Source of the DNA: Pseudochryseolinea flava
GTDB taxonomy: Bacteria > Bacteroidota > Bacteroidia > Cytophagales > Cyclobacteriaceae
Direction of reading: 5' to 3'
NCBI RefSeq assembly: GCF_003286915.1
Contig: NZ_QMFY01000001.1
Location: 372,001-436,000, forward strand
DNA length: 64,000 bases
In this document: positions 1-64,000 of the stretch, piece by piece
Position numbering within the stretch: position 1 is the stretch's first letter
How the letters are laid out: each line of letters begins with the position of its first letter
Translations under genes and position numbers: made by a program
The notes under the pieces: model-generated
Seen by the model: the letters and a program-made list of their open reading frames with translations, nothing else
Databases searched by the model: none
What the model was told of the DNA's origin: nothing

Positions 1-2
1 TC

Positions 3-740
3 GCGGCAACATCGCTTAAAGAAAACACTGCACAACAATATGAATTCATCTGGACACCAGGGTACGAATTCGTAGACGACACGCAAACATCATTAACCTC
101 CGAAATCATTTTCTTCGTTCTCGACAAGTCCAACAACCGCGTTCAGAAAAAGGTAAAGATCAAAGTCTTCGACACCGAGAATATGGTGAAGAAAGATGCA
201 CATCTCTTCCAGAAGTACCGCACAAACCTCGTCGACGCTATGGTGCTGATTCAGCAACTCGACGCGCACCAGAAAAAATTAAATGGTGATTACAAAAAAG
301 CGAAGAAAGGAAAGAAACATCGCTCTATCGTAAACGCATCGCTTGGCGCCGTAACAGGTTTTACGCCTATCGCCGTAGATAATCCGGATCAAGCGAAGGT
401 GGTATCGGGCATTGGCGGAACAACGGTGTTGACGTTGGGTACACTTGAAGCGACGGAAGTGATCGGTCGTTCGAAGGAGAGTATTATGGACAAGATCAAG
501 ATCGGAATTGACATCCGGAATAAGACGCAAACAATGGGCGACGAATTTGCGCGTAAGTATGCGTTGAAGTCATCGCGTCGTAGTGCCGAGTTTGACAAGG
601 ACATTGAAAAGCTTCGAGCCGCGTTGAACGACCAGCGTATCGTGTTATTGGAGCTCGACGCGTATAATAAGAATGCCGGAAAAATCGACGATAAGGATAT
701 CAAGAAGGTTTTTCTTGATTACGGCGAAGAATCGAAGTAA
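3..740 (+). CDS. Hypothetical protein, 5' end outside window
   Basis: The frame is open from the left edge, so the start lies outside the window; about 245 residues are visible and an internal ATG at 183 is unlikely to be the real start. I recognise no family. A beta-rich segment with aromatic residues (YEFIWTPGYEF) comes first, then a lysine-rich helical stretch, two small-residue segments (ASLGAVTGF and GIGGTTVLTLGTL) that could form a helical hairpin at or in a membrane, and a charged helical C-terminus. No function is proposed. The next gene on this strand is tRNA-Ser, which has its own promoter. Confidence 0.7.
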   Translation, partial: AATSLKENTAQQYEFIWTPGYEFVDDTQTSLTSEIIFFVLDKSNNRVQKKVKIKVFDTENMVKKDAHLFQKYRTNLVDAMVLIQQLDAHQKKLNGDYKKAKKGKKHRSIVNASLGAVTGFTPIAVDNPDQAKVVSGIGGTTVLTLGTLEATEVIGRSKESIMDKIKIGIDIRNKTQTMGDEFARKYALKSSRRSAEFDKDIEKLRAALNDQRIVLLELDAYNKNAGKIDDKDIKKVFLDYGEESK

Positions 741-766
741 AAAATGCACAAAGTTTGCGTTTTGGA

Positions 767-797
767 TTTGCCAAAACCCCGAAAACGTATAAATTTG
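767..797 (+). promoter_or_regulatory. Bacteroidota-type promoter of tRNA-Ser
   Basis: TTTG at 767-770 and TAAATTTG at 790-797 match the -33/-7 elements of the Bacteroidota primary sigma factor (TTTG, about 19 bp, TAnnTTTG). It lies about 60 bp upstream of the mature tRNA, consistent with a short 5' leader. Confidence 0.6.
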
Positions 798-859
798 CAG
801 CCTCATTTTAGATAAACCGAGTCCCACCTGCGCTTTCAGAAGCTCGGGAGGGTAAACAC

Positions 860-944
860 AGAGGAGTGGTAGAGCGGTTTATTGCACCGGTCTTGAAAAC
901 CGGAGACCGTAACAGGTCCGGGGGTTCGAATCCCTCCTCCTCTG
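860..944 (+). tRNA. tRNA-Ser (anticodon TGA)
   Basis: A full class II cloverleaf can be drawn. The acceptor stem pairs AGAGGAG (860-866) with CTCCTCT (937-943) and the discriminator is G944. The anticodon stem CCGGT/ACCGG encloses the loop CTTGAAA, with anticodon TGA at 894-896. The long variable arm (904-919) has a GACC/GGTC stem typical of tRNA-Ser. The T arm is GGGGG-TTCGAAT-CCCTC (920-936). The 3' CCA is not encoded. TGA reads UCA and, by wobble, other UCN codons. Confidence 0.95.
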
Positions 945-969
945 CTGAGTAAAAGTCAAACAAAGTCAA

Positions 970-1003
970 AACCTCGAAATCATCACGATTTCGAGGTTTT
1001 TTC
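970..1003 (+). terminator. Rho-independent terminator after tRNA-Ser
   Basis: A perfect 10-bp stem, CCTCGAAATC (972-981) with GATTTCGAGG (987-996), closes a 5-nt loop and is followed directly by six T. It lies 27 bp after the tRNA 3' end. Confidence 0.9.
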
Positions 1004-1071
1004 GTTTTGGGGCCTACCAAAACAACCATAAAATCATAATCCTCTGGCGCTTAGAAAGGTAAAATGCATCC

Positions 1072-1224
1072 ATGTTCGCCAATATCACCGAAGAAAAACT
1101 CAGAAACCTCGCGTTAGATTATGGCTATTATGACCAGTCACATTTGAATCACCACTTCAAAGAATTCACGGGCATAAGTCCAAAAGCCTACTTTAGCAAT
1201 TTTATTTCAGCCGACAACGCATGA
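1072..1224 (+). pseudogene. Remnant of an AraC-family regulator (C-terminal HTH only)
   Basis: Fifty codons encode the final helix-turn-helix segment of an AraC/XylS regulator: LALDYGYYDQSHLNHHFKEF followed by TGISPKAYF, the usual second recognition helix and tail. A stop codon (TAA, 1060-1062) precedes it in frame and there is no room for the sensor domain or first HTH, so this is a 5'-truncated relic. It lies directly upstream of a broken VOC gene; the two probably formed a regulator-enzyme pair that has decayed. Confidence 0.7.
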
Positions 1225-1296
1225 CTCAATGTCGTTTTCATACAATGCAGCCTTTGCAACAGCGCCGACATTTGTATCACATTAAAAACGACACAA

Positions 1297-1699
1297 ATGA
1301 ATATTACTTCTTTATCTGTTTCCCTCACGGTGAATGATGTAAAATCTTCTAGTGATTACTTGATGCGCCACTTTGGCTTCAAAAAAAAAATTGCCGCCGA
1401 TGGTTTTGCCTCGCTAATGCATGAAGCCTCTGGGATAAACATCATCTACATGCAAACGGGACTTGAAGTACTACCCACATTTTTAAGAGACGTTCCTGTT
1501 CGCGGTACTATACTCGCATTTGTTACCAACGACATTGAAGCAGAAGAAGCAAGACTGCAAAACGAGGGCGTTAGAATCTCACTGCCGCTGCAAAACCGAG
1601 GAATGGGGTGAAAAACTATTTATGGTTACGGACCCCAATAGCGTTGTTATCGAGGTCGTGGAATGGGTAAACCAACCAGAAGGTTCGTGGAATGGATAA
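1297..1699 (+). pseudogene. Frameshifted VOC-family (glyoxalase/bleomycin-resistance-like) gene
   Basis: Residues 1-97 from ATG 1297 form a VOC fold start (SVSLTVNDVKSSSDYL, then FGF), but the frame ends in TGA at 1609-1611. Deleting one A from the run of four in GCAAAACC near 1592 restores a continuation, EEWGEKLFMVTDPNSVVIEV and QPEGSWNG, which is the classic VOC C-terminus carrying the last metal-ligand Glu, ending in TAA at 1697-1699. Intact length would be about 134 residues, normal for the family. The single-base insertion could be a real mutation or a homopolymer sequencing error; the neighbouring AraC relic favours real decay. Confidence 0.75.
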
Positions 1700-1743
1700 G
1701 TTTTTTGAGTGATGGGCAATTGGTTACTAGCTAGTGTCCGTAA

Positions 1744-1851
1744 AAAAATTTTCATCACGGGCACAAAAACCGGATCGCACTTTACGCTTATCAGCTTTTG
1801 AAAGGCCCACTGAGTCGTCTAATTCAAGGCGTGGATTATTTGCAAAAATAA
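1744..1851 (+). pseudogene. Possible C-terminal remnant of an unidentified gene
   Basis: After a TAA (1741-1743) a frame of 35 codons reads HHGHKNRIALYAYQLLKG then PLSRLIQGVDYLQK before TAA. The composition looks protein-like rather than random, but there is no start codon and no family I can name. It sits between the broken VOC gene and the BtrH-like gene, in DNA that otherwise holds nothing I recognise (1700-1982). Confidence 0.25.
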
Positions 1852-1982
1852 GAATTCCCCCAGGACACTCGTAGCCATTGGTAGCATGCTGTAAAAATCC
1901 GTTCTAAAGTTCTCGTGAATTATTTTGGCTTTATAAAGGACTGCTGACATACTGTTGACAGTGCGTCAATCAACTTTGTATC

Positions 1983-2963
1983 ATGATCATAAAAAACATA
2001 GCAGCATTTGACGGACAGCATTGCGAAACCACTACCACTGGCACGTTGCTGCGTCAATTGGATATTAACCTTTCTGAGCCGATGTTGTTCGGGCTCGGCG
2101 AAGGATTAGCCTTCATCTTCTGGAAGATGAAGGCTATGGACTATCCTTTCATCGGGGGTCGTGTTAAACCAGATGTTCTTACACAAAACATCTGTCGTCA
2201 TTTGAAGCTTGACTTAGTCTCGCAAGAAACGACTTCTATTTCAAAAGCGTGGGAGAACGTTACGCAACAACTCGACAAGGGAATTGTCGTGGGATTAAAA
2301 CTGGATTGTTATTACCTAGAGTATTTTTCACACGCCATTCATTTTGCCGGCCACTATGCTGCGATGTATGGCTATGATCAAAACAACGCATACATGGTAG
2401 ACACCTGTCAGCAGGGTGCCCTGGTGAAGACAAGTTTAAAAAGTCTAGCGTCGGCGAGAGCAGCAAAAGGTCCTATGTCATCCAAAAATTTATCGTACAC
2501 CATCACTAAAACAAGTCGGACTTTTGATCTTCAAGTTGCTATTCAAGAGGCGATCAGAAATAATGCAAACGCTTACCTCAATCCGCCCATCAACAACATC
2601 AACTTCAAAGGGATAAAAAAAGCTAGCACTCAAATCATCAAATGGTTTAAGTCCAGCCGTGACATCACCGGTGACTTTAGCGGTGCGGCAGCACTCATGG
2701 AAAAAGCAGGCACAGGTGGCGCGCTGTTTAGAAATTTGTACCGTGATTTTTTGAAAGAAAGCTTCGCGCTATTGAAACACGAGTTGCTCGAAGAAGCACA
2801 TCAAGATTTTATCGGCATTGCCGGCGATTGGACCGAAGTGTCAAAATTGTTCTTGAAAACAAGCGAAACCAAGGACATTAAATATATCGAACAGGCTTCC
2901 GAAAAAATGAATCTGTTATCATCGAAAGAAAAGGAAGCGATGGAGAAGCTTGCGCGCATTTAA
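1983..2963 (+). CDS. BtrH N-terminal-domain protein with DUF4872-like C-terminus
   Basis: The 326-residue protein starts with the BtrH signature: an HCET motif (Cys near residue 14), then LSEPMLFGLGEGLAFIFW, and later HFAGHYAAMYGYD and MVDTCQQG, the pattern of a papain-like Cys/His fold. BtrH in butirosin biosynthesis transfers an acyl group from an acyl carrier protein to an aminoglycoside. The C-terminal helical half (from about residue 175) matches the DUF4872-type region that usually follows. No acyl carrier protein, acyl-CoA ligase or other biosynthetic gene is adjacent, so the substrate is unknown. The upstream sequence ends in CAACTTTG about 10 bp before the ATG, one base off a TAnnTTTG element. 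Confidence 0.75.
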   Translation: MIIKNIAAFDGQHCETTTTGTLLRQLDINLSEPMLFGLGEGLAFIFWKMKAMDYPFIGGRVKPDVLTQNICRHLKLDLVSQETTSISKAWENVTQQLDKGIVVGLKLDCYYLEYFSHAIHFAGHYAAMYGYDQNNAYMVDTCQQGALVKTSLKSLASARAAKGPMSSKNLSYTITKTSRTFDLQVAIQEAIRNNANAYLNPPINNINFKGIKKASTQIIKWFKSSRDITGDFSGAAALMEKAGTGGALFRNLYRDFLKESFALLKHELLEEAHQDFIGIAGDWTEVSKLFLKTSETKDIKYIEQASEKMNLLSSKEKEAMEKLARI

Positions 2964-3086
2964 AGTTTGACAAGTTGCGCTGAAAATCTCTTTCGCATCT
3001 GGAGGAAGTCGATGGTTTTAAACGGATCAAATGTTTCCATATGTGAAACGTGTAGACTTGCCGAAAAAACTTGATTGACTTCGCGT

Positions 3087-3187
3087 GAGGGATGGAGGCA
3101 TTTGTTTGAGCCCGAAATGGCCCCGATAGCTATCGGGAAGTGGGTGGACTGGCGAGTGCCGAGAGCCCGACCCGAAGGGGCACGCCC
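3087..3187. repeat. GC-rich palindromic intergenic element, candidate dispersed repeat or structured RNA
   Basis: The gap 2964-3280 has no convincing gene. It contains GAGGGATGGAGGC at 3087-3099, a perfect 16-bp palindrome CCCGATAGCTATCGGG at 3122-3137, and a GC-rich tail ending GGGGCACGCCC (3177-3187). From memory, palindromes of this exact core following a GAGGGAT motif recur between genes in many Bacteroidota genomes. Only one copy is visible here, so its repeat nature is not shown by this window. It lies between two convergent genes. Confidence 0.45.
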
Positions 3188-3280
3188 TATTACAAGCACT
3201 CTTGCAAACCACATCTCACCGAGTTTAAAACTGATGAAACATGCCACTGAAGAAAACACTATTCAACGCAATTTCACCTC

Positions 3281-3640
3281 TTACAAATAACCCAAATCTT
3301 TCAAGGGCTTGTTAAAGTGTACGTCGTTTGTATTTGGATTAAGACACATTGCCACTGCCGTGTCTAGTGCGACAATTTTTTCTTCGTAGTCGTAGTACTC
3401 CTGTTTACCTTCGTATAAGGATAGGTCGTGATAGAGCGCTGGCACAACGCCGATCAGCTGATACATCACGTCTTTGGGAACGTCTTGTTTTGTTGCCCAT
3501 TCTTTTTTTACAGTCTCTAAAAAATCATACAGCTTGTCAAGAAGATGGTAGTCTAGCCCGCGATTAAAATGGTACTTGATAAGTAGTCCATTCTCTTTGT
3601 TATATAGTAATTCGACCAGTTGATTTGCAAAATTTTCCAT
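3281..3640 (-). CDS. Conserved-looking hypothetical protein
   Basis: The 119-residue soluble protein is acidic and rich in Tyr, Leu and Asp (DKLYDFLETVKKEWATKQDV; YEGKQEYYDYEEKIVALDTA). It has no signal peptide or membrane segment and no motif I recognise. Composition and frame are typical of real genes in this window. The start ATG at 3640 follows an A-rich leader containing AAAGGAAA. It converges with the BtrH-like gene. Confidence 0.6.
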   Translation of the reverse strand: MENFANQLVELLYNKENGLLIKYHFNRGLDYHLLDKLYDFLETVKKEWATKQDVPKDVMYQLIGVVPALYHDLSLYEGKQEYYDYEEKIVALDTAVAMCLNPNTNDVHFNKPLKDLGYL

Positions 3641-3696
3641 GTGTGATTAAAAGTAAAATTTCCTTTGAACTACCGCAATTATCGAAAGGTCTTCAA

Positions 3697-3727
3697 ATAA
3701 AAAAAGCTCGCTAAAAAAGCGAGCTTA
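3697..3727 (-). terminator. Hairpin with T-run on the minus strand
   Basis: AAGCTCGC (3704-3711) pairs with GCGAGCTT (3719-3726) around a short A/T loop. On the minus strand it is followed by seven T, so it would stop transcription arriving from higher coordinates. The only minus-strand coding candidate there is a short protein-like tail at 3769-3855. Confidence 0.6.
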
Positions 3728-3864
3728 AATAAGCAGGGCAAAAGGCGATAAGCGAACGTTTTGGTGCTCTATCCGCTTTTTTTGGGATGGCCAGCGTGAT
3801 CGTATTTTTCCAATACTTGATCCGGAGCCAAGAAAGGCGTTAACTTTAATAAATACTTTCTACG

Positions 3865-4518
3865 ATGAACCCCACACCTATCATCAGTGACAAACGTCGA
3901 CAACTCGAAATCTGCGCCGTAGTTTCTACTGGCATCGGGAAATTTGTTTTTATGGACTGGCTGGGTTGGAAACTTCCATTCATATCCGTCGCCATCATAG
4001 CGTGGGTCGCTTATGTGATTATCCGCCAGCGTCAAGAACCGGGTATTTTATCTTACTGGGGCTTTCGTACTGACAATTTTAAAGAAGTACTACGAATTGT
4101 ATTGCCCTTCGGGATCGTGGCCGTGGTGCTTTTCTTCATCGTAGGTTGTTCCTTAAACACGATAAACCTATCATGGCATATACTACCGATACTCATATTG
4201 TATCCGATATGGGGCACGATACAACAATTTTTGGTGATTGGTCTCGTAGCCGGAAATTCAAAAGACCTGGAGCGTAACAAATTCTCCAACGCGTTGATTA
4301 TATTCTTAACCGCGTTACTCTTCGGACTGCTACACTATCCGTTTTATTGGCTTGTCGCTGGCACTTTCGTACTCGCACTATTTTATGGTTATGTGTATTT
4401 GAAAGCGCGCAATGTTTACGTGATGGGAATATTTCATGGCTGGTTAGGTGGATTATTCTTCTACACTGTCGTTGGGCGTGATCCGCTCCAGGAAGTATTT
4501 GGAAAGTTTCTACATTAA
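3865..4518 (+). CDS. CPBP-family membrane protein with altered catalytic motif
   Basis: A 217-residue polytopic membrane protein with about six hydrophobic helices. The CPBP (CAAX protease and bacteriocin-processing, Abi) family is shown by motif 2, FGLLHYPF (His157), and the last motif, HGWLGG (His191). Motif 1, normally EExxxR and carrying the general-base Glu, reads QQFLVI here (Gln120-Gln121, with Ile for Arg). Loss of both glutamates and the arginine suggests a non-proteolytic relative. No bacteriocin cluster is adjacent. The start ATG at 3865 lacks a Shine-Dalgarno sequence, which is usual in this phylum. Confidence 0.75.
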   Translation: MNPTPIISDKRRQLEICAVVSTGIGKFVFMDWLGWKLPFISVAIIAWVAYVIIRQRQEPGILSYWGFRTDNFKEVLRIVLPFGIVAVVLFFIVGCSLNTINLSWHILPILILYPIWGTIQQFLVIGLVAGNSKDLERNKFSNALIIFLTALLFGLLHYPFYWLVAGTFVLALFYGYVYLKARNVYVMGIFHGWLGGLFFYTVVGRDPLQEVFGKFLH

Positions 4519-4586
4519 CGTAAGTAGTTGAGCGTTTCTTAGATCCTAAATTGTGATCAATTTCAACTTCAAATTGTAAACCATTC

Positions 4587-4793
4587 ATGATTTTATTGAT
4601 TGTAAAAATTCTTATCGCTATCGCAGGCACACTTGCCGCAGGCTTCTTTGTCGTGGTGGGTTTGACTAATCGCAGTCGGTCTTATGTTAGAACTGGGTTA
4701 ATTGTTTTTCTTGTCACTGTTGCGATTGTGGCGATAGTCACTTGTCTGAATGGTGATTTCGGGGATTTAATGATGGGCGTTGACCGATATTGA
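4587..4793 (+). CDS. Small two-helix membrane protein
   Basis: The 68-residue protein consists of two hydrophobic segments, LLIVKILIAIAGTLAAGFFV and GLIVFLVTVAIVAIVTCL, joined by a basic loop (NRSRSYVR), with a short acidic tail. No family is recognised. It follows the CPBP gene by 68 bp on the same strand and may be co-transcribed. After it, 4794-4949 shows nothing recognisable. Confidence 0.5.
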   Translation: MILLIVKILIAIAGTLAAGFFVVVGLTNRSRSYVRTGLIVFLVTVAIVAIVTCLNGDFGDLMMGVDRY

Positions 4794-4949
4794 GGAGATG
4801 TAACAATGGTAGAATCATTTTTTTAAGAAGCGCGACATTTGTCTTCTCCGACTGAAAATCAATTTACGTTCTAAAGTACAGTTGGGGCAATTAGAGCTTG
4901 ATATCGAACTTACCTTAAACACATGATTCGAAATCAGAATAAAAAAATA

Positions 4950-4992
4950 TTGTTACGCTTTAGGTAACAACAGAAAAGTTGCTTTACCTTTG
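4950..4992 (+). promoter_or_regulatory. Promoter with inverted-repeat operator
   Basis: TACCTTTG at 4985-4992 is an exact TAnnTTTG -7 element. A perfect inverted repeat, TTGTTAC-N7-GTAACAA (4950-4970), sits where the -33 element should be, so a dimeric regulator bound there would compete with or assist the polymerase. Transcription would start near 4998 and read through the mini-ORF toward the tRNA-like genes and RNA ligase. Confidence 0.55.
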
Positions 4993-5010
4993 TATCACAA
5001 GAAATCAAAA

Positions 5011-5121
5011 ATGACAATGAAACTCGGCATCAATACATTACAACTCAGCTCATGGCTTCAGGGCACGCGTTTTTCAGCGGCTGGGGGGTCATGGCATTAT
5101 CCGGGGACGTCTATATTATAG
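5011..5121 (+). CDS. 36-codon leader-type mini-ORF
   Basis: ATG at 5011 lies about 13 nt after the predicted start of transcription and opens 36 codons ending in TAG (5119-5121). The peptide is not obviously membrane-bound or secreted; it contains two Trp codons (LSSWLQG and GGSWHYPG). A terminator hairpin begins 27 nt after the stop. This arrangement resembles a leader peptide with attenuator, but no amino-acid biosynthesis gene follows. It could also be a small regulatory RNA with incidental coding potential. Confidence 0.35.
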   Translation: MTMKLGINTLQLSSWLQGTRFSAAGGSWHYPGTSIL

Positions 5122-5147
5122 ATAGAAATTCGATTCGCAAAGAATAG

Positions 5148-5182
5148 AAGCCCTGGGTAATCGCTCGGGGCTTTTTCTTTTT
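5148..5182 (+). terminator. Terminator or attenuator hairpin upstream of tRNA-like genes
   Basis: AAGCCC (5148-5153) pairs with GGGCTT (5168-5173), the stem extending with a few less perfect pairs, followed by TTTCTTTTT. It either ends a short transcript from the 4950-4992 promoter or acts as an attenuator, since no gene intervenes before the tRNA-like pair at 5298. Confidence 0.65.
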
Positions 5183-5297
5183 AAAGCTCCCGACTCGCAT
5201 CAATAAGCATTCACATTCAAGGTTGATTTTATCATCCTCCTGGAAAGCTATTGCCTTGCGCATAGCGCTCACGTTGGATTGCCAAAAAAATTCATTT

Positions 5298-5371
5298 GCA
5301 GCATACGCATACATGGTGGTGCACCTGGCCTCCAACTAGGAATAGAGTCGGTTCGAATCCGACATGCTGCA
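5298..5371 (+). tRNA. Degenerate tRNA-like gene 1 (anticodon ambiguous: TCC Gly or CCA Trp)
   Basis: The acceptor stem is perfect: GCAGCAT (5298-5304) with ATGCTGC (5364-5370). The T arm is perfect: GTCGG-TTCGAAT-CCGAC (5347-5363). The D arm GCAT/GTGC encloses ACATGGTG, with the usual GG. The anticodon stem CCTGG/CTAGG (5324-5328/5336-5340) leaves the loop CCTCCAA. Strict counting gives anticodon TCC, but then base 33 is C rather than the near-invariant T; reading T5331 as base 33 gives CCA, as in its neighbour. Base 8 is A instead of T and the variable loop is six bases. It may be a non-decoding tRNA mimic. CCA is not encoded. Confidence 0.6.
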
Positions 5372-5376
5372 CATTT

Positions 5377-5448
5377 ACATCGGAATGCCAATGGTGGCGA
5401 ACTGGACTCCAAATCCGGTTGTGGTGAGTTCGATTCTCACGCGATGTG
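5377..5448 (+). tRNA. tRNA-Trp-like gene 2 (anticodon CCA)
   Basis: Starts 5 nt after tRNA-like 1. The anticodon arm CTGGA-CTCCAAA-TCCGG (5402-5418) has T33 and anticodon CCA (5409-5411), and closely resembles ordinary tRNA-Trp anticodon arms. The T arm GTGAG-TTCGATT-CTCAC (5424-5440) is perfect. The acceptor pairs ACATCGG (5377-5383) with GCGATGT (5441-5447), with a G-G mismatch at the inner pair. The D arm is reduced, GCCA/TGGC with a four-base loop. It shares ATGGTGG and CTCCAA at nearly identical spacing with gene 1, so the two look like diverged duplicates. The RNA ligase gene follows 61 bp later. Confidence 0.65.
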
Positions 5449-5499
5449 CAACAGCTACGGATCAAACTGTGCTGTTTATATTTTATAAAAACTAAAATT

Positions 5500-5504
5500 G
5501 GAGG
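5500..5504 (+). promoter_or_regulatory. Strong Shine-Dalgarno sequence deciding the ligase start
   Basis: GGAGG lies five bases before ATG 5510. Canonical Shine-Dalgarno sites are uncommon in Bacteroidota, where A-rich leaders dominate. It argues for ATG 5510 over the in-frame TTG at 5498, and fits a gene acquired from a phage or another phylum. Confidence 0.7.
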
Positions 5505-5509
5505 TAACT

Positions 5510-6151
5510 ATGAAAGAGTACCACAAAATTCAAACGGTGTTCCTGCGTACGCCGGAAAGTAAATTTAAAACCTTGATGGAAGGTCATTGGGCACTTCCTG
5601 AATTTGAGCTATTAAAGGATGTTCAATGGGTATGGTCAGAAAAGATTGATGGAACTAACATCCGGATTATGTGGGATGGAGAACAAGTCCGTTTCGGCGG
5701 TAGAACCGATGATGCTCACATTCCATCATTCCTACTAAATGTACTGCAAGAAAAATTCACACCGTCCCTATTGCGAGCTGTATTCAAAGACGCGAAGGCC
5801 GTCTGCATTTACGGAGAGGGATACGGTCATAAGATTCAAAAAGGCGAGCACTACATCGCCAACGGTTGTGATTTTATTCTGTTTGACGTGCTTGTTGATG
5901 GATGGTGGCTAACCCGTAGCAATCTCGAAGATGTATCCACAAAAATGAATATTGCTATCGTACCACTAATCGGTAAAGGTACACTGATGGAGGCTATCGA
6001 CTTTGTGAAGAAAGGTTTTACATCAACGATCGCACAAAATAAAGCATACGTTGCCGAAGGTTTGATCTGCAAACCAGCGATTGAATTATTCAATCGACAA
6101 GGCACCCGGATTGTTGCCAAGATCAAACACCGCGATTTTATTGGCAAGTAA
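5510..6151 (+). CDS. Minimal RNA ligase, Rnl2-like nucleotidyltransferase
   Basis: The 213-residue protein carries the covalent nucleotidyltransferase motifs in order: motif I EKIDGTNIR (Lys45 as the AMP-accepting residue), VRFGGRTDD (about 61-67), motif III IYGEGYG (100-106), motif IIIa FILFDVLV (122-129), motif IV AEGLICK (182-188) and motif V VAKIKHRDF (202-210). Family members join RNA 3'-OH and 5'-phosphate ends using ATP. T4 Rnl2 is 334 residues; here the protein ends after motif V, so the C-terminal domain is absent. The gene follows two tRNA-like genes on the same strand, suggesting those RNAs are its substrates. A DNA-ligase role is possible but less likely, as no OB domain is present. 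Confidence 0.85.
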   Translation: MKEYHKIQTVFLRTPESKFKTLMEGHWALPEFELLKDVQWVWSEKIDGTNIRIMWDGEQVRFGGRTDDAHIPSFLLNVLQEKFTPSLLRAVFKDAKAVCIYGEGYGHKIQKGEHYIANGCDFILFDVLVDGWWLTRSNLEDVSTKMNIAIVPLIGKGTLMEAIDFVKKGFTSTIAQNKAYVAEGLICKPAIELFNRQGTRIVAKIKHRDFIGK

Positions 6152-6152
6152 T

Positions 6153-6184
6153 GATCAGGGCACACTACCTTGTGTGACCCTGAT
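6153..6184 (+). terminator. Hairpin after the RNA ligase
   Basis: ATCAGGGCACAC pairs with GTGTGACCCTGAT (bulged A), a strong stem starting a few bases after the TAA (6149-6151). No T-run follows, so it may be an RNA-stabilising or Rho-type end rather than a classic intrinsic terminator. Confidence 0.5.
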
Positions 6185-6269
6185 ACATTAAACACATTTT
6201 ACATAACCAAACCCGAATTGGTGCGTGTATATTACTTTTTTGATTATGGTCGAAGAACACATTATAGAA

Positions 6270-6467
6270 CTAGAACGTCCAGCGCACTTGAGCTTCTGCG
6301 GAAATCTCTTCCGACTTCGCCTCAGGAATGTCTGAGATTTTAAAAGACGAAGACGTCATGATGTCGATGACGGTACAGCAAATGGTTTTTAATAACAGAA
6401 CAGGAGAGATTACCGTCGTGAAGATAGAATAGCATTCGTGCATGGGTTGGGCGATGATTCCTCTCAT
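6270..6467 (-). CDS. Doubtful 65-residue ORF overlapping the upstream stop
   Basis: The start ATG overlaps the stop of the upstream minus-strand gene in an ATGA junction, the arrangement expected of translationally coupled genes. The product has a hydrophobic stretch (IFTTVISPVLLLKTICCTVI) and a charged tail ending in RWTF. I recognise no family and the composition is only moderately protein-like. If it is not real, 6200-6463 is empty. Confidence 0.35.
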   Translation of the reverse strand: MRGIIAQPMHECYSIFTTVISPVLLLKTICCTVIDIMTSSSFKISDIPEAKSEEISAEAQVRWTF

Positions 6468-6742
6468 CCCCCACTTCCAAATACTTCCTCAAACTTTGTT
6501 TTTATTGCCAACGCGGCCTTGTCGGAAATTTTATCGCGACTGTCATCGACGGTGTAGGTAAACTTGGCTGACGCATGTTGACGAACATTCACAAAAACAT
6601 AAACAAGCTTCTTCACTTTGGTGGCTGCCTCCGCTCGCAATATCTCAGTGACGGCATCGGAGAAACGCTCTACCTTCGCCATCAATAGTTTTTCCTGAAC
6701 GCTATTTTGTTTTATATCTGAAGCGAACTTTACGTGGGACAT
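6464..6742 (-). CDS. Hypothetical protein behind a tandem-repeat leader
   Basis: A 92-residue soluble protein. The first half is helical and charged (KQNSVQEKLLMAKVERFSDA); the second is mixed (KVKKLVYVFVNVRQHASAKF). No signal peptide and no known motif. The ATG at 6742 is only 12 bp from an array of twelve 7-bp repeats (6754-6837) that must form its leader or promoter, so expression may depend on repeat number. Confidence 0.55.
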   Translation of the reverse strand: MSHVKFASDIKQNSVQEKLLMAKVERFSDAVTEILRAEAATKVKKLVYVFVNVRQHASAKFTYTVDDSRDKISDKAALAIKTKFEEVFGSGG

Positions 6743-6753
6743 CGTTTGGTAAG

Positions 6754-6837
6754 GTTAATCGTTAATCGTTAATCGTTAATCGTTAATCGTTAATCGTTAA
6801 TCGTTAATCGTTAATCGTTAATCGTTATTCGTTAATC
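6754..6837. repeat. Heptanucleotide tandem repeat, 12 copies of GTTAATC
   Basis: Twelve uninterrupted 7-bp units; units 1-10 and 12 are exactly GTTAATC, and unit 11 is GTTATTC. On the minus strand the unit reads GATTAAC. Degenerate copies persist nearby (TTATCGTTATACGTTAATCG, about 6884-6903). The array abuts the start of the minus-strand gene at 6742. The rest of the gap to 7118 shows no gene I can support. Confidence 0.97.
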
Positions 6838-7118
6838 GTAAAAAATTAATCTCTTCAAGAGAACACCATTGCAGGGCGGCTTGTTATCGTTATACGTTAA
6901 TCGCCGTCAATTTAAAACAAACTAATGATTTCAATGTATCCAGTATAAATTATTTGCAACAAGGGCACGTGGAAACTACAGGTAAAAAGTAGTCGCGGCG
7001 TGTGTGGCACTTTTGCGTAAACACAAGAAAGAATGATGAAGAGAATCTGATTGTCCTCTTCATCATCATACTTGACGTTTTTAGATTTCCGATTTGTGAG
7101 GAAGATAACTTACTCTTC

Positions 7119-8495
7119 TTACTTTGCTGCCTTTCCGAAGGGTGTGTAGTCGCCATACTCTACATCTTGCAGCCAGAGGACGCGACCACCTTTGATCGCC
7201 GAGAAGTAGGCGTTGTATGTTTTTGGCTTATTCTCAATTTTCGAAAAAACAACTTGCCAATTTCCTTTCATCGTAAAAGTACCTGAAGACTTCGCGTTCT
7301 GTGCCACAGTGCCCCCATTCGTGCTGTTGGCCGTCCAGATCTGCCAATTGTAAGTTCGGTTAGTGCCGAATGAAAAATTCTGGCTCGATGAGTATGCATT
7401 GTATCCTGCATAAGACCCCGTGAATGTATTGTAATATTGCAGCGACGACGAAAAATCTGACGTCCACTTACCTTTCAAGTCATCTGACGACACTGCAAAT
7501 CGATTGAGACCGGAAAGATTAAATAGTGCTTGCCATTCACCAAAATATGAATCCGGTCGATCCACACCGAACACTTTCACAAAGTCCGCTTTGGTAGGCA
7601 TGATGACCTCAATCCAACCTGATTTCGCTTTCGAGAACAACGCAACGAACTGAGTCTTCCCGCTTTTATCGGTGAGATTTGCTGAAGCAAAATAGGCCGG
7701 TTCAAACGACGTATTGTATTCATAGAAAAAGAAATCGCTAGCACTTACATATCGCGGAGCGACTAAAAGATCCCAAAAACGTTTCGTTCTATCTACTTGC
7801 TGCGAGATATATTCACCGTCTTCCTTCCTTGGATAATGCAACACCACTTTGACATTGCCTTTGGTCGACTCAACCCAATCGGGTTTCACAACACTGGTCC
7901 AGCCATCATCAAAGTTTGTGGTACTGAAGTGAAATCCATCGGCAACGGTCGCGTCATTTCCTACCGGTAATTTTGATTCCGCGGGTTGCTGCTTCGACGA
8001 CGTGTTCACAACCGTCGGCTGAGAAATTTGAATCGATGCAATGAATGCGTCGAACTTTGCACCATAGGCTGTTGTATTGCTCATGATAACAAAGCTTATG
8101 CAACGTTGACCGTCACTAAAACTGCTTAAGATGAGATTTGCGTTCTCGTTATTGAAAACAAATTTTCCACTGCCACTCCAGAAGTTCCATCCATTAAAGA
8201 CTTGTTTATCGATCGCCTGTGGCTGTTGACTTGTACCGTATGGTGTTACGGCAAGATCTTTCCATTCACTTTGAAAATCGTTTTCCATGTTGCCTTTGCT
8301 AACAGTACTTTTCACAATACTGATTTGAGCCCACGTACGCTTCACATTATCAGTGAAAGAAAAGGCAATTGCATTTTCGCGTGTAATTTTAGTCCAACCG
8401 GAAGGTGGCGTGAACGAGAGCAAATCATAAGTCTGTTGCTGCGCAAAACTACCAACAGCCATCAAAAGCGAGAATGTGAAGATGACGTATTTCAT
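7119..8495 (-). CDS. Secreted hypothetical protein, about 458 residues
   Basis: I place the start at the Met (ATG 8495) that begins a clear signal peptide, MKYVIFTFSLLMAVGSFA followed by QQQ; an in-frame ATG 30 bp upstream would add an uncharged extension before it. The mature protein has an N-terminal region like the reserve or PsbP-like domains of secreted Bacteroidota proteins (FTPPSGWTKITRENAIAFSF), a low-complexity linker, and a second beta-rich domain with many Tyr and Trp near the C-terminus (WTSDFSSSLQYYNTF). No catalytic motif is evident. Location is probably periplasm or cell surface. Confidence 0.7.
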   Translation of the reverse strand: MKYVIFTFSLLMAVGSFAQQQTYDLLSFTPPSGWTKITRENAIAFSFTDNVKRTWAQISIVKSTVSKGNMENDFQSEWKDLAVTPYGTSQQPQAIDKQVFNGWNFWSGSGKFVFNNENANLILSSFSDGQRCISFVIMSNTTAYGAKFDAFIASIQISQPTVVNTSSKQQPAESKLPVGNDATVADGFHFSTTNFDDGWTSVVKPDWVESTKGNVKVVLHYPRKEDGEYISQQVDRTKRFWDLLVAPRYVSASDFFFYEYNTSFEPAYFASANLTDKSGKTQFVALFSKAKSGWIEVIMPTKADFVKVFGVDRPDSYFGEWQALFNLSGLNRFAVSSDDLKGKWTSDFSSSLQYYNTFTGSYAGYNAYSSSQNFSFGTNRTYNWQIWTANSTNGGTVAQNAKSSGTFTMKGNWQVVFSKIENKPKTYNAYFSAIKGGRVLWLQDVEYGDYTPFGKAAK

Positions 8496-8539
8496 ACCAA
8501 TGGAATTAGGGTATGCAAATTTCAATCAAAAACCAGATA

Positions 8540-8564
8540 AATAAAATCCCCGAAAAAAGGGATA
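8540..8564 (-). terminator. Terminator of the azoreductase gene
   Basis: On the minus strand ATCCC-TTTTTTC-GGGGAT (8546-8563) is followed by TTTATTTAT. It lies about 60 bp after the azoreductase stop and before the secreted-protein gene. Confidence 0.5.
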
Positions 8565-8625
8565 TACAGCACCTTCAATGTCTCTGTGCGATTTCCATCT
8601 TATGGGCTACTTAAACCACGCCCGT

Positions 8626-9228
8626 TCAGTCAATCACAATACTTGCTACGCCCCTTTCAAATCCCTGCTCTTTAATTCCCGTCACCTTCAAACCCTCGGC
8701 TCTAAATACGGATACGTCCGTTATGCCGAGGAAGCTAAAGAATGTTGTCAAGTAAGGCGCTACAAAGTCATACCCTTTCGCAGGACCTTCCGAATATACG
8801 CCGCCGGAAGACATCGCCACATACACTTTCTTACCCATTAATTTTCCCACCGGACCATGCTCACTATATGCGAACGTAATACCTGCGCGTGTAATGTGAT
8901 CCATCCACGATTTCAGCGCACTGTGTACTGAAAAGTTATAGAGCGGCGCACCGATCACGATAATGTCAGATGCCATGAGTTGTTGCACCGCTTCGTCCGA
9001 ATATCGTAATGCTGCTTTTCCTGCTGACGTCAGTTCTTCTTCAGGTGTAAACATCGATTGTAATGTAGCGGCATTAAGGTGTGGGAGTTCTTTCTCCACC
9101 AGGTCCACCCTCTCGACGGTACTGCCAGGATATTTCGCGATCACCTTCTCGACGATGGCGTTGCTGAGTTTTGTGCTGTATGCATTATTGCCTTGGATGC
9201 TTGAAAGCAAATGAAGAATCTTTTTCAT
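8626..9228 (-). CDS. azoR: FMN-dependent NADH-azoreductase / quinone reductase
   Basis: The 200-residue flavodoxin-like protein has the AzoR landmarks: LHLLSSIQGNNAYSTKLS (flavin phosphate loop), APLYNFSVHSALKSWMDHI (FMN and dimer contacts) and FAYSEHGPVGKLMGKK. Length matches E. coli AzoR (201). Such enzymes reduce azo dyes and, physiologically, quinones by two-electron transfer in the cytosol. The gene is divergent from an HxlR regulator 120 bp away, the same pairing as B. subtilis YodB/AzoR1, suggesting induction by quinone or thiol stress. Confidence 0.9.
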   Translation of the reverse strand: MKKILHLLSSIQGNNAYSTKLSNAIVEKVIAKYPGSTVERVDLVEKELPHLNAATLQSMFTPEEELTSAGKAALRYSDEAVQQLMASDIIVIGAPLYNFSVHSALKSWMDHITRAGITFAYSEHGPVGKLMGKKVYVAMSSGGVYSEGPAKGYDFVAPYLTTFFSFLGITDVSVFRAEGLKVTGIKEQGFERGVASIVID

Positions 9229-9297
9229 TATCAGATAGTTTGTTTCGTTTCAATTTGTGATGACAAAATTATGCACAGCAGCTATGCAAAGGATAGT

Positions 9298-9344
9298 ACT
9301 TACCTAAAGGAAAGCGCTTACGTTTAGGAAAGTGTGTACCTTTG
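9298..9344. promoter_or_regulatory. HxlR promoter with two operator-like repeats
   Basis: TACCTTTG (9337-9344) is an exact -7 element ending only 4 bp before ATG 9349, so the mRNA is probably leaderless. Immediately upstream are two 16-bp dyad-like repeats 18 bp apart, CTTACCTAAAGGAAAG (9299-9314) and CTTACGTTTAGGAAAG (9317-9332). They cover the -33 region and lie between the divergent azoreductase and regulator, as expected for the binding site of the HxlR product. Confidence 0.65.
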
Positions 9345-9348
9345 CTCC

Positions 9349-9726
9349 ATGGATGATCTTAAACTCGCGAGCAAAGAAGAATGTAACAGTTCATTGAAAT
9401 ATGTTTTCGACGCGCTGTACGTACTGGGTGGCAAGTGGAAGTTGCCGTTGATTTTATGTTTGATGCAATCGCCGAAGCGCTTCAACGAAATACAGCACGA
9501 GATGACCGGCATCTCTCCGAAAATACTGGCGCAAGAATTAAAAGATTTGGGACAGAATGAATTCATTACTCGCAACGTATATGCTACTACGCCTGTCACA
9601 ATCATCTACGAAGCGACAGACTACAGCCGAACATTGAAGAGCGTGCTGAATGAATTGAGCAGCTGGGGCATGCAGCATCGGGAGCGGATTATGCGCGGAC
9701 GAGTTGTGGAAGAAAAGATGGACTAA
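9349..9726 (+). CDS. HxlR/DUF24-family winged-helix regulator
   Basis: A 125-residue protein from ATG 9349 (an in-frame GTG at 9334 overlaps the -7 element and is rejected). HxlR features: a Cys at residue 12 just before the first helix (KEECNSSLKYVFDALYVLGG), then GKWKLPLILCLMQSPKRFNE, ISPKILAQELKDLG and a C-terminal dimer helix. In YodB, CatR and relatives the N-terminal Cys is the redox switch sensing quinones. It is divergent from azoR and probably represses it and itself through the repeats at 9299-9332. Confidence 0.9.
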   Translation: MDDLKLASKEECNSSLKYVFDALYVLGGKWKLPLILCLMQSPKRFNEIQHEMTGISPKILAQELKDLGQNEFITRNVYATTPVTIIYEATDYSRTLKSVLNELSSWGMQHRERIMRGRVVEEKMD

Positions 9727-9915
9727 GCTATTCGATGAATAGATTCGTTAAGCCATTGTATGCTCCTCACCCAAGCGAAGGATTGCCGCCGAAAAAAAAC
9801 GCAATGGAACACGAACCTCGTCCAATGATGCTAAATCTTATTACAAAGTCTCAAGGCCACTAAGGTTCGCTAAGAAACGGGGCTTCGTGATTTCTTGGTG
9901 GCAAGATAAATTTCC

Positions 9916-12699
9916 TCACACTCCACTAACTTGATTTAAATTCTTATTGGTTAATGGCAACCTAACGGTAAAGGTTGTGGCGACATTGACGATTGAATGA
10001 AGCGTGATATAACCATTAAGTCGAGAAGTAGCTTTGCTCGCAATATACAAGCCGAGGCCGTTACCTTTCGAGGATGCGTTCGCACGGAAATACATATCGA
10101 ATACGCGCGGCTGGAATTCTTCAGCAATACCCTGCCCATTATCTTCAACTTTAATAACAATAAAGTCATTTTCTACCCTCGTCGTGATCTTGATATATGG
10201 GGCCTCGGTTGTTGAAAAATGTATTGCGTTCTCGATCAGATTTTCAATAATCACACGTACCAGTGCGGGATATGAATAAAACTGCGTATGATGTGATGTT
10301 TCTTCTAGCGTCAACTTTATTTTTTTTCGATCGACTTCCTCTTGAAATTCCACCATGATTTTAGAAATGACTTCGCGGATAACAACTTCCTTATAAATCA
10401 AATCTTGTGAACCCAGGTCGCTGATCGACTGCAATTTCTTCAACATCTTATCTAATCCCTGAGCGGTCTCTTTCACTTTTTCAAAAAGTTCGATAGCGTT
10501 ATCGTCTTTAACCGTAATCTTTGCTACTTCTGCCAAACCCATAAATGTGGTCAATGGTCTTCGAAAGTCATGCGACGATCGGTAGAAGAAAGTGTCAAGT
10601 TCAAGATAGGCCTGACGCAATTGAGATGTTCTCTCGGCTACTTTTTCCTCAAGCGTCTTGTTCATCTGGGTAATAAAATCGTTGGCATCTTTCAATTCCG
10701 CCGCCTGGCTAGAAATCTCTACCTGCTTTTGCTGAATGTCCGCATTTAATAGCACCAGCGCTTCATTTGATTTAGACAGCGCTTCTGTTTGTACCAAAAT
10801 CTCTTCTTGCTTTTCGGATAATTTCTTATTGAGCGTCGACAACGACTCATTTGTCTCACGCAACTCTATGGTGTGCGTATTTAATTGGTCATTCAACTGT
10901 CCTTGTTCCTGTCGCGCTAATACCAATCGCCGATTGAGTTTGATCACATAAGCGCTCACGAACACAACCAACACAAGGAGCAACGACCCGATAAAAATTA
11001 TAATGGTTTGGTTTCTGATTCGAGCATCTTGCGATAAGATACGGCTTTCATCTAATGCCTTTTGACTATTCAGTAACTCAATCTCTTTTTCCTTTCGCTC
11101 TACCTGATAAAGACCTTGCATGTCGGCAACTTTCCGGCTGATGTTTTCCGAGAAAATACTATCATTAATGGACTCATACTTTTTCCTGAAAGCAACGGCT
11201 TCTTGAAAGTCATGTTTTCTTTCGAACAATTCAGCAAAATATTGATAACCCTTTCTTCTAATCAATTTCGAATTTGTAATCTGAGAAAGAGAAACAGCTT
11301 TCTCAAGATACGCTTGCGCTTCGTTTAGTCGATTTTGCTGCATGAGTACATGTGCTATTCCGAAGTAGGAATTAGCCACGCTATTTTTATCAATTACATT
11401 TTGCTTAAGCTGAAGCGATTCGTGCTGAAGTTGCAGTGCTTTGGTGAGATCGCCCAATGCTTCATAGTTGAGCGCAAGGTTAAAAACAGACGCGGCTACA
11501 CCCTCCGTGAAATTGATCTGCTTGCGTAGCACGAGTGCCTTACGATGTTCCTCTATCGATTCCTTATATTTTTTTTCAGAAAAAAGCACTGCGCCGCGTG
11601 TGCCATGACTATCGGCAATTCCCTTTTGATCTTGGATACTATTGAAAATCATTTGTGCGCGATCCACATATTGCGTCGCCAATGCAAGATTTCCCAGGTC
11701 TTTATAATTCCATCCTATTTCATTATAAAGTTCCGCATTCAAAGGTTGCAATCCCGAAGTTTCCGTAATTGCTAAAGCCTTAAAATAAAAGCTTTGCGCA
11801 AGATCGTAGTCCGAAAGTTTCCGATAGATCTTTCCTATCCTAAAGTATAGCTGCGCGCGTTGTAAATGATAGTTAAATATTCTTGATGACCAAAGTGCCC
11901 GAAAGCAATGATTAAGCGCATCCTCGTAATGACCCTTTGCATAATCGAGATCTGCTTCGAAAAGAAAACACATCCCTTTGTGATAGTTATCGTCGATCTT
12001 CGCTGTAATTGCACACAGCTTATTCGCATATAACATCGCGTTTTCAAAGTCGAGGATATTGATGTACACCTTTGTACACGTCGCATAAAAATCAGTTCGA
12101 CTATAGGCTGTTGAGTCTTGCTTGATCTGTTTTACGCGACTTAAATATTCAAGCGCTTTTTGATTCTGCCATCGTTGCGTAGAGAGCCTGGCGTAAGCGC
12201 AGTAAATGTTGGATAGCCGTGTAGTGAGATTATTTGTCGCTGCGATTCCTATGGCATTGTCAAATGCTAACGCGGCACTATCATATTGACCAACGTTGGA
12301 TAACACATTTCCCCACTGTGTTAAATTGTAAACCGTATTATCAATTGATTCTTCCGAAGGGATTTCATTGGAAAGGCGAAAATAACGCAGCGCTTGCTGG
12401 TAATTTCCGAATGCATCTTCACCTATTGCCAATAGGGTGTAGGCATATTTGAGACCCCGACGATAATCCGACTTTTCCGCAATTTGAAAAGCTTCTTTTG
12501 CGTAGTTAACGGCAAGACTGTCGTCGAAGTCGAAATATTCCCAAGCGAGATTGTTCAGCGCGTCCACTCTCTCTTCCGAAGTCCTTGCTTTTGTTAGGCT
12601 GTCCTTTAATTTTCTTTTAACCTCGTAGGTCTGGCCCAATACGCGACTGCCGTTCACCAGAAACGAAAAAAAAATAAATATGAAAATTGCAGATTTCAA
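9916..12699 (-). CDS. TPR-containing sensor histidine kinase
   Basis: 927 residues: signal peptide (1-22), tetratricopeptide repeats over roughly 40-520 in the periplasm, one membrane helix (564-586), a long coiled coil (590-695), the phosphoacceptor box SSHDFRRPL with His710, and a HATPase domain with N box NLIENAIHFS (820-829), G1 VEDNGQGI (851-858) and GNGLGLYI (879-886). This is the common Bacteroidota architecture for envelope sensing. No response regulator is adjacent, so its partner is elsewhere. The 190 bp beyond its stop (9727-9915) show nothing recognisable. Confidence 0.9.
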   Translation of the reverse strand: MKSAIFIFIFFSFLVNGSRVLGQTYEVKRKLKDSLTKARTSEERVDALNNLAWEYFDFDDSLAVNYAKEAFQIAEKSDYRRGLKYAYTLLAIGEDAFGNYQQALRYFRLSNEIPSEESIDNTVYNLTQWGNVLSNVGQYDSAALAFDNAIGIAATNNLTTRLSNIYCAYARLSTQRWQNQKALEYLSRVKQIKQDSTAYSRTDFYATCTKVYINILDFENAMLYANKLCAITAKIDDNYHKGMCFLFEADLDYAKGHYEDALNHCFRALWSSRIFNYHLQRAQLYFRIGKIYRKLSDYDLAQSFYFKALAITETSGLQPLNAELYNEIGWNYKDLGNLALATQYVDRAQMIFNSIQDQKGIADSHGTRGAVLFSEKKYKESIEEHRKALVLRKQINFTEGVAASVFNLALNYEALGDLTKALQLQHESLQLKQNVIDKNSVANSYFGIAHVLMQQNRLNEAQAYLEKAVSLSQITNSKLIRRKGYQYFAELFERKHDFQEAVAFRKKYESINDSIFSENISRKVADMQGLYQVERKEKEIELLNSQKALDESRILSQDARIRNQTIIIFIGSLLLVLVVFVSAYVIKLNRRLVLARQEQGQLNDQLNTHTIELRETNESLSTLNKKLSEKQEEILVQTEALSKSNEALVLLNADIQQKQVEISSQAAELKDANDFITQMNKTLEEKVAERTSQLRQAYLELDTFFYRSSHDFRRPLTTFMGLAEVAKITVKDDNAIELFEKVKETAQGLDKMLKKLQSISDLGSQDLIYKEVVIREVISKIMVEFQEEVDRKKIKLTLEETSHHTQFYSYPALVRVIIENLIENAIHFSTTEAPYIKITTRVENDFIVIKVEDNGQGIAEEFQPRVFDMYFRANASSKGNGLGLYIASKATSRLNGYITLHSIVNVATTFTVRLPLTNKNLNQVSGV

Positions 12700-12880
12700 G
12701 ACCCACTCATGGCTAAGACTCAGTTAAAATAAGACTATTATTTCAATCAAGTTTAAATTCGTCGAGAAGAATGTGATCGTGCTATCCTTCTCCTCAATGA
12801 GGCTACGCATTTAATCGATTGGCGGCCAAAATGTCTTAAATTGGCTGTTCAGAAAGCTTCGGTAATTGCATTTGTACATA

Positions 12881-12914
12881 CAAAAAATGCGCACCGTTAA
12901 CCAGGTACGCATTT
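12881..12914 (-). terminator. Terminator of the lipoprotein gene
   Basis: AAATGCG (12885-12891) and CGCATTT (12908-12914) pair, extended by ACC/GGT; on the minus strand the stem runs into TTTTTT. It lies 26 bp after the stop of the lipoprotein gene. Confidence 0.75.
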
Positions 12915-12939
12915 CATTCTTACTGACGTTCATGTTTTT

Positions 12940-13839
12940 CTACCGAACTACATAAGCAAAAGTTCCAGTCACGGTCTTTTTCCCATCACAAGCGTTGGTA
13001 TTGTTAGGCGTAGTAGCGGTGATCAAAAAATGTCCAGTGACTAATTCGCCAGGCGTAGTCGAAAACCTAGTAAACCTCCATCGCGAAGATCCATCCTTCC
13101 GGTAGTAGCAGTTATTAATCGCGGGTTCAACAAATACGGTATTGACCGTATCACTAGCCGTACCGTTGGATGTTGTAATTCGACCTAAGTAAGAACTGTG
13201 TGTTTCGTAGGCACTTCCCATCACTGTTGAATCTATACCCGCACGAAAATAGAATTCATTATTCTGCGCGCGAAAACTGGCGGGATTGGGATTCTTCGTT
13301 GATCGCAAAACAGCAAGTGTTAAATTCTCGTGATCAACGCCATCAACAGAAAAATTTAATGTCCCGTCAACAGCGATAATTGTCCAATCGCTAAAATGAT
13401 CGACTTGTGCACTTAAGGTTTTATCTTCCTTATCAATTGTAAAACCATCGACCACTTGCCAGGCATCGGCAGAAGATGGACGTGTCATCAAACGAAGTAA
13501 TTCGGGATGTGATTTTTTAGCCGCTACATCAGCGTCAGTGTACTTCAACTCAAGGGTTACGGGCTTCAAGAATTCCTGCGAAGTGAGTGAATATATTTTT
13601 CCCACACCATTCGTAAGGTCACTTACTGATTCCTTCACCTCTATATTCACCGATTCACCAACGGCGCCCGCAGGGATTTCCACGGAAATATTTTTATCGG
13701 AAGACTCGAGTGATCCACCATCTTTTGTAACCGTTGTGCCGGCAGGTTCTGGCTCAGGATCTGATTTTGAATCATCGCTGCAGCTAAACTGGACAAGGAG
13801 CATGCAAACAACTGCGTAGAGAAAGTGCTTTTTCAACAT
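12940..13839 (-). CDS. Surface lipoprotein with a ZU5-like domain
   Basis: A 299-residue protein with a lipoprotein signal, LLVQFSC, followed by an acidic SDDSKSDPEPEP linker. Residues about 35-155 resemble ZU5-type beta domains (TKDGGSLESSDKNISVEIPA, then SLTSQEFLKPVTLELKYT and DHFSDWTIIAV). The C-terminal half is a Bacteroidota-type beta domain ending GTFAYVVR. The acidic residues right after the Cys resemble export signals that send lipoproteins to the cell surface. Function unknown. Confidence 0.75.
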   Translation of the reverse strand: MLKKHFLYAVVCMLLVQFSCSDDSKSDPEPEPAGTTVTKDGGSLESSDKNISVEIPAGAVGESVNIEVKESVSDLTNGVGKIYSLTSQEFLKPVTLELKYTDADVAAKKSHPELLRLMTRPSSADAWQVVDGFTIDKEDKTLSAQVDHFSDWTIIAVDGTLNFSVDGVDHENLTLAVLRSTKNPNPASFRAQNNEFYFRAGIDSTVMGSAYETHSSYLGRITTSNGTASDTVNTVFVEPAINNCYYRKDGSSRWRFTRFSTTPGELVTGHFLITATTPNNTNACDGKKTVTGTFAYVVR

Positions 13840-14031
13840 AGGGCTATTTTATAATTTATTAAGAATAGCCATAAATCGCAGTAATCAACATGATGTAACC
13901 GCCAAGATTAGTTTATGGCGTTGATCGTTCTTGAAATCCGACTAAACGCAAGGCTGCGTTTTAACCAAACCATACGTTCACTCCCTCATGAAAGCGCGCG
14001 ACGCAACCGCTCCTTCATCGACACTGGGCAA

Positions 14032-14886
14032 TTACTCCAAAGATTTAATTAAATTTTCGTTCAACTTAACGTAGTTATTCCTATTGTGATGTTCCTTTGC
14101 TTGTTGCAATGACAACTTCGCAGAAACTAGCGCTTCCTTCCCTCGCCCCAAGTCTTTCAATATTTTCGCTTTGTAGTAATGTTGCCAATAAGGCTTACCG
14201 TTTACTTTCTCCCATCCTTCAATGGCTTTATTAATCATCTCCAATGCAACCATTGGTTTGTGATCGTACTCATAATAAAACTGAGCAGCATACCAGTAAT
14301 TGGGATTTGTGTTTTTCAAATCCGATTCGATCTGCGCGCGAAGTTTGTTAGTAATATCCGTTTTGATTGGTATCGTAATCGACCAATCTTCCCAGCTTAG
14401 CACAAGGTCACAGCGTTCCGCTTTAACATTATTAAACTCAAATGTAAGTGTCTCTCTAAAAAGTTTAGAATCTTGTTTGTTGGTTTGAACCCTACACACA
14501 TCATCGCTTATGCTATAGCCATCGGAACCCCAGTTTTGCACGCCCTTATTAATGATAACAGTCCAGGTCTTCTTTGATGGGATTGTGTAGAGTACGTATC
14601 TACCAGAGTCGATTTTACATCCTTCAATTTCCACAGCATCAAAGAATGTGATCTTTGTTGCTGCATTTGCACCTGTCCGCCATACCGAATCGAAAGGTTC
14701 GACATAGCCGATCATCTTTCTGCCCTTTACGCCCGGTCGGGAATACTGCAACTTAATCTTCGCCATGCCGAAATCTTGAATGATCGTCTGCATTGGACTT
14801 GGATTCGGAAAATCAACTTGCGCGTTTGCACCGAGACAAAAGATGAATAACGCACAAGTGATGTTTACATATATTATTCTACGCAT
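14032..14886 (-). CDS. DUF2911 domain protein with C-terminal TPR-like helices
   Basis: 284 residues with a signal peptide (FIFCLGANAQ). The DUF2911 core is clear: PSPMQTIIQDFGMAKIKLQY, SRPGVKGRKMIG, VWRTGANAATKITF, GRYVLYTIPSKKTWTVIINK. Helical repeats follow from about residue 190 (PNYWYAAQFYYEYDHKPMVA). Secreted DUF2911 proteins are widespread in Bacteroidota and of unknown function. It starts 8 bp after the VOC gene and is probably the last gene of a four-gene operon. Confidence 0.85.
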   Translation of the reverse strand: MRRIIYVNITCALFIFCLGANAQVDFPNPSPMQTIIQDFGMAKIKLQYSRPGVKGRKMIGYVEPFDSVWRTGANAATKITFFDAVEIEGCKIDSGRYVLYTIPSKKTWTVIINKGVQNWGSDGYSISDDVCRVQTNKQDSKLFRETLTFEFNNVKAERCDLVLSWEDWSITIPIKTDITNKLRAQIESDLKNTNPNYWYAAQFYYEYDHKPMVALEMINKAIEGWEKVNGKPYWQHYYKAKILKDLGRGKEALVSAKLSLQQAKEHHNRNNYVKLNENLIKSLE

Positions 14887-14894
14887 GAAACAAA

Positions 14895-15296
14895 TTATTG
14901 TACTACGTGTGTAACCGCGATAACGGCGCCAACAGGGTCCTGAAGCATAGCATACACGTGATTACCATTGGCATCAAATACTTCTTTGATAATCTTACCA
15001 CCAAGACGCTTACATTTTTCAACACTGTCCTTCACACTATCAACATTGATGTAAACAATCCACTGTGGTGGAATGCCCATGTTGCCACCTTGTGCATGAC
15101 AAACGCCTGCTACCCAACTTCCCGCTGAGTCCTTCATGATGTAATCCACATACGACTGTTGTTCGCCCATTTTTAGTTCACCGGGTGTCCATCCAATTAC
15201 TTGCGTGTAAAAATCTTTGAGTTCACCTGCATTGGGGACAGTTATGTCTGCAGATACAATTGCACCGACGTTATACTTCTTAACATTCTCACTCAT
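14895..15296 (-). CDS. VOC-family protein (glyoxalase-like)
   Basis: About 133 residues from the internal Met beginning MSENVKKYNVGAIVSADI; a longer start at 15332 would add a hydrophobic leader that VOC proteins lack. Two beta-alpha-beta-beta-beta units are visible: ADITVPNAGELKDFYTQVIG with YVDYIMKD, and IVYINVDSVKDSVEKCKRLG with VYAMLQDPVGAVIAV. Likely a cytosolic metal-dependent enzyme or small-molecule binder. Part of the run that also holds the DHFR-like gene and epoxide hydrolase. Confidence 0.8.
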   Translation of the reverse strand: MSENVKKYNVGAIVSADITVPNAGELKDFYTQVIGWTPGELKMGEQQSYVDYIMKDSAGSWVAGVCHAQGGNMGIPPQWIVYINVDSVKDSVEKCKRLGGKIIKEVFDANGNHVYAMLQDPVGAVIAVTHVVQ

Positions 15297-15335
15297 ATCG
15301 TTTCTAAGTTTAAGGAATATGCTAAATAGCATTTT

Positions 15336-15905
15336 CTAAGTTCCGATACTATAGTGAACAGCAATTTCGCCTTGCGAAAAACGAGTTGAATTCAAAAGCT
15401 TCATCCGCTTTACATCTTGTGGTTTGTCGAACAACGAAATCCCGTTGCCTAGCAATACCGGGTACATAATAATGCAGTATTCATCAATGACGTTAAGTCC
15501 TGCGAGTAGTTTATAGACCGACGGGCTGCCGAACATCAAGATATTTTTCCCTGTTTTGTTCTTCAGGGCGTTAACATTTTCAACGATGTGATCGGATATC
15601 ACGGTGATACCACGAGCCTGTTCTTGACGTAAAGAATTTGACAACACGATTTTGTTGGCACTGTTATACCAATTCGAATATCTCACTTCACTGCTTGAAG
15701 CATTTTGATTAAGGTGCGCTGTCGGCCAGTAGGTGTCTAACATTTGAAACGAAACACGTCCAGCTAAAAGAGCGTCGGCGTCATCGGTGAGAGAACACAC
15801 GAAGTCCAGATTCTCCGGACTTTGTGTTAGTTCATCAAATTCACCGGCTTCACCAGCGACAAATCCATCTATGGATGTATGAACGACGAATATCAATTTT
15901 CTCAT
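15336..15905 (-). CDS. Dihydrofolate reductase-family (RibD C-terminal-like) protein
   Basis: 189 residues with the RibD/DHFR-like signature: MRKLIFVVHTSIDGFVAG at the N-terminus, DDADALLAGRVSFQMLDTYW, KIVLSNSL, and ILMFGSPSVYKLLAGLNVID near the middle. These NADPH-dependent reductases are common paralogues in Bacteroidota, usually of unknown substrate, and often lie beside regulators. It is 39 bp from the VOC gene and 42 bp from the epoxide hydrolase gene, all on the same strand. Confidence 0.85.
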   Translation of the reverse strand: MRKLIFVVHTSIDGFVAGEAGEFDELTQSPENLDFVCSLTDDADALLAGRVSFQMLDTYWPTAHLNQNASSSEVRYSNWYNSANKIVLSNSLRQEQARGITVISDHIVENVNALKNKTGKNILMFGSPSVYKLLAGLNVIDEYCIIMYPVLLGNGISLFDKPQDVKRMKLLNSTRFSQGEIAVHYSIGT

Positions 15906-15947
15906 ATTCCTTTATTAACGTCTATACTTCATACGCGTATTCATCCC

Positions 15948-17150
15948 TTACTTCAGGGTGAAAAAGAATTTCTTCAACTCGGCTGCAAATACATCAGGAA
16001 CCTCAAGTGCTGCAAAATGTCCTCCTTCTTTCATTTTTGTATAGCTAACAACATTCACAAATCGCTCTGCCCACTCTTTTGGGAACTGTGCTTCTCTCGG
16101 AAACACAGCAATGCCTGCGGGCACATTCGACTTCTGTAGTGGTGGTGTACCGCTCCACTGCGCTATTGCATCTGCCTTATACATTCGCATTGAGGTACCG
16201 ATCGTTTGTGTGAACCAATAGATTGAGATGTTCGTCAACAATTCGTCTTTGCCACCGAACGCATTCTCTAAAATATCAGGTGTGGCACCGGCCGCGCCAA
16301 AGCTAACGATCCATGCTGCTAATCCCGTTGGAGATTCGTTTAAACCATATGCCAATGATTGAGGTTTCGTTGCTTGAACCATCGCATAAGCTCCTTCCGT
16401 ATACCACCATTGTTGTACGAATTGAGCAAATTGTTTTTCATCCTCACTCATTGTAGTAGGATCTTCCTGTCCCATGGGGTAGCCGATATCTGTGAAGTGA
16501 ACACCTGCAACGACATCAGCATATTTTGACGCTAATGCTTTCGTAACGCCCATACCTACATCACCGCCTGCAGCGTAGAATTTCGTGTAACCAAGATTTT
16601 CAGTCATCAACTTCTTCCAGAGATCTGCTACCGCTTCGGTTGTCAATGATTTTTTTTCGGAGAATCCGAAACCAGGAATCGAGGGAATCACTAGATCAAA
16701 GCTCTGCTCACCTGTTGTAAGCTGCGGAATAATTTTATGAAAGCGATAGTAGCTATCAGGCCAGCCATGTGTAAGAATGAGTGGCTTGCTATTTTTACCA
16801 CTACCCTTTATGTATTGAAAATGAATTTTTACTCCGTCTACTACGGCAATGTATTGCGGGTATTTGTTCAGCGTCGCTTCTTGCTTACGCCAGTCGAAAG
16901 TTGTTGCCCAGTAGTTTACAAGTTTCTTCAAATAGATTTCGCTTGTGCCAAAAGTCCAGTCAGATCCTTGTTCTTCCCCGGGCCACCGCACATTCTTCAA
17001 GCGTGCTTTCAAATCATCAATGTCTGACTGTGGGATACTAACTTTAAATTCTGTTACGTTTTTCATAGTGCTTGTCTTCATGGATTGTGAATAAGAAATT
17101 TTAATACTCGCCACAATTGATAGCAAGATCATTGCAGTGCATTTCATCAT
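15948..17150 (-). CDS. Secreted epoxide hydrolase (alpha/beta fold, EHN domain)
   Basis: The start is placed at MMKCTAMILLSIVASIKISY, a signal peptide; in-frame codons up to 17198 precede it. The EHN domain (FKVSIPQSDIDDLKARLKNV, RWPGEEQGSDW) is followed by the oxyanion segment HGWPDSYYRF, the nucleophile elbow AAGGDVGMG (Asp), and the C-terminal catalytic histidine in EGGHFAALEVPD. Length of about 400 fits microsomal-type epoxide hydrolases. It would hydrolyse epoxides to diols in the periplasm. It heads a likely operon (epoxide hydrolase, DHFR-like, VOC, DUF2911) behind an AraC regulator. Confidence 0.85.
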   Translation of the reverse strand: MMKCTAMILLSIVASIKISYSQSMKTSTMKNVTEFKVSIPQSDIDDLKARLKNVRWPGEEQGSDWTFGTSEIYLKKLVNYWATTFDWRKQEATLNKYPQYIAVVDGVKIHFQYIKGSGKNSKPLILTHGWPDSYYRFHKIIPQLTTGEQSFDLVIPSIPGFGFSEKKSLTTEAVADLWKKLMTENLGYTKFYAAGGDVGMGVTKALASKYADVVAGVHFTDIGYPMGQEDPTTMSEDEKQFAQFVQQWWYTEGAYAMVQATKPQSLAYGLNESPTGLAAWIVSFGAAGATPDILENAFGGKDELLTNISIYWFTQTIGTSMRMYKADAIAQWSGTPPLQKSNVPAGIAVFPREAQFPKEWAERFVNVVSYTKMKEGGHFAALEVPDVFAAELKKFFFTLK

Positions 17151-17296
17151 CGTTTTGTTTTTTGAGTGTCCGTTAAATTGTTCTTCGCAGGAAAGCATCC
17201 GCGCATTATGCTCGATCGCAGGCTATGCTGTAAAAAATTCAGATGCTGTAAAACAAAAAAAAGGCAGGAAAGAAGTATAGAATAAATCCGACATCG

Positions 17297-18088
17297 TCAC
17301 CCTGCGAGGAGTGATCCGCTTTCGGCAACAAGCTCATTTTTTGCACCTAAAAGCAAAGGCGTTAAGCCAGAAAATTGTTTGAACTCACGATTGAAGTGTG
17401 ATTGGTCGGAATAGCCTAATTCGTAGGCTAAATTTGAAAGTGTTTGATAGTTTCCGCGTTGAATGCGAGAAAGCGCTCGCTCGAAACGAACAACTCGCTT
17501 ATAATACGAAGGCGTAAACCCGATAGACTGCAGAAACTTACGTTCGAACTGCCGTTCACTAATGCCATAATTCTTCAACAGTTTGCCATAGTTCACGCTT
17601 GGGCAAAGATTCAAAAAATTCACTACCCGGGCATCGATTGACTTCAGTGCATAAAGGCGTTTCAGCAAACACGCTTCCAAAATCGCAATCCGCGAACGCG
17701 TATCTCGCGCAGCCATGATTCTTTCTGTGACATCATCTGGAAAAAAATGTTTCAACTCCATCACAGCGTCGAGCGTTTCATGGCCGTCGATTCCAAATAA
17801 TGCTTTGACACCATGTGAGAAAAACGAAACAGCAAGGTGCGAATAGGTAGGCTCCATTTGAAAGAATGCTGGTTTCGATGTGATGCCTTTCAAACTTGCG
17901 GCATAGAGACAACTGTAGTGAGCGCTATGAAGAGCATTCTTGCCGTTTAAACATTGAATAACAATTCTTGGATAACGGTCGGCCATCACCTGAAGATTTA
18001 GCATCGATGCGCCGGCGGCATAGATGTCCAACGACCAGTAATACCTTACGTACGGTTTGAGAGCTGGGTGCGGTTGATAGATTAGCAT
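17297..18088 (-). CDS. AraC-family regulator with DUF6597-like N-terminus
   Basis: 263 residues. The N-terminus (YQPHPALKPYVRYYWSLDI) is the usual opening of this AraC subgroup. The C-terminal half carries two HTHs: YGISERQFERKFLQSIGF then TPSYYKRVVRF, and LAYELGYSDQSHFNREFKQF then SGLTPLLL. It lies 146 bp upstream of the epoxide hydrolase gene on the same strand, so it may regulate that run. No effector can be inferred. Confidence 0.85.
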   Translation of the reverse strand: MLIYQPHPALKPYVRYYWSLDIYAAGASMLNLQVMADRYPRIVIQCLNGKNALHSAHYSCLYAASLKGITSKPAFFQMEPTYSHLAVSFFSHGVKALFGIDGHETLDAVMELKHFFPDDVTERIMAARDTRSRIAILEACLLKRLYALKSIDARVVNFLNLCPSVNYGKLLKNYGISERQFERKFLQSIGFTPSYYKRVVRFERALSRIQRGNYQTLSNLAYELGYSDQSHFNREFKQFSGLTPLLLGAKNELVAESGSLLAG

Positions 18089-18381
18089 CGGTAACGTGCG
18101 CTACTTTCGTTCAAGGGTAAAATGTGCGAGCATCGTGTTGCGCACAAACAAATTATAATAGAACATTCAATTTAAGCCAAACACACATTAAGTGTTAAAT
18201 GAAAGTTCCGATGAATAAAACGCTAGTGCCGCTAAAACGTTGCTGGATTAGAATCAGAAAGATAAACAGATACAATACACTTATTAGTTTGCCCGTGCAG
18301 TACGTTTAAACATGCCACATGAATAAATAACGTTTTGCCCTTACGTTTTAGATCGCGCTAACCATGAGGCAGCATTACTTA

Positions 18382-20982
18382 TCATTCACTCTTCAAACTA
18401 TTCACGGGATTGTCGTATGCCGCCTTTGCAGTTTGCGTCGTCACGGTAAATAAGGCGACAAAAAGAATGAGAATTGTTGCCAATACAAAAATCCAAACTT
18501 CAAGATCTATCCGATAGGGAAACAATTCAAGCCAAGCAGTCATGGCAAGCCACGCTAGTGGTGCAAATATTAGAACAGAGATCGCGATTGGCTTCAATGA
18601 CGAAATGCTCAACATCTTGATAATGCTGTACACCGATCCGCCCAACACTTTACGAATACCGATTTCTTTTTTCTTCACTTCAATCATGTACATCGCCATA
18701 CCAAGCAGACCGATACTGGCAATGAAAATAGCCAACAATGTCGCTGCTGCGGAAACCATCTTCATAGAATCAAGAATTTCGAACTTCTGAGCATATTCCA
18801 GATCAGCAAAATGTAGTTCAAAGGGATAATCAACATTATACTGACGATGTATCTTCTCGAGACCATTCTTTAATTCAGCGAGAGATTTGGTATCATCAAG
18901 TTTAATATAAACAAATGACAGCGCTTCGCTGAACTCACATCCAAACAACACGACCGGCGACTTCCTCATGAACGGTGATACAAAAACGAAATCTTTCACG
19001 ACGCCGACAATCTTCCAATCCTTGCCGTTATCTTTTATTGTTTCACCGATAGGATTTTCAAAGTTCATCAATCGCCATGCACTTTCGTTAATTACAACGG
19101 CATTCGAATCGCTGGGGAACTTATCAAGATCCAGGTCTCTACCGGCGATCAGCGTGAGCGATGACGTCGAGACGATTTCTTCATCCACCACAATTCTTTC
19201 TATATTTGTACGCTCTTCAGGGTTCTTGCCCGCCCATTGCATACCACCTGTACTGCTCCACTGTTCTGTAAAAGGTGTGCTCGTACGTGTGACTGAAGTT
19301 GCGAATCCTTGTGTCAATAATTCGTTCTTAAAGGCAGTAAAATTCTTGAGCATGTCGCCTGTGATGGGAACGTACGCGAGTCGATTCGTATCATACCCTT
19401 GATCCATTGCACGGAGAAATTGTGATTGCCTAAATACAACAGTAGCACCAACCATGAGCATGATTGCAAAACCGAACTGCACAACGACAAGACCGCTACG
19501 CATCAATTGATTCATTTTTCCAGAACCACTGAACTTAAAAACACGAATAGCACTAAGGGAAGAAAGATAAAAAGCAGGATAACCTCCGGCAACCAATCCA
19601 ACACTCAGCACAGCAGCAGCAAAGCAGCCCCAAAACCAAATCGGTGCTTCTTGGAAACTAAGCTGCTCGTACATCATGATATTGAACCATGGAAGTAATA
19701 GATACGATAAAACGAGAGACAATGAGGCTGCAAGCGAACACATGATAATGGACTCAACAATAAACTGCATGATCAGCGATCGTCTAACCGCGCCAGTTAC
19801 TTTTCGAACCGATATTTCCTTTGCTCTTTTCTGCGCGCGTGCCGTACTCAGGTTGACGAAATTAATACATCCGATGAGCACTAAACATACGGCGAGAATG
19901 CCGATCACTTTCAATTCATCAATTTTTCCACCGGTTTGAACGCCGTTCTCAAATCCAGAATACAACCGGCTCTTGAGGAGTGGGTGCAAGAATATTTCAA
20001 TATGCTGACCATCTTTGAAGTGCTTTTTTTCTACATCCTTAATTTCCTCGGCAAGTTGGCTTTCGTCAATACCTTCTTTCGTCATCACCAGTGTTGTCAC
20101 TGAATTATTTCCCCAAAATTCATCCACACCTGAAACGCTTTCCAGGAATGCGAAGGGTATAATGTAATCAAAATTAAACGCCGTGTTGCGCGGTAGTTTT
20201 TTAAGAACGCCTGTCACCTTTAATTCGAAAGTATATTCACCTTCACTTACTGTTATCATTTCACCGAAAGCTTCGTCATCGCCGAAAAGGTCATACGCAA
20301 AATCCTCGGTAATCACGATCGATTGAGGGTGCTCTAATGCAGACTCAGCATTACCTTTTATCAATGGGAATGAAAGCATTTTTAGAAATGCAGGATCTGT
20401 ATAAACACCGCTAGTCTTTAACATTTTCTTATCGCCAACTTTGAACCGTTGCGTACCTTCCCATTGCGCAAAGCTCACCGCATGATCGACTCCAGCGAAT
20501 TCGTTTTGTAATGTTGGCGCCAATACACGTGGGGTTGTGTTCCAGCAATTAATTTGGCCATTTTCAAATGACCTATTCCAAGCAATGTAAAGGCGATCTT
20601 TATTGGTGTGAAATTGTTCGAAACTGAATTCGAATTGTATCCAAAGAAATAAAAGTAAGGCACTGGTAAATCCTAAAGCAAGGCCGGAAATGTTTATTGC
20701 AGAAAACGTTTTGGTCCGCGCCATGACGCGAAAGGTGATCTTCGTATAATTTGCTAACATATGCGTGTGTGATAAAGGGTTCGAGAATCGATTTCTGAAG
20801 AGTATCCCTGGCCTGAAAAAGCGCAACGCATTCAAGAGTAGTCGCCACTTAGCCTTCCGCATACCGATATCTTTTACATCGTGATGATAAAGTTCAATTA
20901 AATCACCTTCTATCTGATCAACCAAGTGATCGGGACAAATCGCGCGGATAATTCTTTCTGCTAACGTCGGATATTCCTTCAT
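18382..20982 (-). CDS. MacB/FtsX-type ABC transporter permease with permease-prefix domain
   Basis: 866 residues. A cytosolic prefix (PTLAERIIRAICPDHLVDQI) is followed by the first membrane helix (INISGLALGFTSALLLFLWI), a large periplasmic MacB core, three helices of an FtsX domain, then a second periplasmic domain and a C-terminal FtsX domain (GIRKVLGGSVYSIIKMLSI). No ATPase is adjacent. This single-chain permease next to PadR is a frequent Cytophagales module and probably moves substrates or transmits mechanical force across the envelope. The PadR stop lies 3 bp before its start. Confidence 0.9.
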   Translation of the reverse strand: MKEYPTLAERIIRAICPDHLVDQIEGDLIELYHHDVKDIGMRKAKWRLLLNALRFFRPGILFRNRFSNPLSHTHMLANYTKITFRVMARTKTFSAINISGLALGFTSALLLFLWIQFEFSFEQFHTNKDRLYIAWNRSFENGQINCWNTTPRVLAPTLQNEFAGVDHAVSFAQWEGTQRFKVGDKKMLKTSGVYTDPAFLKMLSFPLIKGNAESALEHPQSIVITEDFAYDLFGDDEAFGEMITVSEGEYTFELKVTGVLKKLPRNTAFNFDYIIPFAFLESVSGVDEFWGNNSVTTLVMTKEGIDESQLAEEIKDVEKKHFKDGQHIEIFLHPLLKSRLYSGFENGVQTGGKIDELKVIGILAVCLVLIGCINFVNLSTARAQKRAKEISVRKVTGAVRRSLIMQFIVESIIMCSLAASLSLVLSYLLLPWFNIMMYEQLSFQEAPIWFWGCFAAAVLSVGLVAGGYPAFYLSSLSAIRVFKFSGSGKMNQLMRSGLVVVQFGFAIMLMVGATVVFRQSQFLRAMDQGYDTNRLAYVPITGDMLKNFTAFKNELLTQGFATSVTRTSTPFTEQWSSTGGMQWAGKNPEERTNIERIVVDEEIVSTSSLTLIAGRDLDLDKFPSDSNAVVINESAWRLMNFENPIGETIKDNGKDWKIVGVVKDFVFVSPFMRKSPVVLFGCEFSEALSFVYIKLDDTKSLAELKNGLEKIHRQYNVDYPFELHFADLEYAQKFEILDSMKMVSAAATLLAIFIASIGLLGMAMYMIEVKKKEIGIRKVLGGSVYSIIKMLSISSLKPIAISVLIFAPLAWLAMTAWLELFPYRIDLEVWIFVLATILILFVALFTVTTQTAKAAYDNPVNSLKSE

Positions 20983-20985
20983 GCA

Positions 20986-21312
20986 TCAGATCGTTTTAAA
21001 TTGCGGCATCATTCCCCAAAGCTCAACACGCTTTTCACGCATGGCTCTTAACACGGCTGTTCCAGCATTGGTAATCGTGTAGATCCGTTTACTCCTTCCC
21101 CCGCGTTCATTTGTCGCGCCACCAACTTTTGATTTGAGGTAGCCTTTGTCTTCTAACTTATACAAAGACACGTGCACCGCGCTAAGCGTTACTTTACGTT
21201 CAAGCCACTTCTCCAACTCCAACGTAATGGCCGCGCCATATGCGTCATCTTCCAAGACTGCAACACTGGTCAACACCAGTTCTTCAAACTCGTTTAAAAA
21301 TTCACGGGCCAT
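20986..21312 (-). CDS. PadR-family transcriptional regulator
   Basis: 108 residues with the PadR winged helix: FEELVLTSVAVLEDDAYGAA, LEKWLERKVTLSAVHVSLYK, LEDKGYLKSKVG, GRSKRIYTITNAG. It is read just before the MacB-like permease gene with a 3-bp gap and is expected to autoregulate and repress the permease operon. Confidence 0.92.
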   Translation of the reverse strand: MAREFLNEFEELVLTSVAVLEDDAYGAAITLELEKWLERKVTLSAVHVSLYKLEDKGYLKSKVGGATNERGGRSKRIYTITNAGTAVLRAMREKRVELWGMMPQFKTI

Positions 21313-21702
21313 TTCCTTCTCATTTCAGAATCAAATAAAACTATCTTCGGTGAACATTGCAAATGCATCCAGGAAACTCTTTTTGAATAACGACCCTTCT
21401 AGCCAAATCAATATAGAGTTCTAAAGCCTGTAAAAAAGGCAATTGCATATGAAGATGGGCCGCATCCATACAAAATCATCTTTCTAACCGACGAATGTTA
21501 GTAGCGAGGCACGAGCACCGGATACACATTTTGTCGATATTAGTATGGTCAAAAAAACTGGTTGTGGTTATGGATTTATGGAAATGGCAACCAGACATTC
21601 TTACTCGCCTCCAAATGAATGATGATCCGCGTTTAATCTATGATGACCATTTGATGTAAAAACGTTATTATATTGGTCCTCAAAAGCTCATAACGCAAAC
21701 AA
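21313..21702. other. 390-bp gap with no supported gene
   Basis: Divergent intergenic region between the PadR gene and a secreted-protein gene. It should hold both promoters, but I find no exact TAnnTTTG element. A 29-codon ORF at 21570-21659 is too short to support. A weak GCCT/AGGC hairpin lies near 21427-21441. Confidence 0.5.
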
Positions 21703-22437
21703 ATGAAACGACTGTCACTACTCTTCTTCGTCATCATAGGGGTGGCTACTAACCTGGCCGCACAAAACCTTTGGATTCAATCTTCCGGGAAGACGAACCG
21801 AGATTGCGGCAGAACAATTATGCATAAATCCGCAGACACGCTATATTTTTTTGATGCAGGAAAAGAACAGTGGCTTGGAAAATTCGAAGGTAACACCATC
21901 TCCTATACCATGCGGCATGACAGCATTTTTAGAAAGCCACTTGCCGGCGCGGAGCTCTATGCCCTGTCATCAACGCCTGAGACGTTACCTGATTCAATTA
22001 AAGGTGAACTATACCTCGGCATCATTCAAGGCGATAGTGTATTGACCTTTGAGATAAAAACAGCGTACGGCGTGAACAAGGAAATTTTTCTCAAACCATC
22101 GCCAACGAAAAGACAAAAATCATTCGAAAAAGAAATCATCACGTTGCTAACAACAAACAGTTTGATGATCGATGCAGCAGCCCTTGTAGGCTCCGACGAT
22201 TCGGATGTGAAAACAATCGCGTATCCAGCAAAAAAAAATGCAGCATTTGAAGGCGATCCTTTTCCTCAAATTGATGGTGTGTATAAAATAAGAGGTATTT
22301 ACTTTTTATTCGTGCCGTTCCGAGGCGAGAAACTTTTTCAAATAATCGAAGTTAATCAACAGGGGATGCTCATAGAAACGGTTTGTACTACCCCGCGTCG
22401 GCGCATTCAAATTTCGAAAGCGCCCAGAAAAAAATAA
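21703..22437 (+). CDS. Secreted hypothetical protein
   Basis: 244 residues with a signal peptide ending NLAAQ. The mature chain alternates beta strands and charged turns (SADTLYFFDAGKEQWLGKFE; ELYLGIIQGDSVLTFEIKT) and ends in a basic tail (RRRIQISKAPRKK). No family recognised. It converges with the DUF2200 gene across a 60-bp gap. Confidence 0.65.
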   Translation: MKRLSLLFFVIIGVATNLAAQNLWIQSSGKTNRDCGRTIMHKSADTLYFFDAGKEQWLGKFEGNTISYTMRHDSIFRKPLAGAELYALSSTPETLPDSIKGELYLGIIQGDSVLTFEIKTAYGVNKEIFLKPSPTKRQKSFEKEIITLLTTNSLMIDAAALVGSDDSDVKTIAYPAKKNAAFEGDPFPQIDGVYKIRGIYFLFVPFRGEKLFQIIEVNQQGMLIETVCTTPRRRIQISKAPRKK

Positions 22438-22497
22438 TTTTTATATACTTCGCATACGACATTCATTTCTCTGACGAACACATTGTCTACAATGACC

Positions 22498-22863
22498 TTA
22501 CGCGCTTCGTAAAATCTTCTCCATTTTTTTACCTTTCGCCAATTCATCCACAAGCTTATCCAAATATCTGACTTGTTGCGTTAATGGATTCTTGATCTCT
22601 TCAACACGATATCCACAGATGACACCCGTAATAAGATTTGCATGACGATTGATCGACGCTTGTTCAAAAAATTCCGCGAACGTCACCTTTTTAGAAACTA
22701 GCTCTTTTAACTTTTTGTCATCAAATCCTGTAAGCCAGGTAATGACTTCATGCAACTCCTCTTTCGATCTTCCTTTCTTCTCTACCTTCTGGATGTACAT
22801 GGGATACACCGATGCGAATGTCATCGTTGCAATACGTTTGTCATGGTCTCTTGAATCGTTCAT
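22498..22863 (-). CDS. DUF2200 family protein
   Basis: 121 residues matching the DUF2200 (COG4898) pattern: [61 protein letters not shown] and [20 protein letters not shown]. Small cytosolic protein of unknown biochemical role, found in many bacteria as a single gene. Length is typical. Confidence 0.9.
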
Positions 22864-22964
22864 AGGCGAATCTGCTTTCTATTTTCGAATTTAATATAAG
22901 TTAGCAGTATACCGAACAGTACAAGCGTTTGCAAGCAAGCCACTCCAAATATAGGCACATCATG

Positions 22965-22992
22965 AAGTTGCCTCGACATTCACGGGCAACTT
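22965..22992 (-). terminator. Hairpin after the NTF2-like gene
   Basis: AAGTTGCC (22965-22972) pairs perfectly with GGCAACTT (22985-22992) just beyond the NTF2-like stop. No T-run follows on the minus strand, so termination strength is uncertain. Confidence 0.4.
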
Positions 22993-23004
22993 TCAAAACC
23001 GGAT

Positions 23005-23370
23005 CTACTTCGGCACAATCCTTGGAATGTTATGAATAACTTTCCATTGACCGTTCGTATGGCACAAGTTTATCGTCGAATTGAATTTCAGGCGAGAACT
23101 TTCTAATTGTACTGTCGCATAGGCAAGATTTCCATCAATATTCACAGAATCAAATTGAATCGTTCGCGGTGCGCCGCCGAATCGTTTCGATCCTACGAGC
23201 GCCTTGTAATCTTCTTTTGAAAAAATGAAGATACCATGCTCATTGAAAAATCCATCCTGAACATTATGAAACTGTGGATGCAAGATATGTTCAAGCAATG
23301 AAACATCATTTGTATCGCCCGCTTTAACAAAAGTTGCAATTGCATCTTTTACCTGTTCTGTTGTATTCAT
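23005..23370 (-). CDS. NTF2-like (lumazine-binding type) protein
   Basis: 121 residues of the NTF2/SnoaL fold: TEQVKDAIATFVKAGDTNDV, SLLEHILHPQFHNVQ, AYATVQLESSRLKFNSTINL and a C-terminal WKVIHNIPRIV. Such proteins are small-molecule binders or enzymes. It starts 5 bp after the azoreductase-like gene and forms an operon with it and an ECF sigma factor that has a similar NTF2/SnoaL domain at its own C-terminus. Confidence 0.85.
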   Translation of the reverse strand: MNTTEQVKDAIATFVKAGDTNDVSLLEHILHPQFHNVQDGFFNEHGIFIFSKEDYKALVGSKRFGGAPRTIQFDSVNIDGNLAYATVQLESSRLKFNSTINLCHTNGQWKVIHNIPRIVPK

Positions 23371-23375
23371 AGTAA

Positions 23376-23957
23376 TTAAATTATTTTCGTTATTCTTTGT
23401 TTAAGCAGCGGCAGCGTTTGGCTTAGGTATTCAGGATTAGTGGTACCATCCGCACAAAATATATTCGTATTCGACAAGCCGATGAAAGCAAGGATGCCTC
23501 TCAAGTAATGTTCGAAATTTTCATCTTGTGTGATGTCATCTTTTTTTCCACCCATTGTTGTGATCAGGTAGGAAGACTTATCGCGCAACAATCCCATATA
23601 TTGTCCATCATTGTAAGAGAACGTCTTGTTCACACGAACCACATGATCCAAGTAGGATTTCAATGACGACGGGATTTGGAAATTGTACATCGGGCACGTG
23701 ATCAAAATATCATCGCACGCAAGTAGTTCATTGATCAACCCATTCGACAAGGCTAGTTCATCATTATCCAACCCAGAAAAGAACGCTTGTACCGTCGCTT
23801 GGGACAAGTGCGGAACTTGCTCACTTTGCAAGTCGCGGGTAATGACGCGCGCTCCCGGAAATTTCTTCAACCAGTGCGAAACAAAGTGATCACCTAAATC
23901 TCGGCTAATGGAGCCAATATGTCTGATGCTCGAATCGATCCTCAAAAGTGTCTTCAT
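23376..23957 (-). CDS. FMN-dependent NADH-azoreductase family protein
   Basis: 193 residues: LLRIDSSIRHIGSISRDLGD (flavin phosphate loop), CPMYNFQIPSSLKSYLDHVV, KTFSYNDGQYMGLLRDKSSY and LITTMGGKKDD. It is a diverged paralogue of the azoreductase at 8626-9228. It sits 45 bp after the ECF sigma gene and 5 bp before the NTF2-like gene, so it is probably a target of that sigma factor. Confidence 0.88.
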   Translation of the reverse strand: MKTLLRIDSSIRHIGSISRDLGDHFVSHWLKKFPGARVITRDLQSEQVPHLSQATVQAFFSGLDNDELALSNGLINELLACDDILITCPMYNFQIPSSLKSYLDHVVRVNKTFSYNDGQYMGLLRDKSSYLITTMGGKKDDITQDENFEHYLRGILAFIGLSNTNIFCADGTTNPEYLSQTLPLLKQRITKII

Positions 23958-24002
23958 ATTTTTTGTATAAAGACAAATAAGTCCGCCACGAACGTGACAA
24001 GT

Positions 24003-24830
24003 TTATGTTGTTTTGATCAGTTTTAATTTTTCAGGATCTACTATCGAATAGATCGAATCTACTTTGCCTTCGTCATCGAACGAAAATACTTGACAATTAT
24101 AGAGACGATTATTCTGCCAAAAACAAATGGCTGGCTGATGATTGATCATCATAAACGTATATTTTTTACCTTCGAGAAAAAGTGCATACACATGTTGAAG
24201 CATATGAAGCGTAGCATCGCGACCGATAGCGACATCGGCCACTACACGAACAGAGGCACCTCCGTCCGCCATTACTTTGATGTCGTTAGCCAAAAGGTTC
24301 TCAAGTGTTTTCACATCGGCATTCACAACTGCCTCAATGTAATCCGACAGCTTCTGTTGATGTTTCAGATGATCTTGAGGAGTATAATCCTGGAGTTCTT
24401 TCTTTGCACGACCATATAACTGTCTGGCATTATCGGGAGAAATCTCAATTGCCGCAGCAATTTCTTCGTGGGAATAATTGAATGCTTCCCGCAGAATGTA
24501 GACAGCGCGTTCCTTGGGATTCAATTTTTCCATGAGCACAAGCAATGTGTATTGGGCGAGTTGTTCGCGGTTCAATTGTGTTTCCGCTGTCTCGGTTGAC
24601 ACAGGTTCGGGTAACCAAACACCATACTGAGTACTTTTCTTAAGGCGTCCCTTAACATTGATGGAGTGATTGATTACCATTCTCGTGAGATAATGCACTT
24701 CGTTGTCGATCTTACTTTTATCGAGGTGGATGTATTTCTCCATCACGTCTTGAACGGCATCTTTCGCATCTTCAAAAGAACCTAAAATATTATACGAATA
24801 GGTGAGTAGCTTTCGATATGCCGCGTCCAT
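24003..24830 (-). CDS. ECF41-like RNA polymerase sigma factor with C-terminal SnoaL domain
   Basis: Sigma region 2 (LLTYSYNILGSFEDAKDAVQ), a linker with the ECF41 motif WLPEP, region 4 (LNPKERAVYILREAFNYSHE, ARQLYGRAKKEL), then an NTF2/SnoaL-like domain (about 160 to the end) with MADGGAS and VDPEKL, counterparts of the ECF41 motifs DGGGR and NPDKL. In that family the extension modulates activity in place of an anti-sigma factor. I place the start at ATG 24830, which opens directly into region 2; in-frame ATGs at 24836 and 24878 are possible. Its azoreductase and NTF2-like neighbours fit ECF41 contexts. Confidence 0.85.
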   Translation of the reverse strand: MDAAYRKLLTYSYNILGSFEDAKDAVQDVMEKYIHLDKSKIDNEVHYLTRMVINHSINVKGRLKKSTQYGVWLPEPVSTETAETQLNREQLAQYTLLVLMEKLNPKERAVYILREAFNYSHEEIAAAIEISPDNARQLYGRAKKELQDYTPQDHLKHQQKLSDYIEAVVNADVKTLENLLANDIKVMADGGASVRVVADVAIGRDATLHMLQHVYALFLEGKKYTFMMINHQPAICFWQNNRLYNCQVFSFDDEGKVDSIYSIVDPEKLKLIKTT

Positions 24831-24944
24831 AGTCATACTTTTCAACACTAGACAAATAGCCTGATCCAAATGTGACAAAAAAAGAACTTGTTTGAAAAAA
24901 TAAATTCTTGCAATGCTTCTTCATGGAATTCACTATTTTAAGCT

Positions 24945-25733
24945 ATGATTCTGAAACCGTTGGCTATCATCTTTCTACTATCGCCCCATGTCGTGTCGGC
25001 ACAAATTGACGTTGACCTTGAAAAAAACATGGGATCCATCTCAATTGACTTCGGGATAGCCCATACACGTACCATCAACGAAGGGCTCGCGTTTGACAAC
25101 TTTTTATTCGCTGGCAACGGCATTCCTGTTTCTATTCAATACGCAAATACAAATTCCCATCGACGCACCCGTGCATCATTCAAAGTTCTTCAATCAAACC
25201 TAAAGGCAAAACCTGACATTCCTGCCACACTTCTTCACGGTGCAATCAAGATCGATCACGTCCGTTCAATCACGCATTATCGAATCGCTAATCGGCAAAT
25301 CAATCTCATGCTTGGCGCAAAGTTCAGCACCGACGTAAATTATTTTGAATCTCCGGCGCTGGACAATGAAGACGTTCTTACCATCAATGCACTGCACCTT
25401 GAAATCGTAAATACGATCGCACTTCCGAAGTCAAAATTGCTTACCGTTCAACTATCAATTCCAACGGTCGGTCTATGCAACAGAATCATACTTGATGGTG
25501 GGCTCCATGAACCTCAAAAAGAAAATGAAAATGTACTCGACGTTCTATTTCGCGACAGCGAACTCTGTTTCGCCAATACATATTCTCTAGAGATCGCGTA
25601 TCAACATCCGCTGACAAGATTGACCCGATGGTCAACAATATATCAATTTGGCTATATCAGGAATAATACAATCGAAGCCGCACGGCTTTATCGAAACGAA
25701 ATCAGAACAGGATTCACTTTTAATTTCCGATAA
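24945..25733 (+). CDS. Secreted, probably outer-membrane beta-barrel, hypothetical protein
   Basis: 262 residues: signal peptide ending VVSAQ, then amphipathic beta strands with alternating pattern (QINLMLGAKFSTDVNYF; STIYQFGYIRNN) and a C-terminus ending in aromatic FTFNFR, as in outer-membrane barrels. No family recognised. Its stop overlaps the start of the following serine hydrolase gene (TAATG), so the two are translationally coupled. Confidence 0.65.
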   Translation: MILKPLAIIFLLSPHVVSAQIDVDLEKNMGSISIDFGIAHTRTINEGLAFDNFLFAGNGIPVSIQYANTNSHRRTRASFKVLQSNLKAKPDIPATLLHGAIKIDHVRSITHYRIANRQINLMLGAKFSTDVNYFESPALDNEDVLTINALHLEIVNTIALPKSKLLTVQLSIPTVGLCNRIILDGGLHEPQKENENVLDVLFRDSELCFANTYSLEIAYQHPLTRLTRWSTIYQFGYIRNNTIEAARLYRNEIRTGFTFNFR

Positions 25734-26848
25734 TGAAAATTATCTCAATTGCATTCATAAGCGTTATTGCGTTCACATCTTGCGACTCGGTGCTGCTTGG
25801 CGATGATGACGGCGTTCCCTCACGCGAAGAAAATCTCGCAACCCCGCCGTTTTTGCAGGATGGCTTAGCCGTGGCATCGATGGATGATGAAGGAGTCGAC
25901 GGTCAGCGGATTCGAGAATTGATTGCACAATTGCAAACAGATTCGCGCAACATTCATAGCATTCTCATCCTTAAAAACAACAAACTTGTCGTAGAGAGCT
26001 ATTTCGGCGGATGGCACCGAAATAGATTTCAAAGTCTGCGGTCAGCCACGAAAAGCGTAACCTCCGCATTGATTGGAATTGCCATTGATCAAAACTATCT
26101 AAAAAACGACGAAGTCAAGATATTCGACATCTTCTCTGAGTATGGCGATCTAAGAACTGAAGCGAAAGAAACGATTCAGCTCAATCACATTCTCAGTATG
26201 TCGGCAGGACTACAGTGGGACCAAACGCGTTTTCCTGATGACGATCCTCGAAACGATGAAGCAAAACTTAGCGAAAGCGACGATGGGTTTCGCTACACAC
26301 TTGAGAAAAAATACGTCGCTACACCCGGAACGCTTTTCAATTATAGCAGTGGTAACTCTGATTTGCTCGCCGGTGTTATACACCACACATCTGGATCATA
26401 TGCGCACGAATTTGCAGAGAGATTTCTTTTTGCTCCACTACAAATCGACGACTATGGATGGCGCATGAACAGAAATGGTCATCCCAATGCTGGTTTTGGT
26501 TTACATCTCTACCCACGCGACATCATGAAGATAGGTAAACTATTTCTTGATAGTGGAGCATGGAATGGTCGACAAATTATTTCGAAAGCATGGATCAAAA
26601 AATCTACTTCAAAGCAAATCGCGTATCCACAAGATCCAAAACAGTTCTACGGTTATCAGTGGTGGATCCGCGAATGGTCGATACAAGGTGAGATTTTTTA
26701 CACATTTCAAGCACAGGGTAACGGCGGTCAAGTTCTTTGTATTATCCCCGAAAAGCGCGCAGTAATTTTACTAACAGGAGGAAACTATGGTGAAAGGAGT
26801 CAAGTGCCTTATGCGCTGCTGCGAACGCACTTGCTTCCAGCCTTGTAA
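25733..26848 (+). CDS. Serine hydrolase lipoprotein (class C beta-lactamase family)
   Basis: 371 residues. Lipobox IAFTSC with an acidic tail. The SxxK motif is SATK in LRSATKSVTSALIGIAIDQN, the YxS/N motif is YSSGNSD, and a late GNGGQ stands at the KTG-equivalent. Such proteins are penicillin-binding-protein-like esterases or peptidases rather than true beta-lactamases. It shares a 1-bp overlap with the barrel-like gene upstream, indicating an envelope unit. Confidence 0.88.
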   Translation: MKIISIAFISVIAFTSCDSVLLGDDDGVPSREENLATPPFLQDGLAVASMDDEGVDGQRIRELIAQLQTDSRNIHSILILKNNKLVVESYFGGWHRNRFQSLRSATKSVTSALIGIAIDQNYLKNDEVKIFDIFSEYGDLRTEAKETIQLNHILSMSAGLQWDQTRFPDDDPRNDEAKLSESDDGFRYTLEKKYVATPGTLFNYSSGNSDLLAGVIHHTSGSYAHEFAERFLFAPLQIDDYGWRMNRNGHPNAGFGLHLYPRDIMKIGKLFLDSGAWNGRQIISKAWIKKSTSKQIAYPQDPKQFYGYQWWIREWSIQGEIFYTFQAQGNGGQVLCIIPEKRAVILLTGGNYGERSQVPYALLRTHLLPAL

Positions 26849-26858
26849 GAAGAAAAAA

Positions 26859-27503
26859 TTATATCAGTAGCAATACCGAAAAAAAATGTGAGACGGTTCC
26901 TGCGAGAACAAACAAATGCCAAATGCTATGGTAATATCGTTTTTGATCTTTCAAAAAGAAGTATGTGCCCATCGTATAAAAGGCGCCACCTGCCATTAAC
27001 AAAATAAAAGTCCAAAACGGAACGGCATCATACAGTGGTTTAATTGCAGGGAGAATAATCCACCCCATCATTACATAAAGGAACGTCGAAAGCTTTTCAT
27101 ATTTCCCTGTATGAAACGCTTTGACAACAATTCCAGCTGCGGCGCATGACCATACAATTCCTAATACAGTCCATCCAATCCAGTTGTTCAACACCGTAAG
27201 ACAAAATGGTGTATACGTTCCGGCAATGAGCAAGAAAATTGACATGTGATCAAATTTTCTAAAGAGGTGTTTAGCACGATCATTCGTAAGTGCGTGATAG
27301 AGTGTCGACGACATGTAAAGAATAATCATGGTCGCACCGAATATTGAGAAACCGGCAACGTGCCACGCGGTTCCATGAATAGCACTGACCACGATGAGCA
27401 ACACGAGCGCTGCAATAGAAAATAGGGCACCGATACCGTGGCTAATCGCATTCGCTATTTCTTGGCGGGTATCGAATATACTTGAAGGTGTCGTGGCGTT
27501 CAT
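26859..27503 (-). CDS. Hemolysin III / YqfA (PAQR-like) membrane protein
   Basis: About 214 residues from Met 27503 (MNATTPSSIF). Seven hydrophobic helices with family motifs: EIANAISHGIGALFSIAA, MSSTLYHAL, FRKFDHMSIFLLIAGTYTPF, a C-terminal YHSIWHLFVLAGTVSHF. The conserved Ser/His/Asp set corresponds to the metal site of PAQR-superfamily hydrolases. It converges with the serine hydrolase gene and is divergent from a 7TM-AraC gene. Confidence 0.92.
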   Translation of the reverse strand: MNATTPSSIFDTRQEIANAISHGIGALFSIAALVLLIVVSAIHGTAWHVAGFSIFGATMIILYMSSTLYHALTNDRAKHLFRKFDHMSIFLLIAGTYTPFCLTVLNNWIGWTVLGIVWSCAAAGIVVKAFHTGKYEKLSTFLYVMMGWIILPAIKPLYDAVPFWTFILLMAGGAFYTMGTYFFLKDQKRYYHSIWHLFVLAGTVSHFFSVLLLI

Positions 27504-27605
27504 ATTGCTTTGAACGCAAATCAAATCGAATTAGTGCCACGAGACAAAACATTTATAGGCCCTTTGGCATTGTCTTTGATATTTTCAGATACCGACCACC
27601 AACCT

Positions 27606-28751
27606 ATGCAACTTAATTTCACTTGGATAAACCTGCTCATTCTTTTTGGCGCGCTCCAAGCGCTCATATTCACAATCGTCCTGCTATTTCAGAAACGACA
27701 TCCCGGTCATAAATTTCTCGCGGCGTTCGTCTTTGCTTTTGCCTACAATGGTTTTGAAACATTTAACTGGAGTTCCGGCCTTGACCAACACTTTCTCTTC
27801 TTCGACATGTTTGGATTCATCGTCATCTATTTGATCGGGCCCAGTTTATACTTGTATGTTTGCAAACTAGTCGATGCAGAAATTTACTTTTCGAGGAAGC
27901 AAATATTCCTGCACTATTCAATCCCACTGTTTCAGTTCGTCTCCCGTCTCGGAATTATTGCATATCACATCTTGTGGATCAATAAAATTATCATAAGCGA
28001 CGTAACATCGATGCAGCTAGTGAATATCGTTTGGTTTTACGCAGAGCCACTCAGTGTAATCGTGTTTGTATCTTACTATGTAGTAACAATCTTAAAGTTT
28101 AAAAAATACAAACAAAATCATGCAGCAAAGCTGAACACAAAGGAAAAGCAGATCACATCAAATTGGATCATGTCATTAATGATAAGCATGGGCATCCTTG
28201 CGGTAGCCTGGCCTATTACAGTTCTTGCGCCTGATGTATTCGAAGTTTCATTCGGCTCGCACTATTACCCGATAGAACTTGCTCTGGTCGTGTTTAGTTA
28301 TTGGATCGTTTTCTACGGATTTCACAAGGTAAAAATGATCTCGTCAAAATTAACGACAGCGGCGCGTTCGAATGCCGTCGATGATAACAAAGTAGCGGCC
28401 TACCTATCGCGGTTGATTAACTGTATGGAAGTGGAAAAGCTTTACCTCGATCCGGACCTTACCATCCATAAGGTCTCGTCTCATACGGGTATCCATGTGA
28501 AAATAATTTCTACCGTGCTCAACCAACATAGCCAAGTCAATTTCAACGATTTTGTTAACAGTTACCGTGTAAAGGATGTACGTGATCGCCTTATCAATCC
28601 CGACAATCAACATTTAACGATTTCAGGAATGGCAATTGACGCGGGATTCAATTCCCAAGCGACTTTTCAGCGGGTATTTAAAAGCACGACAGGTATGACG
28701 CCTCGTGAATACATGATTTCGCACGCAGCAAAAACCACTCACATCGCATAA
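27606..28751 (+). CDS. AraC-family regulator with N-terminal membrane domain
   Basis: I choose ATG 27606 (MQLNFTWINLLILF), where the first membrane helix starts; a longer start at 27510 would overlap the leader of the divergent gene. About 381 residues: six or seven helices (through VVFSYWIVFYGF), then an AraC DNA-binding domain (LTIHKVSSHTGIHVKIISTV, MAIDAGFNSQATFQRVFKST, TGMTPREYM). Membrane-anchored AraC proteins of this kind are common in Bacteroidota and sense envelope signals. The M1 peptidase gene follows by 73 bp. Confidence 0.85.
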   Translation: MQLNFTWINLLILFGALQALIFTIVLLFQKRHPGHKFLAAFVFAFAYNGFETFNWSSGLDQHFLFFDMFGFIVIYLIGPSLYLYVCKLVDAEIYFSRKQIFLHYSIPLFQFVSRLGIIAYHILWINKIIISDVTSMQLVNIVWFYAEPLSVIVFVSYYVVTILKFKKYKQNHAAKLNTKEKQITSNWIMSLMISMGILAVAWPITVLAPDVFEVSFGSHYYPIELALVVFSYWIVFYGFHKVKMISSKLTTAARSNAVDDNKVAAYLSRLINCMEVEKLYLDPDLTIHKVSSHTGIHVKIISTVLNQHSQVNFNDFVNSYRVKDVRDRLINPDNQHLTISGMAIDAGFNSQATFQRVFKSTTGMTPREYMISHAAKTTHIA

Positions 28752-28758
28752 AACTTCC

Positions 28759-28778
28759 TCTCAAATCATGATTTGAGA
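28759..28778. promoter_or_regulatory. 20-bp perfect palindrome before the M1 peptidase gene
   Basis: TCTCAAATCATGATTTGAGA is self-complementary without a loop. It lies 8 bp after the AraC stop and 46 bp before the peptidase start, so it is a good candidate operator. It lacks a T-run and is a poor terminator. Confidence 0.5.
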
Positions 28779-28824
28779 AGATTTACAATCAGCCAGTACG
28801 GTTCTTTGGTTCAAAAAAAATCAA

Positions 28825-31695
28825 ATGAAACGTATCATTATTTTATGCCTCATTGCTTTCGTCTGTAGCCGCTCGATGTACGGGCAAGAAAAATATGTAA
28901 CGATAACAGGTCGTATTCTTGATGCGCAAACAAAAAAAGGACTTCCCTTCGCGAATTTGTATTTGAAGAAGTCCGGCGCAGGAACAGCAACGAACGCCGA
29001 AGGGGAATTTGTTTTCAAAATCCAACAATCGGACTTACCGGATACATTGCAAATCTCTTGCATCGGCTACACAACGCTTAATACCACCCAACATGTAGAC
29101 AGGCAAACATTGAACATCGAACTTCAACCCGCAGTGGTAACGTTAGCCGCGGTCAACGTAAATGTGCAATCAGGACTTGACATTATCAAAGACGCGTTGC
29201 AGCACATACCACAAAATTATGACACTTCCGCCGTTCAATTCACTGCATTTTACCGCGAGCAAATTGTATTGGGAGATTTCGAACTAAATTTCAACGAAGC
29301 AGTTTTGGACATATACAGGCCATTCAAAGCAAGTGAAAAATTAAACGATCAAATTCGCATTTTAAAAGGCCGAAAGAAATCTATCGACTTTGGGAAAGAA
29401 GCTCAACTATACTATTGGATCAGTGGAATTTCAAATGGCGCGCGCGGGAGCCTATCTGAAGACTTAATCAAATATCGCGAAGCAAAAAACAGCCCATTCA
29501 ATCCTAGCAACTTTCGTCACTACGACTATGATTATGTCGAGACAATAAATGAAGGTACGAGAAATATCATCGTGATCGACATTGTGCCAAAGCCAAAAGC
29601 CAGAAAGGGATACCTCCGTACAAAAGTATTTCTCGATGAGAAGTCTTTGGCAGTGATGCGCTATAATTTTGAGTTGACATCGCGCGGCCGACGAATGGTG
29701 AGTCGTAAAGATAAAGGTGTTGCTTACGCGATCATGTCGAAAGTAGTTGGCGCCTCACTTGAATACGATAAATTTCAATACACTATTGCTTATCAGGAGC
29801 ATCAAGGAAAATGGTATCTAAACCGCGTGACACGTCATTGGGAAATGTTGGTTGACAGTAGACGAAGAGGATGGCAAGATCGTTTGTGGCGCGCAGACAT
29901 GGACCTGATCATGACTGATTTAAAGACGGAAAATCCCGAACCCATTACTACAGGAGACATTGGCAAGCTTGAAGGCTCGATGAAATCTTTTATTGGGTCT
30001 GACTTCGATGAAAAATTCTGGGAAAATTACAATTACATCAAATCAGAGAAGATGGATTCCATTCGAAGAAACGACATCGGACGTCTACCTAACGTAGACT
30101 CGACAAAACAACACAGCAAACCAATTTCAAATCGCATCAACGGTTTTACACGCGCAGATACATTACGTGGGAAACTTACACCCATGCGAACATGTTATGA
30201 CGTAAATTTCTATCACCTTGACGTTGTAATTGATCTTGACGAGCATGCTGTGAAAGGTAGTAACACAATTCGGTTCAAAACCATCACACCATTCACCCGT
30301 ATGCAGATCGACCTATATGAAAACATGAAGATCAATCGTATCGAGCACAGGGGTAAAACACTTGCTTTCGAAAGAGCATACAATGCAGTGTTCGTTGACT
30401 TCCCAAAACCATTTACAATCGGAGAACAATCTGAGATCACGGTCTATTACGAAGGAATTCCACAAGTTCCTGATTTTAATATTCCGATGCATGGAGGCAT
30501 TTTATGGGATCAAGATTCGTTGGGAAATCCGTGGCTGCAAGTCGTATGTCAAGGATCTGGCGCAAGTCTGTGGTGGCCAAACAAAGATCATCAATCAGAT
30601 GAGCCCGACAGCATGAAGATATGGATCACCGTTCCAGCGGAGTTCACAGAAATTTCTAACGGTAGGCTTATACGCAAAAGCCCTATGCCGAATAACCACA
30701 CCCGCTACGAATGGTTTGTGAGCTATCCTATTAATAATTACAACGCCACCTTCAGCATTGGTAAATATGTGCACTTCTCCGATCATTATATTAGTGGCGA
30801 CACCCTCACCATCGACTACTATGTGATGCCTTACAATCTAACGCGAGCAAAAAGAATGTTTAAGCAGGTTATACCGATGTTGAGAACATTCGAAAAATAT
30901 TTCGGAAAATATCCATTCCCACGTGATGGGTTTACGCTGGTTGAAAGTCTTTATCCAATGGAGCACCAAAGCGGTGTATGCATCGGAAAAATTACCGCAG
31001 AAAATTCTTCGGATACACATCCACTGATGTGGCATGAATCTGCGCACGAGTGGTGGGGTAATGCCATCACAACGAAAGATATTGCCGACATGTGGATTCA
31101 TGAAGCGTTTGCAACGTATGCCGAAACGATCATCATTGAGGATTGGTTCGGAAGAGAAGACGCGAACGTTTCAATGCTCGATCAAATGGATGCCGTGATT
31201 GGAGAGGAACCTGTAACAGGTGTATACGGTGTAAATCATATCCACTACAACATTGGCGATATGTATAGCAAAGCGAGCTTGATGCTTCACACGTTTCGAA
31301 ATATCCTGGACAATGACAGTAGATGGATTAGATTGCTTCACGGTATCATGGACCGTTTTAAATACAAGACTATTACTGCACAAGAACTCATTACCTTTAT
31401 CAACCAAGAAACAAAGACAGATTACACCTATTTTTTCGATCAGTACCTCCATTTTGTGGACATCCCTCGATTACAAATTGAGCTAAAGGAAATCGGTAAC
31501 AACCTACAAGTGAAGTACCGATGGGAGGCTGACGTGAAGAACTTTCGCATGCCCGTAAAAGCGACTCAGGCTGAAGGACGTTTTGCATTCATCTTCCCGA
31601 CACCTGAATGGAAAACCATGACATTGAAGAATGTGGGACTTGAAGAGTTCGATGTTGACGACGAGAACTTTTACATCGATGTGCATATAGAATAG
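28825..31695 (+). CDS. M1-family metallopeptidase with carboxypeptidase-regulatory-like domain
   Basis: 956 residues. Signal peptide (IAFVCSRSMYGQ), a CarboxypepD_reg-like domain (about 25-115: ITGRILDAQTKKGLPFANLY), a long central region as in DUF5686-type proteins (FTAFYREQIVLGDFELNF), then the M1 part: YPMEHQSG in place of GAMEN, zinc motif HESAHEWW (His737, Glu738, His741) and third ligand Glu760 in WIHEAF. It likely cleaves peptides at the cell surface or periplasm. The fusion is about 350 residues longer than a plain M1 enzyme. Confidence 0.9.
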   Translation: MKRIIILCLIAFVCSRSMYGQEKYVTITGRILDAQTKKGLPFANLYLKKSGAGTATNAEGEFVFKIQQSDLPDTLQISCIGYTTLNTTQHVDRQTLNIELQPAVVTLAAVNVNVQSGLDIIKDALQHIPQNYDTSAVQFTAFYREQIVLGDFELNFNEAVLDIYRPFKASEKLNDQIRILKGRKKSIDFGKEAQLYYWISGISNGARGSLSEDLIKYREAKNSPFNPSNFRHYDYDYVETINEGTRNIIVIDIVPKPKARKGYLRTKVFLDEKSLAVMRYNFELTSRGRRMVSRKDKGVAYAIMSKVVGASLEYDKFQYTIAYQEHQGKWYLNRVTRHWEMLVDSRRRGWQDRLWRADMDLIMTDLKTENPEPITTGDIGKLEGSMKSFIGSDFDEKFWENYNYIKSEKMDSIRRNDIGRLPNVDSTKQHSKPISNRINGFTRADTLRGKLTPMRTCYDVNFYHLDVVIDLDEHAVKGSNTIRFKTITPFTRMQIDLYENMKINRIEHRGKTLAFERAYNAVFVDFPKPFTIGEQSEITVYYEGIPQVPDFNIPMHGGILWDQDSLGNPWLQVVCQGSGASLWWPNKDHQSDEPDSMKIWITVPAEFTEISNGRLIRKSPMPNNHTRYEWFVSYPINNYNATFSIGKYVHFSDHYISGDTLTIDYYVMPYNLTRAKRMFKQVIPMLRTFEKYFGKYPFPRDGFTLVESLYPMEHQSGVCIGKITAENSSDTHPLMWHESAHEWWGNAITTKDIADMWIHEAFATYAETIIIEDWFGREDANVSMLDQMDAVIGEEPVTGVYGVNHIHYNIGDMYSKASLMLHTFRNILDNDSRWIRLLHGIMDRFKYKTITAQELITFINQETKTDYTYFFDQYLHFVDIPRLQIELKEIGNNLQVKYRWEADVKNFRMPVKATQAEGRFAFIFPTPEWKTMTLKNVGLEEFDVDDENFYIDVHIE

Positions 31696-31769
31696 TTCGC
31701 ATCAATTCATAGCTTACTATCGTCATGAACAAAATGTAAATAGCCAGTTGTCTTCCGCGAAGGACAACG

Positions 31770-32079
31770 TTGAAGTCGCTGTTTATAATACTGGTTGAAA
31801 TTATCTTATTGATTGGTTCCGCTTTCCTTATTGGCAAGCTACCTCATTGAGGACCATACGCTAAAAATGGGTTTTACCCTTCCGTTAGGTTTTATCTTGT
31901 TGGCAGGTAGCAAAATGCTCAACGATCTGCAACGATTGAACGTTCTAAACCCTACGGTCGCACCTAAAGAATTGCACTTCGAAAACTATGGTTTGCCTGA
32001 GCGCGAGAAGGATCCACGCCGCAAGGGAACTAACAAATTGCCGTCTTTTCATGTCGTTTTATACGGCAGCAACGCTTAA
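31770..32079 (+). pseudogene. Possible frameshifted small membrane-protein gene
   Basis: From TTG 31770 one frame encodes KSLFIILVEIILLIGSAFLI and stops at about 31849; the frame shifted by one base continues with SYLIEDHTLKMGFTLPLGFI and a polar tail rich in Pro and charge, ending at TAA 32077-32079. Together they would form a two-helix protein of about 100 residues. No family recognised. If no frameshift exists, only the second frame (ATG 31867) would be translated. Confidence 0.35.
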
Positions 32080-32209
32080 TAGTTTGAGTACACTCCGTCG
32101 CGATATGATATTGACGCCAACTTTTCTGAAAAGTCAATGACTCAAATGTTGATTTTTTTCTCACTACTGCCGTAAAAAATGTACCTTCATAATCCCAAAT
32201 ATTTGCACC

Positions 32210-34672
32210 GTGCGTAAGTTATTTCCTAAGCTCATTAATGTTGGCGTAACGCACGCCACGTCTATACGTCAGAGACGCAACATTCAATTGACCAACTTTA
32301 TTGCGTTGGGTTTGATTAGCTGTATGATCCTTATCATCATATTTCGCTACCTCAACGGTGAGTTGCAAAATTGGTTTTTCTTCCCCTTAATTTTCGAAAC
32401 GATCTTATTCGCCGTGTTGATCCTGCTTAATCACGTCGGCGCTACCACCGTAAGCCGCATATTGATTTGTTGGGCCCCTGCCATGATTCTTTTAATCGAT
32501 GTCAAAATTCTATTCACTCATCTTCGAGTAGCAGAAAGTTCTCAGTATGTCGGATTGCGATTATTCCAAGTAGCATTTTCTTTTTTTCCGTTCTTGGTTT
32601 TTAATCTTTCGGAAAGAATACTGTTAACCATCGCAGCTTCTGTTCCGGCATTTTGCGCCATCTTCTACGACAAAATTTTAGAGGCATTGGGTGTAGGATA
32701 TACGCAGGTGGGGCTTCATGAAACATCCTACTACTACAACAATTTCCGAACGATATTATCGCTCTCTCTGATTGCGGCTGCATTCATCTTTCTAAAACAA
32801 CTTTTGGAGCGACAGGAAAGAAGAAACGAACATCTCATTCAAGAACTTGCGGTAAAGAACTTAGAACTACAGCGAAGCACAGAACGAGAATTGAAAAGAG
32901 CTTATGATCGCTTGAGTTTCCATATCAACAACACGCCGCTGGCGGTCATTGAACGTGATAAAAACTTTAACATCATCTTTTGGAATCGTCGCGCACAAGA
33001 TTTGTTCGGATGGTCCGCCGATGAAGTGATGGGAAAACGACCAATGGACTTTCTCATTGACACACGTGACTTGGATTTTTCCATGCGTGCGATGATGGCG
33101 GCCATCGACACAAAAAGCGAGGCCGATCTTATGGAATTACGAACCGTGACCAAGTCGGGTGAGGTGAAAAATTGTTTGTGGTATTATTCTTTCCTACGTG
33201 ACGAATCCGGCGAGCTCGAAACGATACTCTCGTTCGCAAGTGACATCACAGCACAACGAAGTGCAAACTATTCATTAAACGAAAGAATAAAAGAACTTCG
33301 CACCTTATATAGTGTCAGCCAACTATTAACCACATCTGGTAAATCTATGCCAGAAGTATTCGCGACATTTCCCGCACTGCTTCCGAATGGATGGCAATAT
33401 CCGGAACTCTGCGCCGCACGGCTTACCGTATTCGACCAGTATTTCGAAACTGCAAATTTTGAAGACACACGCTTTCAACAATCGGGTGTGATCAAGATCG
33501 ATGACCAAGTGATCGGATCGCTACAAATTGTTTATCTCAAAGAAACTCCGAATGAATACGAGGGACCATTCTTTAAGGAAGAACGAGACTTGTTGACGAC
33601 GATTGTACAAATGCTTCAAGTATATATCGAACGTAAAATTGAAGAAGAGCGACTAGAGAAAGAGCGCGCAAACATGCACGCTACGATTAACAACACGGAA
33701 ATCATGATCTGGTCGGTGGATGATAACTTCAAGTTGCTCTCTTACAATGAACCTTTCAAACGATACAACGAAGGTAGATTCAAATTCAAAGTATACACCG
33801 GTATGGATCACCGTAATTACTTTGATGCAGCGCTCGCGAAAAAATGGACAGAGCGTTATATGCGTGCGATGGCAGGCGAAATTGTATCCATAGAAGAAAC
33901 TATTCAGGGAACGGACTATCGATTTTCGCTTAGCCCAATCATAGAGCGTGGAAAAGTCGCAGGCGTGAGTGTTTTTGCTGACGACATCACGAGTAAGAAC
34001 CAACAAAACAAAGCGCTTACCGAAGCAAACAAAAAAATCTCCGAATTGCGGATGATGGCGCTGCGATCGGTAATGAACCCACATTTCATTTTCAACGTAT
34101 TGAGCTCAATTCAATTCTTCATCACTAAGAATGATCAACTCAACGCATTAAATTATCTCACTTCGTTTTCAAAACTTATGCGCACAGTGCTGACGCGCTC
34201 GGTGGCAGAAACCGTATCGGCAAAAGAAGAACTCGACATGCTTCAAGAATACATCTGTCTTGAAATGTTACGCTTCGATGAGAAATTCGATTTTAAAGTA
34301 GAATACGACGAGGAGCTCGACCTTGACTCGTATCAAATTCCATCTTTGCTCATCCAGCCGTATGTGGAGAATGCAATCTTGCACGGCCTGTATAATAAAG
34401 AGTGCGCGGGTATGCTCACTTTGCGTGTGAAAACGGAAGAAGAGTATATTATCTTTGAAGTTGAGGACGACGGTATCGGTAGGGCACTGGCCGCACAAAT
34501 AAAAGCGCGTAATGTCGTTTCTCGAAAATCCATGGGAACACAACTCACCGAAGAGCGCCTGAAATTATTCAATGGGACAGATGAAAATCCCGTGACCTTC
34601 TACGATCTTATGAAAGAAGGTAAAGCTGCCGGCACATTGGCCTGTATAAAAATAAAAGCTCACCTGAACTAA
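32210..34672 (+). CDS. Membrane PAS/GAF-type LytS-family sensor histidine kinase
   Basis: 820 residues from GTG 32210. Six or so membrane helices (about 28-200), a PAS domain (about 235-350, IERDKNFNIIFWNRRAQDLF), a GAF-like region, a second PAS (about 485-605, WSVDDNFKLLSYNEPF), then the His_kinase domain with NPHFIFN (His625) and a HATPase with VENAILHG and VEDDGIGRAL. Partner is the LytTR regulator 1 bp downstream. Ligand unknown. No exact TAnnTTTG element is evident before the start. Confidence 0.9.
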   Translation: MRKLFPKLINVGVTHATSIRQRRNIQLTNFIALGLISCMILIIIFRYLNGELQNWFFFPLIFETILFAVLILLNHVGATTVSRILICWAPAMILLIDVKILFTHLRVAESSQYVGLRLFQVAFSFFPFLVFNLSERILLTIAASVPAFCAIFYDKILEALGVGYTQVGLHETSYYYNNFRTILSLSLIAAAFIFLKQLLERQERRNEHLIQELAVKNLELQRSTERELKRAYDRLSFHINNTPLAVIERDKNFNIIFWNRRAQDLFGWSADEVMGKRPMDFLIDTRDLDFSMRAMMAAIDTKSEADLMELRTVTKSGEVKNCLWYYSFLRDESGELETILSFASDITAQRSANYSLNERIKELRTLYSVSQLLTTSGKSMPEVFATFPALLPNGWQYPELCAARLTVFDQYFETANFEDTRFQQSGVIKIDDQVIGSLQIVYLKETPNEYEGPFFKEERDLLTTIVQMLQVYIERKIEEERLEKERANMHATINNTEIMIWSVDDNFKLLSYNEPFKRYNEGRFKFKVYTGMDHRNYFDAALAKKWTERYMRAMAGEIVSIEETIQGTDYRFSLSPIIERGKVAGVSVFADDITSKNQQNKALTEANKKISELRMMALRSVMNPHFIFNVLSSIQFFITKNDQLNALNYLTSFSKLMRTVLTRSVAETVSAKEELDMLQEYICLEMLRFDEKFDFKVEYDEELDLDSYQIPSLLIQPYVENAILHGLYNKECAGMLTLRVKTEEEYIIFEVEDDGIGRALAAQIKARNVVSRKSMGTQLTEERLKLFNGTDENPVTFYDLMKEGKAAGTLACIKIKAHLN

Positions 34673-34673
34673 T

Positions 34674-35423
34674 ATGCTAACCTGTATCGTCGTCGATGAT
34701 GAATCGAAGAGCCGTGAAAGTCTAAAATCTTTGATTGAAAATTTTTGTGATGACGTCGTCGTAAAAACAACCTGCCAAAATGGGAAAGAAGCCATAGAAG
34801 CAGTTTACATGCATCATCCCGATATTGTATTTCTCGATATTCAGCTGCAGCGCGAGACGGGATTTGATATCCTTGAACGAATCGACAAGATCAATTTCGA
34901 AATCATCTTTACCACAGCATATTCTGAATTTGCTGTGAAGGCATTTAAGTTTTCTGCTATCGATTATCTTTTGAAACCGATTGACATCAACGAACTCAGA
35001 AAGGCTATTGGTAAAGTTCAAAAACGAAAGGTCGGAGAACTCAATCAGCGTATGGAGTTGCTCGTTAACGCCATCCGCGGAAATGCTACACGCCCCTCGC
35101 GACTAGCTATACCTGCGAGTGACGGGTTAGTGTTTGTGAACATCGATCAAATTCTGTACTGTGAAGCATCAGGCAATTACACCAACATTCACTTAGACGA
35201 CAACCGAAAATTTGTTGTCAGTCGCACATTAAAAGAGTATGACGATCTGCTATCGGAACACGACTTCTTTCGCATCCATAATTCATACGTCATCAACCTA
35301 AACGCGATCAAAAAATACATTCGCGGGGAGGGTGGCCAAGTAATCATGATTAACGACAAATCCCTCGATGTATCGAAAGCGAAAAAGAAGGGATTTCTCG
35401 AAAAGATTAAAATGACTGAGTAG
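34674..35423 (+). CDS. LytTR-family response regulator
   Basis: 249 residues: receiver domain with LTCIVVDDESKS, phosphoacceptor Asp55 in VFLDIQL, Lys in LLKPID, and a LytTR DNA-binding domain (about 145-245: LYCEASGNYTNIHL, FRIHNSYVINLNAIKKYIRG). It begins one base after the kinase stop, so the two genes form a two-component pair. Confidence 0.95.
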   Translation: MLTCIVVDDESKSRESLKSLIENFCDDVVVKTTCQNGKEAIEAVYMHHPDIVFLDIQLQRETGFDILERIDKINFEIIFTTAYSEFAVKAFKFSAIDYLLKPIDINELRKAIGKVQKRKVGELNQRMELLVNAIRGNATRPSRLAIPASDGLVFVNIDQILYCEASGNYTNIHLDDNRKFVVSRTLKEYDDLLSEHDFFRIHNSYVINLNAIKKYIRGEGGQVIMINDKSLDVSKAKKKGFLEKIKMTE

Positions 35424-35570
35424 CATTTTAATCGAGATATTCGCCGGTTAATCAATAAAAGCACCCAGTTACTCATTGGAAGTAAGATGGCATCATGGGT
35501 CTGCTATTTTTGAAATAAGCCCATTCTCACGTGTGGACTCTCAATCCCAAGTTGCACCTGCGCGTATTTT

Positions 35571-36026
35571 TTGGCAAGATCCCTTTCACTGATGCAACAA
35601 ATTGACCAGCCCAAAAAAATCGAAATTCGCGAGTATTTGAGCCGTATTATCGATGTGATCGTAGCAACGCATCGAAATCCGCACCTCACGGTTTCATTTC
35701 AGCTTGACATCAATCCGATTGAATGTTCTCCTTATACAGCGATGAATATTGCGCAGCTCGTCAAAGAATTAATCGAAAATTCATTACGGCATGGCTACAG
35801 GGGCCGCGCTTTCGCGCAAATCAGCATTACCTTAAAAGAACAAGGGAGCCAATGTTCGTTAGTTGTTGCAGATAACGGCGGCGGCATGAACGGAAATAGC
35901 GATCCCTATAAAGATGTCTCATCGGGACTACATCTCGTTTCTGTATTTGTTGCCAATTTAAAAGGGCACGTCCGAATGATTCAGTCACACGGAACACGGT
36001 TCGAAATTGAATTTCCGAAAAATTAA
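35571..36026 (+). CDS. N-terminally truncated histidine kinase (HATPase module)
   Basis: The readable part is the last dimer helix of a HisKA_2/HWR-type kinase (KKIEIREYLSRIIDVIVATH) and a HATPase domain with VKELIENSLRHG, VVADNGGGMN and GTRFEIEF. There is no His-box or sensor domain; the frame opens only after a TAA at 35517-35519. TTG 35571 or ATG 35592 could start it. It may be a free-standing ATP-binding protein or the 3' relic of a larger kinase. It precedes orphan STAS and CheY genes. Confidence 0.65.
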   Translation: MARSLSLMQQIDQPKKIEIREYLSRIIDVIVATHRNPHLTVSFQLDINPIECSPYTAMNIAQLVKELIENSLRHGYRGRAFAQISITLKEQGSQCSLVVADNGGGMNGNSDPYKDVSSGLHLVSVFVANLKGHVRMIQSHGTRFEIEFPKN

Positions 36027-36121
36027 TTTCTACGCGCCTTCATTTGTCTGCTTAATCAGAAAAGCCGCCCACTTACTCATTCTCGATTCCCACCGACGCA
36101 ATTTTTCTCGAACATTGTTTC

Positions 36122-36304
36122 ATGATCGCGAAGTCAAAATTGGTTTTGAAAGTTTTGCAGCTTGGTAAAAGCTTGCAATCTCTTTTTAACACCATGGAGA
36201 TTTTTCGAAGTGCGATGCTAATCAATAATGTGTGGTTGATCACGGCGGTGATGTTGACAGCATTCTTATCGATGCTATTTCTGCAACGAAATCAAAACGC
36301 GTAA
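36122..36304 (+). CDS. Small single-helix membrane protein
   Basis: 60 residues with one hydrophobic helix near the C-terminus (NNVWLITAVMLTAFLSMLFL) after a basic amphipathic N-terminus. No family recognised. It lies between the kinase fragment and the STAS gene. Confidence 0.4.
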   Translation: MIAKSKLVLKVLQLGKSLQSLFNTMEIFRSAMLINNVWLITAVMLTAFLSMLFLQRNQNA

Positions 36305-36367
36305 TCCGTATAGCGCACACGAGTGCGAAGACTTTGTTGTTTCACTGAATGATTTGGTGACCGTTTT

Positions 36368-36667
36368 ATGAATACGAACATGACTATTGAAAGGGATGAA
36401 GATGGCACGCGCATAATTTGCAGCGGCGAATTTAACGCAGCGCGGGCAATCGCAATAGAGCAACTACTCGGGCAGAGCATGACGCGACGTGGTCAGGAGA
36501 CCCTCGTGTTGACGCATGTTACGACAATGGACATCACGGGTATCAGGCTCGCGTACGCATGGCGTCGTGCGTTGGAGCTACAAAACAGAAATGCAAAAGT
36601 TGTGTTGCCAGCAAGTGGTGTAATCGGTAACCTTTTGGAGAGAACTGGAATTGCAAAATTGTTTTGA
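36368..36667 (+). CDS. STAS-domain protein
   Basis: 99 residues of anti-sigma-antagonist/STAS fold: MTIERDEDGTRIICSGEFNA, ETLVLTHVTTMDITGIRLAY and KVVLPASGVIGNLLERTGIA. The phosphorylatable Ser/Thr of SpoIIAA-like proteins (DSSG) is replaced by TMDITGI. In Bacteroidota, STAS-CheY pairs usually precede cheA; here cheA is missing. It is 19 bp upstream of the CheY gene. Confidence 0.75.
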   Translation: MNTNMTIERDEDGTRIICSGEFNAARAIAIEQLLGQSMTRRGQETLVLTHVTTMDITGIRLAYAWRRALELQNRNAKVVLPASGVIGNLLERTGIAKLF

Positions 36668-36686
36668 TTAAGGATAACGATCGTAA

Positions 36687-37088
36687 ATGAAAGAAATGAA
36701 GAAACGTATACTCGTAGTCGAAGATTTTGCAAGCATTAGAAAGTTTGTTTGTGAAACATTGGGGCGACGGGGATATGCGACGATCGGAGCATCCAACATG
36801 AAAGAGGCTTTGTCGCTTCTCGAGTTGGCTAGCGATCAAATTCATTTGGTGCTTACAGATTACAACATGCCTGATGGCACAGGCCTTGACTTGCTTACAT
36901 TGATAAAAGAAAATGACGCGATAAAAAATATTCCCGTGATCATTCTCACAGCGGATACAAATCCAGATCGAATCAGAATGGCAAAAGCTGCGGGGCTTGC
37001 TGCATGGGTGAAGAAGCCTTATCGCGCGGAAACATTATTTACTGAAATTGAACAAGCTATAAAGGGCGGATGCCCACACATAGTTTAA
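36687..37088 (+). CDS. CheY-like single-domain response regulator
   Basis: 133 residues, receiver only: RILVVEDFASIRKFV, phosphoacceptor Asp58 in LTDYNMPDGTG, Thr in VIILTADTN and Lys in WVKKPYRAE. ATG 36687 or 36696 may be the start. Together with the STAS gene it looks like the front of a chemotaxis-type cluster that has lost its kinase. Confidence 0.9.
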   Translation: MKEMKKRILVVEDFASIRKFVCETLGRRGYATIGASNMKEALSLLELASDQIHLVLTDYNMPDGTGLDLLTLIKENDAIKNIPVIILTADTNPDRIRMAKAAGLAAWVKKPYRAETLFTEIEQAIKGGCPHIV

Positions 37089-37153
37089 AGGTCTCATACT
37101 AGGGGTTAGGGACGGCATCAATTACTTTTTCTTCATTAAGATGCCAAAAAACT

Positions 37154-37193
37154 GAGATTGGTAGCAGACGGTTGGCAATCTCTTTCTTTTTTT
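37154..37193 (+). terminator. Terminator after the STAS-CheY unit
   Basis: GAGATTG (37154-37160) pairs with CAATCTC (37176-37182) around a 15-nt loop and is followed by TTTCTTTTTTT. Between here and 37517 I see no gene or exact promoter element. Confidence 0.75.
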
Positions 37194-37517
37194 AAAGCGC
37201 GTGTGTATTCCGATCTTCTAACTGGTATAGTGTTTGTCGCCGCGCGGAAAATTCCGGTAGCATCAGCGCTAACGGTATGAGTACACGTCGATTACATTTT
37301 TCAAAAATTGTTATAACGCCATACCGTCTCATCATCTTTCACCTGAAAAATCGAGTCGTGATGTTACCCTCTACACCGCGGTCTTTTTCCCTTTTGTATC
37401 TCCTCCTTTTTCCGCTTACCTGAGTGGCTATACGCACAATACTTTTACTGCCGAATCGATTCACAGCGGATTCTGAAAAGCTGCAAAAGAGTAAGAGTTA
37501 AAACATGATTAAATGTT

Positions 37518-40500
37518 ATGCAACCACAAACGTTACTGTTCCATTTATCTGGGTTGTTCCCCCAACGTCTGCACATCGTGCGCTTAGGTCTGCTTCTCAT
37601 CGCGATGATCACAACATCGATGCAACTGATCGCTCAAGAATATTTTTACTATTACAAGGGCAAGAAGCAACCACTAACACTCAACACCGACTATGCCTAC
37701 ATTGTAGCACCGGGTAGCATTGGCGATGTTCAACAGCTGAACGCAATGCTGAATAGTAAGGCCGTAAGCACAAAACTAAATCGCATCGAACAAACACGAA
37801 CGTTGAAATCTGTAGATGCAAATCTTCCTCCACAAGGTTTTTGGGGAGAATTGAAACTTCAAAACAAATTATCGTCTACACAATACCACAGCTATCTGAA
37901 TCAATTAAAAGGAGCTGGCTTTAAGATTGCTTCACCATACTTCAGCAACGCCGCGGAGAAGAAGATTGGACTCACACAATATTTTTACGTGAAGATTAAA
38001 TCCGCAAACGATATTGCATTGCTCCAAAAATTTGCACGCGATAACAAAGCCGTAGTAGTTGGTCAAAATCAGTTTATGCCTTTATGGTTTACACTCTCTA
38101 CAACAGAGGCATCAACCAAAAATGCACTTCAGTTAGCCAACAGTTTTTATGAATCTGGATTGTTCACTTACGCAGAACCAGATTTGATGACCGAAAATGA
38201 CGCCACAGCGCCCAACGATCCCCTATATGCGAGTCAATGGGGACTCAGCAATACAGGACTCTATGGTGGTACCGTTGGAACAGACGTTAATGCAGAAGCC
38301 GCATGGGAGTTGACAAAAGGATCACGCGACGTAATCGTTGCTGTTCTTGACGAAGGTATCGAGATGACACATCCCGACTTAGCAGGAAATATTTTCGGAA
38401 CAGGCTTCGATAGTGAATCGGGAACTTCACCCGCGTTGGTTCTTGGTAATCATGGCACGGCCTGCGCTGGTATCATTGGCGCGATACAAGACAACAACGT
38501 TGGCGTTACAGGTGTTGCGCCGAATACGAGATTGATGTCGGTTAGCAATTCGCTGTTAGGCACACCGTTGTCTAGACAAAAACGTGCAGATGGTATCAAC
38601 TGGGCGTGGATGAACGGTGCAAGTGTCATCAGCAATTCATGGGGATCTGGTGTTGCTTACGCGGTGATCGACGATGCAATCGACAACGCGTTGACGAATG
38701 GCCGTGGCGGACTCGGAACGATCGTCGTGTTTGCTTCGGGAAATAACAATGCAGGCGTATCATATCCTGCTAATAGCAATCCAGACATCGTTGTTGTTGG
38801 TGCAATGTCCGAGTGTGGTCAACGTAAGAGCCCGACATCATGCGATGGTGAAACCACTTGGGGAAGTAACTTTGGTCCTACACTCGATGTAGTAGCACCG
38901 GGCGTGCTCATGCCTACAACGGATAGGCAAGGCGCAGGAAGTGGCTACAATAGTGGTAGTGCGATACATCCCGGAAATAACGGAACTTGGTTAGCGTCAG
39001 ATTTTGCCGACACAAATTATACAACATGGTTCAATGGAACATCATCGGCGACGCCTGTTGTTGCCGGTGTTGCAGCATTGATTCTCTCTGTTAACCCTTG
39101 TCTAACACATGATGAAGTGGAAGACATCATTGAAGCGTCAGCACAAAAGGTAGGTGGTTATGCGTATGCGGTTTCAGCCGGTAGACCAAACGGAACATGG
39201 TTCAATCAAATGGGATACGGTCTTGTAGATGCAGAGGCTGCCGTTCAAGATGCGCTTGACTTACTTCCGTCTAAAAGTGGCTTCGATCTTTTCACAAAAG
39301 ATCGTCCATTTGATACTGGTGTCGAGCCGAATGCCGATACCGGGCCGATGTGGATCAGTGAAGACATCTGGGTGAGAAGAAATGCAGATGGCGGTGCATC
39401 ACATCAAAATCCAGAATATAAAACATCATCACCGAACGCAGTATATGTACGCATTACAAACCGTGGTCGCTTAACCAGTACATGTGCAAATCTCTCGTTG
39501 TATTTTACAAAAGCATCAACAGGACTTGTATGGCCGACACATTGGTCTAATTATTTCCAAGCTACTTCTGCGGGAAGCATTCTTCATGGCGACAAAATCA
39601 ACACCGTTTCCATCCCAGAAATTGCTCCTGGTGCAAGCTATGTTGTAGAGATCCCTTGGTTCCCACCTAACCCATCAGATTTCGACGCCGACATACACCA
39701 CTTCTGTTTGTTATCGCGCATTGAATCACCTTCCGATCCGATGTTCAACGAACAAAATGGTGTAGGCGTAAGCATCAACGTAAAAAATAATAATAACATC
39801 GCATGGAAAAACGTAAGCGTCCTTGACGAAGAATCAGACGGAAGTGAAGCCGGAACTGCAGTCTTTATCCGAAACGTCGAACGTAAAGAATCTTATCTTG
39901 CGCTTCGCTTCTTTGACAGAGGATTCAAAGAAAACTTTAAGATCCGCTTCTTCGAGCGTGGTGGACAAGCGATCATTACCGGCGACAAATATTTCATGGA
40001 GCGACTCAAGACTGCAAAAATAAGCGGTAGTGTCAAACAGCTCGATGAAAAGACCATCCTCATCTACGGAGCAGACGCAGCCATTGGCGCGCTATTGGTT
40101 AAACCAAAAGAGACATTCTTGATTCAGCTTAAAACGAAAATTGATTTGGCCGAAGGAGAAGAGACAGTGCTGGATGTATTTCAACAAAATGAAAACACGA
40201 AAGCACTTGAAGGTGGGGAGCGATTTATCATCCGCCCAGGAAAAGATCAGAAAGGTTTGGCAATTATTGCTGACGATAAACGATCAACGATCACCACGTA
40301 TCCTAACCCTGTAAAAGATGAGCTAACGGTTAAGTATACGACCTCAACCGAAAGCAGCGTTGTGAAAATTTCAGTGAACGCACTTTACAATACTTCGAAA
40401 CAATCTGTGTTGTTCGAAGGCAAGCGACAACGCGGTGATCATCAAGAGCAGTTTAACGTGAAGAGCTTACCGAAAGGAATTTACTTGATCACCATACAAG

Positions 40501-40541
40501 TAGATGACCAGGTTTTGACCGAGCGATTCGTCATCGAATAG
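37518..40541 (+). CDS. Subtilisin-like (S8) protease with type IX secretion sorting domain
   Basis: 1007 residues. Signal region (RLGLLLIAMITTSMQLIAQ), a propeptide to about residue 230, then the S8 catalytic domain with Asp278 (AVLDEGIEMTHPDL), His312 (LGNHGTACAGIIG) and Ser509 (GTSSATPVVAGVA). A beta-rich region follows, and the last about 80 residues are a type A T9SS C-terminal domain (TTYPNPVKDELTVKYTT, LPKGIYLITIQ). Predicted to be exported across the outer membrane by the T9SS and released or anchored at the surface. It stands alone between two terminators. Confidence 0.95.
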   Translation: MQPQTLLFHLSGLFPQRLHIVRLGLLLIAMITTSMQLIAQEYFYYYKGKKQPLTLNTDYAYIVAPGSIGDVQQLNAMLNSKAVSTKLNRIEQTRTLKSVDANLPPQGFWGELKLQNKLSSTQYHSYLNQLKGAGFKIASPYFSNAAEKKIGLTQYFYVKIKSANDIALLQKFARDNKAVVVGQNQFMPLWFTLSTTEASTKNALQLANSFYESGLFTYAEPDLMTENDATAPNDPLYASQWGLSNTGLYGGTVGTDVNAEAAWELTKGSRDVIVAVLDEGIEMTHPDLAGNIFGTGFDSESGTSPALVLGNHGTACAGIIGAIQDNNVGVTGVAPNTRLMSVSNSLLGTPLSRQKRADGINWAWMNGASVISNSWGSGVAYAVIDDAIDNALTNGRGGLGTIVVFASGNNNAGVSYPANSNPDIVVVGAMSECGQRKSPTSCDGETTWGSNFGPTLDVVAPGVLMPTTDRQGAGSGYNSGSAIHPGNNGTWLASDFADTNYTTWFNGTSSATPVVAGVAALILSVNPCLTHDEVEDIIEASAQKVGGYAYAVSAGRPNGTWFNQMGYGLVDAEAAVQDALDLLPSKSGFDLFTKDRPFDTGVEPNADTGPMWISEDIWVRRNADGGASHQNPEYKTSSPNAVYVRITNRGRLTSTCANLSLYFTKASTGLVWPTHWSNYFQATSAGSILHGDKINTVSIPEIAPGASYVVEIPWFPPNPSDFDADIHHFCLLSRIESPSDPMFNEQNGVGVSINVKNNNNIAWKNVSVLDEESDGSEAGTAVFIRNVERKESYLALRFFDRGFKENFKIRFFERGGQAIITGDKYFMERLKTAKISGSVKQLDEKTILIYGADAAIGALLVKPKETFLIQLKTKIDLAEGEETVLDVFQQNENTKALEGGERFIIRPGKDQKGLAIIADDKRSTITTYPNPVKDELTVKYTTSTESSVVKISVNALYNTSKQSVLFEGKRQRGDHQEQFNVKSLPKGIYLITIQVDDQVLTERFVIE

Positions 40542-40562
40542 AAATAGTTGGCTTTAATCACG

Positions 40563-40598
40563 AAACAGGTGTCTTTTATCGGGCACCTGTTTTTTATT
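40563..40598 (+). terminator. Terminator of the S8 protease gene
   Basis: ACAGGTG (40565-40571) pairs with CACCTGT (40584-40590), followed by six T. Confidence 0.9.
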
Positions 40599-40614
40599 TG
40601 TAAACACTGGAATC

Positions 40615-40622
40615 TATCTTTG
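40615..40622 (+). promoter_or_regulatory. -7 promoter element of the AraC gene
   Basis: TATCTTTG is an exact TAnnTTTG match 20 bp before ATG 40643; a TTTG at 40597-40600 is at 14 bp, slightly short for the -33 element. Confidence 0.5.
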
Positions 40623-40642
40623 ACCTGTTCGGTTTACGTTGA

Positions 40643-41551
40643 ATGCACATGAAAAATGAAATTCCTGTCCTTGCGTCAGACTCCGTTTTCACATCCGTTG
40701 ATCTCAAAAAATCAAGCAAAACAAATTCTGTTCAGCAATTTACATTTCAATATAAATGCTTGTGGCGCGATAAAATTCCTGTGCACCGCACTGACCAATA
40801 CATGGTCGTGATGGTATTTGAAGGCGAAGGTATTCAGACTATCGGGCTTCGTGAGTATAGCATTGCGGAAAACATGATCTGTTTTATTGCACCGAATATG
40901 GTTTCATCGTGGCATGCAACGAGCGATAGCAAGCGAGGCTTCTCACTTACGTTCTCTGAGGACTTTTTTAATATTGGCAGAACTGACAAATCGTTCCTGT
41001 CATCACTTCCGTTTTTTCAGCTCGACGGCAATCCAGTGTTTCATTTGACGCCCGAAAGTTTTGCATATTTCGAATCATTATTCAGGCTACTCGAAGCAGA
41101 GTCGTTGAATCGTGAAGCTGCCAGTGATGATGTAATCCGTGGATTTCTTTTTTCACTGATGAATAAAGCGTTGTCACTTGAAGCAAATTCTCATCGTGTT
41201 GTGAACGTTACCAATCCGAATCTCCGTTTACTCAAACAGTTTACAGGTTTGTTTATGCAAGATTTTAAACCACTTGAAAAAGGAGAAAGTATCAGGCTTC
41301 AAAAAGTTTCAGCATATGCCGATTCCCTTGGCGTTTCCCAAAACCATCTGAACGACATCGTTAAAAAATTGACAGGAAAATCAGCGGGACAACTAATACA
41401 ACAACAGCTTGTGAGCCAAGCAACTGTTTGTTTAAAGCATTCGTCGAAGACCGTTTCTGAAATTGCCTACCAATTTGGATTTGAAGATCCTTCGTACTTC
41501 GCACGATTTTATAAAACACAAACAGGACAAGCTCCATCGGCACTTCGTTAA
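40643..41551 (+). CDS. AraC-family transcriptional regulator
   Basis: 302 residues with a cupin-like N-terminal effector domain (YMVVMVFEGEGIQTIGLREY, IAPNMVSSWHA) and C-terminal HTHs (VSAYADSLGVSQNHLNDIVK, TVSEIAYQFGFEDPSYFARF, YKTQTGQAPSALR). It precedes an aldo/keto reductase gene by 136 bp with an inverted repeat between, so it is probably that gene's regulator. Confidence 0.9.
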   Translation: MHMKNEIPVLASDSVFTSVDLKKSSKTNSVQQFTFQYKCLWRDKIPVHRTDQYMVVMVFEGEGIQTIGLREYSIAENMICFIAPNMVSSWHATSDSKRGFSLTFSEDFFNIGRTDKSFLSSLPFFQLDGNPVFHLTPESFAYFESLFRLLEAESLNREAASDDVIRGFLFSLMNKALSLEANSHRVVNVTNPNLRLLKQFTGLFMQDFKPLEKGESIRLQKVSAYADSLGVSQNHLNDIVKKLTGKSAGQLIQQQLVSQATVCLKHSSKTVSEIAYQFGFEDPSYFARFYKTQTGQAPSALR

Positions 41552-41599
41552 CATCTTTCCTGGGGCAACTTAGATTTTCATCTTCCATAAAAAGTACCT

Positions 41600-41617
41600 G
41601 ACGATCCGTAAATCGTC
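41600..41617. promoter_or_regulatory. Inverted repeat before the aldo/keto reductase gene
   Basis: GACGAT-N6-ATCGTC, with perfect 6-bp arms, lies about 35 bp upstream of CACCTTTG (a near match to a -7 element, 41643-41650). Candidate operator for the adjacent AraC protein. Confidence 0.45.
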
Positions 41618-41687
41618 CTAACCACGCCGTGACACTACATTGCACCTTTGTTCCACGACAACGACGTCGGAATCAAATAATGTAGTT

Positions 41688-42686
41688 ATGGAATATAGAC
41701 AACTTGGTCATTCGGGGCTTCGTGTTCCGGTTTTAAGTTTGGGCACAGGCACATTCGGCGGAACAAATGCGTTCTTCAAAACTTGGGGCGAAACAGATGT
41801 CAAAGAAGCATCACGACTCATCGACATATCGCTGGACAATGGTTTGAATTTTTTTGATACAGCCAATGTGTACTCTGGCGGCGACGCTGAACGCATACTG
41901 GGTGCTGCGCTAGAAGGCCGTCGCGACAAAGCAATTATTGCTACGAAATCCACCTTTACAACGGGACCTGATGTAAATGATTCCGGATCTTCACGCTTCC
42001 ATATTCTAAGAGAAGTAGAATCTAGTTTGAAAAAATTAAAAACAGACTACCTCGATCTCTACATCATGCACGGATTCGATAGCCGAACCCCACTGCATGA
42101 AACATTGTCAACGTTAGACCAGCTCGTCAAGAGTGGAAAGGTTCGATACATTGGTGCATCAAACTTTACTGGTTGGCAGTTGATGAAATCGCTTAGCGTT
42201 TCAGAGAAGTTGGGTCTAGAAAAGTATGTTATTCATCAAGCGTATTATTCACTGATCGGAAGGGATTTTGAATGGGATTTGATGCCAGTAGGTCAAGACC
42301 AGCAGATTGGTACAATGGTTTGGAGTCCGCTTGGCTGGGGAAGACTCACAGGAAAAATACGTCGTGGTCAACCTCTCCCTGAAGGTAGAATAAAATCTGG
42401 TGGCGCAGCGGGCGGTCCAGAAATTGACAACGAATTGCTTTATAATGTTGTTGACGTACTGACAGAAATTTCGAAAGAAACAAACAAAACAGTTTCACAA
42501 ATCGCATTAAACTGGCTTCTACAACGACCTACTGTTTCAAACATCGTCATTGGCGCGCGCAACGAAGACCAACTCCGGGAAAATCTTGGTGCGGTTGATT
42601 GGAAACTTTCAGTCGAACAAATCGAGAGACTAGAAAAAGTATCTGCACAAACACCGCGATATCCATATTGGGTTGGTGCACGATAA
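41688..42686 (+). CDS. Aldo/keto reductase
   Basis: 332 residues from ATG 41688 (MEYRQLGHSGLRVPVLSLGT); in-frame codons back to 41640 overlap the promoter region. The (beta/alpha)8 signature is present: FFDTANVYSGGDAERILGAA (catalytic Asp and Tyr), ATKSTF (Lys), DLYIMHGFD (His), and a C-terminal NADPH site (NIVIGARNEDQLRENLGA). Resembles the YajO/Gpr subgroup acting on aldehydes or methylglyoxal. Likely controlled by the AraC gene upstream. Confidence 0.93.
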   Translation: MEYRQLGHSGLRVPVLSLGTGTFGGTNAFFKTWGETDVKEASRLIDISLDNGLNFFDTANVYSGGDAERILGAALEGRRDKAIIATKSTFTTGPDVNDSGSSRFHILREVESSLKKLKTDYLDLYIMHGFDSRTPLHETLSTLDQLVKSGKVRYIGASNFTGWQLMKSLSVSEKLGLEKYVIHQAYYSLIGRDFEWDLMPVGQDQQIGTMVWSPLGWGRLTGKIRRGQPLPEGRIKSGGAAGGPEIDNELLYNVVDVLTEISKETNKTVSQIALNWLLQRPTVSNIVIGARNEDQLRENLGAVDWKLSVEQIERLEKVSAQTPRYPYWVGAR

Positions 42687-42700
42687 ACAACTCAAATGGC

Positions 42701-42736
42701 AAACAAGAACTGGATCGTAATGCCAGTTCTTGTTTT
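42701..42736. terminator. Bidirectional terminator between convergent genes
   Basis: AAACAAGAACTGG (42701-42713) and CCAGTTCTTGTTT (42723-42735) form a perfect 13-bp stem that has a T-run on both strands. It serves the aldo/keto reductase and the DJ-1-like genes. Confidence 0.9.
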
Positions 42737-42748
42737 ATCTTATACAAA

Positions 42749-43525
42749 TTAACGGCTTAGTAAACTCAGCATTGCTTCGCCAACAGACTTCGCTGATTGA
42801 GGATTTTGCCCCGTAACGATACGGCTATCAGTCGCTACATGGTTCTGCCATAGTCCAGACTTTTCAAACTTGGCGCCGCGCTCAATGAGTTTCGTTTCTA
42901 GTGCAAAGGGCACAACCTTCTCTAACCCAACAGCAATCTCCTCTTCATTGGTAAACGCATTTATCTTTTTGCCCTCTACCAGATACTTGCCATTACTCAG
43001 TTTAATATTCACCAAACCAGCGGGTCCGTGACACACCGCACCAACAACACCGTTGCTCTCGTAAATAATTTTTGCAATCTCCGCCAGGGTAACGTTTTCT
43101 GCAAAATCCCACATCGCACCGTGGCCACCAGCATAAAATATAGCAACATATTCCTTCGGATTGACTTGTGAAGGTTTCAATGTATTCTCTACTTTATGGC
43201 GATGTGTTTTATCATTCCAAAACTTATTATTCACCGAATCATCGAGATTAAATCCATCAACAGGAGCTTTTCCACCTTGAGGACTTACAAAATCAATTTC
43301 ATATCCGGCATTGTGAAGAACTTCCCAAGGATGTGAAACTTCACCAAGGTAATAGCCAGTTGGCTCGCCAGTACTTCCCTTTTTGTCGTGACTGGTTACA
43401 ACGAATAGAATTTTCTTTTTCATAGTCTGTGATTTTTTTGATTGCGCACCTGCCAGATTGAATACAAATATTGTTAACCCAATCGCAAGTAGGAGGTTCT
43501 TAAAATGATCATAGATGCTGCCCAT
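42749..43525 (-). CDS. Exported DJ-1/PfpI-family protein (class I glutamine amidotransferase-like)
   Basis: 258 residues. An N-terminal hydrophobic segment (LLLAIGLTIFVFNLAGAQS) suggests export. The DJ-1/Hsp31-like domain has YYLGEVSHPWEVLHNAGYEI, FYAGGHGAMWDF and the nucleophile Cys in VGAVCHGPAGLV, as in glyoxalase III/Hsp31 relatives that detoxify methylglyoxal or glycated products. It lies next to a Crp/Fnr gene on the same strand with an exact Crp-type site between them. Confidence 0.9.
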   Translation of the reverse strand: MGSIYDHFKNLLLAIGLTIFVFNLAGAQSKKSQTMKKKILFVVTSHDKKGSTGEPTGYYLGEVSHPWEVLHNAGYEIDFVSPQGGKAPVDGFNLDDSVNNKFWNDKTHRHKVENTLKPSQVNPKEYVAIFYAGGHGAMWDFAENVTLAEIAKIIYESNGVVGAVCHGPAGLVNIKLSNGKYLVEGKKINAFTNEEEIAVGLEKVVPFALETKLIERGAKFEKSGLWQNHVATDSRIVTGQNPQSAKSVGEAMLSLLSR

Positions 43526-43599
43526 ATTTTTTATTTTTTTGATACCTCAAAATTGGGCAACGGGAAATCAATTGTCACAGGAGGTAAATCACAAGTTTC

Positions 43600-43617
43600 G
43601 TGTGACCTATATCACAC
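43600..43617. promoter_or_regulatory. Crp/Fnr-type binding site
   Basis: GTGTGA-CCTATA-TCACAC contains TGTGA-N6-TCACA (43601-43616), an exact match to the classical Crp half-site arrangement. It ends at the stop codon of the Crp/Fnr gene and is 75 bp upstream of the DJ-1-like start, the spacing expected for an activator. Confidence 0.65.
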
Positions 43618-44183
43618 TACTGAGCCGAGAGGCGGCTCAGCGTTTCTCTCGATACACCAAGGTAAGAGGCGATCAACGTTTTCGGGACACGTTGAAACAA
43701 CGATGGGTGCTGCTTAAGAAGTTGTTGATATCTTTCTTTTGCATCATTATTCATCAACGACAAAATGCGCTGTTGTAAAGCAATGTATCCGAAGTTTGAC
43801 TTTCGTCGAAAGAAGTGTTCAATCTTATGAAGATCAGCACACAACTTCTCACGATTTACCAATGATAAACAAAGGACTTCTGTATCCTCGAGGCAATCAA
43901 CGTTCAACGTGGCATTTACCTGATTGAAGTATGCCTGGTAATCACAAACCCACCAATCTTCCATCGCGAATTGCAAGATATGTTCCTTCTGCTCATCATT
44001 TGTAAATGATGCCTTTACAAGACCGCTCACAACAAAAAAATCATTTGGCACAGCGTTGCCTTCTTGCACCAGAAATTGATGCTTTCTAAACTTCTTCGGC
44101 GTGAAATGAGAAAGTATATATTCGAACTCCTGGTCAGATATTGGCGTAATTCGTTCGATATGATGTTTGAGGGGATGAAGCAT
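43617..44183 (-). CDS. Crp/Fnr-family transcriptional regulator
   Basis: 188 residues: cyclic-nucleotide-binding-like beta roll (KKFRKHQFLVQEGNAVPNDF, FVVSGLVKASFTND), a dimer helix, and a short Bacteroidota-style HTH ending TLIASYLGVSRETLSRLSAQ. The Arg/Ser cAMP-binding residues of E. coli Crp are not evident. It is upstream of the DJ-1-like gene on the same strand and probably binds the site at 43600-43617. Confidence 0.9.
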   Translation of the reverse strand: MLHPLKHHIERITPISDQEFEYILSHFTPKKFRKHQFLVQEGNAVPNDFFVVSGLVKASFTNDEQKEHILQFAMEDWWVCDYQAYFNQVNATLNVDCLEDTEVLCLSLVNREKLCADLHKIEHFFRRKSNFGYIALQQRILSLMNNDAKERYQQLLKQHPSLFQRVPKTLIASYLGVSRETLSRLSAQ

Positions 44184-44237
44184 ACGCGAAGATAACGATG
44201 AAAGATATGCTAAGCGAGTTCCGGCTGCGTCGCGCTT

Positions 44238-44876
44238 CTAATCCAATTCTTTTATGACGGCCTTCAATTGATCTAACTCATTTAGATCATCCTTAAATTT
44301 TTGGCTCTGGCGATCTTTAAACGCGCCGAGTTTATAGGCTATGAAGAGAATTAAAAAAGCAATTGAAATAGGAATAAGACGTTCAAACATCGCCGGCCAA
44401 AAGCCAAGATTGTCGATATTCTTTGGCAAGAAAGACAACGGAAATAAAATCGTTTGGCTTACAATAAATACATACAAAATATATTTCATGAATTTCTGCG
44501 GCCGCTCATAAATGGCAATGATCTCAGCTAGGGCGCTCCTTACACTAGCATAATCGATCGTGATATTATTCAGGCGTCGATACGATAAAAACATATTTAC
44601 CACGATCACCACCAAGCACACACAATAAATAATCATCGGAACGAACTGGATTAGATACGTATAATCAAATGGGTTTCCAATGATTACCATGAGCCCGGCG
44701 CACATACAAAATGCTAACCAGCCAAAACCTATCCAGTAATTGCGTTTCACCGATTGAAATCTATTTTTTGAACGGTCGGCAATCATCGATAAGATGAGTC
44801 TTTCATTCAACAAATTTGTCGCTTGTACTTTTCTATCAAGCTTCTTCCATGCTTCCTTTAAGGCATCGGTATTCAT
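44238..44876 (-). CDS. Membrane protein coupled to an ECF sigma factor
   Basis: 212 residues: a soluble N-terminal helical segment (MNTDALKEAWKKLDRKVQAT), four hydrophobic helices (GFGWLAFCMCAGLMVIIG and others) and a coiled C-terminus. Its ATG overlaps the sigma gene stop (ATGA), so it is co-translated and may act as an anti-sigma factor, though it lacks the zinc-binding HxxxCxxC motif. Confidence 0.75.
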   Translation of the reverse strand: MNTDALKEAWKKLDRKVQATNLLNERLILSMIADRSKNRFQSVKRNYWIGFGWLAFCMCAGLMVIIGNPFDYTYLIQFVPMIIYCVCLVVIVVNMFLSYRRLNNITIDYASVRSALAEIIAIYERPQKFMKYILYVFIVSQTILFPLSFLPKNIDNLGFWPAMFERLIPISIAFLILFIAYKLGAFKDRQSQKFKDDLNELDQLKAVIKELD

Positions 44877-45352
44877 AAGTCTAATGCTTTTACGATTTTT
44901 TCTAACTTAGATTTGATGCGGCTGATCTTCACGCCCACATTCGACAAACTAATCCCCAGAATGTCGGAGATCTCTTGATAACTTTTCTCATCGAGGTAGA
45001 GCATGATAATACCCTTCTCTACCTGTGTCAATTGTTGAATAGCCTGCTGCAATACCTCCATATCATCAGCCTGCTCCATCTCTGGCAACTGAAGCTCACG
45101 CATTGAAATACGCTGCGATATGGGCATACGTTTTTCCTTTCGCAAATATGAAATTGCCGTATTCAACGCGATACGATACATCCATGTGGTGATTAAAGCT
45201 TCATTTCGGAAGGATGGGTACGCGCGCCAAATCTGCATGACGATCTCTTGAAAAAGATCCTCCTGATAGTCACGATCGGCGCCATACAAGTGGCAAACCT
45301 TGTAGATCAGGCCTCTATGCTGATTGATCAGTGCGACAAACGCTTCTTCCAT
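44873..45352 (-). CDS. ECF-type RNA polymerase sigma factor
   Basis: 159 residues with region 2 (LINQHRGLIYKVCHLYGADR, YQEDLFQEIVMQIWRAYPSF, TWMYRIALNTAISYLRK) and region 4 (IMLYLDEKSYQEISDILGIS, LSNVGVKISRIKSKLE). Length is typical. The overlapping downstream membrane protein is its probable partner. Confidence 0.93.
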   Translation of the reverse strand: MEEAFVALINQHRGLIYKVCHLYGADRDYQEDLFQEIVMQIWRAYPSFRNEALITTWMYRIALNTAISYLRKEKRMPISQRISMRELQLPEMEQADDMEVLQQAIQQLTQVEKGIIMLYLDEKSYQEISDILGISLSNVGVKISRIKSKLEKIVKALDL

Positions 45353-45645
45353 TGCTAAATTTCGACATAAGTCTCAACCAAAGCGCGCTTTCTTACACGA
45401 CAACCGCATTATTTTTTCCGGCATTGGGATTCAACAGAAACGTCATCTAGTGATAATAGCCTTTAACTTCAAATACATCCTCCTGAGAAACAACGGCTAA
45501 CAAAATGAAAAACTTCCAGTCGTGCGACTATTTGATTTATTGTGTTTGCTGCAAAAAAATAATTTACAATTCAAATGAATTTCTAATTCGCGAATTGGAA
45601 CACTGGCAACGTTTACTGCGTTTTGACTACAAATTAAATAAAGAC

Positions 45646-45834
45646 ATGAAAGCGAAACGCACAATGTTAGATTATTGTCAGGCGATCTTAGAGAAAATGA
45701 GTTTTAGTGAAAAGCTTTTCGTCAAAGAGTATCGCAAAAGTTTGCAGTGGCTTTCTAACGCAGAGGCTATCCTTCTCAACCAGTGGGTTTATCGAACATT
45801 CGAACCCGCGTTGGTAAGACAGTTGCATTCCTGA
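45646..45834 (+). CDS. Small conserved-type hypothetical protein
   Basis: 62 residues from ATG 45646 (MKAKRTMLDYCQAIL); a longer frame to 45505 adds a Cys-rich, AT-rich leader I consider untranslated. The core, EKMSFSEKLFVKEYRKSLQW followed by LLNQWVY, resembles small proteins recurring in Cytophagales that have a conserved LxYCxxILxxVSF opening. Cytosolic; function unknown. Confidence 0.6.
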   Translation: MKAKRTMLDYCQAILEKMSFSEKLFVKEYRKSLQWLSNAEAILLNQWVYRTFEPALVRQLHS

Positions 45835-45837
45835 CTT

Positions 45838-45881
45838 CTTCTCCCGTCTTCATTTTGTCGAAGGCGGGAGAAGATATTTTT
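45838..45881. terminator. Bidirectional terminator between convergent genes
   Basis: CTTCTCCCG-T-CTTC (45838-45850) pairs with GAAG-G-CGGGAGAAG (45860-45873), with T-rich sequence on both sides. Confidence 0.85.
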
Positions 45882-45890
45882 AATCGATAA

Positions 45891-47852
45891 CTATACCCGC
45901 GCAGTAATATTCATTTGATCCAGTTGTTGCTCATAGAGCCGCGTTGCCAAATCCTCATCTTCAATCACATAGCGAACACCAATGTACTTGATCGGATTGC
46001 GATCATCATCTAATACAGGCGAGATCACTGCGTCAACCCAATAGTGGGTACCATCTTTTCTTCTATTTTTAACAATACCACGAAAAACTTCTCCTTTTTT
46101 TATCGAAGTCCACATTGCTTTGAAAACCTCTTTTGGCATATCTGGATGACGGACCGTTTTATGCGGTTTCCCGATCAGCTCTTCGCGCGTATATTGCGAC
46201 ACCTCGCAAAACTTATCGTTGATGTATGTAATTGTACCGAAGAGATCAGACTCAGACATAATTGTTGACGTATTGAGTGCAACAACACGCGCATCTAATT
46301 CACGATTCAACTTCGCCGTCTGCTCCATCTGTCGCTGAATTTCGTCTTGCGTTGCCTGCAGCTCTTCCATGTTCTGCTTCAATTCTTCTTCTTGCGCCTG
46401 TAACTCTTCTATATATTGCAGTTGATCATGTTCCGCCTTCACGCGATCTGAAATATCGCGTACAATCAGTGTGTAAATGCGTGCATCACCCAAGTCCGCG
46501 CTATTAACAGAAAACTCCGCAGGGAACATCACGCCGTCTGATTTTACAGCGTCTAGTTTTTGTGTCTTACCTGCACCATGTTGTTTTAATAAAAAATCTT
46601 TGAACGAAACTTCCTGATGATCTTGATGAGCAGGCGCGACGATGAGGTCTACATGCTTTCCGATGATTTGATCAGCATCATAACCGAATAGTTTGACACC
46701 TGCGTTGTTGATGGTTTCTATTATTCCCTTTTCATTGCTGGTAAGGATAGCATCAACAGCGGAGTCCAGAACTGCGTTTAGCTTGCCGTTCTGCGCAATG
46801 GCTTCCCGCGATTTCCGTTCAACAACTTCCTGCGTTGCGTGGAGCTCCTCTAAATTCTGTCGAAGCGTTTCTTCCTGACGCTGCAATTGTTCCCCTTGCT
46901 CGCGACTTTCAACCAAAAGTTTTTGTGTGCGCTCATTTACTTTGATCGCGTTGATCGCCGAACCTAGTATTGCTGCAACTTGAACAAGGAAGTCGATCTC
47001 AAATTGACGCCAAACTTGAAATGAAGCAAGCTCCAAAACGCCTTCCTTATCTTGATGATTTTTCAAGGGTACCAAAATCAAACACGACGGCGTTGCTTGG
47101 CCTAATCCCGACGTAATCGAAATATACTCTTTCGGTATTTCTTTCATGAAGGTCACTTCACCCTCAAGAAATGCCTGCCCAACCAAGCCCTCGCCGAGAC
47201 CGACGGTTTTCTTTAAAAACTTCTTTCTCTCGTAAGCATAGCATGCCCGTAACTCCAAATTTTCATCACCTTGTACATCGGTAAGAACAAAAATCCCGCC
47301 TTGATTGGCTTTCATGTATCGAACCAACTCGCAAATAAAAGTGTCAAGAATTTGATCGAACGACTTATTCTGCGCACGCACAATCTCAGAAAATTTGGCA
47401 ACGCCCACAGCTGCCCAATTACGTTGCTGCTCTTGCGAAGAAACGTCAATCATACTTGCCTTCATGCGGACCAACTCGCCGCTCAATGTTCCGGCATTTA
47501 AGTGCAACACTGATTGACCCATCCCCGGGTAGTCGTGGTTATAATTCCCGTTTGCAATGTGACGTACAAATGTCGCCGCATTTTTAAGATAATCGTCAAC
47601 ATGTTTCGTAGTCACGATCTGGTTCGATCCATCATTAAAAAGCTCCTTACGAATACTGCCGGTTACATCTTTTTGAACAAGAATTAAATTGCGATCAAGT
47701 TGACGCAACGACAAGTAAACAACAACGATCGACAACACACCTAGACAAAGTCCCGCGTAGAAATAAAGTTCATTCTGCGTAACATACAACAAACCAAACA
47801 GCACTAAAGCGCTGCCCATCATTGGCACTCCCAACATTCTTCTCACCATCAT
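45891..47852 (-). CDS. Membrane GAF-PAS-PAS signalling protein without a kinase domain
   Basis: 653 residues: two membrane helices (about 10-48), a HAMP-like linker, a GAF domain (about 165-310, GGIFVLTDVQGDENLELRAC), a coiled coil, PAS (about 355-475, VLDSAVDAILTSNEKGIIET), another coiled coil, and a second PAS (about 530-640, GTITYINDKFCEVSQYTREE, RRKDGTHYWVDAVISP). No histidine kinase, GGDEF or methyl-accepting output is present. It may act as an adaptor for an unlinked kinase. Confidence 0.88.
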   Translation of the reverse strand: MMVRRMLGVPMMGSALVLFGLLYVTQNELYFYAGLCLGVLSIVVVYLSLRQLDRNLILVQKDVTGSIRKELFNDGSNQIVTTKHVDDYLKNAATFVRHIANGNYNHDYPGMGQSVLHLNAGTLSGELVRMKASMIDVSSQEQQRNWAAVGVAKFSEIVRAQNKSFDQILDTFICELVRYMKANQGGIFVLTDVQGDENLELRACYAYERKKFLKKTVGLGEGLVGQAFLEGEVTFMKEIPKEYISITSGLGQATPSCLILVPLKNHQDKEGVLELASFQVWRQFEIDFLVQVAAILGSAINAIKVNERTQKLLVESREQGEQLQRQEETLRQNLEELHATQEVVERKSREAIAQNGKLNAVLDSAVDAILTSNEKGIIETINNAGVKLFGYDADQIIGKHVDLIVAPAHQDHQEVSFKDFLLKQHGAGKTQKLDAVKSDGVMFPAEFSVNSADLGDARIYTLIVRDISDRVKAEHDQLQYIEELQAQEEELKQNMEELQATQDEIQRQMEQTAKLNRELDARVVALNTSTIMSESDLFGTITYINDKFCEVSQYTREELIGKPHKTVRHPDMPKEVFKAMWTSIKKGEVFRGIVKNRRKDGTHYWVDAVISPVLDDDRNPIKYIGVRYVIEDEDLATRLYEQQLDQMNITARV

Positions 47853-47950
47853 TCTATTCTTTTGCTCAAAATTAAAATGAGGCTGTTGGGATGACTATGT
47901 TGCCGATCATTGGAAATCCTGATTTTCGTCAGGTTTCTAAAAACTGACAC

Positions 47951-47986
47951 AAGCAAAAAAAGCCACCTGCTGAAGACAAGTGGCCT
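47951..47986 (-). terminator. Terminator of the prolyl oligopeptidase gene
   Basis: On the minus strand AAGGCCACTTG (about 47976-47986) pairs with CAGGTGGCT (about 47961-47969), followed by seven T. Confidence 0.8.
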
Positions 47987-48012
47987 TAGTAACGGTTACA
48001 GTGCGCTGAAAT

Positions 48013-50094
48013 TTACCCTTTTAATTTCATAAGCAAATAAGAGAACTGTAGCGCGGCAATTTTTGCGCGTTGGTCGTTCGTAGATGATCCTGCATGCCCA
48101 CCTTCGATGTTTTCAAAATAATAAACCGGATAACCGAATTCCGTCATGCGGGCTACCATTTTTCGTGCATGTGCCGGATGAACTCTGTCATCGCGTGTAG
48201 AAGTATAGAAAAACACTTCTGGATATTTTGACTTTTGTTTGACGTTATGATACGGAGAATATTTGCTGATATACTTCCATTCTTCAGGTTTATCTGGATC
48301 ACCGTACTCACCCATCCAACTTGCACCCGCAAGCAAATGATTGAATCGTTTCATATCCAGGAGTGGCACAGCACAAACTACAGCGTTAAATAATTCAGGT
48401 CGCTGCGTGAATGCAACACCGACCAAAAGTCCGCCATTACTGCCGCCAGAGATCCCCAAATTTTTGCTTGATGTAATTTTCTTCGAGATAAGATCTTCTG
48501 CAACAGCGTAAAAATCATTGAAGACTATCTGTCGTTTTTCTTTGAGTCCGTCTTGATGCCACTTCGGACCAAACTCACCACCACCACGAATGTTAGCCAA
48601 CACATAAACGCCGCCATTTTCCAACCACGCATTTCCAATAACCCCAGAGTACGATGGCAACATTGGAACTTCGAAACCACCATACGCATACAGTAATGTT
48701 GGATTCTTTCCATCATACTTCACATTTTTTGAAGCGACAACGAAGTAGGGAACCAACGTTCCGTCTGTAGATTTCGCTTTGTATTGCTCGACCTTGAATT
48801 TGCTTGCGTCAAAAAATGAAGGCAACGATTTATATACTTTCATACTATTATCGTTGGCATCTGCGACATACAGCGTTGATGGCGCTAAGAAATTTGTGAA
48901 GCTGAAAAAATAAAGATCAGAGAACTCATCGTCGGTAGCATTAACAGCGATGTTTCCAAAATCTGGTGCATTGACCTTCTTACGCGTCCACATACCATTA
49001 TCAAACGAATAGATATATAGCTCACTTTTCACATTCGTCAACAGATTAACAAGTAATTTCGTTTTAGTTGTTGAAGAACTTGTAACGCTTGTAAATTCAT
49101 CTGGCTGAATAATTACACTAACACGATGCTCTCCTGTTATAAGCGCCTTAAAATCAAGACTGATTAGCGATCCCTGCTTATAGGTGTTCCCACCCACATT
49201 CCAATCAGATTTAAGTTCTACAATCAATTGATTATTAAGAATGCCGTTGATACTTGCATCATCCTGAAGGCTAAGCTTAATAAGTTTTGAATCAATACGA
49301 ACAAAATTAGAACGGGTATAGAACGTGATTCCTCTTCCGAACATGAGATATTTATTCTCCCCGTCACGCATCAGATATCCGTATGCCGATACATCTGTCG
49401 AATCGCCCTCCATCACAAGCTGCGCATCTTTCAACGGTGTACCGCGTTTCCAAATTTTAACTTGACGCGGATACCCAGAAGTGGTCATTGTACCTTCTCC
49501 GAAATCGACAGAAACAATCAATGTATTTTCATCGAGGTAACTTCCACCACCTTTAGACTCTGGAATGAAAAAACCATCCTCTATGAAAGCTTTTTTATTC
49601 ACATCGAACTCCCGCGTCTCTGTGGCATCGCCGCCGCCCTTCGACAAACTGACAAGAAAACGATCGTACTTCGGATACAAGCCTCCCGCTCCTTTGAAGA
49701 CCCATTTTACATTATCCTTTTTTGACATTTCATCTAGATCAATGAGTATATCCCAAGACGGATTTCCCGAGAGATAACTTGCCTTCGTCGCGCGTCGCCA
49801 AATACCCCTAACGTGTTCTTTGTCCTGCCAAAAGTTGTATACAAATTGATCGTATATGGCTGGCATCGCAATGCGCTCATTAGAATTGTAGATTTCTAAA
49901 CTTTTGTCATATATCTTTTGATACGCCTTTTCGCGCGTGAGCTTGTTGATAGTCATTTCATTTTTTTGCTTGACGAACTCAAGTGCTTTTTCGCCGTTGA
50001 CTTCTTCGAGCCATAGATAGGGATCTTCGGACTGTGCTTGGGACATGCTTTGATAAAATATAAGTAAGGAAAATAATAGGATGGTTTTCGTCAT
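48013..50094 (-). CDS. Prolyl oligopeptidase (S9A) family serine peptidase
   Basis: 693 residues with a signal peptide (ILLFSLLIFYQSMSQAQ), then DPYLWLEEVNGEKALEFV, the usual start of the S9A beta-propeller region, and a C-terminal alpha/beta hydrolase domain: nucleophile Ser552 in SGGSNGGLLVG, catalytic Asp in TSTRDDRVHPAHA, His in IEGGHAGSS. The oxyanion Tyr lies in LLYAYGGFEVPMLPSY. Periplasmic peptidase cutting after proline or similar residues in short peptides. Confidence 0.93.
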   Translation of the reverse strand: MTKTILLFSLLIFYQSMSQAQSEDPYLWLEEVNGEKALEFVKQKNEMTINKLTREKAYQKIYDKSLEIYNSNERIAMPAIYDQFVYNFWQDKEHVRGIWRRATKASYLSGNPSWDILIDLDEMSKKDNVKWVFKGAGGLYPKYDRFLVSLSKGGGDATETREFDVNKKAFIEDGFFIPESKGGGSYLDENTLIVSVDFGEGTMTTSGYPRQVKIWKRGTPLKDAQLVMEGDSTDVSAYGYLMRDGENKYLMFGRGITFYTRSNFVRIDSKLIKLSLQDDASINGILNNQLIVELKSDWNVGGNTYKQGSLISLDFKALITGEHRVSVIIQPDEFTSVTSSSTTKTKLLVNLLTNVKSELYIYSFDNGMWTRKKVNAPDFGNIAVNATDDEFSDLYFFSFTNFLAPSTLYVADANDNSMKVYKSLPSFFDASKFKVEQYKAKSTDGTLVPYFVVASKNVKYDGKNPTLLYAYGGFEVPMLPSYSGVIGNAWLENGGVYVLANIRGGGEFGPKWHQDGLKEKRQIVFNDFYAVAEDLISKKITSSKNLGISGGSNGGLLVGVAFTQRPELFNAVVCAVPLLDMKRFNHLLAGASWMGEYGDPDKPEEWKYISKYSPYHNVKQKSKYPEVFFYTSTRDDRVHPAHARKMVARMTEFGYPVYYFENIEGGHAGSSTNDQRAKIAALQFSYLLMKLKG

Positions 50095-50221
50095 GTTCAG
50101 CTAGGTTAGGTTATCGGTCTAAAAGTAAACATTTTTTATATCGTGCTACCAGCCGCTGATACACATCAGGTATCATTTTTTAGATTTCACGCACTACTCG
50201 CTACATTCTTAACTTAACATT

Positions 50222-50773
50222 ATGGCAAAGATCTTTGCAATCGAATGGCTGTCGGCAGATGGCTATATGGCTGGCCCCAATAATGAAACAGATTGGTTTG
50301 CTTGGGATTCAGACATCGCCGCTTACTACAAGAACATCCAAAAGCAAATGAGTACTATTTTGATAGGACGAAAAACATACGAAACCATGGTTGCCTATTG
50401 GCCAACGGAAGCCGCCAAAGAAGAAGATCGAGACATCGTTACGCACATGAATGACAGCAAGAAATATGTATTCTCTACATCATTACATGAGGCGACCTGG
50501 AAAAATACATCGATCATCGAAGCGATCGACACTAATTCTATCAATGAAATCAAAGCAAGTTCAAGTAGAGACCTTGTCCTGTATGGAAGCGCTTCAATAC
50601 TAACACAACTTGCCAGTCATAACCTGATTGATGAATATCAATTCATGGTCAGTCCAATTGCGCTTGGAAAAGGGAAGACTGCGTTTTCCCATATTGCACA
50701 GCCTATCCCCTTGAAACTCAAAAATGTCGTTCATTTCAAAAACTGCGGCGCACTACTCGTCTATGCGCCATAA
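50222..50773 (+). CDS. Dihydrofolate reductase-family (RibD C-terminal-like) protein
   Basis: 183 residues: MAKIFAIEWLSADGYMAGPN, TILIGRKTYETMVAYWPTEA, KKYVFSTSLHEATW and RDLVLYGSASILTQLASHNL. A second paralogue of the type at 15336-15905. It converges with the ABC-F gene with only 2 bp between the stops. Confidence 0.88.
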   Translation: MAKIFAIEWLSADGYMAGPNNETDWFAWDSDIAAYYKNIQKQMSTILIGRKTYETMVAYWPTEAAKEEDRDIVTHMNDSKKYVFSTSLHEATWKNTSIIEAIDTNSINEIKASSSRDLVLYGSASILTQLASHNLIDEYQFMVSPIALGKGKTAFSHIAQPIPLKLKNVVHFKNCGALLVYAP

Positions 50774-50775
50774 GA

Positions 50776-52362
50776 TCACAGTGCAATTGACGCGGTTATT
50801 CCTATCGCATTCAAAAAATGTACGTCATGAGAAATAACCATCACTGTTCCTCTATAATCATTAATGGCGTTCGTCATGATCTCAATATTTTTTAAGTCTA
50901 AATTATTTGTGGGTTCATCTAACACCAGCAGGTCCGGAGTCTGATCACCGATGGTTAACGCACATAATATTAGTCGCATCTTCTCTCCGCCACTGAGCGA
51001 CTTGCAAGGTTTATCCCAATCATCTTTCGAAAAAAGGAATCTTTTTAAACGAGCTTTGATTTCATGCTCCGGTAACGCACGCTGATTGAATTGTTGTGTC
51101 TGATCGTAAACAGACAAATGATCATCGACCACACTATACTCTTGGTCAACATACATTGATTTCAACATTGCGCGTTCGACAACGCCTACACTAGGCTGGA
51201 TATTTCCTAAGATGATATTAAGCAAAGTTGTTTTTCCACTGGCATTTACGCCCTTGATAGCAACGCGATCTCCACTTCGAATCTGAAAACTTTTTGGCTC
51301 TTCCCATAACATTTCCTCACCGTACGAGAAATTGATCGATTGCGCCGTTACCAACACTTTTCCATCGTGAAGCTTTGAATTCAGAAGATCGACTTTCATC
51401 TTGTCAGTAATGGGCAAGGTGCTTCGAAGGTCATGCAGTTCTTTCGAGAGTCCACGCAATTTATCAGCATGTACTTCTTTCATTTTCGCAGTACTTCTTT
51501 CTGCGCTATTCTTCAAAGTCTTCATCATGATTGTTGGAAGCCCCGCCTTCTCTTGCTTTTTCTTTCCCCGTGAGTCTAATTTTTGTTGTCGTTCCATCGA
51601 TTCGTTCTCGATCGCCGTCGCCTTCCGTAACGACCTCTCCTTGCTCCTCACGGTTTCCATCAGCGCCTCATTCTCAATTTTTTTCTGCTCCATGTAAAAA
51701 TCAAAATTTCCGCCGTAGTATCTCAGGCCACGTTTACTCAATTCAGCGGTAACGTGTAAAAGATTGAGCAACGTACGATCGTGACTAACGACGACCAACG
51801 TCTTGGCGGTAGCGGTTAAAAACTGATACAGCAAGTGTCGTGCATCTCGATCTAAATGGTTGCTGGGTTCATCAAGTAAAATAATATCGGGTTGATGCAC
51901 AGTTATACCCGCGAGAAACACCTTGGTCTTCTGTCCACCACTAAGCGATTGCATTTCTGTTTGCAGATTGATGTCGCCAAGTTGCCATTGTAAAAAAGCC
52001 TCATGACAACGTTCTTCTATTGACCAATCATTATCGAGCGATTGCATATTAGTGTCGGATACATCACCTTGAAGAATAGCAGACAGTGCCCGAAGTTTCG
52101 AATCAACACCCAACACCTCGGCAACTGTCAAATGATTAAACTGCCCGACGATTTGTGGAACGTAGTATGGACGTGACGCCGCGATGACAACGCCATCACT
52201 ACACGCAAGTTCACCCGCTATGATTTTCAGCAACGTAGTTTTACCGACGCCGTTATCTCCGATAAGCGCAGTTTTATCGCCGCTTGACACGGCAAAATTT
52301 AAATTGGTGAATACACCATCACCATTAGGATGTTTATAGGTAACACCTTGTAGCGTAAGCAT
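50776..52362 (-). CDS. ABC-F family ATPase
   Basis: 528 residues with two ABC domains and no membrane segment. First: Walker A GDNGVGKTT, signature LSGGQKTK, Walker B ILLDEPSNHLD. Second: GVNASGKTT, LSGGEKMR, LLVLDEPTNNLDL. A charged linker (about 215-310, with MESMERQQKLDS-type helices) separates them, as in ribosome-acting ABC-F proteins. Likely a translation factor or a mild antibiotic-protection protein. The leader has a short hairpin and an overlapping upstream ORF. Confidence 0.92.
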   Translation of the reverse strand: MLTLQGVTYKHPNGDGVFTNLNFAVSSGDKTALIGDNGVGKTTLLKIIAGELACSDGVVIAASRPYYVPQIVGQFNHLTVAEVLGVDSKLRALSAILQGDVSDTNMQSLDNDWSIEERCHEAFLQWQLGDINLQTEMQSLSGGQKTKVFLAGITVHQPDIILLDEPSNHLDRDARHLLYQFLTATAKTLVVVSHDRTLLNLLHVTAELSKRGLRYYGGNFDFYMEQKKIENEALMETVRSKERSLRKATAIENESMERQQKLDSRGKKKQEKAGLPTIMMKTLKNSAERSTAKMKEVHADKLRGLSKELHDLRSTLPITDKMKVDLLNSKLHDGKVLVTAQSINFSYGEEMLWEEPKSFQIRSGDRVAIKGVNASGKTTLLNIILGNIQPSVGVVERAMLKSMYVDQEYSVVDDHLSVYDQTQQFNQRALPEHEIKARLKRFLFSKDDWDKPCKSLSGGEKMRLILCALTIGDQTPDLLVLDEPTNNLDLKNIEIMTNAINDYRGTVMVISHDVHFLNAIGITASIAL

Positions 52363-52414
52363 AATATTTCTTTCTTATTGAATAAAACAAAATCAAAAAA
52401 GCCTTCATACGGCT
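52334..52414 (-). promoter_or_regulatory. Possible attenuator and upstream ORF of the ABC-F gene
   Basis: On the minus strand AGCC-GTATGAA-GGCT followed by six T (52394-52414) lies about 35 nt upstream of the ABC-F start. An ATG inside it opens a 24-residue ORF (52334-52408) that overlaps the ABC-F start codon in another frame. Antibiotic-protection ABC-F genes are often attenuated this way, but the stem is only four or five pairs, so this is tentative. Confidence 0.3.
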
Positions 52415-52602
52415 GAGATCCTTGTTTGAAAGAAATGCTACATGTGTATTGAATAGATTTTGTGCTGGCAAAGATATGGATTTTTCAGGAAAAATTCAGA
52501 ATCTTTAATCAATGTCGTTGACATAAGCAAACTCCTTCAGGTATGGATTAAGCTTTGATTATCGACCCGCCGTTGTTGAAACAAAACCGTGAAAAGATTT
52601 CA

Positions 52603-52610
52603 TATTTTTG
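52603..52610 (+). promoter_or_regulatory. -7 element of a Crp/Fnr gene, probably leaderless
   Basis: TATTTTTG matches TAnnTTTG and ends 6 bp before ATG 52617, which places the transcription start at or next to the start codon. Confidence 0.55.
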
Positions 52611-52616
52611 CAATCC

Positions 52617-53192
52617 ATGAACTCCGCCCTCGTACGTGCTCTTCATATGCTTACTCACCTTCCGCCGGAGGAAGAATCAAAGCTTCTATCGATAACACAC
52701 GTCGTTGCGATTAACAAAGGTGAGCCTTTTATTCGCGAGGGAACGGTACCTCAAAAGTTTGCATTTGTGAATAGGGGACTTTTTCGATACTACTATTCAA
52801 ACGAAAAAGGTACCGAATTTACAAAAGGGTTCTTCGCCGAAAACAGCTTCATCGTTTCGTATACTGCCATGAGCAAACAGTTACCATCGCATTATTCGAT
52901 TGAAGCGCTCGAAGACGCGGAAATAATGGTCATCGACTACGCCGAATGGTTAAAGTTATTCCGCGCCCATCCTTGCTGGACGAAATTCCTACTCTCGCTT
53001 ATCGAGAAGGGCTATATGAAGAAAGAGGCACGTGAACGCGAACTTCTTATTCTTAACGCATCGGAACGGTACCGCATTTTTCTAAGGGACTACCCACAAT
53101 TAGAGCACCGCGTGAAACAACATCAAATCGCTTCATACCTTGGCATTACACCGGTCGCTTTGAGCAGAATCCGTAAAGAGATGACCTTATAA
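52617..53192 (+). CDS. Crp/Fnr-family transcriptional regulator
   Basis: 191 residues from ATG 52617 (an in-frame TTG at 52608 overlaps the -7 element). Beta-roll sensor (KGEPFIREGTVPQKFAFVNR, YYYSNEKGTEFTKGFFAENS), dimer helix, and HTH tail IASYLGITPVALSRIRKEMT. It is followed 71 bp later by an SDR gene, with an inverted repeat at 53215-53232 between them. Confidence 0.92.
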   Translation: MNSALVRALHMLTHLPPEEESKLLSITHVVAINKGEPFIREGTVPQKFAFVNRGLFRYYYSNEKGTEFTKGFFAENSFIVSYTAMSKQLPSHYSIEALEDAEIMVIDYAEWLKLFRAHPCWTKFLLSLIEKGYMKKEARERELLILNASERYRIFLRDYPQLEHRVKQHQIASYLGITPVALSRIRKEMTL

Positions 53193-53214
53193 AATGCAAA
53201 AAAATACTTACTGT

Positions 53215-53232
53215 CATTAACATAGGTTAATG
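53215..53232. promoter_or_regulatory. Inverted repeat before the SDR gene
   Basis: CATTAAC-ATAG-GTTAATG, perfect 7-bp arms, 31 bp upstream of the SDR start. Candidate operator of the preceding Crp/Fnr protein. Confidence 0.5.
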
Positions 53233-53263
53233 CAATTAGTGCGGGCGTCGTGTTCTTTCGTAA

Positions 53264-54010
53264 ATGAATATGAAGCTACACAAACAAACCATCCTTATCA
53301 CGGGCGGAAGTTCTGGTATTGGATTAGAACTTGCCAAGCAACTTGTTGCAAAGCAAAACAACGTTATTATTTGTGGGCGCTCTTCAGAACGCCTATCACA
53401 AGCGAAAGCTGAAATTGGAAATGTCCACACATTCACTTGCGACGTTTCTCAAGCCAGGGATCGCATCGAATTAATGGCATGGATATCGGCTTACCATCCC
53501 GCATGCAATATGCTGGTTAACAACGCAGCCATCGTTCACCGGACTAACTTTTGCGATGATCCCGAGATGTTGGAGAAAGCGGAACGTGAAATCAACACCA
53601 ACTTATTTGCGCCGATAGCGCTGACAAAAATGTTTCTTGCCTTCAGAGACAACAAACCCAGTACTGCCATCGTCAATATCACAACGGGGTTGGTATACGC
53701 ACCGCGGGCAGTCTACCCGATCTACAACGCTACAAAAGCCGGGTTACATGCATTTACACAAGTACTTCGTCATCAAAATGCGGAGTTGCCTTTAAAAATT
53801 ATCGAAGTAATGATGCCTGTCGTGAATACACCATGGCATCAAGGGCATGCTCCAAAAATAGCGATCACGCCTGCGAAAGCCGTTCGCGAAATGATCACGG
53901 GTATTGAAAAAGGTAAACAGGAAATCAAAGTTGGTGCAGTAAAGCTTCTTTACATCCTCGCGAGAATTGCGCCATCTTTTGCGTTCAAAAAAATCAACCA
54001 GATATCTTGA
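53264..54010 (+). CDS. Short-chain dehydrogenase/reductase, DltE-like
   Basis: 248 residues. Cofactor loop TGGSSGIG, NNAA motif (LVNNAAI), catalytic Ser/Thr region IVNITTGLVYA and YxxxK as YNATK. The overall form resembles DltE-type SDRs (PACNMLVNNAAIVHRTNF). NAD(P)H-dependent oxidoreductase of unknown substrate, probably regulated by the adjacent Crp/Fnr gene. Confidence 0.92.
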   Translation: MNMKLHKQTILITGGSSGIGLELAKQLVAKQNNVIICGRSSERLSQAKAEIGNVHTFTCDVSQARDRIELMAWISAYHPACNMLVNNAAIVHRTNFCDDPEMLEKAEREINTNLFAPIALTKMFLAFRDNKPSTAIVNITTGLVYAPRAVYPIYNATKAGLHAFTQVLRHQNAELPLKIIEVMMPVVNTPWHQGHAPKIAITPAKAVREMITGIEKGKQEIKVGAVKLLYILARIAPSFAFKKINQIS

Positions 54011-54011
54011 T

Positions 54012-54236
54012 GAACCTAACTCAACACAAACTCCCGTGTACAGCACAAAAAGTGCAAACCACGTCCCCATTAGTTTCGACGTAAGTTGCAAAAAGCCCTG
54101 AAAATTCTTGCGCCCTATGTAAAGCCAGGCATGACCGCCCTGCTGCTCACGAAAATTGTTCGACTCAAAACGTAACACCTCCTTTGAAAAGCTAAAAAAA
54201 TGGTTGTCAATTTTTCGGTAGCCAATTACCGACGCC
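54012..54236 (-). pseudogene. Possible relic of an unidentified membrane protein
   Basis: The minus strand between the SDR gene and the next gene is open for 75 codons after a TAG (54237-54239) and reads like protein: SVIGYRKIDNHFFSFSKEVL, then LRFESNNFREQQGGHAWLYI and GFLQLTSKLMGTWFALFVLY. No start codon precedes the well-formed part, although AAAGGAGG occurs before a GTG at 54178. Farther on the frame runs antisense to the SDR gene. I cannot name the family. It may be a fragment truncated at both ends. Confidence 0.3.
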
Positions 54237-54262
54237 TATAGTTTCTTCGTGCAAAGAAATTT

Positions 54263-54769
54263 ATGATCCGAATCGTCGTTTGTACCATCGCATGTAGTTT
54301 TATTCCCATCGTGACAGCCAACTGTCAATCTTCTATTGACCTCTATGGCCGCCTACCGCATATCATCAATTATCAATTCTGTGAAACCGCTGTTACCTAT
54401 TCGCAAGCCGCTTCTTTCGGTCTTACTTACCGGTATAAAAAATTCTTCAACGATTTCGGTGCTTATGTCGCAAGCGATAATCACTATGGATACTACTGTT
54501 ACTTTGGCCATCCCGTGGTCGAAAAACCGCTATCACATCGTATTTTTGCAATGAACATATTCGGTGAAGTGGCTTATGTTCCAAAACAACAAGAACAATT
54601 TCAGACTTGGGTGAAAATGGTAGGTGTCAGTCCTGTGTTTGTTGTACCCATCGATCACGGAGCGTTGGCCATTGCGATAACATGTGGCGCTGCATTTTCT
54701 AACGAAGTAAGTTTGACTACGCGCATCATTTTCAATTATTCACTTCCAATCATCAACGGCAAAAAATGA
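54263..54769 (+). CDS. Secreted hypothetical protein, coupled to ada
   Basis: 168 residues with a signal peptide (VVCTIACSFIPIVTANCQ), several Tyr-rich beta strands (GLTYRYKKFFNDFGAYVASD) and a C-terminal strand IIFNYSLPI. Possibly a small outer-membrane-type protein. Its stop overlaps the ada start by 4 bp (ATGA), which implies co-translation, although the link to DNA repair is unclear. Confidence 0.6.
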   Translation: MIRIVVCTIACSFIPIVTANCQSSIDLYGRLPHIINYQFCETAVTYSQAASFGLTYRYKKFFNDFGAYVASDNHYGYYCYFGHPVVEKPLSHRIFAMNIFGEVAYVPKQQEQFQTWVKMVGVSPVFVVPIDHGALAIAITCGAAFSNEVSLTTRIIFNYSLPIINGKK

Positions 54770-55812
54770 CAACGTTAACGTTTCAACAAAAATATGACGC
54801 CATGTATCGTAAGGATGCATCTTTTGATGGCGTGTTTATCACAGCTGTAAAAACAACCGGCGTATTCTGTAGACCTGTATGCACCGCACGTAAGCCAAAG
54901 CCAGAAAACGTCGTGTTCTATGACACTACCGAAGAAGCGATACTTCATGGATTCCGACCTTGTCAAGTCTGCAAACCTATGCTCCAGCCAGATCAAATGC
55001 CTGATCACATCAAAGCGCTTGTCGATGAAATAGTAGCAAATCCCGAGCTGCGTTTAAAAGATGGAGACCTCAAGCTTCGTAACATAGAGCCGTCGCAACT
55101 TCGTCGTTGGTTTAAAAAGAATCACAACATCAGTTTTCAATCATTTCAACGTCAACTGCGAATTAACAACGCCTTCACAAAACTACACTCAGGAGAATCC
55201 GTCACAGCATCTGCATACGATGCAGGTTACAACTCACTAAGCGGATTCAATGAAAGTTTCAAATCCATATTTGGCGAAGCACCTACCTCAGCAAAAGAAA
55301 AAAGCATCATCAATATCGCACGTTTCACGACGAAGCTTGGACCGATGTACGCGTGTGCCACACAAAGTGGCATTTGCCTGTTAGAGTTTACAAACCGCAG
55401 AATGTTAGAACGTGAGTTCAACGATTTAAAAAGATTGCTGAACGCAGTGATTTTGCCTGGAAAAAACATTTATCTCGCTCAGGTTGAACGTGAGATAACG
55501 GAGTACTTTAACGGCGTAAGAAAAGAGTTTACTGTTTCTCTCCATACACCTGGAACAGAATTTCAAAAATCAGTATGGGATACATTAAGACGTGTTCCAT
55601 ACGGAGAGACGCGTTCCTACAAAACACTTGCTTCGTCCATGAACAATCCGAATGCTGTACGCGCTGTCGCTTCCGCAAATGGCTTCAACCGCGTAGCCAT
55701 CATCGTTCCTTGTCATCGCATCATTGGTGAAAATGGAAACCTAACAGGTTATGGCGGCGGCCTTCCAAGAAAAAAATGGCTAATCGATTTCGAACGCGAA
55801 AAAAATCAATAA
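54766..55812 (+). CDS. ada: Ada-type DNA repair methyltransferase / transcriptional activator
   Basis: 348 residues: N-terminal zinc domain with Cys35, Cys39, Cys66 and Cys69 (FCRPVCTARKP; FRPCQVCKPM), where the methylphosphotriester-accepting Cys resides; an AraC HTH (about 90-185, with GYNSLSGFNESFKSIFGEAP); and an O6-methylguanine methyltransferase domain with the acceptor Cys316 in VPCHRIIG. All three Ada modules are intact. It repairs alkylated DNA and, once methylated, activates its regulon. Confidence 0.94.
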   Translation: MTTLTFQQKYDAMYRKDASFDGVFITAVKTTGVFCRPVCTARKPKPENVVFYDTTEEAILHGFRPCQVCKPMLQPDQMPDHIKALVDEIVANPELRLKDGDLKLRNIEPSQLRRWFKKNHNISFQSFQRQLRINNAFTKLHSGESVTASAYDAGYNSLSGFNESFKSIFGEAPTSAKEKSIINIARFTTKLGPMYACATQSGICLLEFTNRRMLEREFNDLKRLLNAVILPGKNIYLAQVEREITEYFNGVRKEFTVSLHTPGTEFQKSVWDTLRRVPYGETRSYKTLASSMNNPNAVRAVASANGFNRVAIIVPCHRIIGENGNLTGYGGGLPRKKWLIDFEREKNQ

Positions 55813-56054
55813 CCCCCGGAATTATGAGCCTTACGTTTCAACGGTTCAAGTAAATAATCCAAACCATTGATTTTGATTTCATAAATTGTAGCGAGTAACA
55901 TGCCTAATTTTCCAGGTGGGAAACCTTCTTTTGCAAACCACTCAAGGTAACTTACTGGTAGATTACAAAGCGTCGTGCCCTTATACTTTCCAAATGGCAT
56001 GGGCATGCGTACGATTGTAAGAAGAATTTCTGAATTTGGTTCGGCTGTTTCCAC
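55806..56054 (-). CDS. DUF3820 family protein
   Basis: 82 residues from GTG 56054. The family core is clear: PNSEILLTIVRMPMPFGKYK, LCNLPVSYLEWFAKEGFPPG, KLGMLLATIYEIKINGLDYL. DUF3820 proteins are small and of unknown function, some noted as quorum-regulated factors. I prefer GTG 56054 because the in-frame TTG at 56075 lies inside a TACCTTTG promoter element. The 3' end overlaps the ada 3' end by 7 bp. Confidence 0.85.
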   Translation of the reverse strand: METAEPNSEILLTIVRMPMPFGKYKGTTLCNLPVSYLEWFAKEGFPPGKLGMLLATIYEIKINGLDYLLEPLKRKAHNSGGY

Positions 56055-56072
56055 GCATTTATCAAGAAGTAG

Positions 56073-56080
56073 CAAAGGTA
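56073..56080 (-). promoter_or_regulatory. -7 element of the DUF3820 gene
   Basis: TACCTTTG on the minus strand matches TAnnTTTG and lies 18 bp before GTG 56054. Confidence 0.5.
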
Positions 56081-56155
56081 AGAAGGTTTATCGTTGGCGC
56101 AATGAATATACATTCACCATTAATCAATTCTTGAAAGCATGCTGTACATTGCGAC

Positions 56156-56617
56156 ATGTTTAGTCGTGAAGAAACATCTCGCATTAAAGAAGAGTTTTGG
56201 ACAACTTTCGGAAGATACATGAGCCCTGTTCCTTCCGTAGAGGGTAATAAGATTAATTGGATAAACTACCACACCGGCTTGAAGCACGTTCATTTCAGAA
56301 TGATCACCGAATCCAAATCTGCGCTCATCGCCATCACCATCGAGCACAGAGACCTCGAAATACAATCGTTATTTTTCGAGCAATTTCTCGAACTAAAAAC
56401 ATTACTGCATGCAACACTACAGGAAGAATGGCATTGGAAGCTGCATGAAACAACGTCGTCAGAAAAGATTATTAGCAAGATCTACAAAGAACTAAACGGA
56501 GTTTCTGTGCTTAACAAAGCGCAATGGCCAGAACTCATCTCCTTTTTTAAGCCACGCATCATTACGTTAGATGAGTTCTGGTCCGATGCCAAGTACAGCT
56601 TCGATAGTTTACGGTAG
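56156..56617 (+). CDS. DUF4268 domain protein
   Basis: 153 residues with the DUF4268 pattern: REETSRIKEEFWTTFGRYMS, INWINYHTGLKHVHFRMITE, IAITIEHRD, EWHWKLHE and NGVSVLNKAQWPELISFFKP. The family fold is related to restriction-endonuclease-associated domains; stand-alone members have no established function. It converges with the serine hydrolase gene with a 9-bp overlap. Confidence 0.88.
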   Translation: MFSREETSRIKEEFWTTFGRYMSPVPSVEGNKINWINYHTGLKHVHFRMITESKSALIAITIEHRDLEIQSLFFEQFLELKTLLHATLQEEWHWKLHETTSSEKIISKIYKELNGVSVLNKAQWPELISFFKPRIITLDEFWSDAKYSFDSLR

Positions 56618-57970
56618 TCTATTTGCTTCTACCCTGCGCGTGTCGCCCATAATCAACGCGAGTTTATAAATCATCCCGTCTTCATTTTTATCGAATTCTA
56701 CTTGCATATCGCCTTCCAGAAAATAAAAGCGATTTGTGCCATGCTCTGCGCGTAGCGTAAGCGTTGGTTGTCCATCTGCCACCAATGAAAGCCTACCATC
56801 GACGACTGTCACTTTTATGTCAAATCTCGAACATGTATAATTGCCTTCATATTTCCTAAGATCCTCGTGCGACAACATCTCCTCCGTTTTAGTGAAAGGC
56901 AAAACATATTTCTCATTAGAAAAAATATTTAGAACAGCGCTGATGATCGATTGCATACCATAGCGTACTCCATTGGTGCAATACGCGATCGCTAATTTGT
57001 CATCGGGATAGTAGGTTAACATTGCATGAGACGCGAGATATCCGCCACCGTGACCGAACCCTTCCTTTTCCAAAAACGGCATGTTAAAAATTCCAAAGCC
57101 GTACATGTCACGCATCGTAGTCATTTGCGCTAACGATGCTGACGCAAGAAGTTTCCCATTAAATAAACTATAAATAAACTTTGCCATATCTGTGGGTGTT
57201 GCCACGATACCGCCCGCGGGCCCAGGAATAGGTGCACCAAATTCTCCCTCATCAACATATTGCCATGCATCGTTCGCATATTGATATGTTTCCGCTTTGT
57301 TTACAACCTTCTTTAATGTAGGAGATCCATAATAAGTATTCTCTAATCCAATAACATCGGCGATTCTTTTAGTCAATATTTTTTCGTAAGATTTTTTCTC
57401 GAGTCGCTCAAGGATATATCCCAAGAGTACATAGTTAGAGTTGCTGTACTCAACACGCTCACCAGGAAAAAAATCCGCAGGATACGAAGCGATCTTTCCC
57501 ACGATACCCGGGTCATTTTCGATCACCTTTTCTTTTAATGAATCTACCGGATGCGTGAAGTCATGAATCCCGCTCGTATGACCAAGCATGTTTGCAATCG
57601 TGATACTATCTGCATTTGTTACTTGAGGAAAATATTTAGCGAGCGAAGTTTTCAGGCTAATCTTTCCTTCGGCAATGGCTTGTAGGATCATCGTAGCGGT
57701 ATACATTTTCGTTATGGACCATATACGATATTTGGTGTCCACGTTAGCGAGAATCTTCTCACCGGTACGCACCGTTCGAAAACCTATGGCGCGTTGATAA
57801 GCAACTACGCCATTCTTCATTACACAGATACTTCCCATGGCTTGATCGTTTTTTGATAGCCAATCGAAAAGATCATCTAATTTCCTCTTCTGTGTTTGCT
57901 GACCAAAGGTCGCTGGGGGCGTAAGCAAGAGCAAGTAATACGCCATTGCTAAACATACATATTTTTTCAT
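56609..57970 (-). CDS. Secreted serine hydrolase (class C beta-lactamase family)
   Basis: 453 residues from ATG 57970, which opens the signal peptide KKYVCLAMAYYLLLLTPPAT. Active-site motifs: SxxK as SITK (KYRIWSITKMYTATM), YxN as YSN (VEYSNSNYVLLGYILE), and a late HGGG (GFGHGGGYLASHA). A C-terminal DUF3471-like lipocalin-type domain (KYEGNYTCSRFDIKVTVVDG) follows. Likely a peptidase or esterase of the periplasm. Confidence 0.88.
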   Translation of the reverse strand: MKKYVCLAMAYYLLLLTPPATFGQQTQKRKLDDLFDWLSKNDQAMGSICVMKNGVVAYQRAIGFRTVRTGEKILANVDTKYRIWSITKMYTATMILQAIAEGKISLKTSLAKYFPQVTNADSITIANMLGHTSGIHDFTHPVDSLKEKVIENDPGIVGKIASYPADFFPGERVEYSNSNYVLLGYILERLEKKSYEKILTKRIADVIGLENTYYGSPTLKKVVNKAETYQYANDAWQYVDEGEFGAPIPGPAGGIVATPTDMAKFIYSLFNGKLLASASLAQMTTMRDMYGFGIFNMPFLEKEGFGHGGGYLASHAMLTYYPDDKLAIAYCTNGVRYGMQSIISAVLNIFSNEKYVLPFTKTEEMLSHEDLRKYEGNYTCSRFDIKVTVVDGRLSLVADGQPTLTLRAEHGTNRFYFLEGDMQVEFDKNEDGMIYKLALIMGDTRRVEANRLP

Positions 57971-58074
57971 GTCGATATTTTTTAACAACAGTACCGACAA
58001 TTTGAAAGTCAATTGAAAAAATGTGACTAACAATCTTGATTTTGTGATGAAGATGCGCGCTAACCGTTCGAATG

Positions 58075-58377
58075 TTAGACATTAAAAGATTCGTAGTGGA
58101 AAACTTTCTCTTCGAACTCGAGCAGCACACCGTCGTCCTCTGGGTAGTAGACAGCGCTCTCGTATTGATCGCCGGCAAACTCTTTAATGGAAGCAATGCT
58201 ATCCCATTCGGTGACCGTATAAAAATGTGCACAATCCGGATCGATGCGACGCCAAACCTTTACCGATATGTTGCCGGAAATTTTCTTATAATCCGCCGTG
58301 CCCTTGTGAAGCAAAAAATTAAGATAGCGATCTGCATTTTCGAGCGACGTTCGCCCATGCCAAACTCGAGTGATCAT
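58075..58377 (-). CDS. ABM-like / dimeric alpha-beta barrel small protein
   Basis: 100 residues: ITRVWHGRTSLENADRYLNF, KVWRRIDPDCAHFYTVTEWD and SIASIKEFAGDQYESAVYYP, the pattern of antibiotic-biosynthesis-monooxygenase-like proteins (ferredoxin-like dimers). Substrate unknown. Next to the GlxA-like module. Confidence 0.8.
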   Translation of the reverse strand: MITRVWHGRTSLENADRYLNFLLHKGTADYKKISGNISVKVWRRIDPDCAHFYTVTEWDSIASIKEFAGDQYESAVYYPEDDGVLLEFEEKVFHYESFNV

Positions 58378-58404
58378 TGAAGAAAACTTTAATGGTAATT
58401 GATT

Positions 58405-59031
58405 CTAGAAAATTGTAAAGGGAGATTGACTCTTTCTATCAATGTCGATTTGAAATGTCTTAGAACAAAATAGCGCGATGTCCCGATCGGAATACTTTTC
58501 AACCAGGTAGAGCATCAAATTTAAGAATGAAAACGCGCCACCATTAGTATATACGCCGCCTTGATCTGTAATGATTCGATCGTACACCAACTTTACATTG
58601 GGAAACAATTTTCGAAAATGATTGTACGCAGCCCAATGTGTCGAACATTCTTTGCCGTCCAAGATTCCAGCAGATGCAAGTAAAAATGCACCGGTACATA
58701 TACTCGCAACTTCTGCACCTTGATCATAACGATTCTTTATCCATTCTACCAGCTTTTGATTTAATGGGATTGACTTTTGGTAATTGTGATTAAGCGACGG
58801 AATGATAATCAAATCAGTACGTTTAATCTTCTTAATATTTATGGGGTGAGCTGAAAACCAGTTTCCATGAAAGCGCACCGTATCCGACAGACCTGCCAAT
58901 TCAATTTTAAAAACCGGTTGTCGACCTGCGCGTGTCATCACATCGTTCGCCCTGGAGAAAATTTTTAAGCTACCAACGATGCTACTCAAATTGTTTTCTC
59001 CTTCTGGTACCAGGATCGTAAGATGTTTCAT
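58405..59031 (-). other. GlxA/DJ-1-like module lacking its AraC HTH domain
   Basis: Possible independent gene starting at ATG 59031, 208 residues. It has the GlxA amidotransferase-like core: KHLTILVPEGENNLSSIVGS, TDLIIIPSLNHN, the Cys elbow VASICTGAFLLASAGILDGK and STHWAAYNHFRKLFPNVKL. Family members continue past SQSPF with about 110 residues of AraC HTH; here TAG follows SQSPFTIF, so the DNA-binding part is gone and it cannot act as a classic regulator. Confidence 0.75.
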
Positions 59032-59877
59032 GTTATTAAAGTTACACCTCAACATTATGCGGACCAACATTTTCTCCCATAGTTTGACAGAAGTGGCGCC
59101 GACCGAAAAACAAAAAACCCCGGGCATTCCGAGGGTTTTGCACATCTTTTCGTTGTTAGTGTCAGGCGCGTATTCGTTGAGGATATCCGCGAACGACCTG
59201 TTGTGAAGCGGATCGCGGTACTTTATTGGATCGCCGTCATGCGAGCGATAAGTATTACCGTTCAATAATTTCACAAGACGATCGCGCCGGTTACCAAACA
59301 CAAAAAAGCGATCGATGTCGGCTAGTCTTTGTTCAAGATCAAAATCTTTTACACGAACTTTTGTAATCATATTTGGTTGCACGCGCAAAACAAATCGCCA
59401 AGGCTCAATAAATCTGAACATCTTCACTGGCTTTTTTGAATATTGAAAGTGAACGGTAACTTCATGGAAGTAGAAACGCTCTTGCTCCGTAAACTTCATT
59501 CGGTCAAATTGCCACGCATATAAATCCTGCAACCGCTGATCACGGTCTACATAAATCTTCTTTCCTCTGTGTCGACGTTTCTTTAAGAAATCCTTTCGCC
59601 AACTCCATTGTCGTGTGTTGATCTTTCGCAATAACTTTTCAAAAAATGGCCCTTGCTTTGATCGCTTCACATCGTCGCGTAACACAAATGTTCTAACGTA
59701 TCCCTGTTCTACCGGAGGCTTAAGATCGACATATCCTAGTGCACGTATATCTTTCCGAATGGCGCGTTCTTCGCTGTACATACGGCGCAGCATTTTCTCC
59801 TCCGCTTCTATCTGCGATCGCTTCCGTGCTCTCGCCGATCGGAGTCGACTATGTACTATAAATTCGTTGCTATCCAT
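58405..59877 (-). CDS. RtcB-associated protein fused in frame to a truncated GlxA module
   Basis: One 490-codon frame with two unrelated parts. Residues 1 to about 244 form a basic protein (NEFIVHSRLRSARARKRSQI, DIRALGYVDLKPPVEQGYVR, FIEPWRFVLRVQPNMITKVR) of a type I recall beside rtcB in Bacteroidota; function unknown. Residues about 245-282 translate what looks like a terminator hairpin and untranslated leader. From Met283 a GlxA/DJ-1 domain begins (MKHLTILVPEGENNL). The junction suggests that the stop codon of the first gene was lost. RtcB ends 4 bp upstream, so the first part is in the rtcB operon. Confidence 0.75.
   Translation of the reverse strand: MDSNEFIVHSRLRSARARKRSQIEAEEKMLRRMYSEERAIRKDIRALGYVDLKPPVEQGYVRTFVLRDDVKRSKQGPFFEKLLRKINTRQWSWRKDFLKKRRHRGKKIYVDRDQRLQDLYAWQFDRMKFTEQERFYFHEVTVHFQYSKKPVKMFRFIEPWRFVLRVQPNMITKVRVKDFDLEQRLADIDRFFVFGNRRDRLVKLLNGNTYRSHDGDPIKYRDPLHNRSFADILNEYAPDTNNEKMCKTLGMPGVFCFSVGATSVKLWEKMLVRIMLRCNFNNMKHLTILVPEGENNLSSIVGSLKIFSRANDVMTRAGRQPVFKIELAGLSDTVRFHGNWFSAHPINIKKIKRTDLIIIPSLNHNYQKSIPLNQKLVEWIKNRYDQGAEVASICTGAFLLASAGILDGKECSTHWAAYNHFRKLFPNVKLVYDRIITDQGGVYTNGGAFSFLNLMLYLVEKYSDRDIALFCSKTFQIDIDRKSQSPFTIF
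59106..59140 (-). terminator. Terminator-like hairpin embedded in an open reading frame
   Basis: On the minus strand AAAACCCTCGG-AATG-CCCGGGGTTTT followed by TTGTTTTTC forms an intrinsic terminator (one C-C mismatch). It lies inside the 58405-59877 frame exactly where the RtcB-associated part ends, supporting a former gene boundary. Confidence 0.7.
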
Positions 59878-59881
59878 ACAC

Positions 59882-61288
59882 TTAATCTTTTGCCATCCTT
59901 ACAACGCGTGGTAAAAATTCGCCTTCGATAGCCACAAGCGTCGTCTGGCTTTTCATCACCAAATCGATGTCTTTGTATGCCAGCGGTGCTTCATCAACCC
60001 CACCTCCAATCAGCGTCACATTTTTACTTTGTAGTTCCTTTTTCAAACTGCTCATGGTGAAAGAATTTTTTGCGCGATCACGCGACATCTTTCTGCCGGC
60101 TCCGTGTGCCGCAGAATTTAACGACACATCATTTCCAAGTCCACGTACGATGTATCCTGCCGCGGTCATACTTCCCGGAATAATCCCAAGAACATCTTTC
60201 GCAGCCGGAGTCGCACCTTTCCGATGAACAATGTAGTCGTCGTCACCAATTCGTTCACGCCAAGCGAAGTTGTGATGATTTTCAATGTTTAATACTTGCT
60301 GAATACCCAGCGCCTCACAAAGATTCTTATGAATCCTATCATGACATGCTTTTGCATATTCACCTGCCAGATTCATAGACCGCCAATATTCTTCACCGGC
60401 CTCACTATTAAGGTCAAGCCATGCCAGATGTTTTGCCTCTCTTGGAAGCTTACATGTATTCATGGCAATGTTCGTGTAATGCTGCGCGATGTTCGCGCCC
60501 AAACTTCTTGATCCTGAGTGCGACAATAGTGCAGCATATCTTCCAGCAGGCAACGAGGTTTGATTGCCCTCATATAAGGTCACCACACCAAACTCCACGA
60601 AGTGATTTCCAGATCCTGAACTGCCCAGTTGTTTCACAGCTTTTCCATGCAGCTTTTTCAAGAGTGGCATTAGGGAAAAATCCGGATGATCAAGAACGTC
60701 ATGATGTTGATCGAAGTCAAGAAAACCGTCATTACCAAAGTGTGTGTAATTTTCAAGCGCCTTCTTCAATTCATATCGTTTGTCTTCCACATAAGCATCG
60801 GTTTGTTCCAGAATCGTGAGACTCATTCTGCAGCCAATGTCCATACCGACCCCGTATGGAACTACCGCATTCTTCGTGGCAAACACGCCGCCGATGGGAA
60901 GTCCATAGCCCTGATGTGCATCCGGCATTAAAGCTCCCTTCTCAGCCACTGGAAGTCGCATCGCAAGCGCCATTTGATTGATAGCACTTACTTCAATATG
61001 CTTACTTCCAAAAACATCAAAGTGCTTAGGTTCATCATTAAGTTGAAACACTTCAAAAGGTTCCGCTAGTAGTATTTTAGCCGCAACTTTATGAGCCAGT
61101 AGCCCTAACGTTGCATGTTGCAAATACGATTCCGGGGTTTCCAGTACATGCTGAATAATTTTTAACTTCTCATCATTCGGTGTATGCTTAAAATGCCTGT
61201 TCATAATATTTAAAGCCACGCTTCGTGCAACATCCGACGGAAAATCAATTGCCGATAATAATTTTATATCTAATTTCTGTTTGGCCAT
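59882..61288 (-). CDS. rtcB: RNA-splicing ligase RtcB
   Basis: 468 residues with all key RtcB residues: Cys153 in MDIGCRMS, His229 in SGSGNHF, His257 in SHSGSRSLG, and the GMP-accepting His395 in AAHGAGRKMSR; also MPDAHQGYGLPIGG (metal binding) and GGGVDEAPLAYKDI. RtcB joins 2',3'-cyclic phosphate or 3'-phosphate RNA ends to 5'-OH using GTP and Mn2+, repairing RNA cut by toxins. Archease and RtcA are absent; the next gene is the RtcB-associated protein, 4 bp away. TGAGGTG precedes the start by about 10 bp, another unusually good Shine-Dalgarno match. Confidence 0.96.
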   Translation of the reverse strand: MAKQKLDIKLLSAIDFPSDVARSVALNIMNRHFKHTPNDEKLKIIQHVLETPESYLQHATLGLLAHKVAAKILLAEPFEVFQLNDEPKHFDVFGSKHIEVSAINQMALAMRLPVAEKGALMPDAHQGYGLPIGGVFATKNAVVPYGVGMDIGCRMSLTILEQTDAYVEDKRYELKKALENYTHFGNDGFLDFDQHHDVLDHPDFSLMPLLKKLHGKAVKQLGSSGSGNHFVEFGVVTLYEGNQTSLPAGRYAALLSHSGSRSLGANIAQHYTNIAMNTCKLPREAKHLAWLDLNSEAGEEYWRSMNLAGEYAKACHDRIHKNLCEALGIQQVLNIENHHNFAWRERIGDDDYIVHRKGATPAAKDVLGIIPGSMTAAGYIVRGLGNDVSLNSAAHGAGRKMSRDRAKNSFTMSSLKKELQSKNVTLIGGGVDEAPLAYKDIDLVMKSQTTLVAIEGEFLPRVVRMAKD

Positions 61289-61706
61289 AATTATAGCACC
61301 TCAGTTTTCGAATGAAAATGAGTATAGAGAATCATCAATCGTGCGCTTCTTAGTAAAAGAGCGTAACAGAATGATGCTCAAAGCGTGTGCTGAGCTCGGT
61401 TATTAAGTAAATTTTTAGATGACGACAGCTATCGTGACAAGTATTTTGTCCGTGCTGTTAAAGGGCGATATGTAAACTTAAGACCAACATAATTTCCTCT
61501 ATTTAGATTGAACACAAGAGGTGAAATGCTTTTACAAAGCTAGCCGAAGTTTTTTGAACCACAATAGGAAGTTACAAAAAACGATTATTTAGATCGTTTC
61601 AACGATAAAGTACGAAACCTGATGCGCCAACCTCGCCAAACTTTATGACGAAATATTTATGGAATTCTACAAGGTTATGCATCTTCGTAGCATCAAATCC
61701 ATCGAT
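61289..61706. other. About 420-bp divergent gap, nothing recognised
   Basis: Between rtcB and a secreted-protein gene. It must contain both promoters, but I find neither an exact TAnnTTTG element nor the GG/GC dinucleotide pair of a sigma-54 promoter such as E. coli uses for rtcB. No RNA gene or repeat is visible. Confidence 0.45.
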
Positions 61707-62159
61707 ATGAAATTATTTCTAATCGCAATCATCTTTTTTATGGCAAGCTCCAATGTTCTAGCGCAAAACGACGATGCATCGTGGGGAAAAGATTTTACCA
61801 TCACATTTTCTTTCACCGGAAGTATGGATGGGAGTCAAACAAAACTAACGTTCACGTACGACTCCATGATTTATACACGAAATTCAGGAATGACGGCACC
61901 GAAAACAGATCTGCATACAATGACTGCTTCGGATCGGACAATGATCATCAAAAAAATGAAAGCGCTAAAAATTAAAGAGGTTACTTCCGAAAGTAACATG
62001 GCGCCTGTGAATGATGGGTGGTCGGAAATGCTTTGTTATGGAAGTCATTGTATTCAAGGCGGAACCTCCGCAAAGATGACTGAGAAGAACAAACAAATAT
62101 TTTCGGAAGCGTGCGAATTCTTACAAACATTTGCCAACGGAAAAAGTAAATCAAAATAA
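61707..62159 (+). CDS. Secreted hypothetical protein
   Basis: 150 residues from ATG 61707, which opens the signal peptide KLFLIAIIFFMASSNVLAQ; 16 in-frame codons upstream lack signal character. The mature part begins NDDASWGKDF and has ITFSFTGSMDGSQTKLTFTY, then a helix and LCYGSHCIQGG with two Cys. No family recognised. The Crp/Fnr gene starts 7 bp after its stop. Confidence 0.65.
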   Translation: MKLFLIAIIFFMASSNVLAQNDDASWGKDFTITFSFTGSMDGSQTKLTFTYDSMIYTRNSGMTAPKTDLHTMTASDRTMIIKKMKALKIKEVTSESNMAPVNDGWSEMLCYGSHCIQGGTSAKMTEKNKQIFSEACEFLQTFANGKSKSK

Positions 62160-62166
62160 ACGATCA

Positions 62167-62754
62167 ATGTTCGATCTTCTCATTGAGAACATCAGGCGAC
62201 GCGACGTGAAATTAACTCCGCGTCACATCGACACGATCAAATCGCTGTTCGTTCATAAAAAACTTAGAAAGCACCAATACATTCTTCAAGAAGGAGAGAT
62301 CGCGACGCATGACAATTTTTTAATTAAAGGTCTTGCAAAAATGTATCGCGTTGACGAAAAGGGACAAGAACACGTTTTACGATTTACACCAGAAGAGTGG
62401 TGGGCAGGAGATCTGGCTAGCTTCCTGAGTCAACAGCCTACTATTTATAATGTTGATTGCGTAGAAGACACCGAAGTTCTTCGCATTAGCGCCAAGGATC
62501 TCGAAGTACTATTCAATAAAATCCCGGAGATGAACAAATACTTCAGGTTGCTTTATCAACGATCAATAATTTCTTACAGCAACAGACTCACATCCAATCT
62601 CAGCAAATCCGCCAGCGAGCGCTACAGTGAATTCATTCAGCAATATCCACTAATTGAACAACGCGTGCCGAATCATTTAATAGCATCCTACTTGGGAATC
62701 ACCCCACAGAGCCTAAGTCGAATACGACGTCTACAAACAAAACGAAAAGTATAA
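62167..62754 (+). CDS. Crp/Fnr-family transcriptional regulator
   Basis: 195 residues from ATG 62167 (MFDLLIENIRRRDVKL); in-frame codons back to 62131 overlap the preceding gene. Beta roll (KHQYILQEGEIATHDNFLIK, EHVLRFTPEEWWAGDLASFL) and HTH tail HLIASYLGITPQSLSRIRRL. Closely similar in form to the Crp/Fnr proteins at 43617-44183 and 52617-53192. It is upstream of DoxX with an inverted repeat in the gap. Confidence 0.9.
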   Translation: MFDLLIENIRRRDVKLTPRHIDTIKSLFVHKKLRKHQYILQEGEIATHDNFLIKGLAKMYRVDEKGQEHVLRFTPEEWWAGDLASFLSQQPTIYNVDCVEDTEVLRISAKDLEVLFNKIPEMNKYFRLLYQRSIISYSNRLTSNLSKSASERYSEFIQQYPLIEQRVPNHLIASYLGITPQSLSRIRRLQTKRKV

Positions 62755-62797
62755 TCAACAGGATATCGTTTTTTCAATCAGAAAAAACATTACCCTA

Positions 62798-62818
62798 TGT
62801 TAACGAAATTAGTTAACA
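62798..62818. promoter_or_regulatory. Inverted repeat between a Crp/Fnr gene and doxX
   Basis: TGTTAAC-GAAATTA-GTTAACA, perfect 7-bp arms with a 7-bp spacer, about 110 bp before the DoxX start. Candidate operator of the upstream Crp/Fnr protein. Confidence 0.5.
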
Positions 62819-62927
62819 CACGCGCTTCAACTTCACGCTCACATTCTCGTTCATTTGTACCATCGATAGGCACTGACTAACACTTCTTTCGTGCCCATCA
62901 CAAAGGTCTATTTAAAATTAAACAGAA

Positions 62928-63395
62928 ATGAAAACATCTAAGATTTCAGACATTAGTCTGCTGATTCTTCGCGCTTCGTTAGGAATTATTATCGCAGCAC
63001 ACGGCGCACAAAAATTACTCGGCTGGTTCGGAGGATTTGGTTTCGATGCATCGATGGCATTCTTTACTAACACAATCGGGCTACCCTATGTACTGTCGCT
63101 TCTTATTATTCTGGCCGAAAGTATTGGCATGATTGCCTTAGCACTTGGATTGTTCAGTCGTGTATTTGCTGCATCCTTGATCGCCATCATGCTTGGCGCA
63201 ATATTGACGACGCATGGTGAATATTTTTTTATGAATTGGTTTAACGCGCAGCCCAGCGAAGGCTTTGAGTTCCACATTCTAGTCATCCTCTTATCACTGG
63301 TCGTCGTATTAAATGGCGGTGGATCCTACTCCCTTGACGCGGTCATTCACGCGAAAATATCTACTAAACGAAAACTGGCGGCGCTTTTCTATTGA
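62928..63395 (+). CDS. DoxX-family membrane protein
   Basis: 155 residues, four hydrophobic helices with the DoxX pattern: LLILRASLGIIIAAHGAQKL, LGWFGGFGFDASMAFF, LAESIGMIALALGLFSRVFA and HILVILLSLVVVLNGGGSYS. DoxX-like proteins are linked to quinone-coupled redox reactions and thiol stress. It lies between a Crp/Fnr gene and an oxidoreductase gene. Confidence 0.92.
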   Translation: MKTSKISDISLLILRASLGIIIAAHGAQKLLGWFGGFGFDASMAFFTNTIGLPYVLSLLIILAESIGMIALALGLFSRVFAASLIAIMLGAILTTHGEYFFMNWFNAQPSEGFEFHILVILLSLVVVLNGGGSYSLDAVIHAKISTKRKLAALFY

Positions 63396-63424
63396 AGAAA
63401 AGCTGATCCTTTATTCCACGAGCA

Positions 63425-63459
63425 GAGAAAAATTATTCCCCATGGCAATAATTTTTCTC
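63425..63459 (+). terminator. 13-bp stem-loop after doxX
   Basis: GAGAAAAATTATT (63425-63437) and AATAATTTTTCTC (63447-63459) pair perfectly around CCCCATGGC. The A/T arms supply a T-rich 3' side, so it may terminate transcription. Confidence 0.65.
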
Positions 63460-63509
63460 CGATTGTATGCATGATCGGTGATTATGATTTTTGATTAAAA
63501 GAAAATTTT

Positions 63510-64000
63510 ATGAACACAGAAGGTCATGCAACAAAAAAAGTAACCGTTGTTGGTTTAGGACAGATGGGATCAACACTTGCCAAACTTCTCCTACAATCGG
63601 GTTATAACGTAACCGTTTGGAATCGTACACAAACTAAAGCTGAAGCATTAATACAAGCTGGCGCGCATTATGAAGCTAATGTATCGAGTGCGATAAAACG
63701 CAGCGACGTTATTGTCGTGTGCGTTTCCGATTACGCGACAACCCATACCATTCTCGCAGGTACCGACAAGGAAGTATTTTTAGGAAAAATATTCATTCAA
63801 TTGACAACAGGAAGTCCACAAGAAGCTACCACAAGCTCCACATACTTCACCGAACGACATGCGCAATATCTTGACGGTGCCATTCAAGTTGCTCCAGACC
63901 AGATGGCAAAACCTGATACGACCATCTTCATTTCCGGTAATAGTTCAGCATTTAACCTCGTCAAGGAATTGCTCTCCGTATTCGGTGGGAACATTAAATA
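63510..64000 (+). CDS. NAD(P)-dependent oxidoreductase, imine-reductase-like, 3' end outside window
   Basis: 163 residues are visible from ATG 63510. A Rossmann start (TVVGLGQMGSTLAKLLLQSG, VTVWNRTQTKAEAL) and ATTHTILAG place it in the 6-phosphogluconate/beta-hydroxyacid dehydrogenase superfamily. The segment after the sheet reads LDGAIQVAPDQM instead of the beta-hydroxyacid motif DAPVSGG, which is closer to imine reductases. The C-terminal helical domain lies beyond the window. Confidence 0.85.
   Translation, partial: MNTEGHATKKVTVVGLGQMGSTLAKLLLQSGYNVTVWNRTQTKAEALIQAGAHYEANVSSAIKRSDVIVVCVSDYATTHTILAGTDKEVFLGKIFIQLTTGSPQEATTSSTYFTERHAQYLDGAIQVAPDQMAKPDTTIFISGNSSAFNLVKELLSVFGGNIK

Follow-up and report, generated by a model that had tools for sequence, protein, structure and literature searches.

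The locus with two tRNA genes and an RNA ligase gene in Pseudochryseolinea flava is probably, with a likelihood of about two in three, an inducible operon of backup tRNAs in reduced form, which would consist of an attenuator, replacement tRNAs and a sealing ligase. The locus lies in the window, i.e. the whole stretch of 64,000 nucleotides that was analyzed (C11:372001-436000 of the genome G000, which is 6.54 Mb long and 99% complete). A Gly-Trp pair of the same kind and in the same order occurs in a large tRNA array of the related genome G160; therefore the window locus appears to be the reduced descendant of such an array with a captured ligase. Leaders of the same anatomy are conserved in related genomes and are linked there to tRNA arrays. 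A preliminary description of this DNA had missed the leader (4952-5180), the link to HigBA genes and the HD-Pnk partner.

The tRNA and ligase locus of the window

The palindrome GTTACGCTTTAGGTAAC (4952-4968) is a candidate operator, conceivably a HigA site. It is followed on the plus strand by the promoter -7 element TACCTTTG (4985-4992), which is of the type TAnnTTTG that we take to be the Bacteroidota promoter consensus, and by a leader ORF of 34 codons, MKLGINTLQLSSWLQGTRFSAAGGSWHYPGTSIL (5017-5121, with an alternative start at 5011). The end of this ORF contains segment A, the putative antiterminator strand (5095-5115). Next on the plus strand is a predicted intrinsic terminator (5147-5180), made of a hairpin at 5147-5174 and a T run; segment B (5143-5162) comprises its 5' arm and the preceding bases. 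Downstream, on the same strand, are the genes for tRNA-Gly(UCC) with C33 (5298-5371; 5298-5372 in ARAGORN), for tRNA-Trp(CCA) (5377-5448; 5377-5449 in ARAGORN) and for a one-domain ATP-dependent RNA ligase of 213 aa (5510-6151; PF09414). A gene for a CAAX protease (Rce1-like; 3865-4518, plus strand) is only a neighbor and outside the proposed system; a DNA match to this gene was found 3' of the ligase in the relatives L079 and L080. The Rfam matches above cut-off in the whole window were two tRNAs and DUF805b, a cis-regulatory RNA at 37463-37497. Tandem TTAATCG units were seen by eye at about 6753-6837.

ARAGORN called a tRNA-Gly(tcc) followed by a tRNA-Trp(cca). Both sequences folded into cloverleaves, as the preliminary description had recognized; equally good folds were obtained from 3/200 and 12/200 dinucleotide shuffles (Gly and Trp, in the order reported). 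The same description took the two for diverged duplicates with a Trp-type anticodon. Two diverged tRNA-Trp genes are ruled out, since the first is Gly(UCC) and only the second Trp, and each aligns to its own counterpart in G160, where the order Gly-Trp is the same. The covariance search which had been proposed for this region gave a divided result: Gly passed the Rfam tRNA cut-off with 43 bits, while Trp did not pass it and gave a sub-threshold match to the tRNA-clan model RF01852 (33.6 against a cut-off of 47). In comparison with G160 three stem pairs are changed on both sides and are still paired (two in Trp, one in Gly); two further pairs are changed on one side only. A relaxed-threshold Rfam search of nine stretches revealed no convincing family for the extra RNAs.

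Housekeeping genes for Gly(tcc) and Trp(cca) are present on another contig, C2, of the same genome, and the window pair is therefore supernumerary. Both window tRNAs have strongly diverged from these copies, and neither is the main gene for its codons with a canonical sequence, as an ordinary housekeeping tRNA would be. With the housekeeping copies checked in the window genome itself, the pair represents clustered tRNAs beyond the housekeeping set. The idea that the two RNAs serve as decoys finds no direct support in their anticodon loops: the loop of the window Trp is identical to the housekeeping loop, and that of Gly differs from it only by C instead of U at position 33. Ordinary tRNAs without any relation to the ligase are also ruled out, by the housekeeping copies, by loci in which the ligase lies within an array and by the pairing in the leader. 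A role of the tRNAs and the ligase in replacement and repair is the best reading of these data.

The leader and the tRNA arrays of related genomes

To judge from its sequence, the leader has the anatomy of a ribosome-controlled transcription attenuator, which is presumably active. The predicted A:B duplex has -21.4 kcal/mol versus -18.1 for the terminator, and 47/2000 codon shuffles were at least as stable as A:B. The distance between the stop codon and the stem is 25 nt in the window leader and 17-31 nt across the 23 rows of a larger leader set. In 11 leaders the terminator arm can pair with the 3' end of the ORF (-17.3 to -28.9 kcal/mol); the paired stretch stops 0-11 nt ahead of the end of the stop codon, and 3 to 122 codon shuffles per 2000 were equally good. 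A:B reached at least the stability of the terminator in 10 of these 11 leaders, in 16/23 rows of the larger set and in 10/15 leaders of type 1. All 15 type-1 leaders have a predicted antiterminator pairing which reaches into the last part of the leader ORF; its stability is below that of the terminator in five of them. PG occurs near the ORF end in all 15.

The A:B duplexes formed by each leader's own arms had a mean of -21.1 in the 15 type-1 rows and of -16.2 in the eight type-2 rows. When the arms were swapped between the types the means were -13.5 and -12.6. The own pairs are thus more stable than the swapped pairs, which suggests that the two arms have changed together. All of these means, and the count of 16/23, include the rows G160 (one codon late), G015_2 (wrong frame) and Okora_2 (wrong ORF). 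The type-2 row G177a_2 pairs weakly.

One leader plan is common to eight ligase loci of the family and to a second tRNA pair of the window genome, which has its own leader at C11:450.5 kb. A -7-type promoter element is upstream of 10 of the 11 leaders and was not found for the ligase leader of O. koreensis. Palindromes of the form GTTAC-N7-GTAAC were found near the leader promoters in 10 of 15 loci; in L078 and L132 the palindrome is only ahead of the second leader. A scan of both strands of the 64-kb window for a promoter, a leader ORF and a terminator gave a single match, namely the window leader; the same scan of 20 shuffled windows gave one match in total. On the plus strand of 15 loci the automatic scan gave 19 matches, all of them at array or ligase leaders, and missed four leaders (the O. 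koreensis ligase leader and the second leaders of L130, L131 and L133).

We also considered that the leader peptides might be rich in kinds of amino acid. There was no excess over protein windows of equal length in most rows; thus broad tRNA sensing is not shown by the composition. A second type of leader ORF (mostly MNK...HSSYR...CMP), with a terminator of its own, precedes the second half of the arrays (L077 10789-10926, L078 11159-11296 and L128 4997-5138; also in L129, L130 and L132).

A covariance model was built from nine leaders, including those of the eight family ligase loci, and was run on 295 genomes of the family. It had matches at E <= 0.01 in 42 of these genomes. Below 1e-7 there were 15 matches in 11 genomes; nine of them are the leaders used for training, and each of the other six precedes a tRNA array, with 3-17 genes (ARAGORN, in the stretches examined): 17 in G160, 12 in G132, 10 in G015, 4 in G177, 3 in G197 and 4 in O. 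koreensis. One array gene each in G132 and G015 is without an assigned amino acid. The G160 array begins with Asn, Asp, Arg, Lys, Ile, Met, Val, Gly, Trp and further tRNA-like elements. These are followed by a DUF4180 gene, a second leader and then Pro, Tyr, Gln, His, Arg, three Leu and two Ser. The Gly and Pro genes of this array were recognized by eye; each has a palindromic insert, which is in the T loop of Gly, and has no ARAGORN call. The array covers 13 amino acids according to ARAGORN, or 16 with Gly, Pro and a Phe-like element, which argues against the specificity for tRNA-Trp that had been proposed for the window locus. No Ala, Cys, Thr or clear Glu gene was recognized in it.

Judging from their sequences the array tRNAs look selected. 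The anticodons are kept in the aligned array copies of His (seven), Lys (nine) and Asn (nine), in an alignment that excludes two His genes, the interrupted one of C. serpens and the partial one of L132. The stem cells are paired in 160/161 (His), 216/216 (Lys) and 189/189 (Asn) cases, and five, six and six pairs, respectively, are changed on both sides, the structure itself having been predicted from these alignments. Inserts interrupt some of the array tRNAs, e.g. His in C. serpens and Gly in G160. Because of these inserts, the two tRNAs left in the window and C33 in the window Gly, the window array may be decaying.

Weaker matches of the leader model (E 5e-5 to 0.01) occur 44 times in the family. 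Seven stretches around such matches (L134-L140) contained no ARAGORN tRNA, and the same is true for 14 loci outside the window from a search of the phylum (L141-L154, E 5e-6 to 1e-3, about 3 kb each). Two weak matches, in G127:C80 (E 0.0017) and G156:C6:967928 (E 0.0043), are directly before a Phe-like element. This element was found in 16/295 family genomes and is partial in G250 and G276; in G156 ARAGORN called Pro and Arg genes downstream of it on the same strand. There was no leader match with the Phe-like element of G250, G257, G264 and G276; one of these four loci, L168, was read in part and contained no leader.

Several further properties of the array RNAs were seen. The Phe-like RNA (GAA anticodon) and an RNA with a long variable hairpin persist as a pair in reduced loci (L128 4341-4547; L163 and L165 about 1350-1600; L168 1500-1740). 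A palindromic insert alters the anticodon loop of the Phe-like RNA in G127 and G156, yet the leader and the DUF4180 ORF (by eye) are kept; the tRNA-like pair may therefore be non-decoding. Some array tRNAs contain short palindromic repeats, in most cases within the D, anticodon or T loop, which extend the hairpin in an intron-like manner (L128 3849-3867 and 5201-5219; L130 3640-3660 and 4079-4160; L077 11335-11366). The T loops of the arrays read, by eye, ATCGTGC in Asn, ATCGTTA in Lys and AGCGTTA in the Phe-like RNA, the usual form being TTCRANN, and positions 54/58 look swapped (A54/T58); these odd loops are at L128 2850-2923, 3482-3553 and 4341-4413 and in the orthologues. Also by eye, Glu-like and two-hairpin elements (L128 3014-3152 and counterparts in L082, L130 and L133) have a tRNA-like closing stem with variable hairpins in place of the anticodon arm, and are apparently not decoding tRNAs.

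The RNA ligase and its partner genes

The ligase matched the Pfam family RNA_ligase (PF09414) with 71.3 bits (gathering cut-off 27, E 1.4e-19) and a PHROG RNA ligase with 1.4e-21. The AlphaFold model has a mean pLDDT of 90.4, and its best PDB matches are T4 Rnl2 (E 9.7e-12 and 1.7e-11). The designation as a minimal Rnl2-like ligase agrees with the predicted fold. It does not extend to the Rnl2 equivalog model TIGR02307, where the ligase scored 40.5 bits, below the curated cut-off of 197.15. A C-terminal Rnl2 domain is absent, with 213 aa versus 319 residues in the T4 Rnl2 chain 2hvr; according to the model the ligase is an Rnl2-like nucleotidyltransferase domain minus the C-terminal domain. 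E44, K45, D47, G48, E103, G104, F125, D126, E183, G184, K204 and K206 are among the invariant columns of 27 aligned homologues (without L038, L040, L047, L048 and the broken O. koreensis copy). We take these columns to be the nucleotidyltransferase motifs, and this agrees with the earlier reading of the 213-residue protein. PADLOC at E 0.01 did not match the ligase.

The ligase is present in eight of the 295 family genomes. A sample of 345 genomes of the phylum contained two ligases besides the window's own, with 28-31% identity; relatives with 44-54% identity are on four contigs, from a Desulfobacteraceae MAG, two Thiosymbion genomes and an unassigned MAG. The neighborhood check that the preliminary description had suggested found array tRNAs around the ligase in three genomes, C. 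serpens, G163 and C. lacunae. Together with the leader common to the eight family loci this supports the view that the ligase and the extra tRNAs belong together. They do not form a self-contained module: the arrays L128-L133 are without a ligase, and at four loci of the window genus the ligase follows the leader with no ARAGORN tRNA in the 11-20 kb examined. One of these four ligase-only loci is that of O. koreensis, where the ligase is broken. The coupling between ligase and tRNAs is loose because 4/8 loci are without adjacent ARAGORN tRNAs and the O. koreensis copy is broken.

The phylogeny of the ligase bears on a different explanation, namely that a tRNA cluster with its ligase from a large phage is decaying in the chromosome and that the leader is a by-stander promoter region. 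In the ligase tree 17 of the 28 sequences are from viral contigs, and the clade of the family groups with three of these (96/95); the tree was made without L040, whose match is that of L037, without the two partial ones, L047 and L048, and without the broken ligase of O. koreensis. Furthermore, 567 of 50,697 phage records, versus none of 72,556 plasmid records, encode a relative of the ligase, all below 60% identity, and in the phage contig L044 the ligase is within a cluster of 20 tRNAs and a tmRNA. The tree and the phage records fit a cargo from a phage. However, the intact ligases of the family, seven in number, cluster together with support (97/98), and the leader, the tRNAs and HigBA recur across three genera of the family. 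Pairing in the tRNA stems has been maintained through changes on both sides, and 18/20 viral ligase loci are without an ARAGORN tRNA (at most 5 kb each side). We consider it unlikely that the locus as a whole is such a cargo. A phage origin of the ligase gene itself is likely; we infer that it was acquired once from a phage-like source and then placed under the leader.

All eight ligase genomes encode a protein with HD and AAA_33 domains, which we assume to be of the HD-Pnk type. It is found in 17/295 family genomes (E <= 1e-40). The gene is within about 1.5 kb of array tRNAs in G074, G177, G197 and G136; of the 17 array genomes, seven more have it on a different contig or at a distance of 25 to 115 kb, and six are without a close match. 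The association is significant by Fisher's test (p = 4e-12 with arrays, p = 2e-11 with the ligase), with values that are overstated by the relatedness of the genomes. The HD-Pnk-like gene of the window genome is at C11:492475-493563 (L182), about 114 kb away and outside the operon. In L182 a ligase-like ORF and an NMNAT/Nudix-like ORF, both named by eye, are beside it. A DUF4180 gene is present in 5/15 loci.

Proposed function and known systems

The most likely function of the locus is that a stall of translation causes read-through, and thereby the supply of replacement tRNAs and the sealing of RNA. Transcription would start near 4985, where the promoter-like element is presumably active. A first lock could be a repressor at the palindrome, perhaps a HigA-type protein encoded 73 kb away, and the attenuator would be the second lock. 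Ribosomes which finish the leader ORF would cover segment A, so that the terminator forms and the tRNA and ligase genes are off. A shortage of intact or charged tRNA, or poisoning of the ribosome, would make a ribosome stall inside the leader ORF; A could then pair with the terminator arm, and transcription would read through into tRNA-Gly, tRNA-Trp and the ligase. The two tRNAs would be charged and used in place of lost ones. The ligase would seal broken tRNAs or other RNAs after their ends have been healed, plausibly by the HD-Pnk-like protein from C11:492 kb. Either tRNA loss or a ribosome inhibitor may be the natural signal. More tentatively, and with somewhat less than even confidence, we propose a homeostatic circuit in which a large tRNA reserve and a ligase are kept under two locks, an antitoxin-like repressor and the attenuator that responds to ribosome position, and the loss of a tRNA that is read in the leader ORF sets free replacements both for that tRNA and for others.

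Alternatively, the leader could sense ribosome-targeting antibiotics as such, and the tRNAs and the ligase would confer antibiotic tolerance instead of answering tRNA loss. A leader ORF with a terminator is also the anatomy of antibiotic-induced leaders. According to the available text of the sources, the E. coli leader ORF toiL senses several classes of antibiotics ahead of a toxin-antitoxin pair (PMC12121999) and the trn array of Anabaena is induced by antibiotics (PMC10272220). This alternative differs from the backup-tRNA reading in the natural inducer and has the same mechanism, and the sequence is compatible with either signal. However, the genes downstream are tRNAs and an RNA ligase and no resistance gene, and we regard antibiotic tolerance as an improbable purpose.

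Homologues of HigA and HigB are encoded divergently upstream in 9 of the 11 tRNA-bearing loci; most of these also have a palindrome close to the promoter of the leader. A HigA-type HTH protein is the regulator encoded next to the arrays, and the antitoxin of C. serpens passes NCBIfam HigA. The similarity of the toxin to HigB is weak (E 0.0021-0.0037, under the Pfam cut-off). The window genome has its own HigA/HigB genes beside the second leader, at about C11:450 kb, 73 kb from the window locus. HigB-type toxins are known as ribosome-dependent mRNA nucleases, not as tRNA nucleases. In spite of this linkage it is very improbable that the array and the ligase serve the divergent HigBA pair as a rescue arm, repairing or replacing toxin-damaged RNA, given the weak toxin match, the activity of HigB-type toxins on mRNA and the absence of HigBA at the window ligase locus, in C. 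lacunae and at the four ligase-only loci.

Studies of inducible tRNA arrays are, as far as is known, limited to few organisms and have explained little of how translation stress switches such arrays on. Here a candidate sensor is legible in the DNA, as a leader ORF, a terminator and an antiterminator before tRNAs and an RNA ligase. The leader plan is kept in several species, including C. serpens DSM 24574, C. lacunae Jin1 and O. koreensis DSM 25262; therefore the question of sensing is directly testable. Moreover, the locus joins backup tRNAs, RNA repair enzymes and toxin-antitoxin genes, which are usually separate subjects of study. We know of no earlier case of tRNA genes under leader-peptide attenuation. 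A literature search of titles and abstract openings for tRNA arrays under attenuation or with an RNA ligase, with most subscription papers outside its reach, found no description of this combination.

HD-Pnk and RNA ligase genes form a cassette of the Runella type. The likeness to this cassette is in the HD-Pnk-like gene of 8/8 ligase genomes, near array tRNAs in four genomes; in contrast to it, the HD-Pnk-like gene here is outside the window, beside a ligase-like ORF of its own. With respect to repair of the T4 Pnkp/Rnl type, the same gene is the candidate for end healing, about 114 kb from the window operon. Similar to vmlR and toiL, as far as the latter is described in the accessible part of its source (PMC12121999), the window has a short leader ORF whose translation would select between alternative RNA structures. 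The output of those leaders is resistance or toxin-antitoxin genes, whereas that of the window would be tRNA genes and an RNA ligase.

Phage tRNAs are proposed, in the part of the source available, to withstand host anticodon nucleases (PMC10264068). Clusters of phage tRNAs share the ligase family, and in L044 tRNAs and ligase are in one cluster; unlike these clusters, the family loci are chromosomal, linked to HigBA and conserved among related species. The Salmonella rsr-yrlBA-rtcBA locus is similar as an RNA repair operon that answers damaged tRNA; according to the accessible text, tRNA fragments activate RtcR (PMC7790460). It uses RtcB/RtcA chemistry and the protein sensor RtcR, whereas the window has decoding tRNAs, another ligase family and predicted sensing by a leader ORF. 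The Y RNAs of rsr-yrlBA-rtcBA are not known to be decoding tRNAs. Neither an RtcB ligase nor a Y RNA was found in the window operon, where the ligase belongs to PF09414; the Rfam matches above cut-off in the whole window are two tRNAs and DUF805b.

The closest known system, to judge from the accessible text of its source, is the trn operon of Anabaena sp. PCC 7120, an inducible array of 26 tRNA genes; it is induced by translation-targeting antibiotics, and its repressor TrcR also represses rtcB (PMC10272220). Both systems would thus combine a supernumerary tRNA array with a co-regulated RNA ligase gene. The silent and then induced state has been observed for trn and is only predicted for the window locus. 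The string 'attenuat' was not found in the part of that source which is available (PMC10272220). Anabaena relies on a ribbon-helix-helix repressor, with its RtcB ligase encoded elsewhere. In the window, in contrast, a leader-ORF attenuator and possibly a HigA operator would act on a predicted transcription unit that also includes the PF09414 ligase gene.
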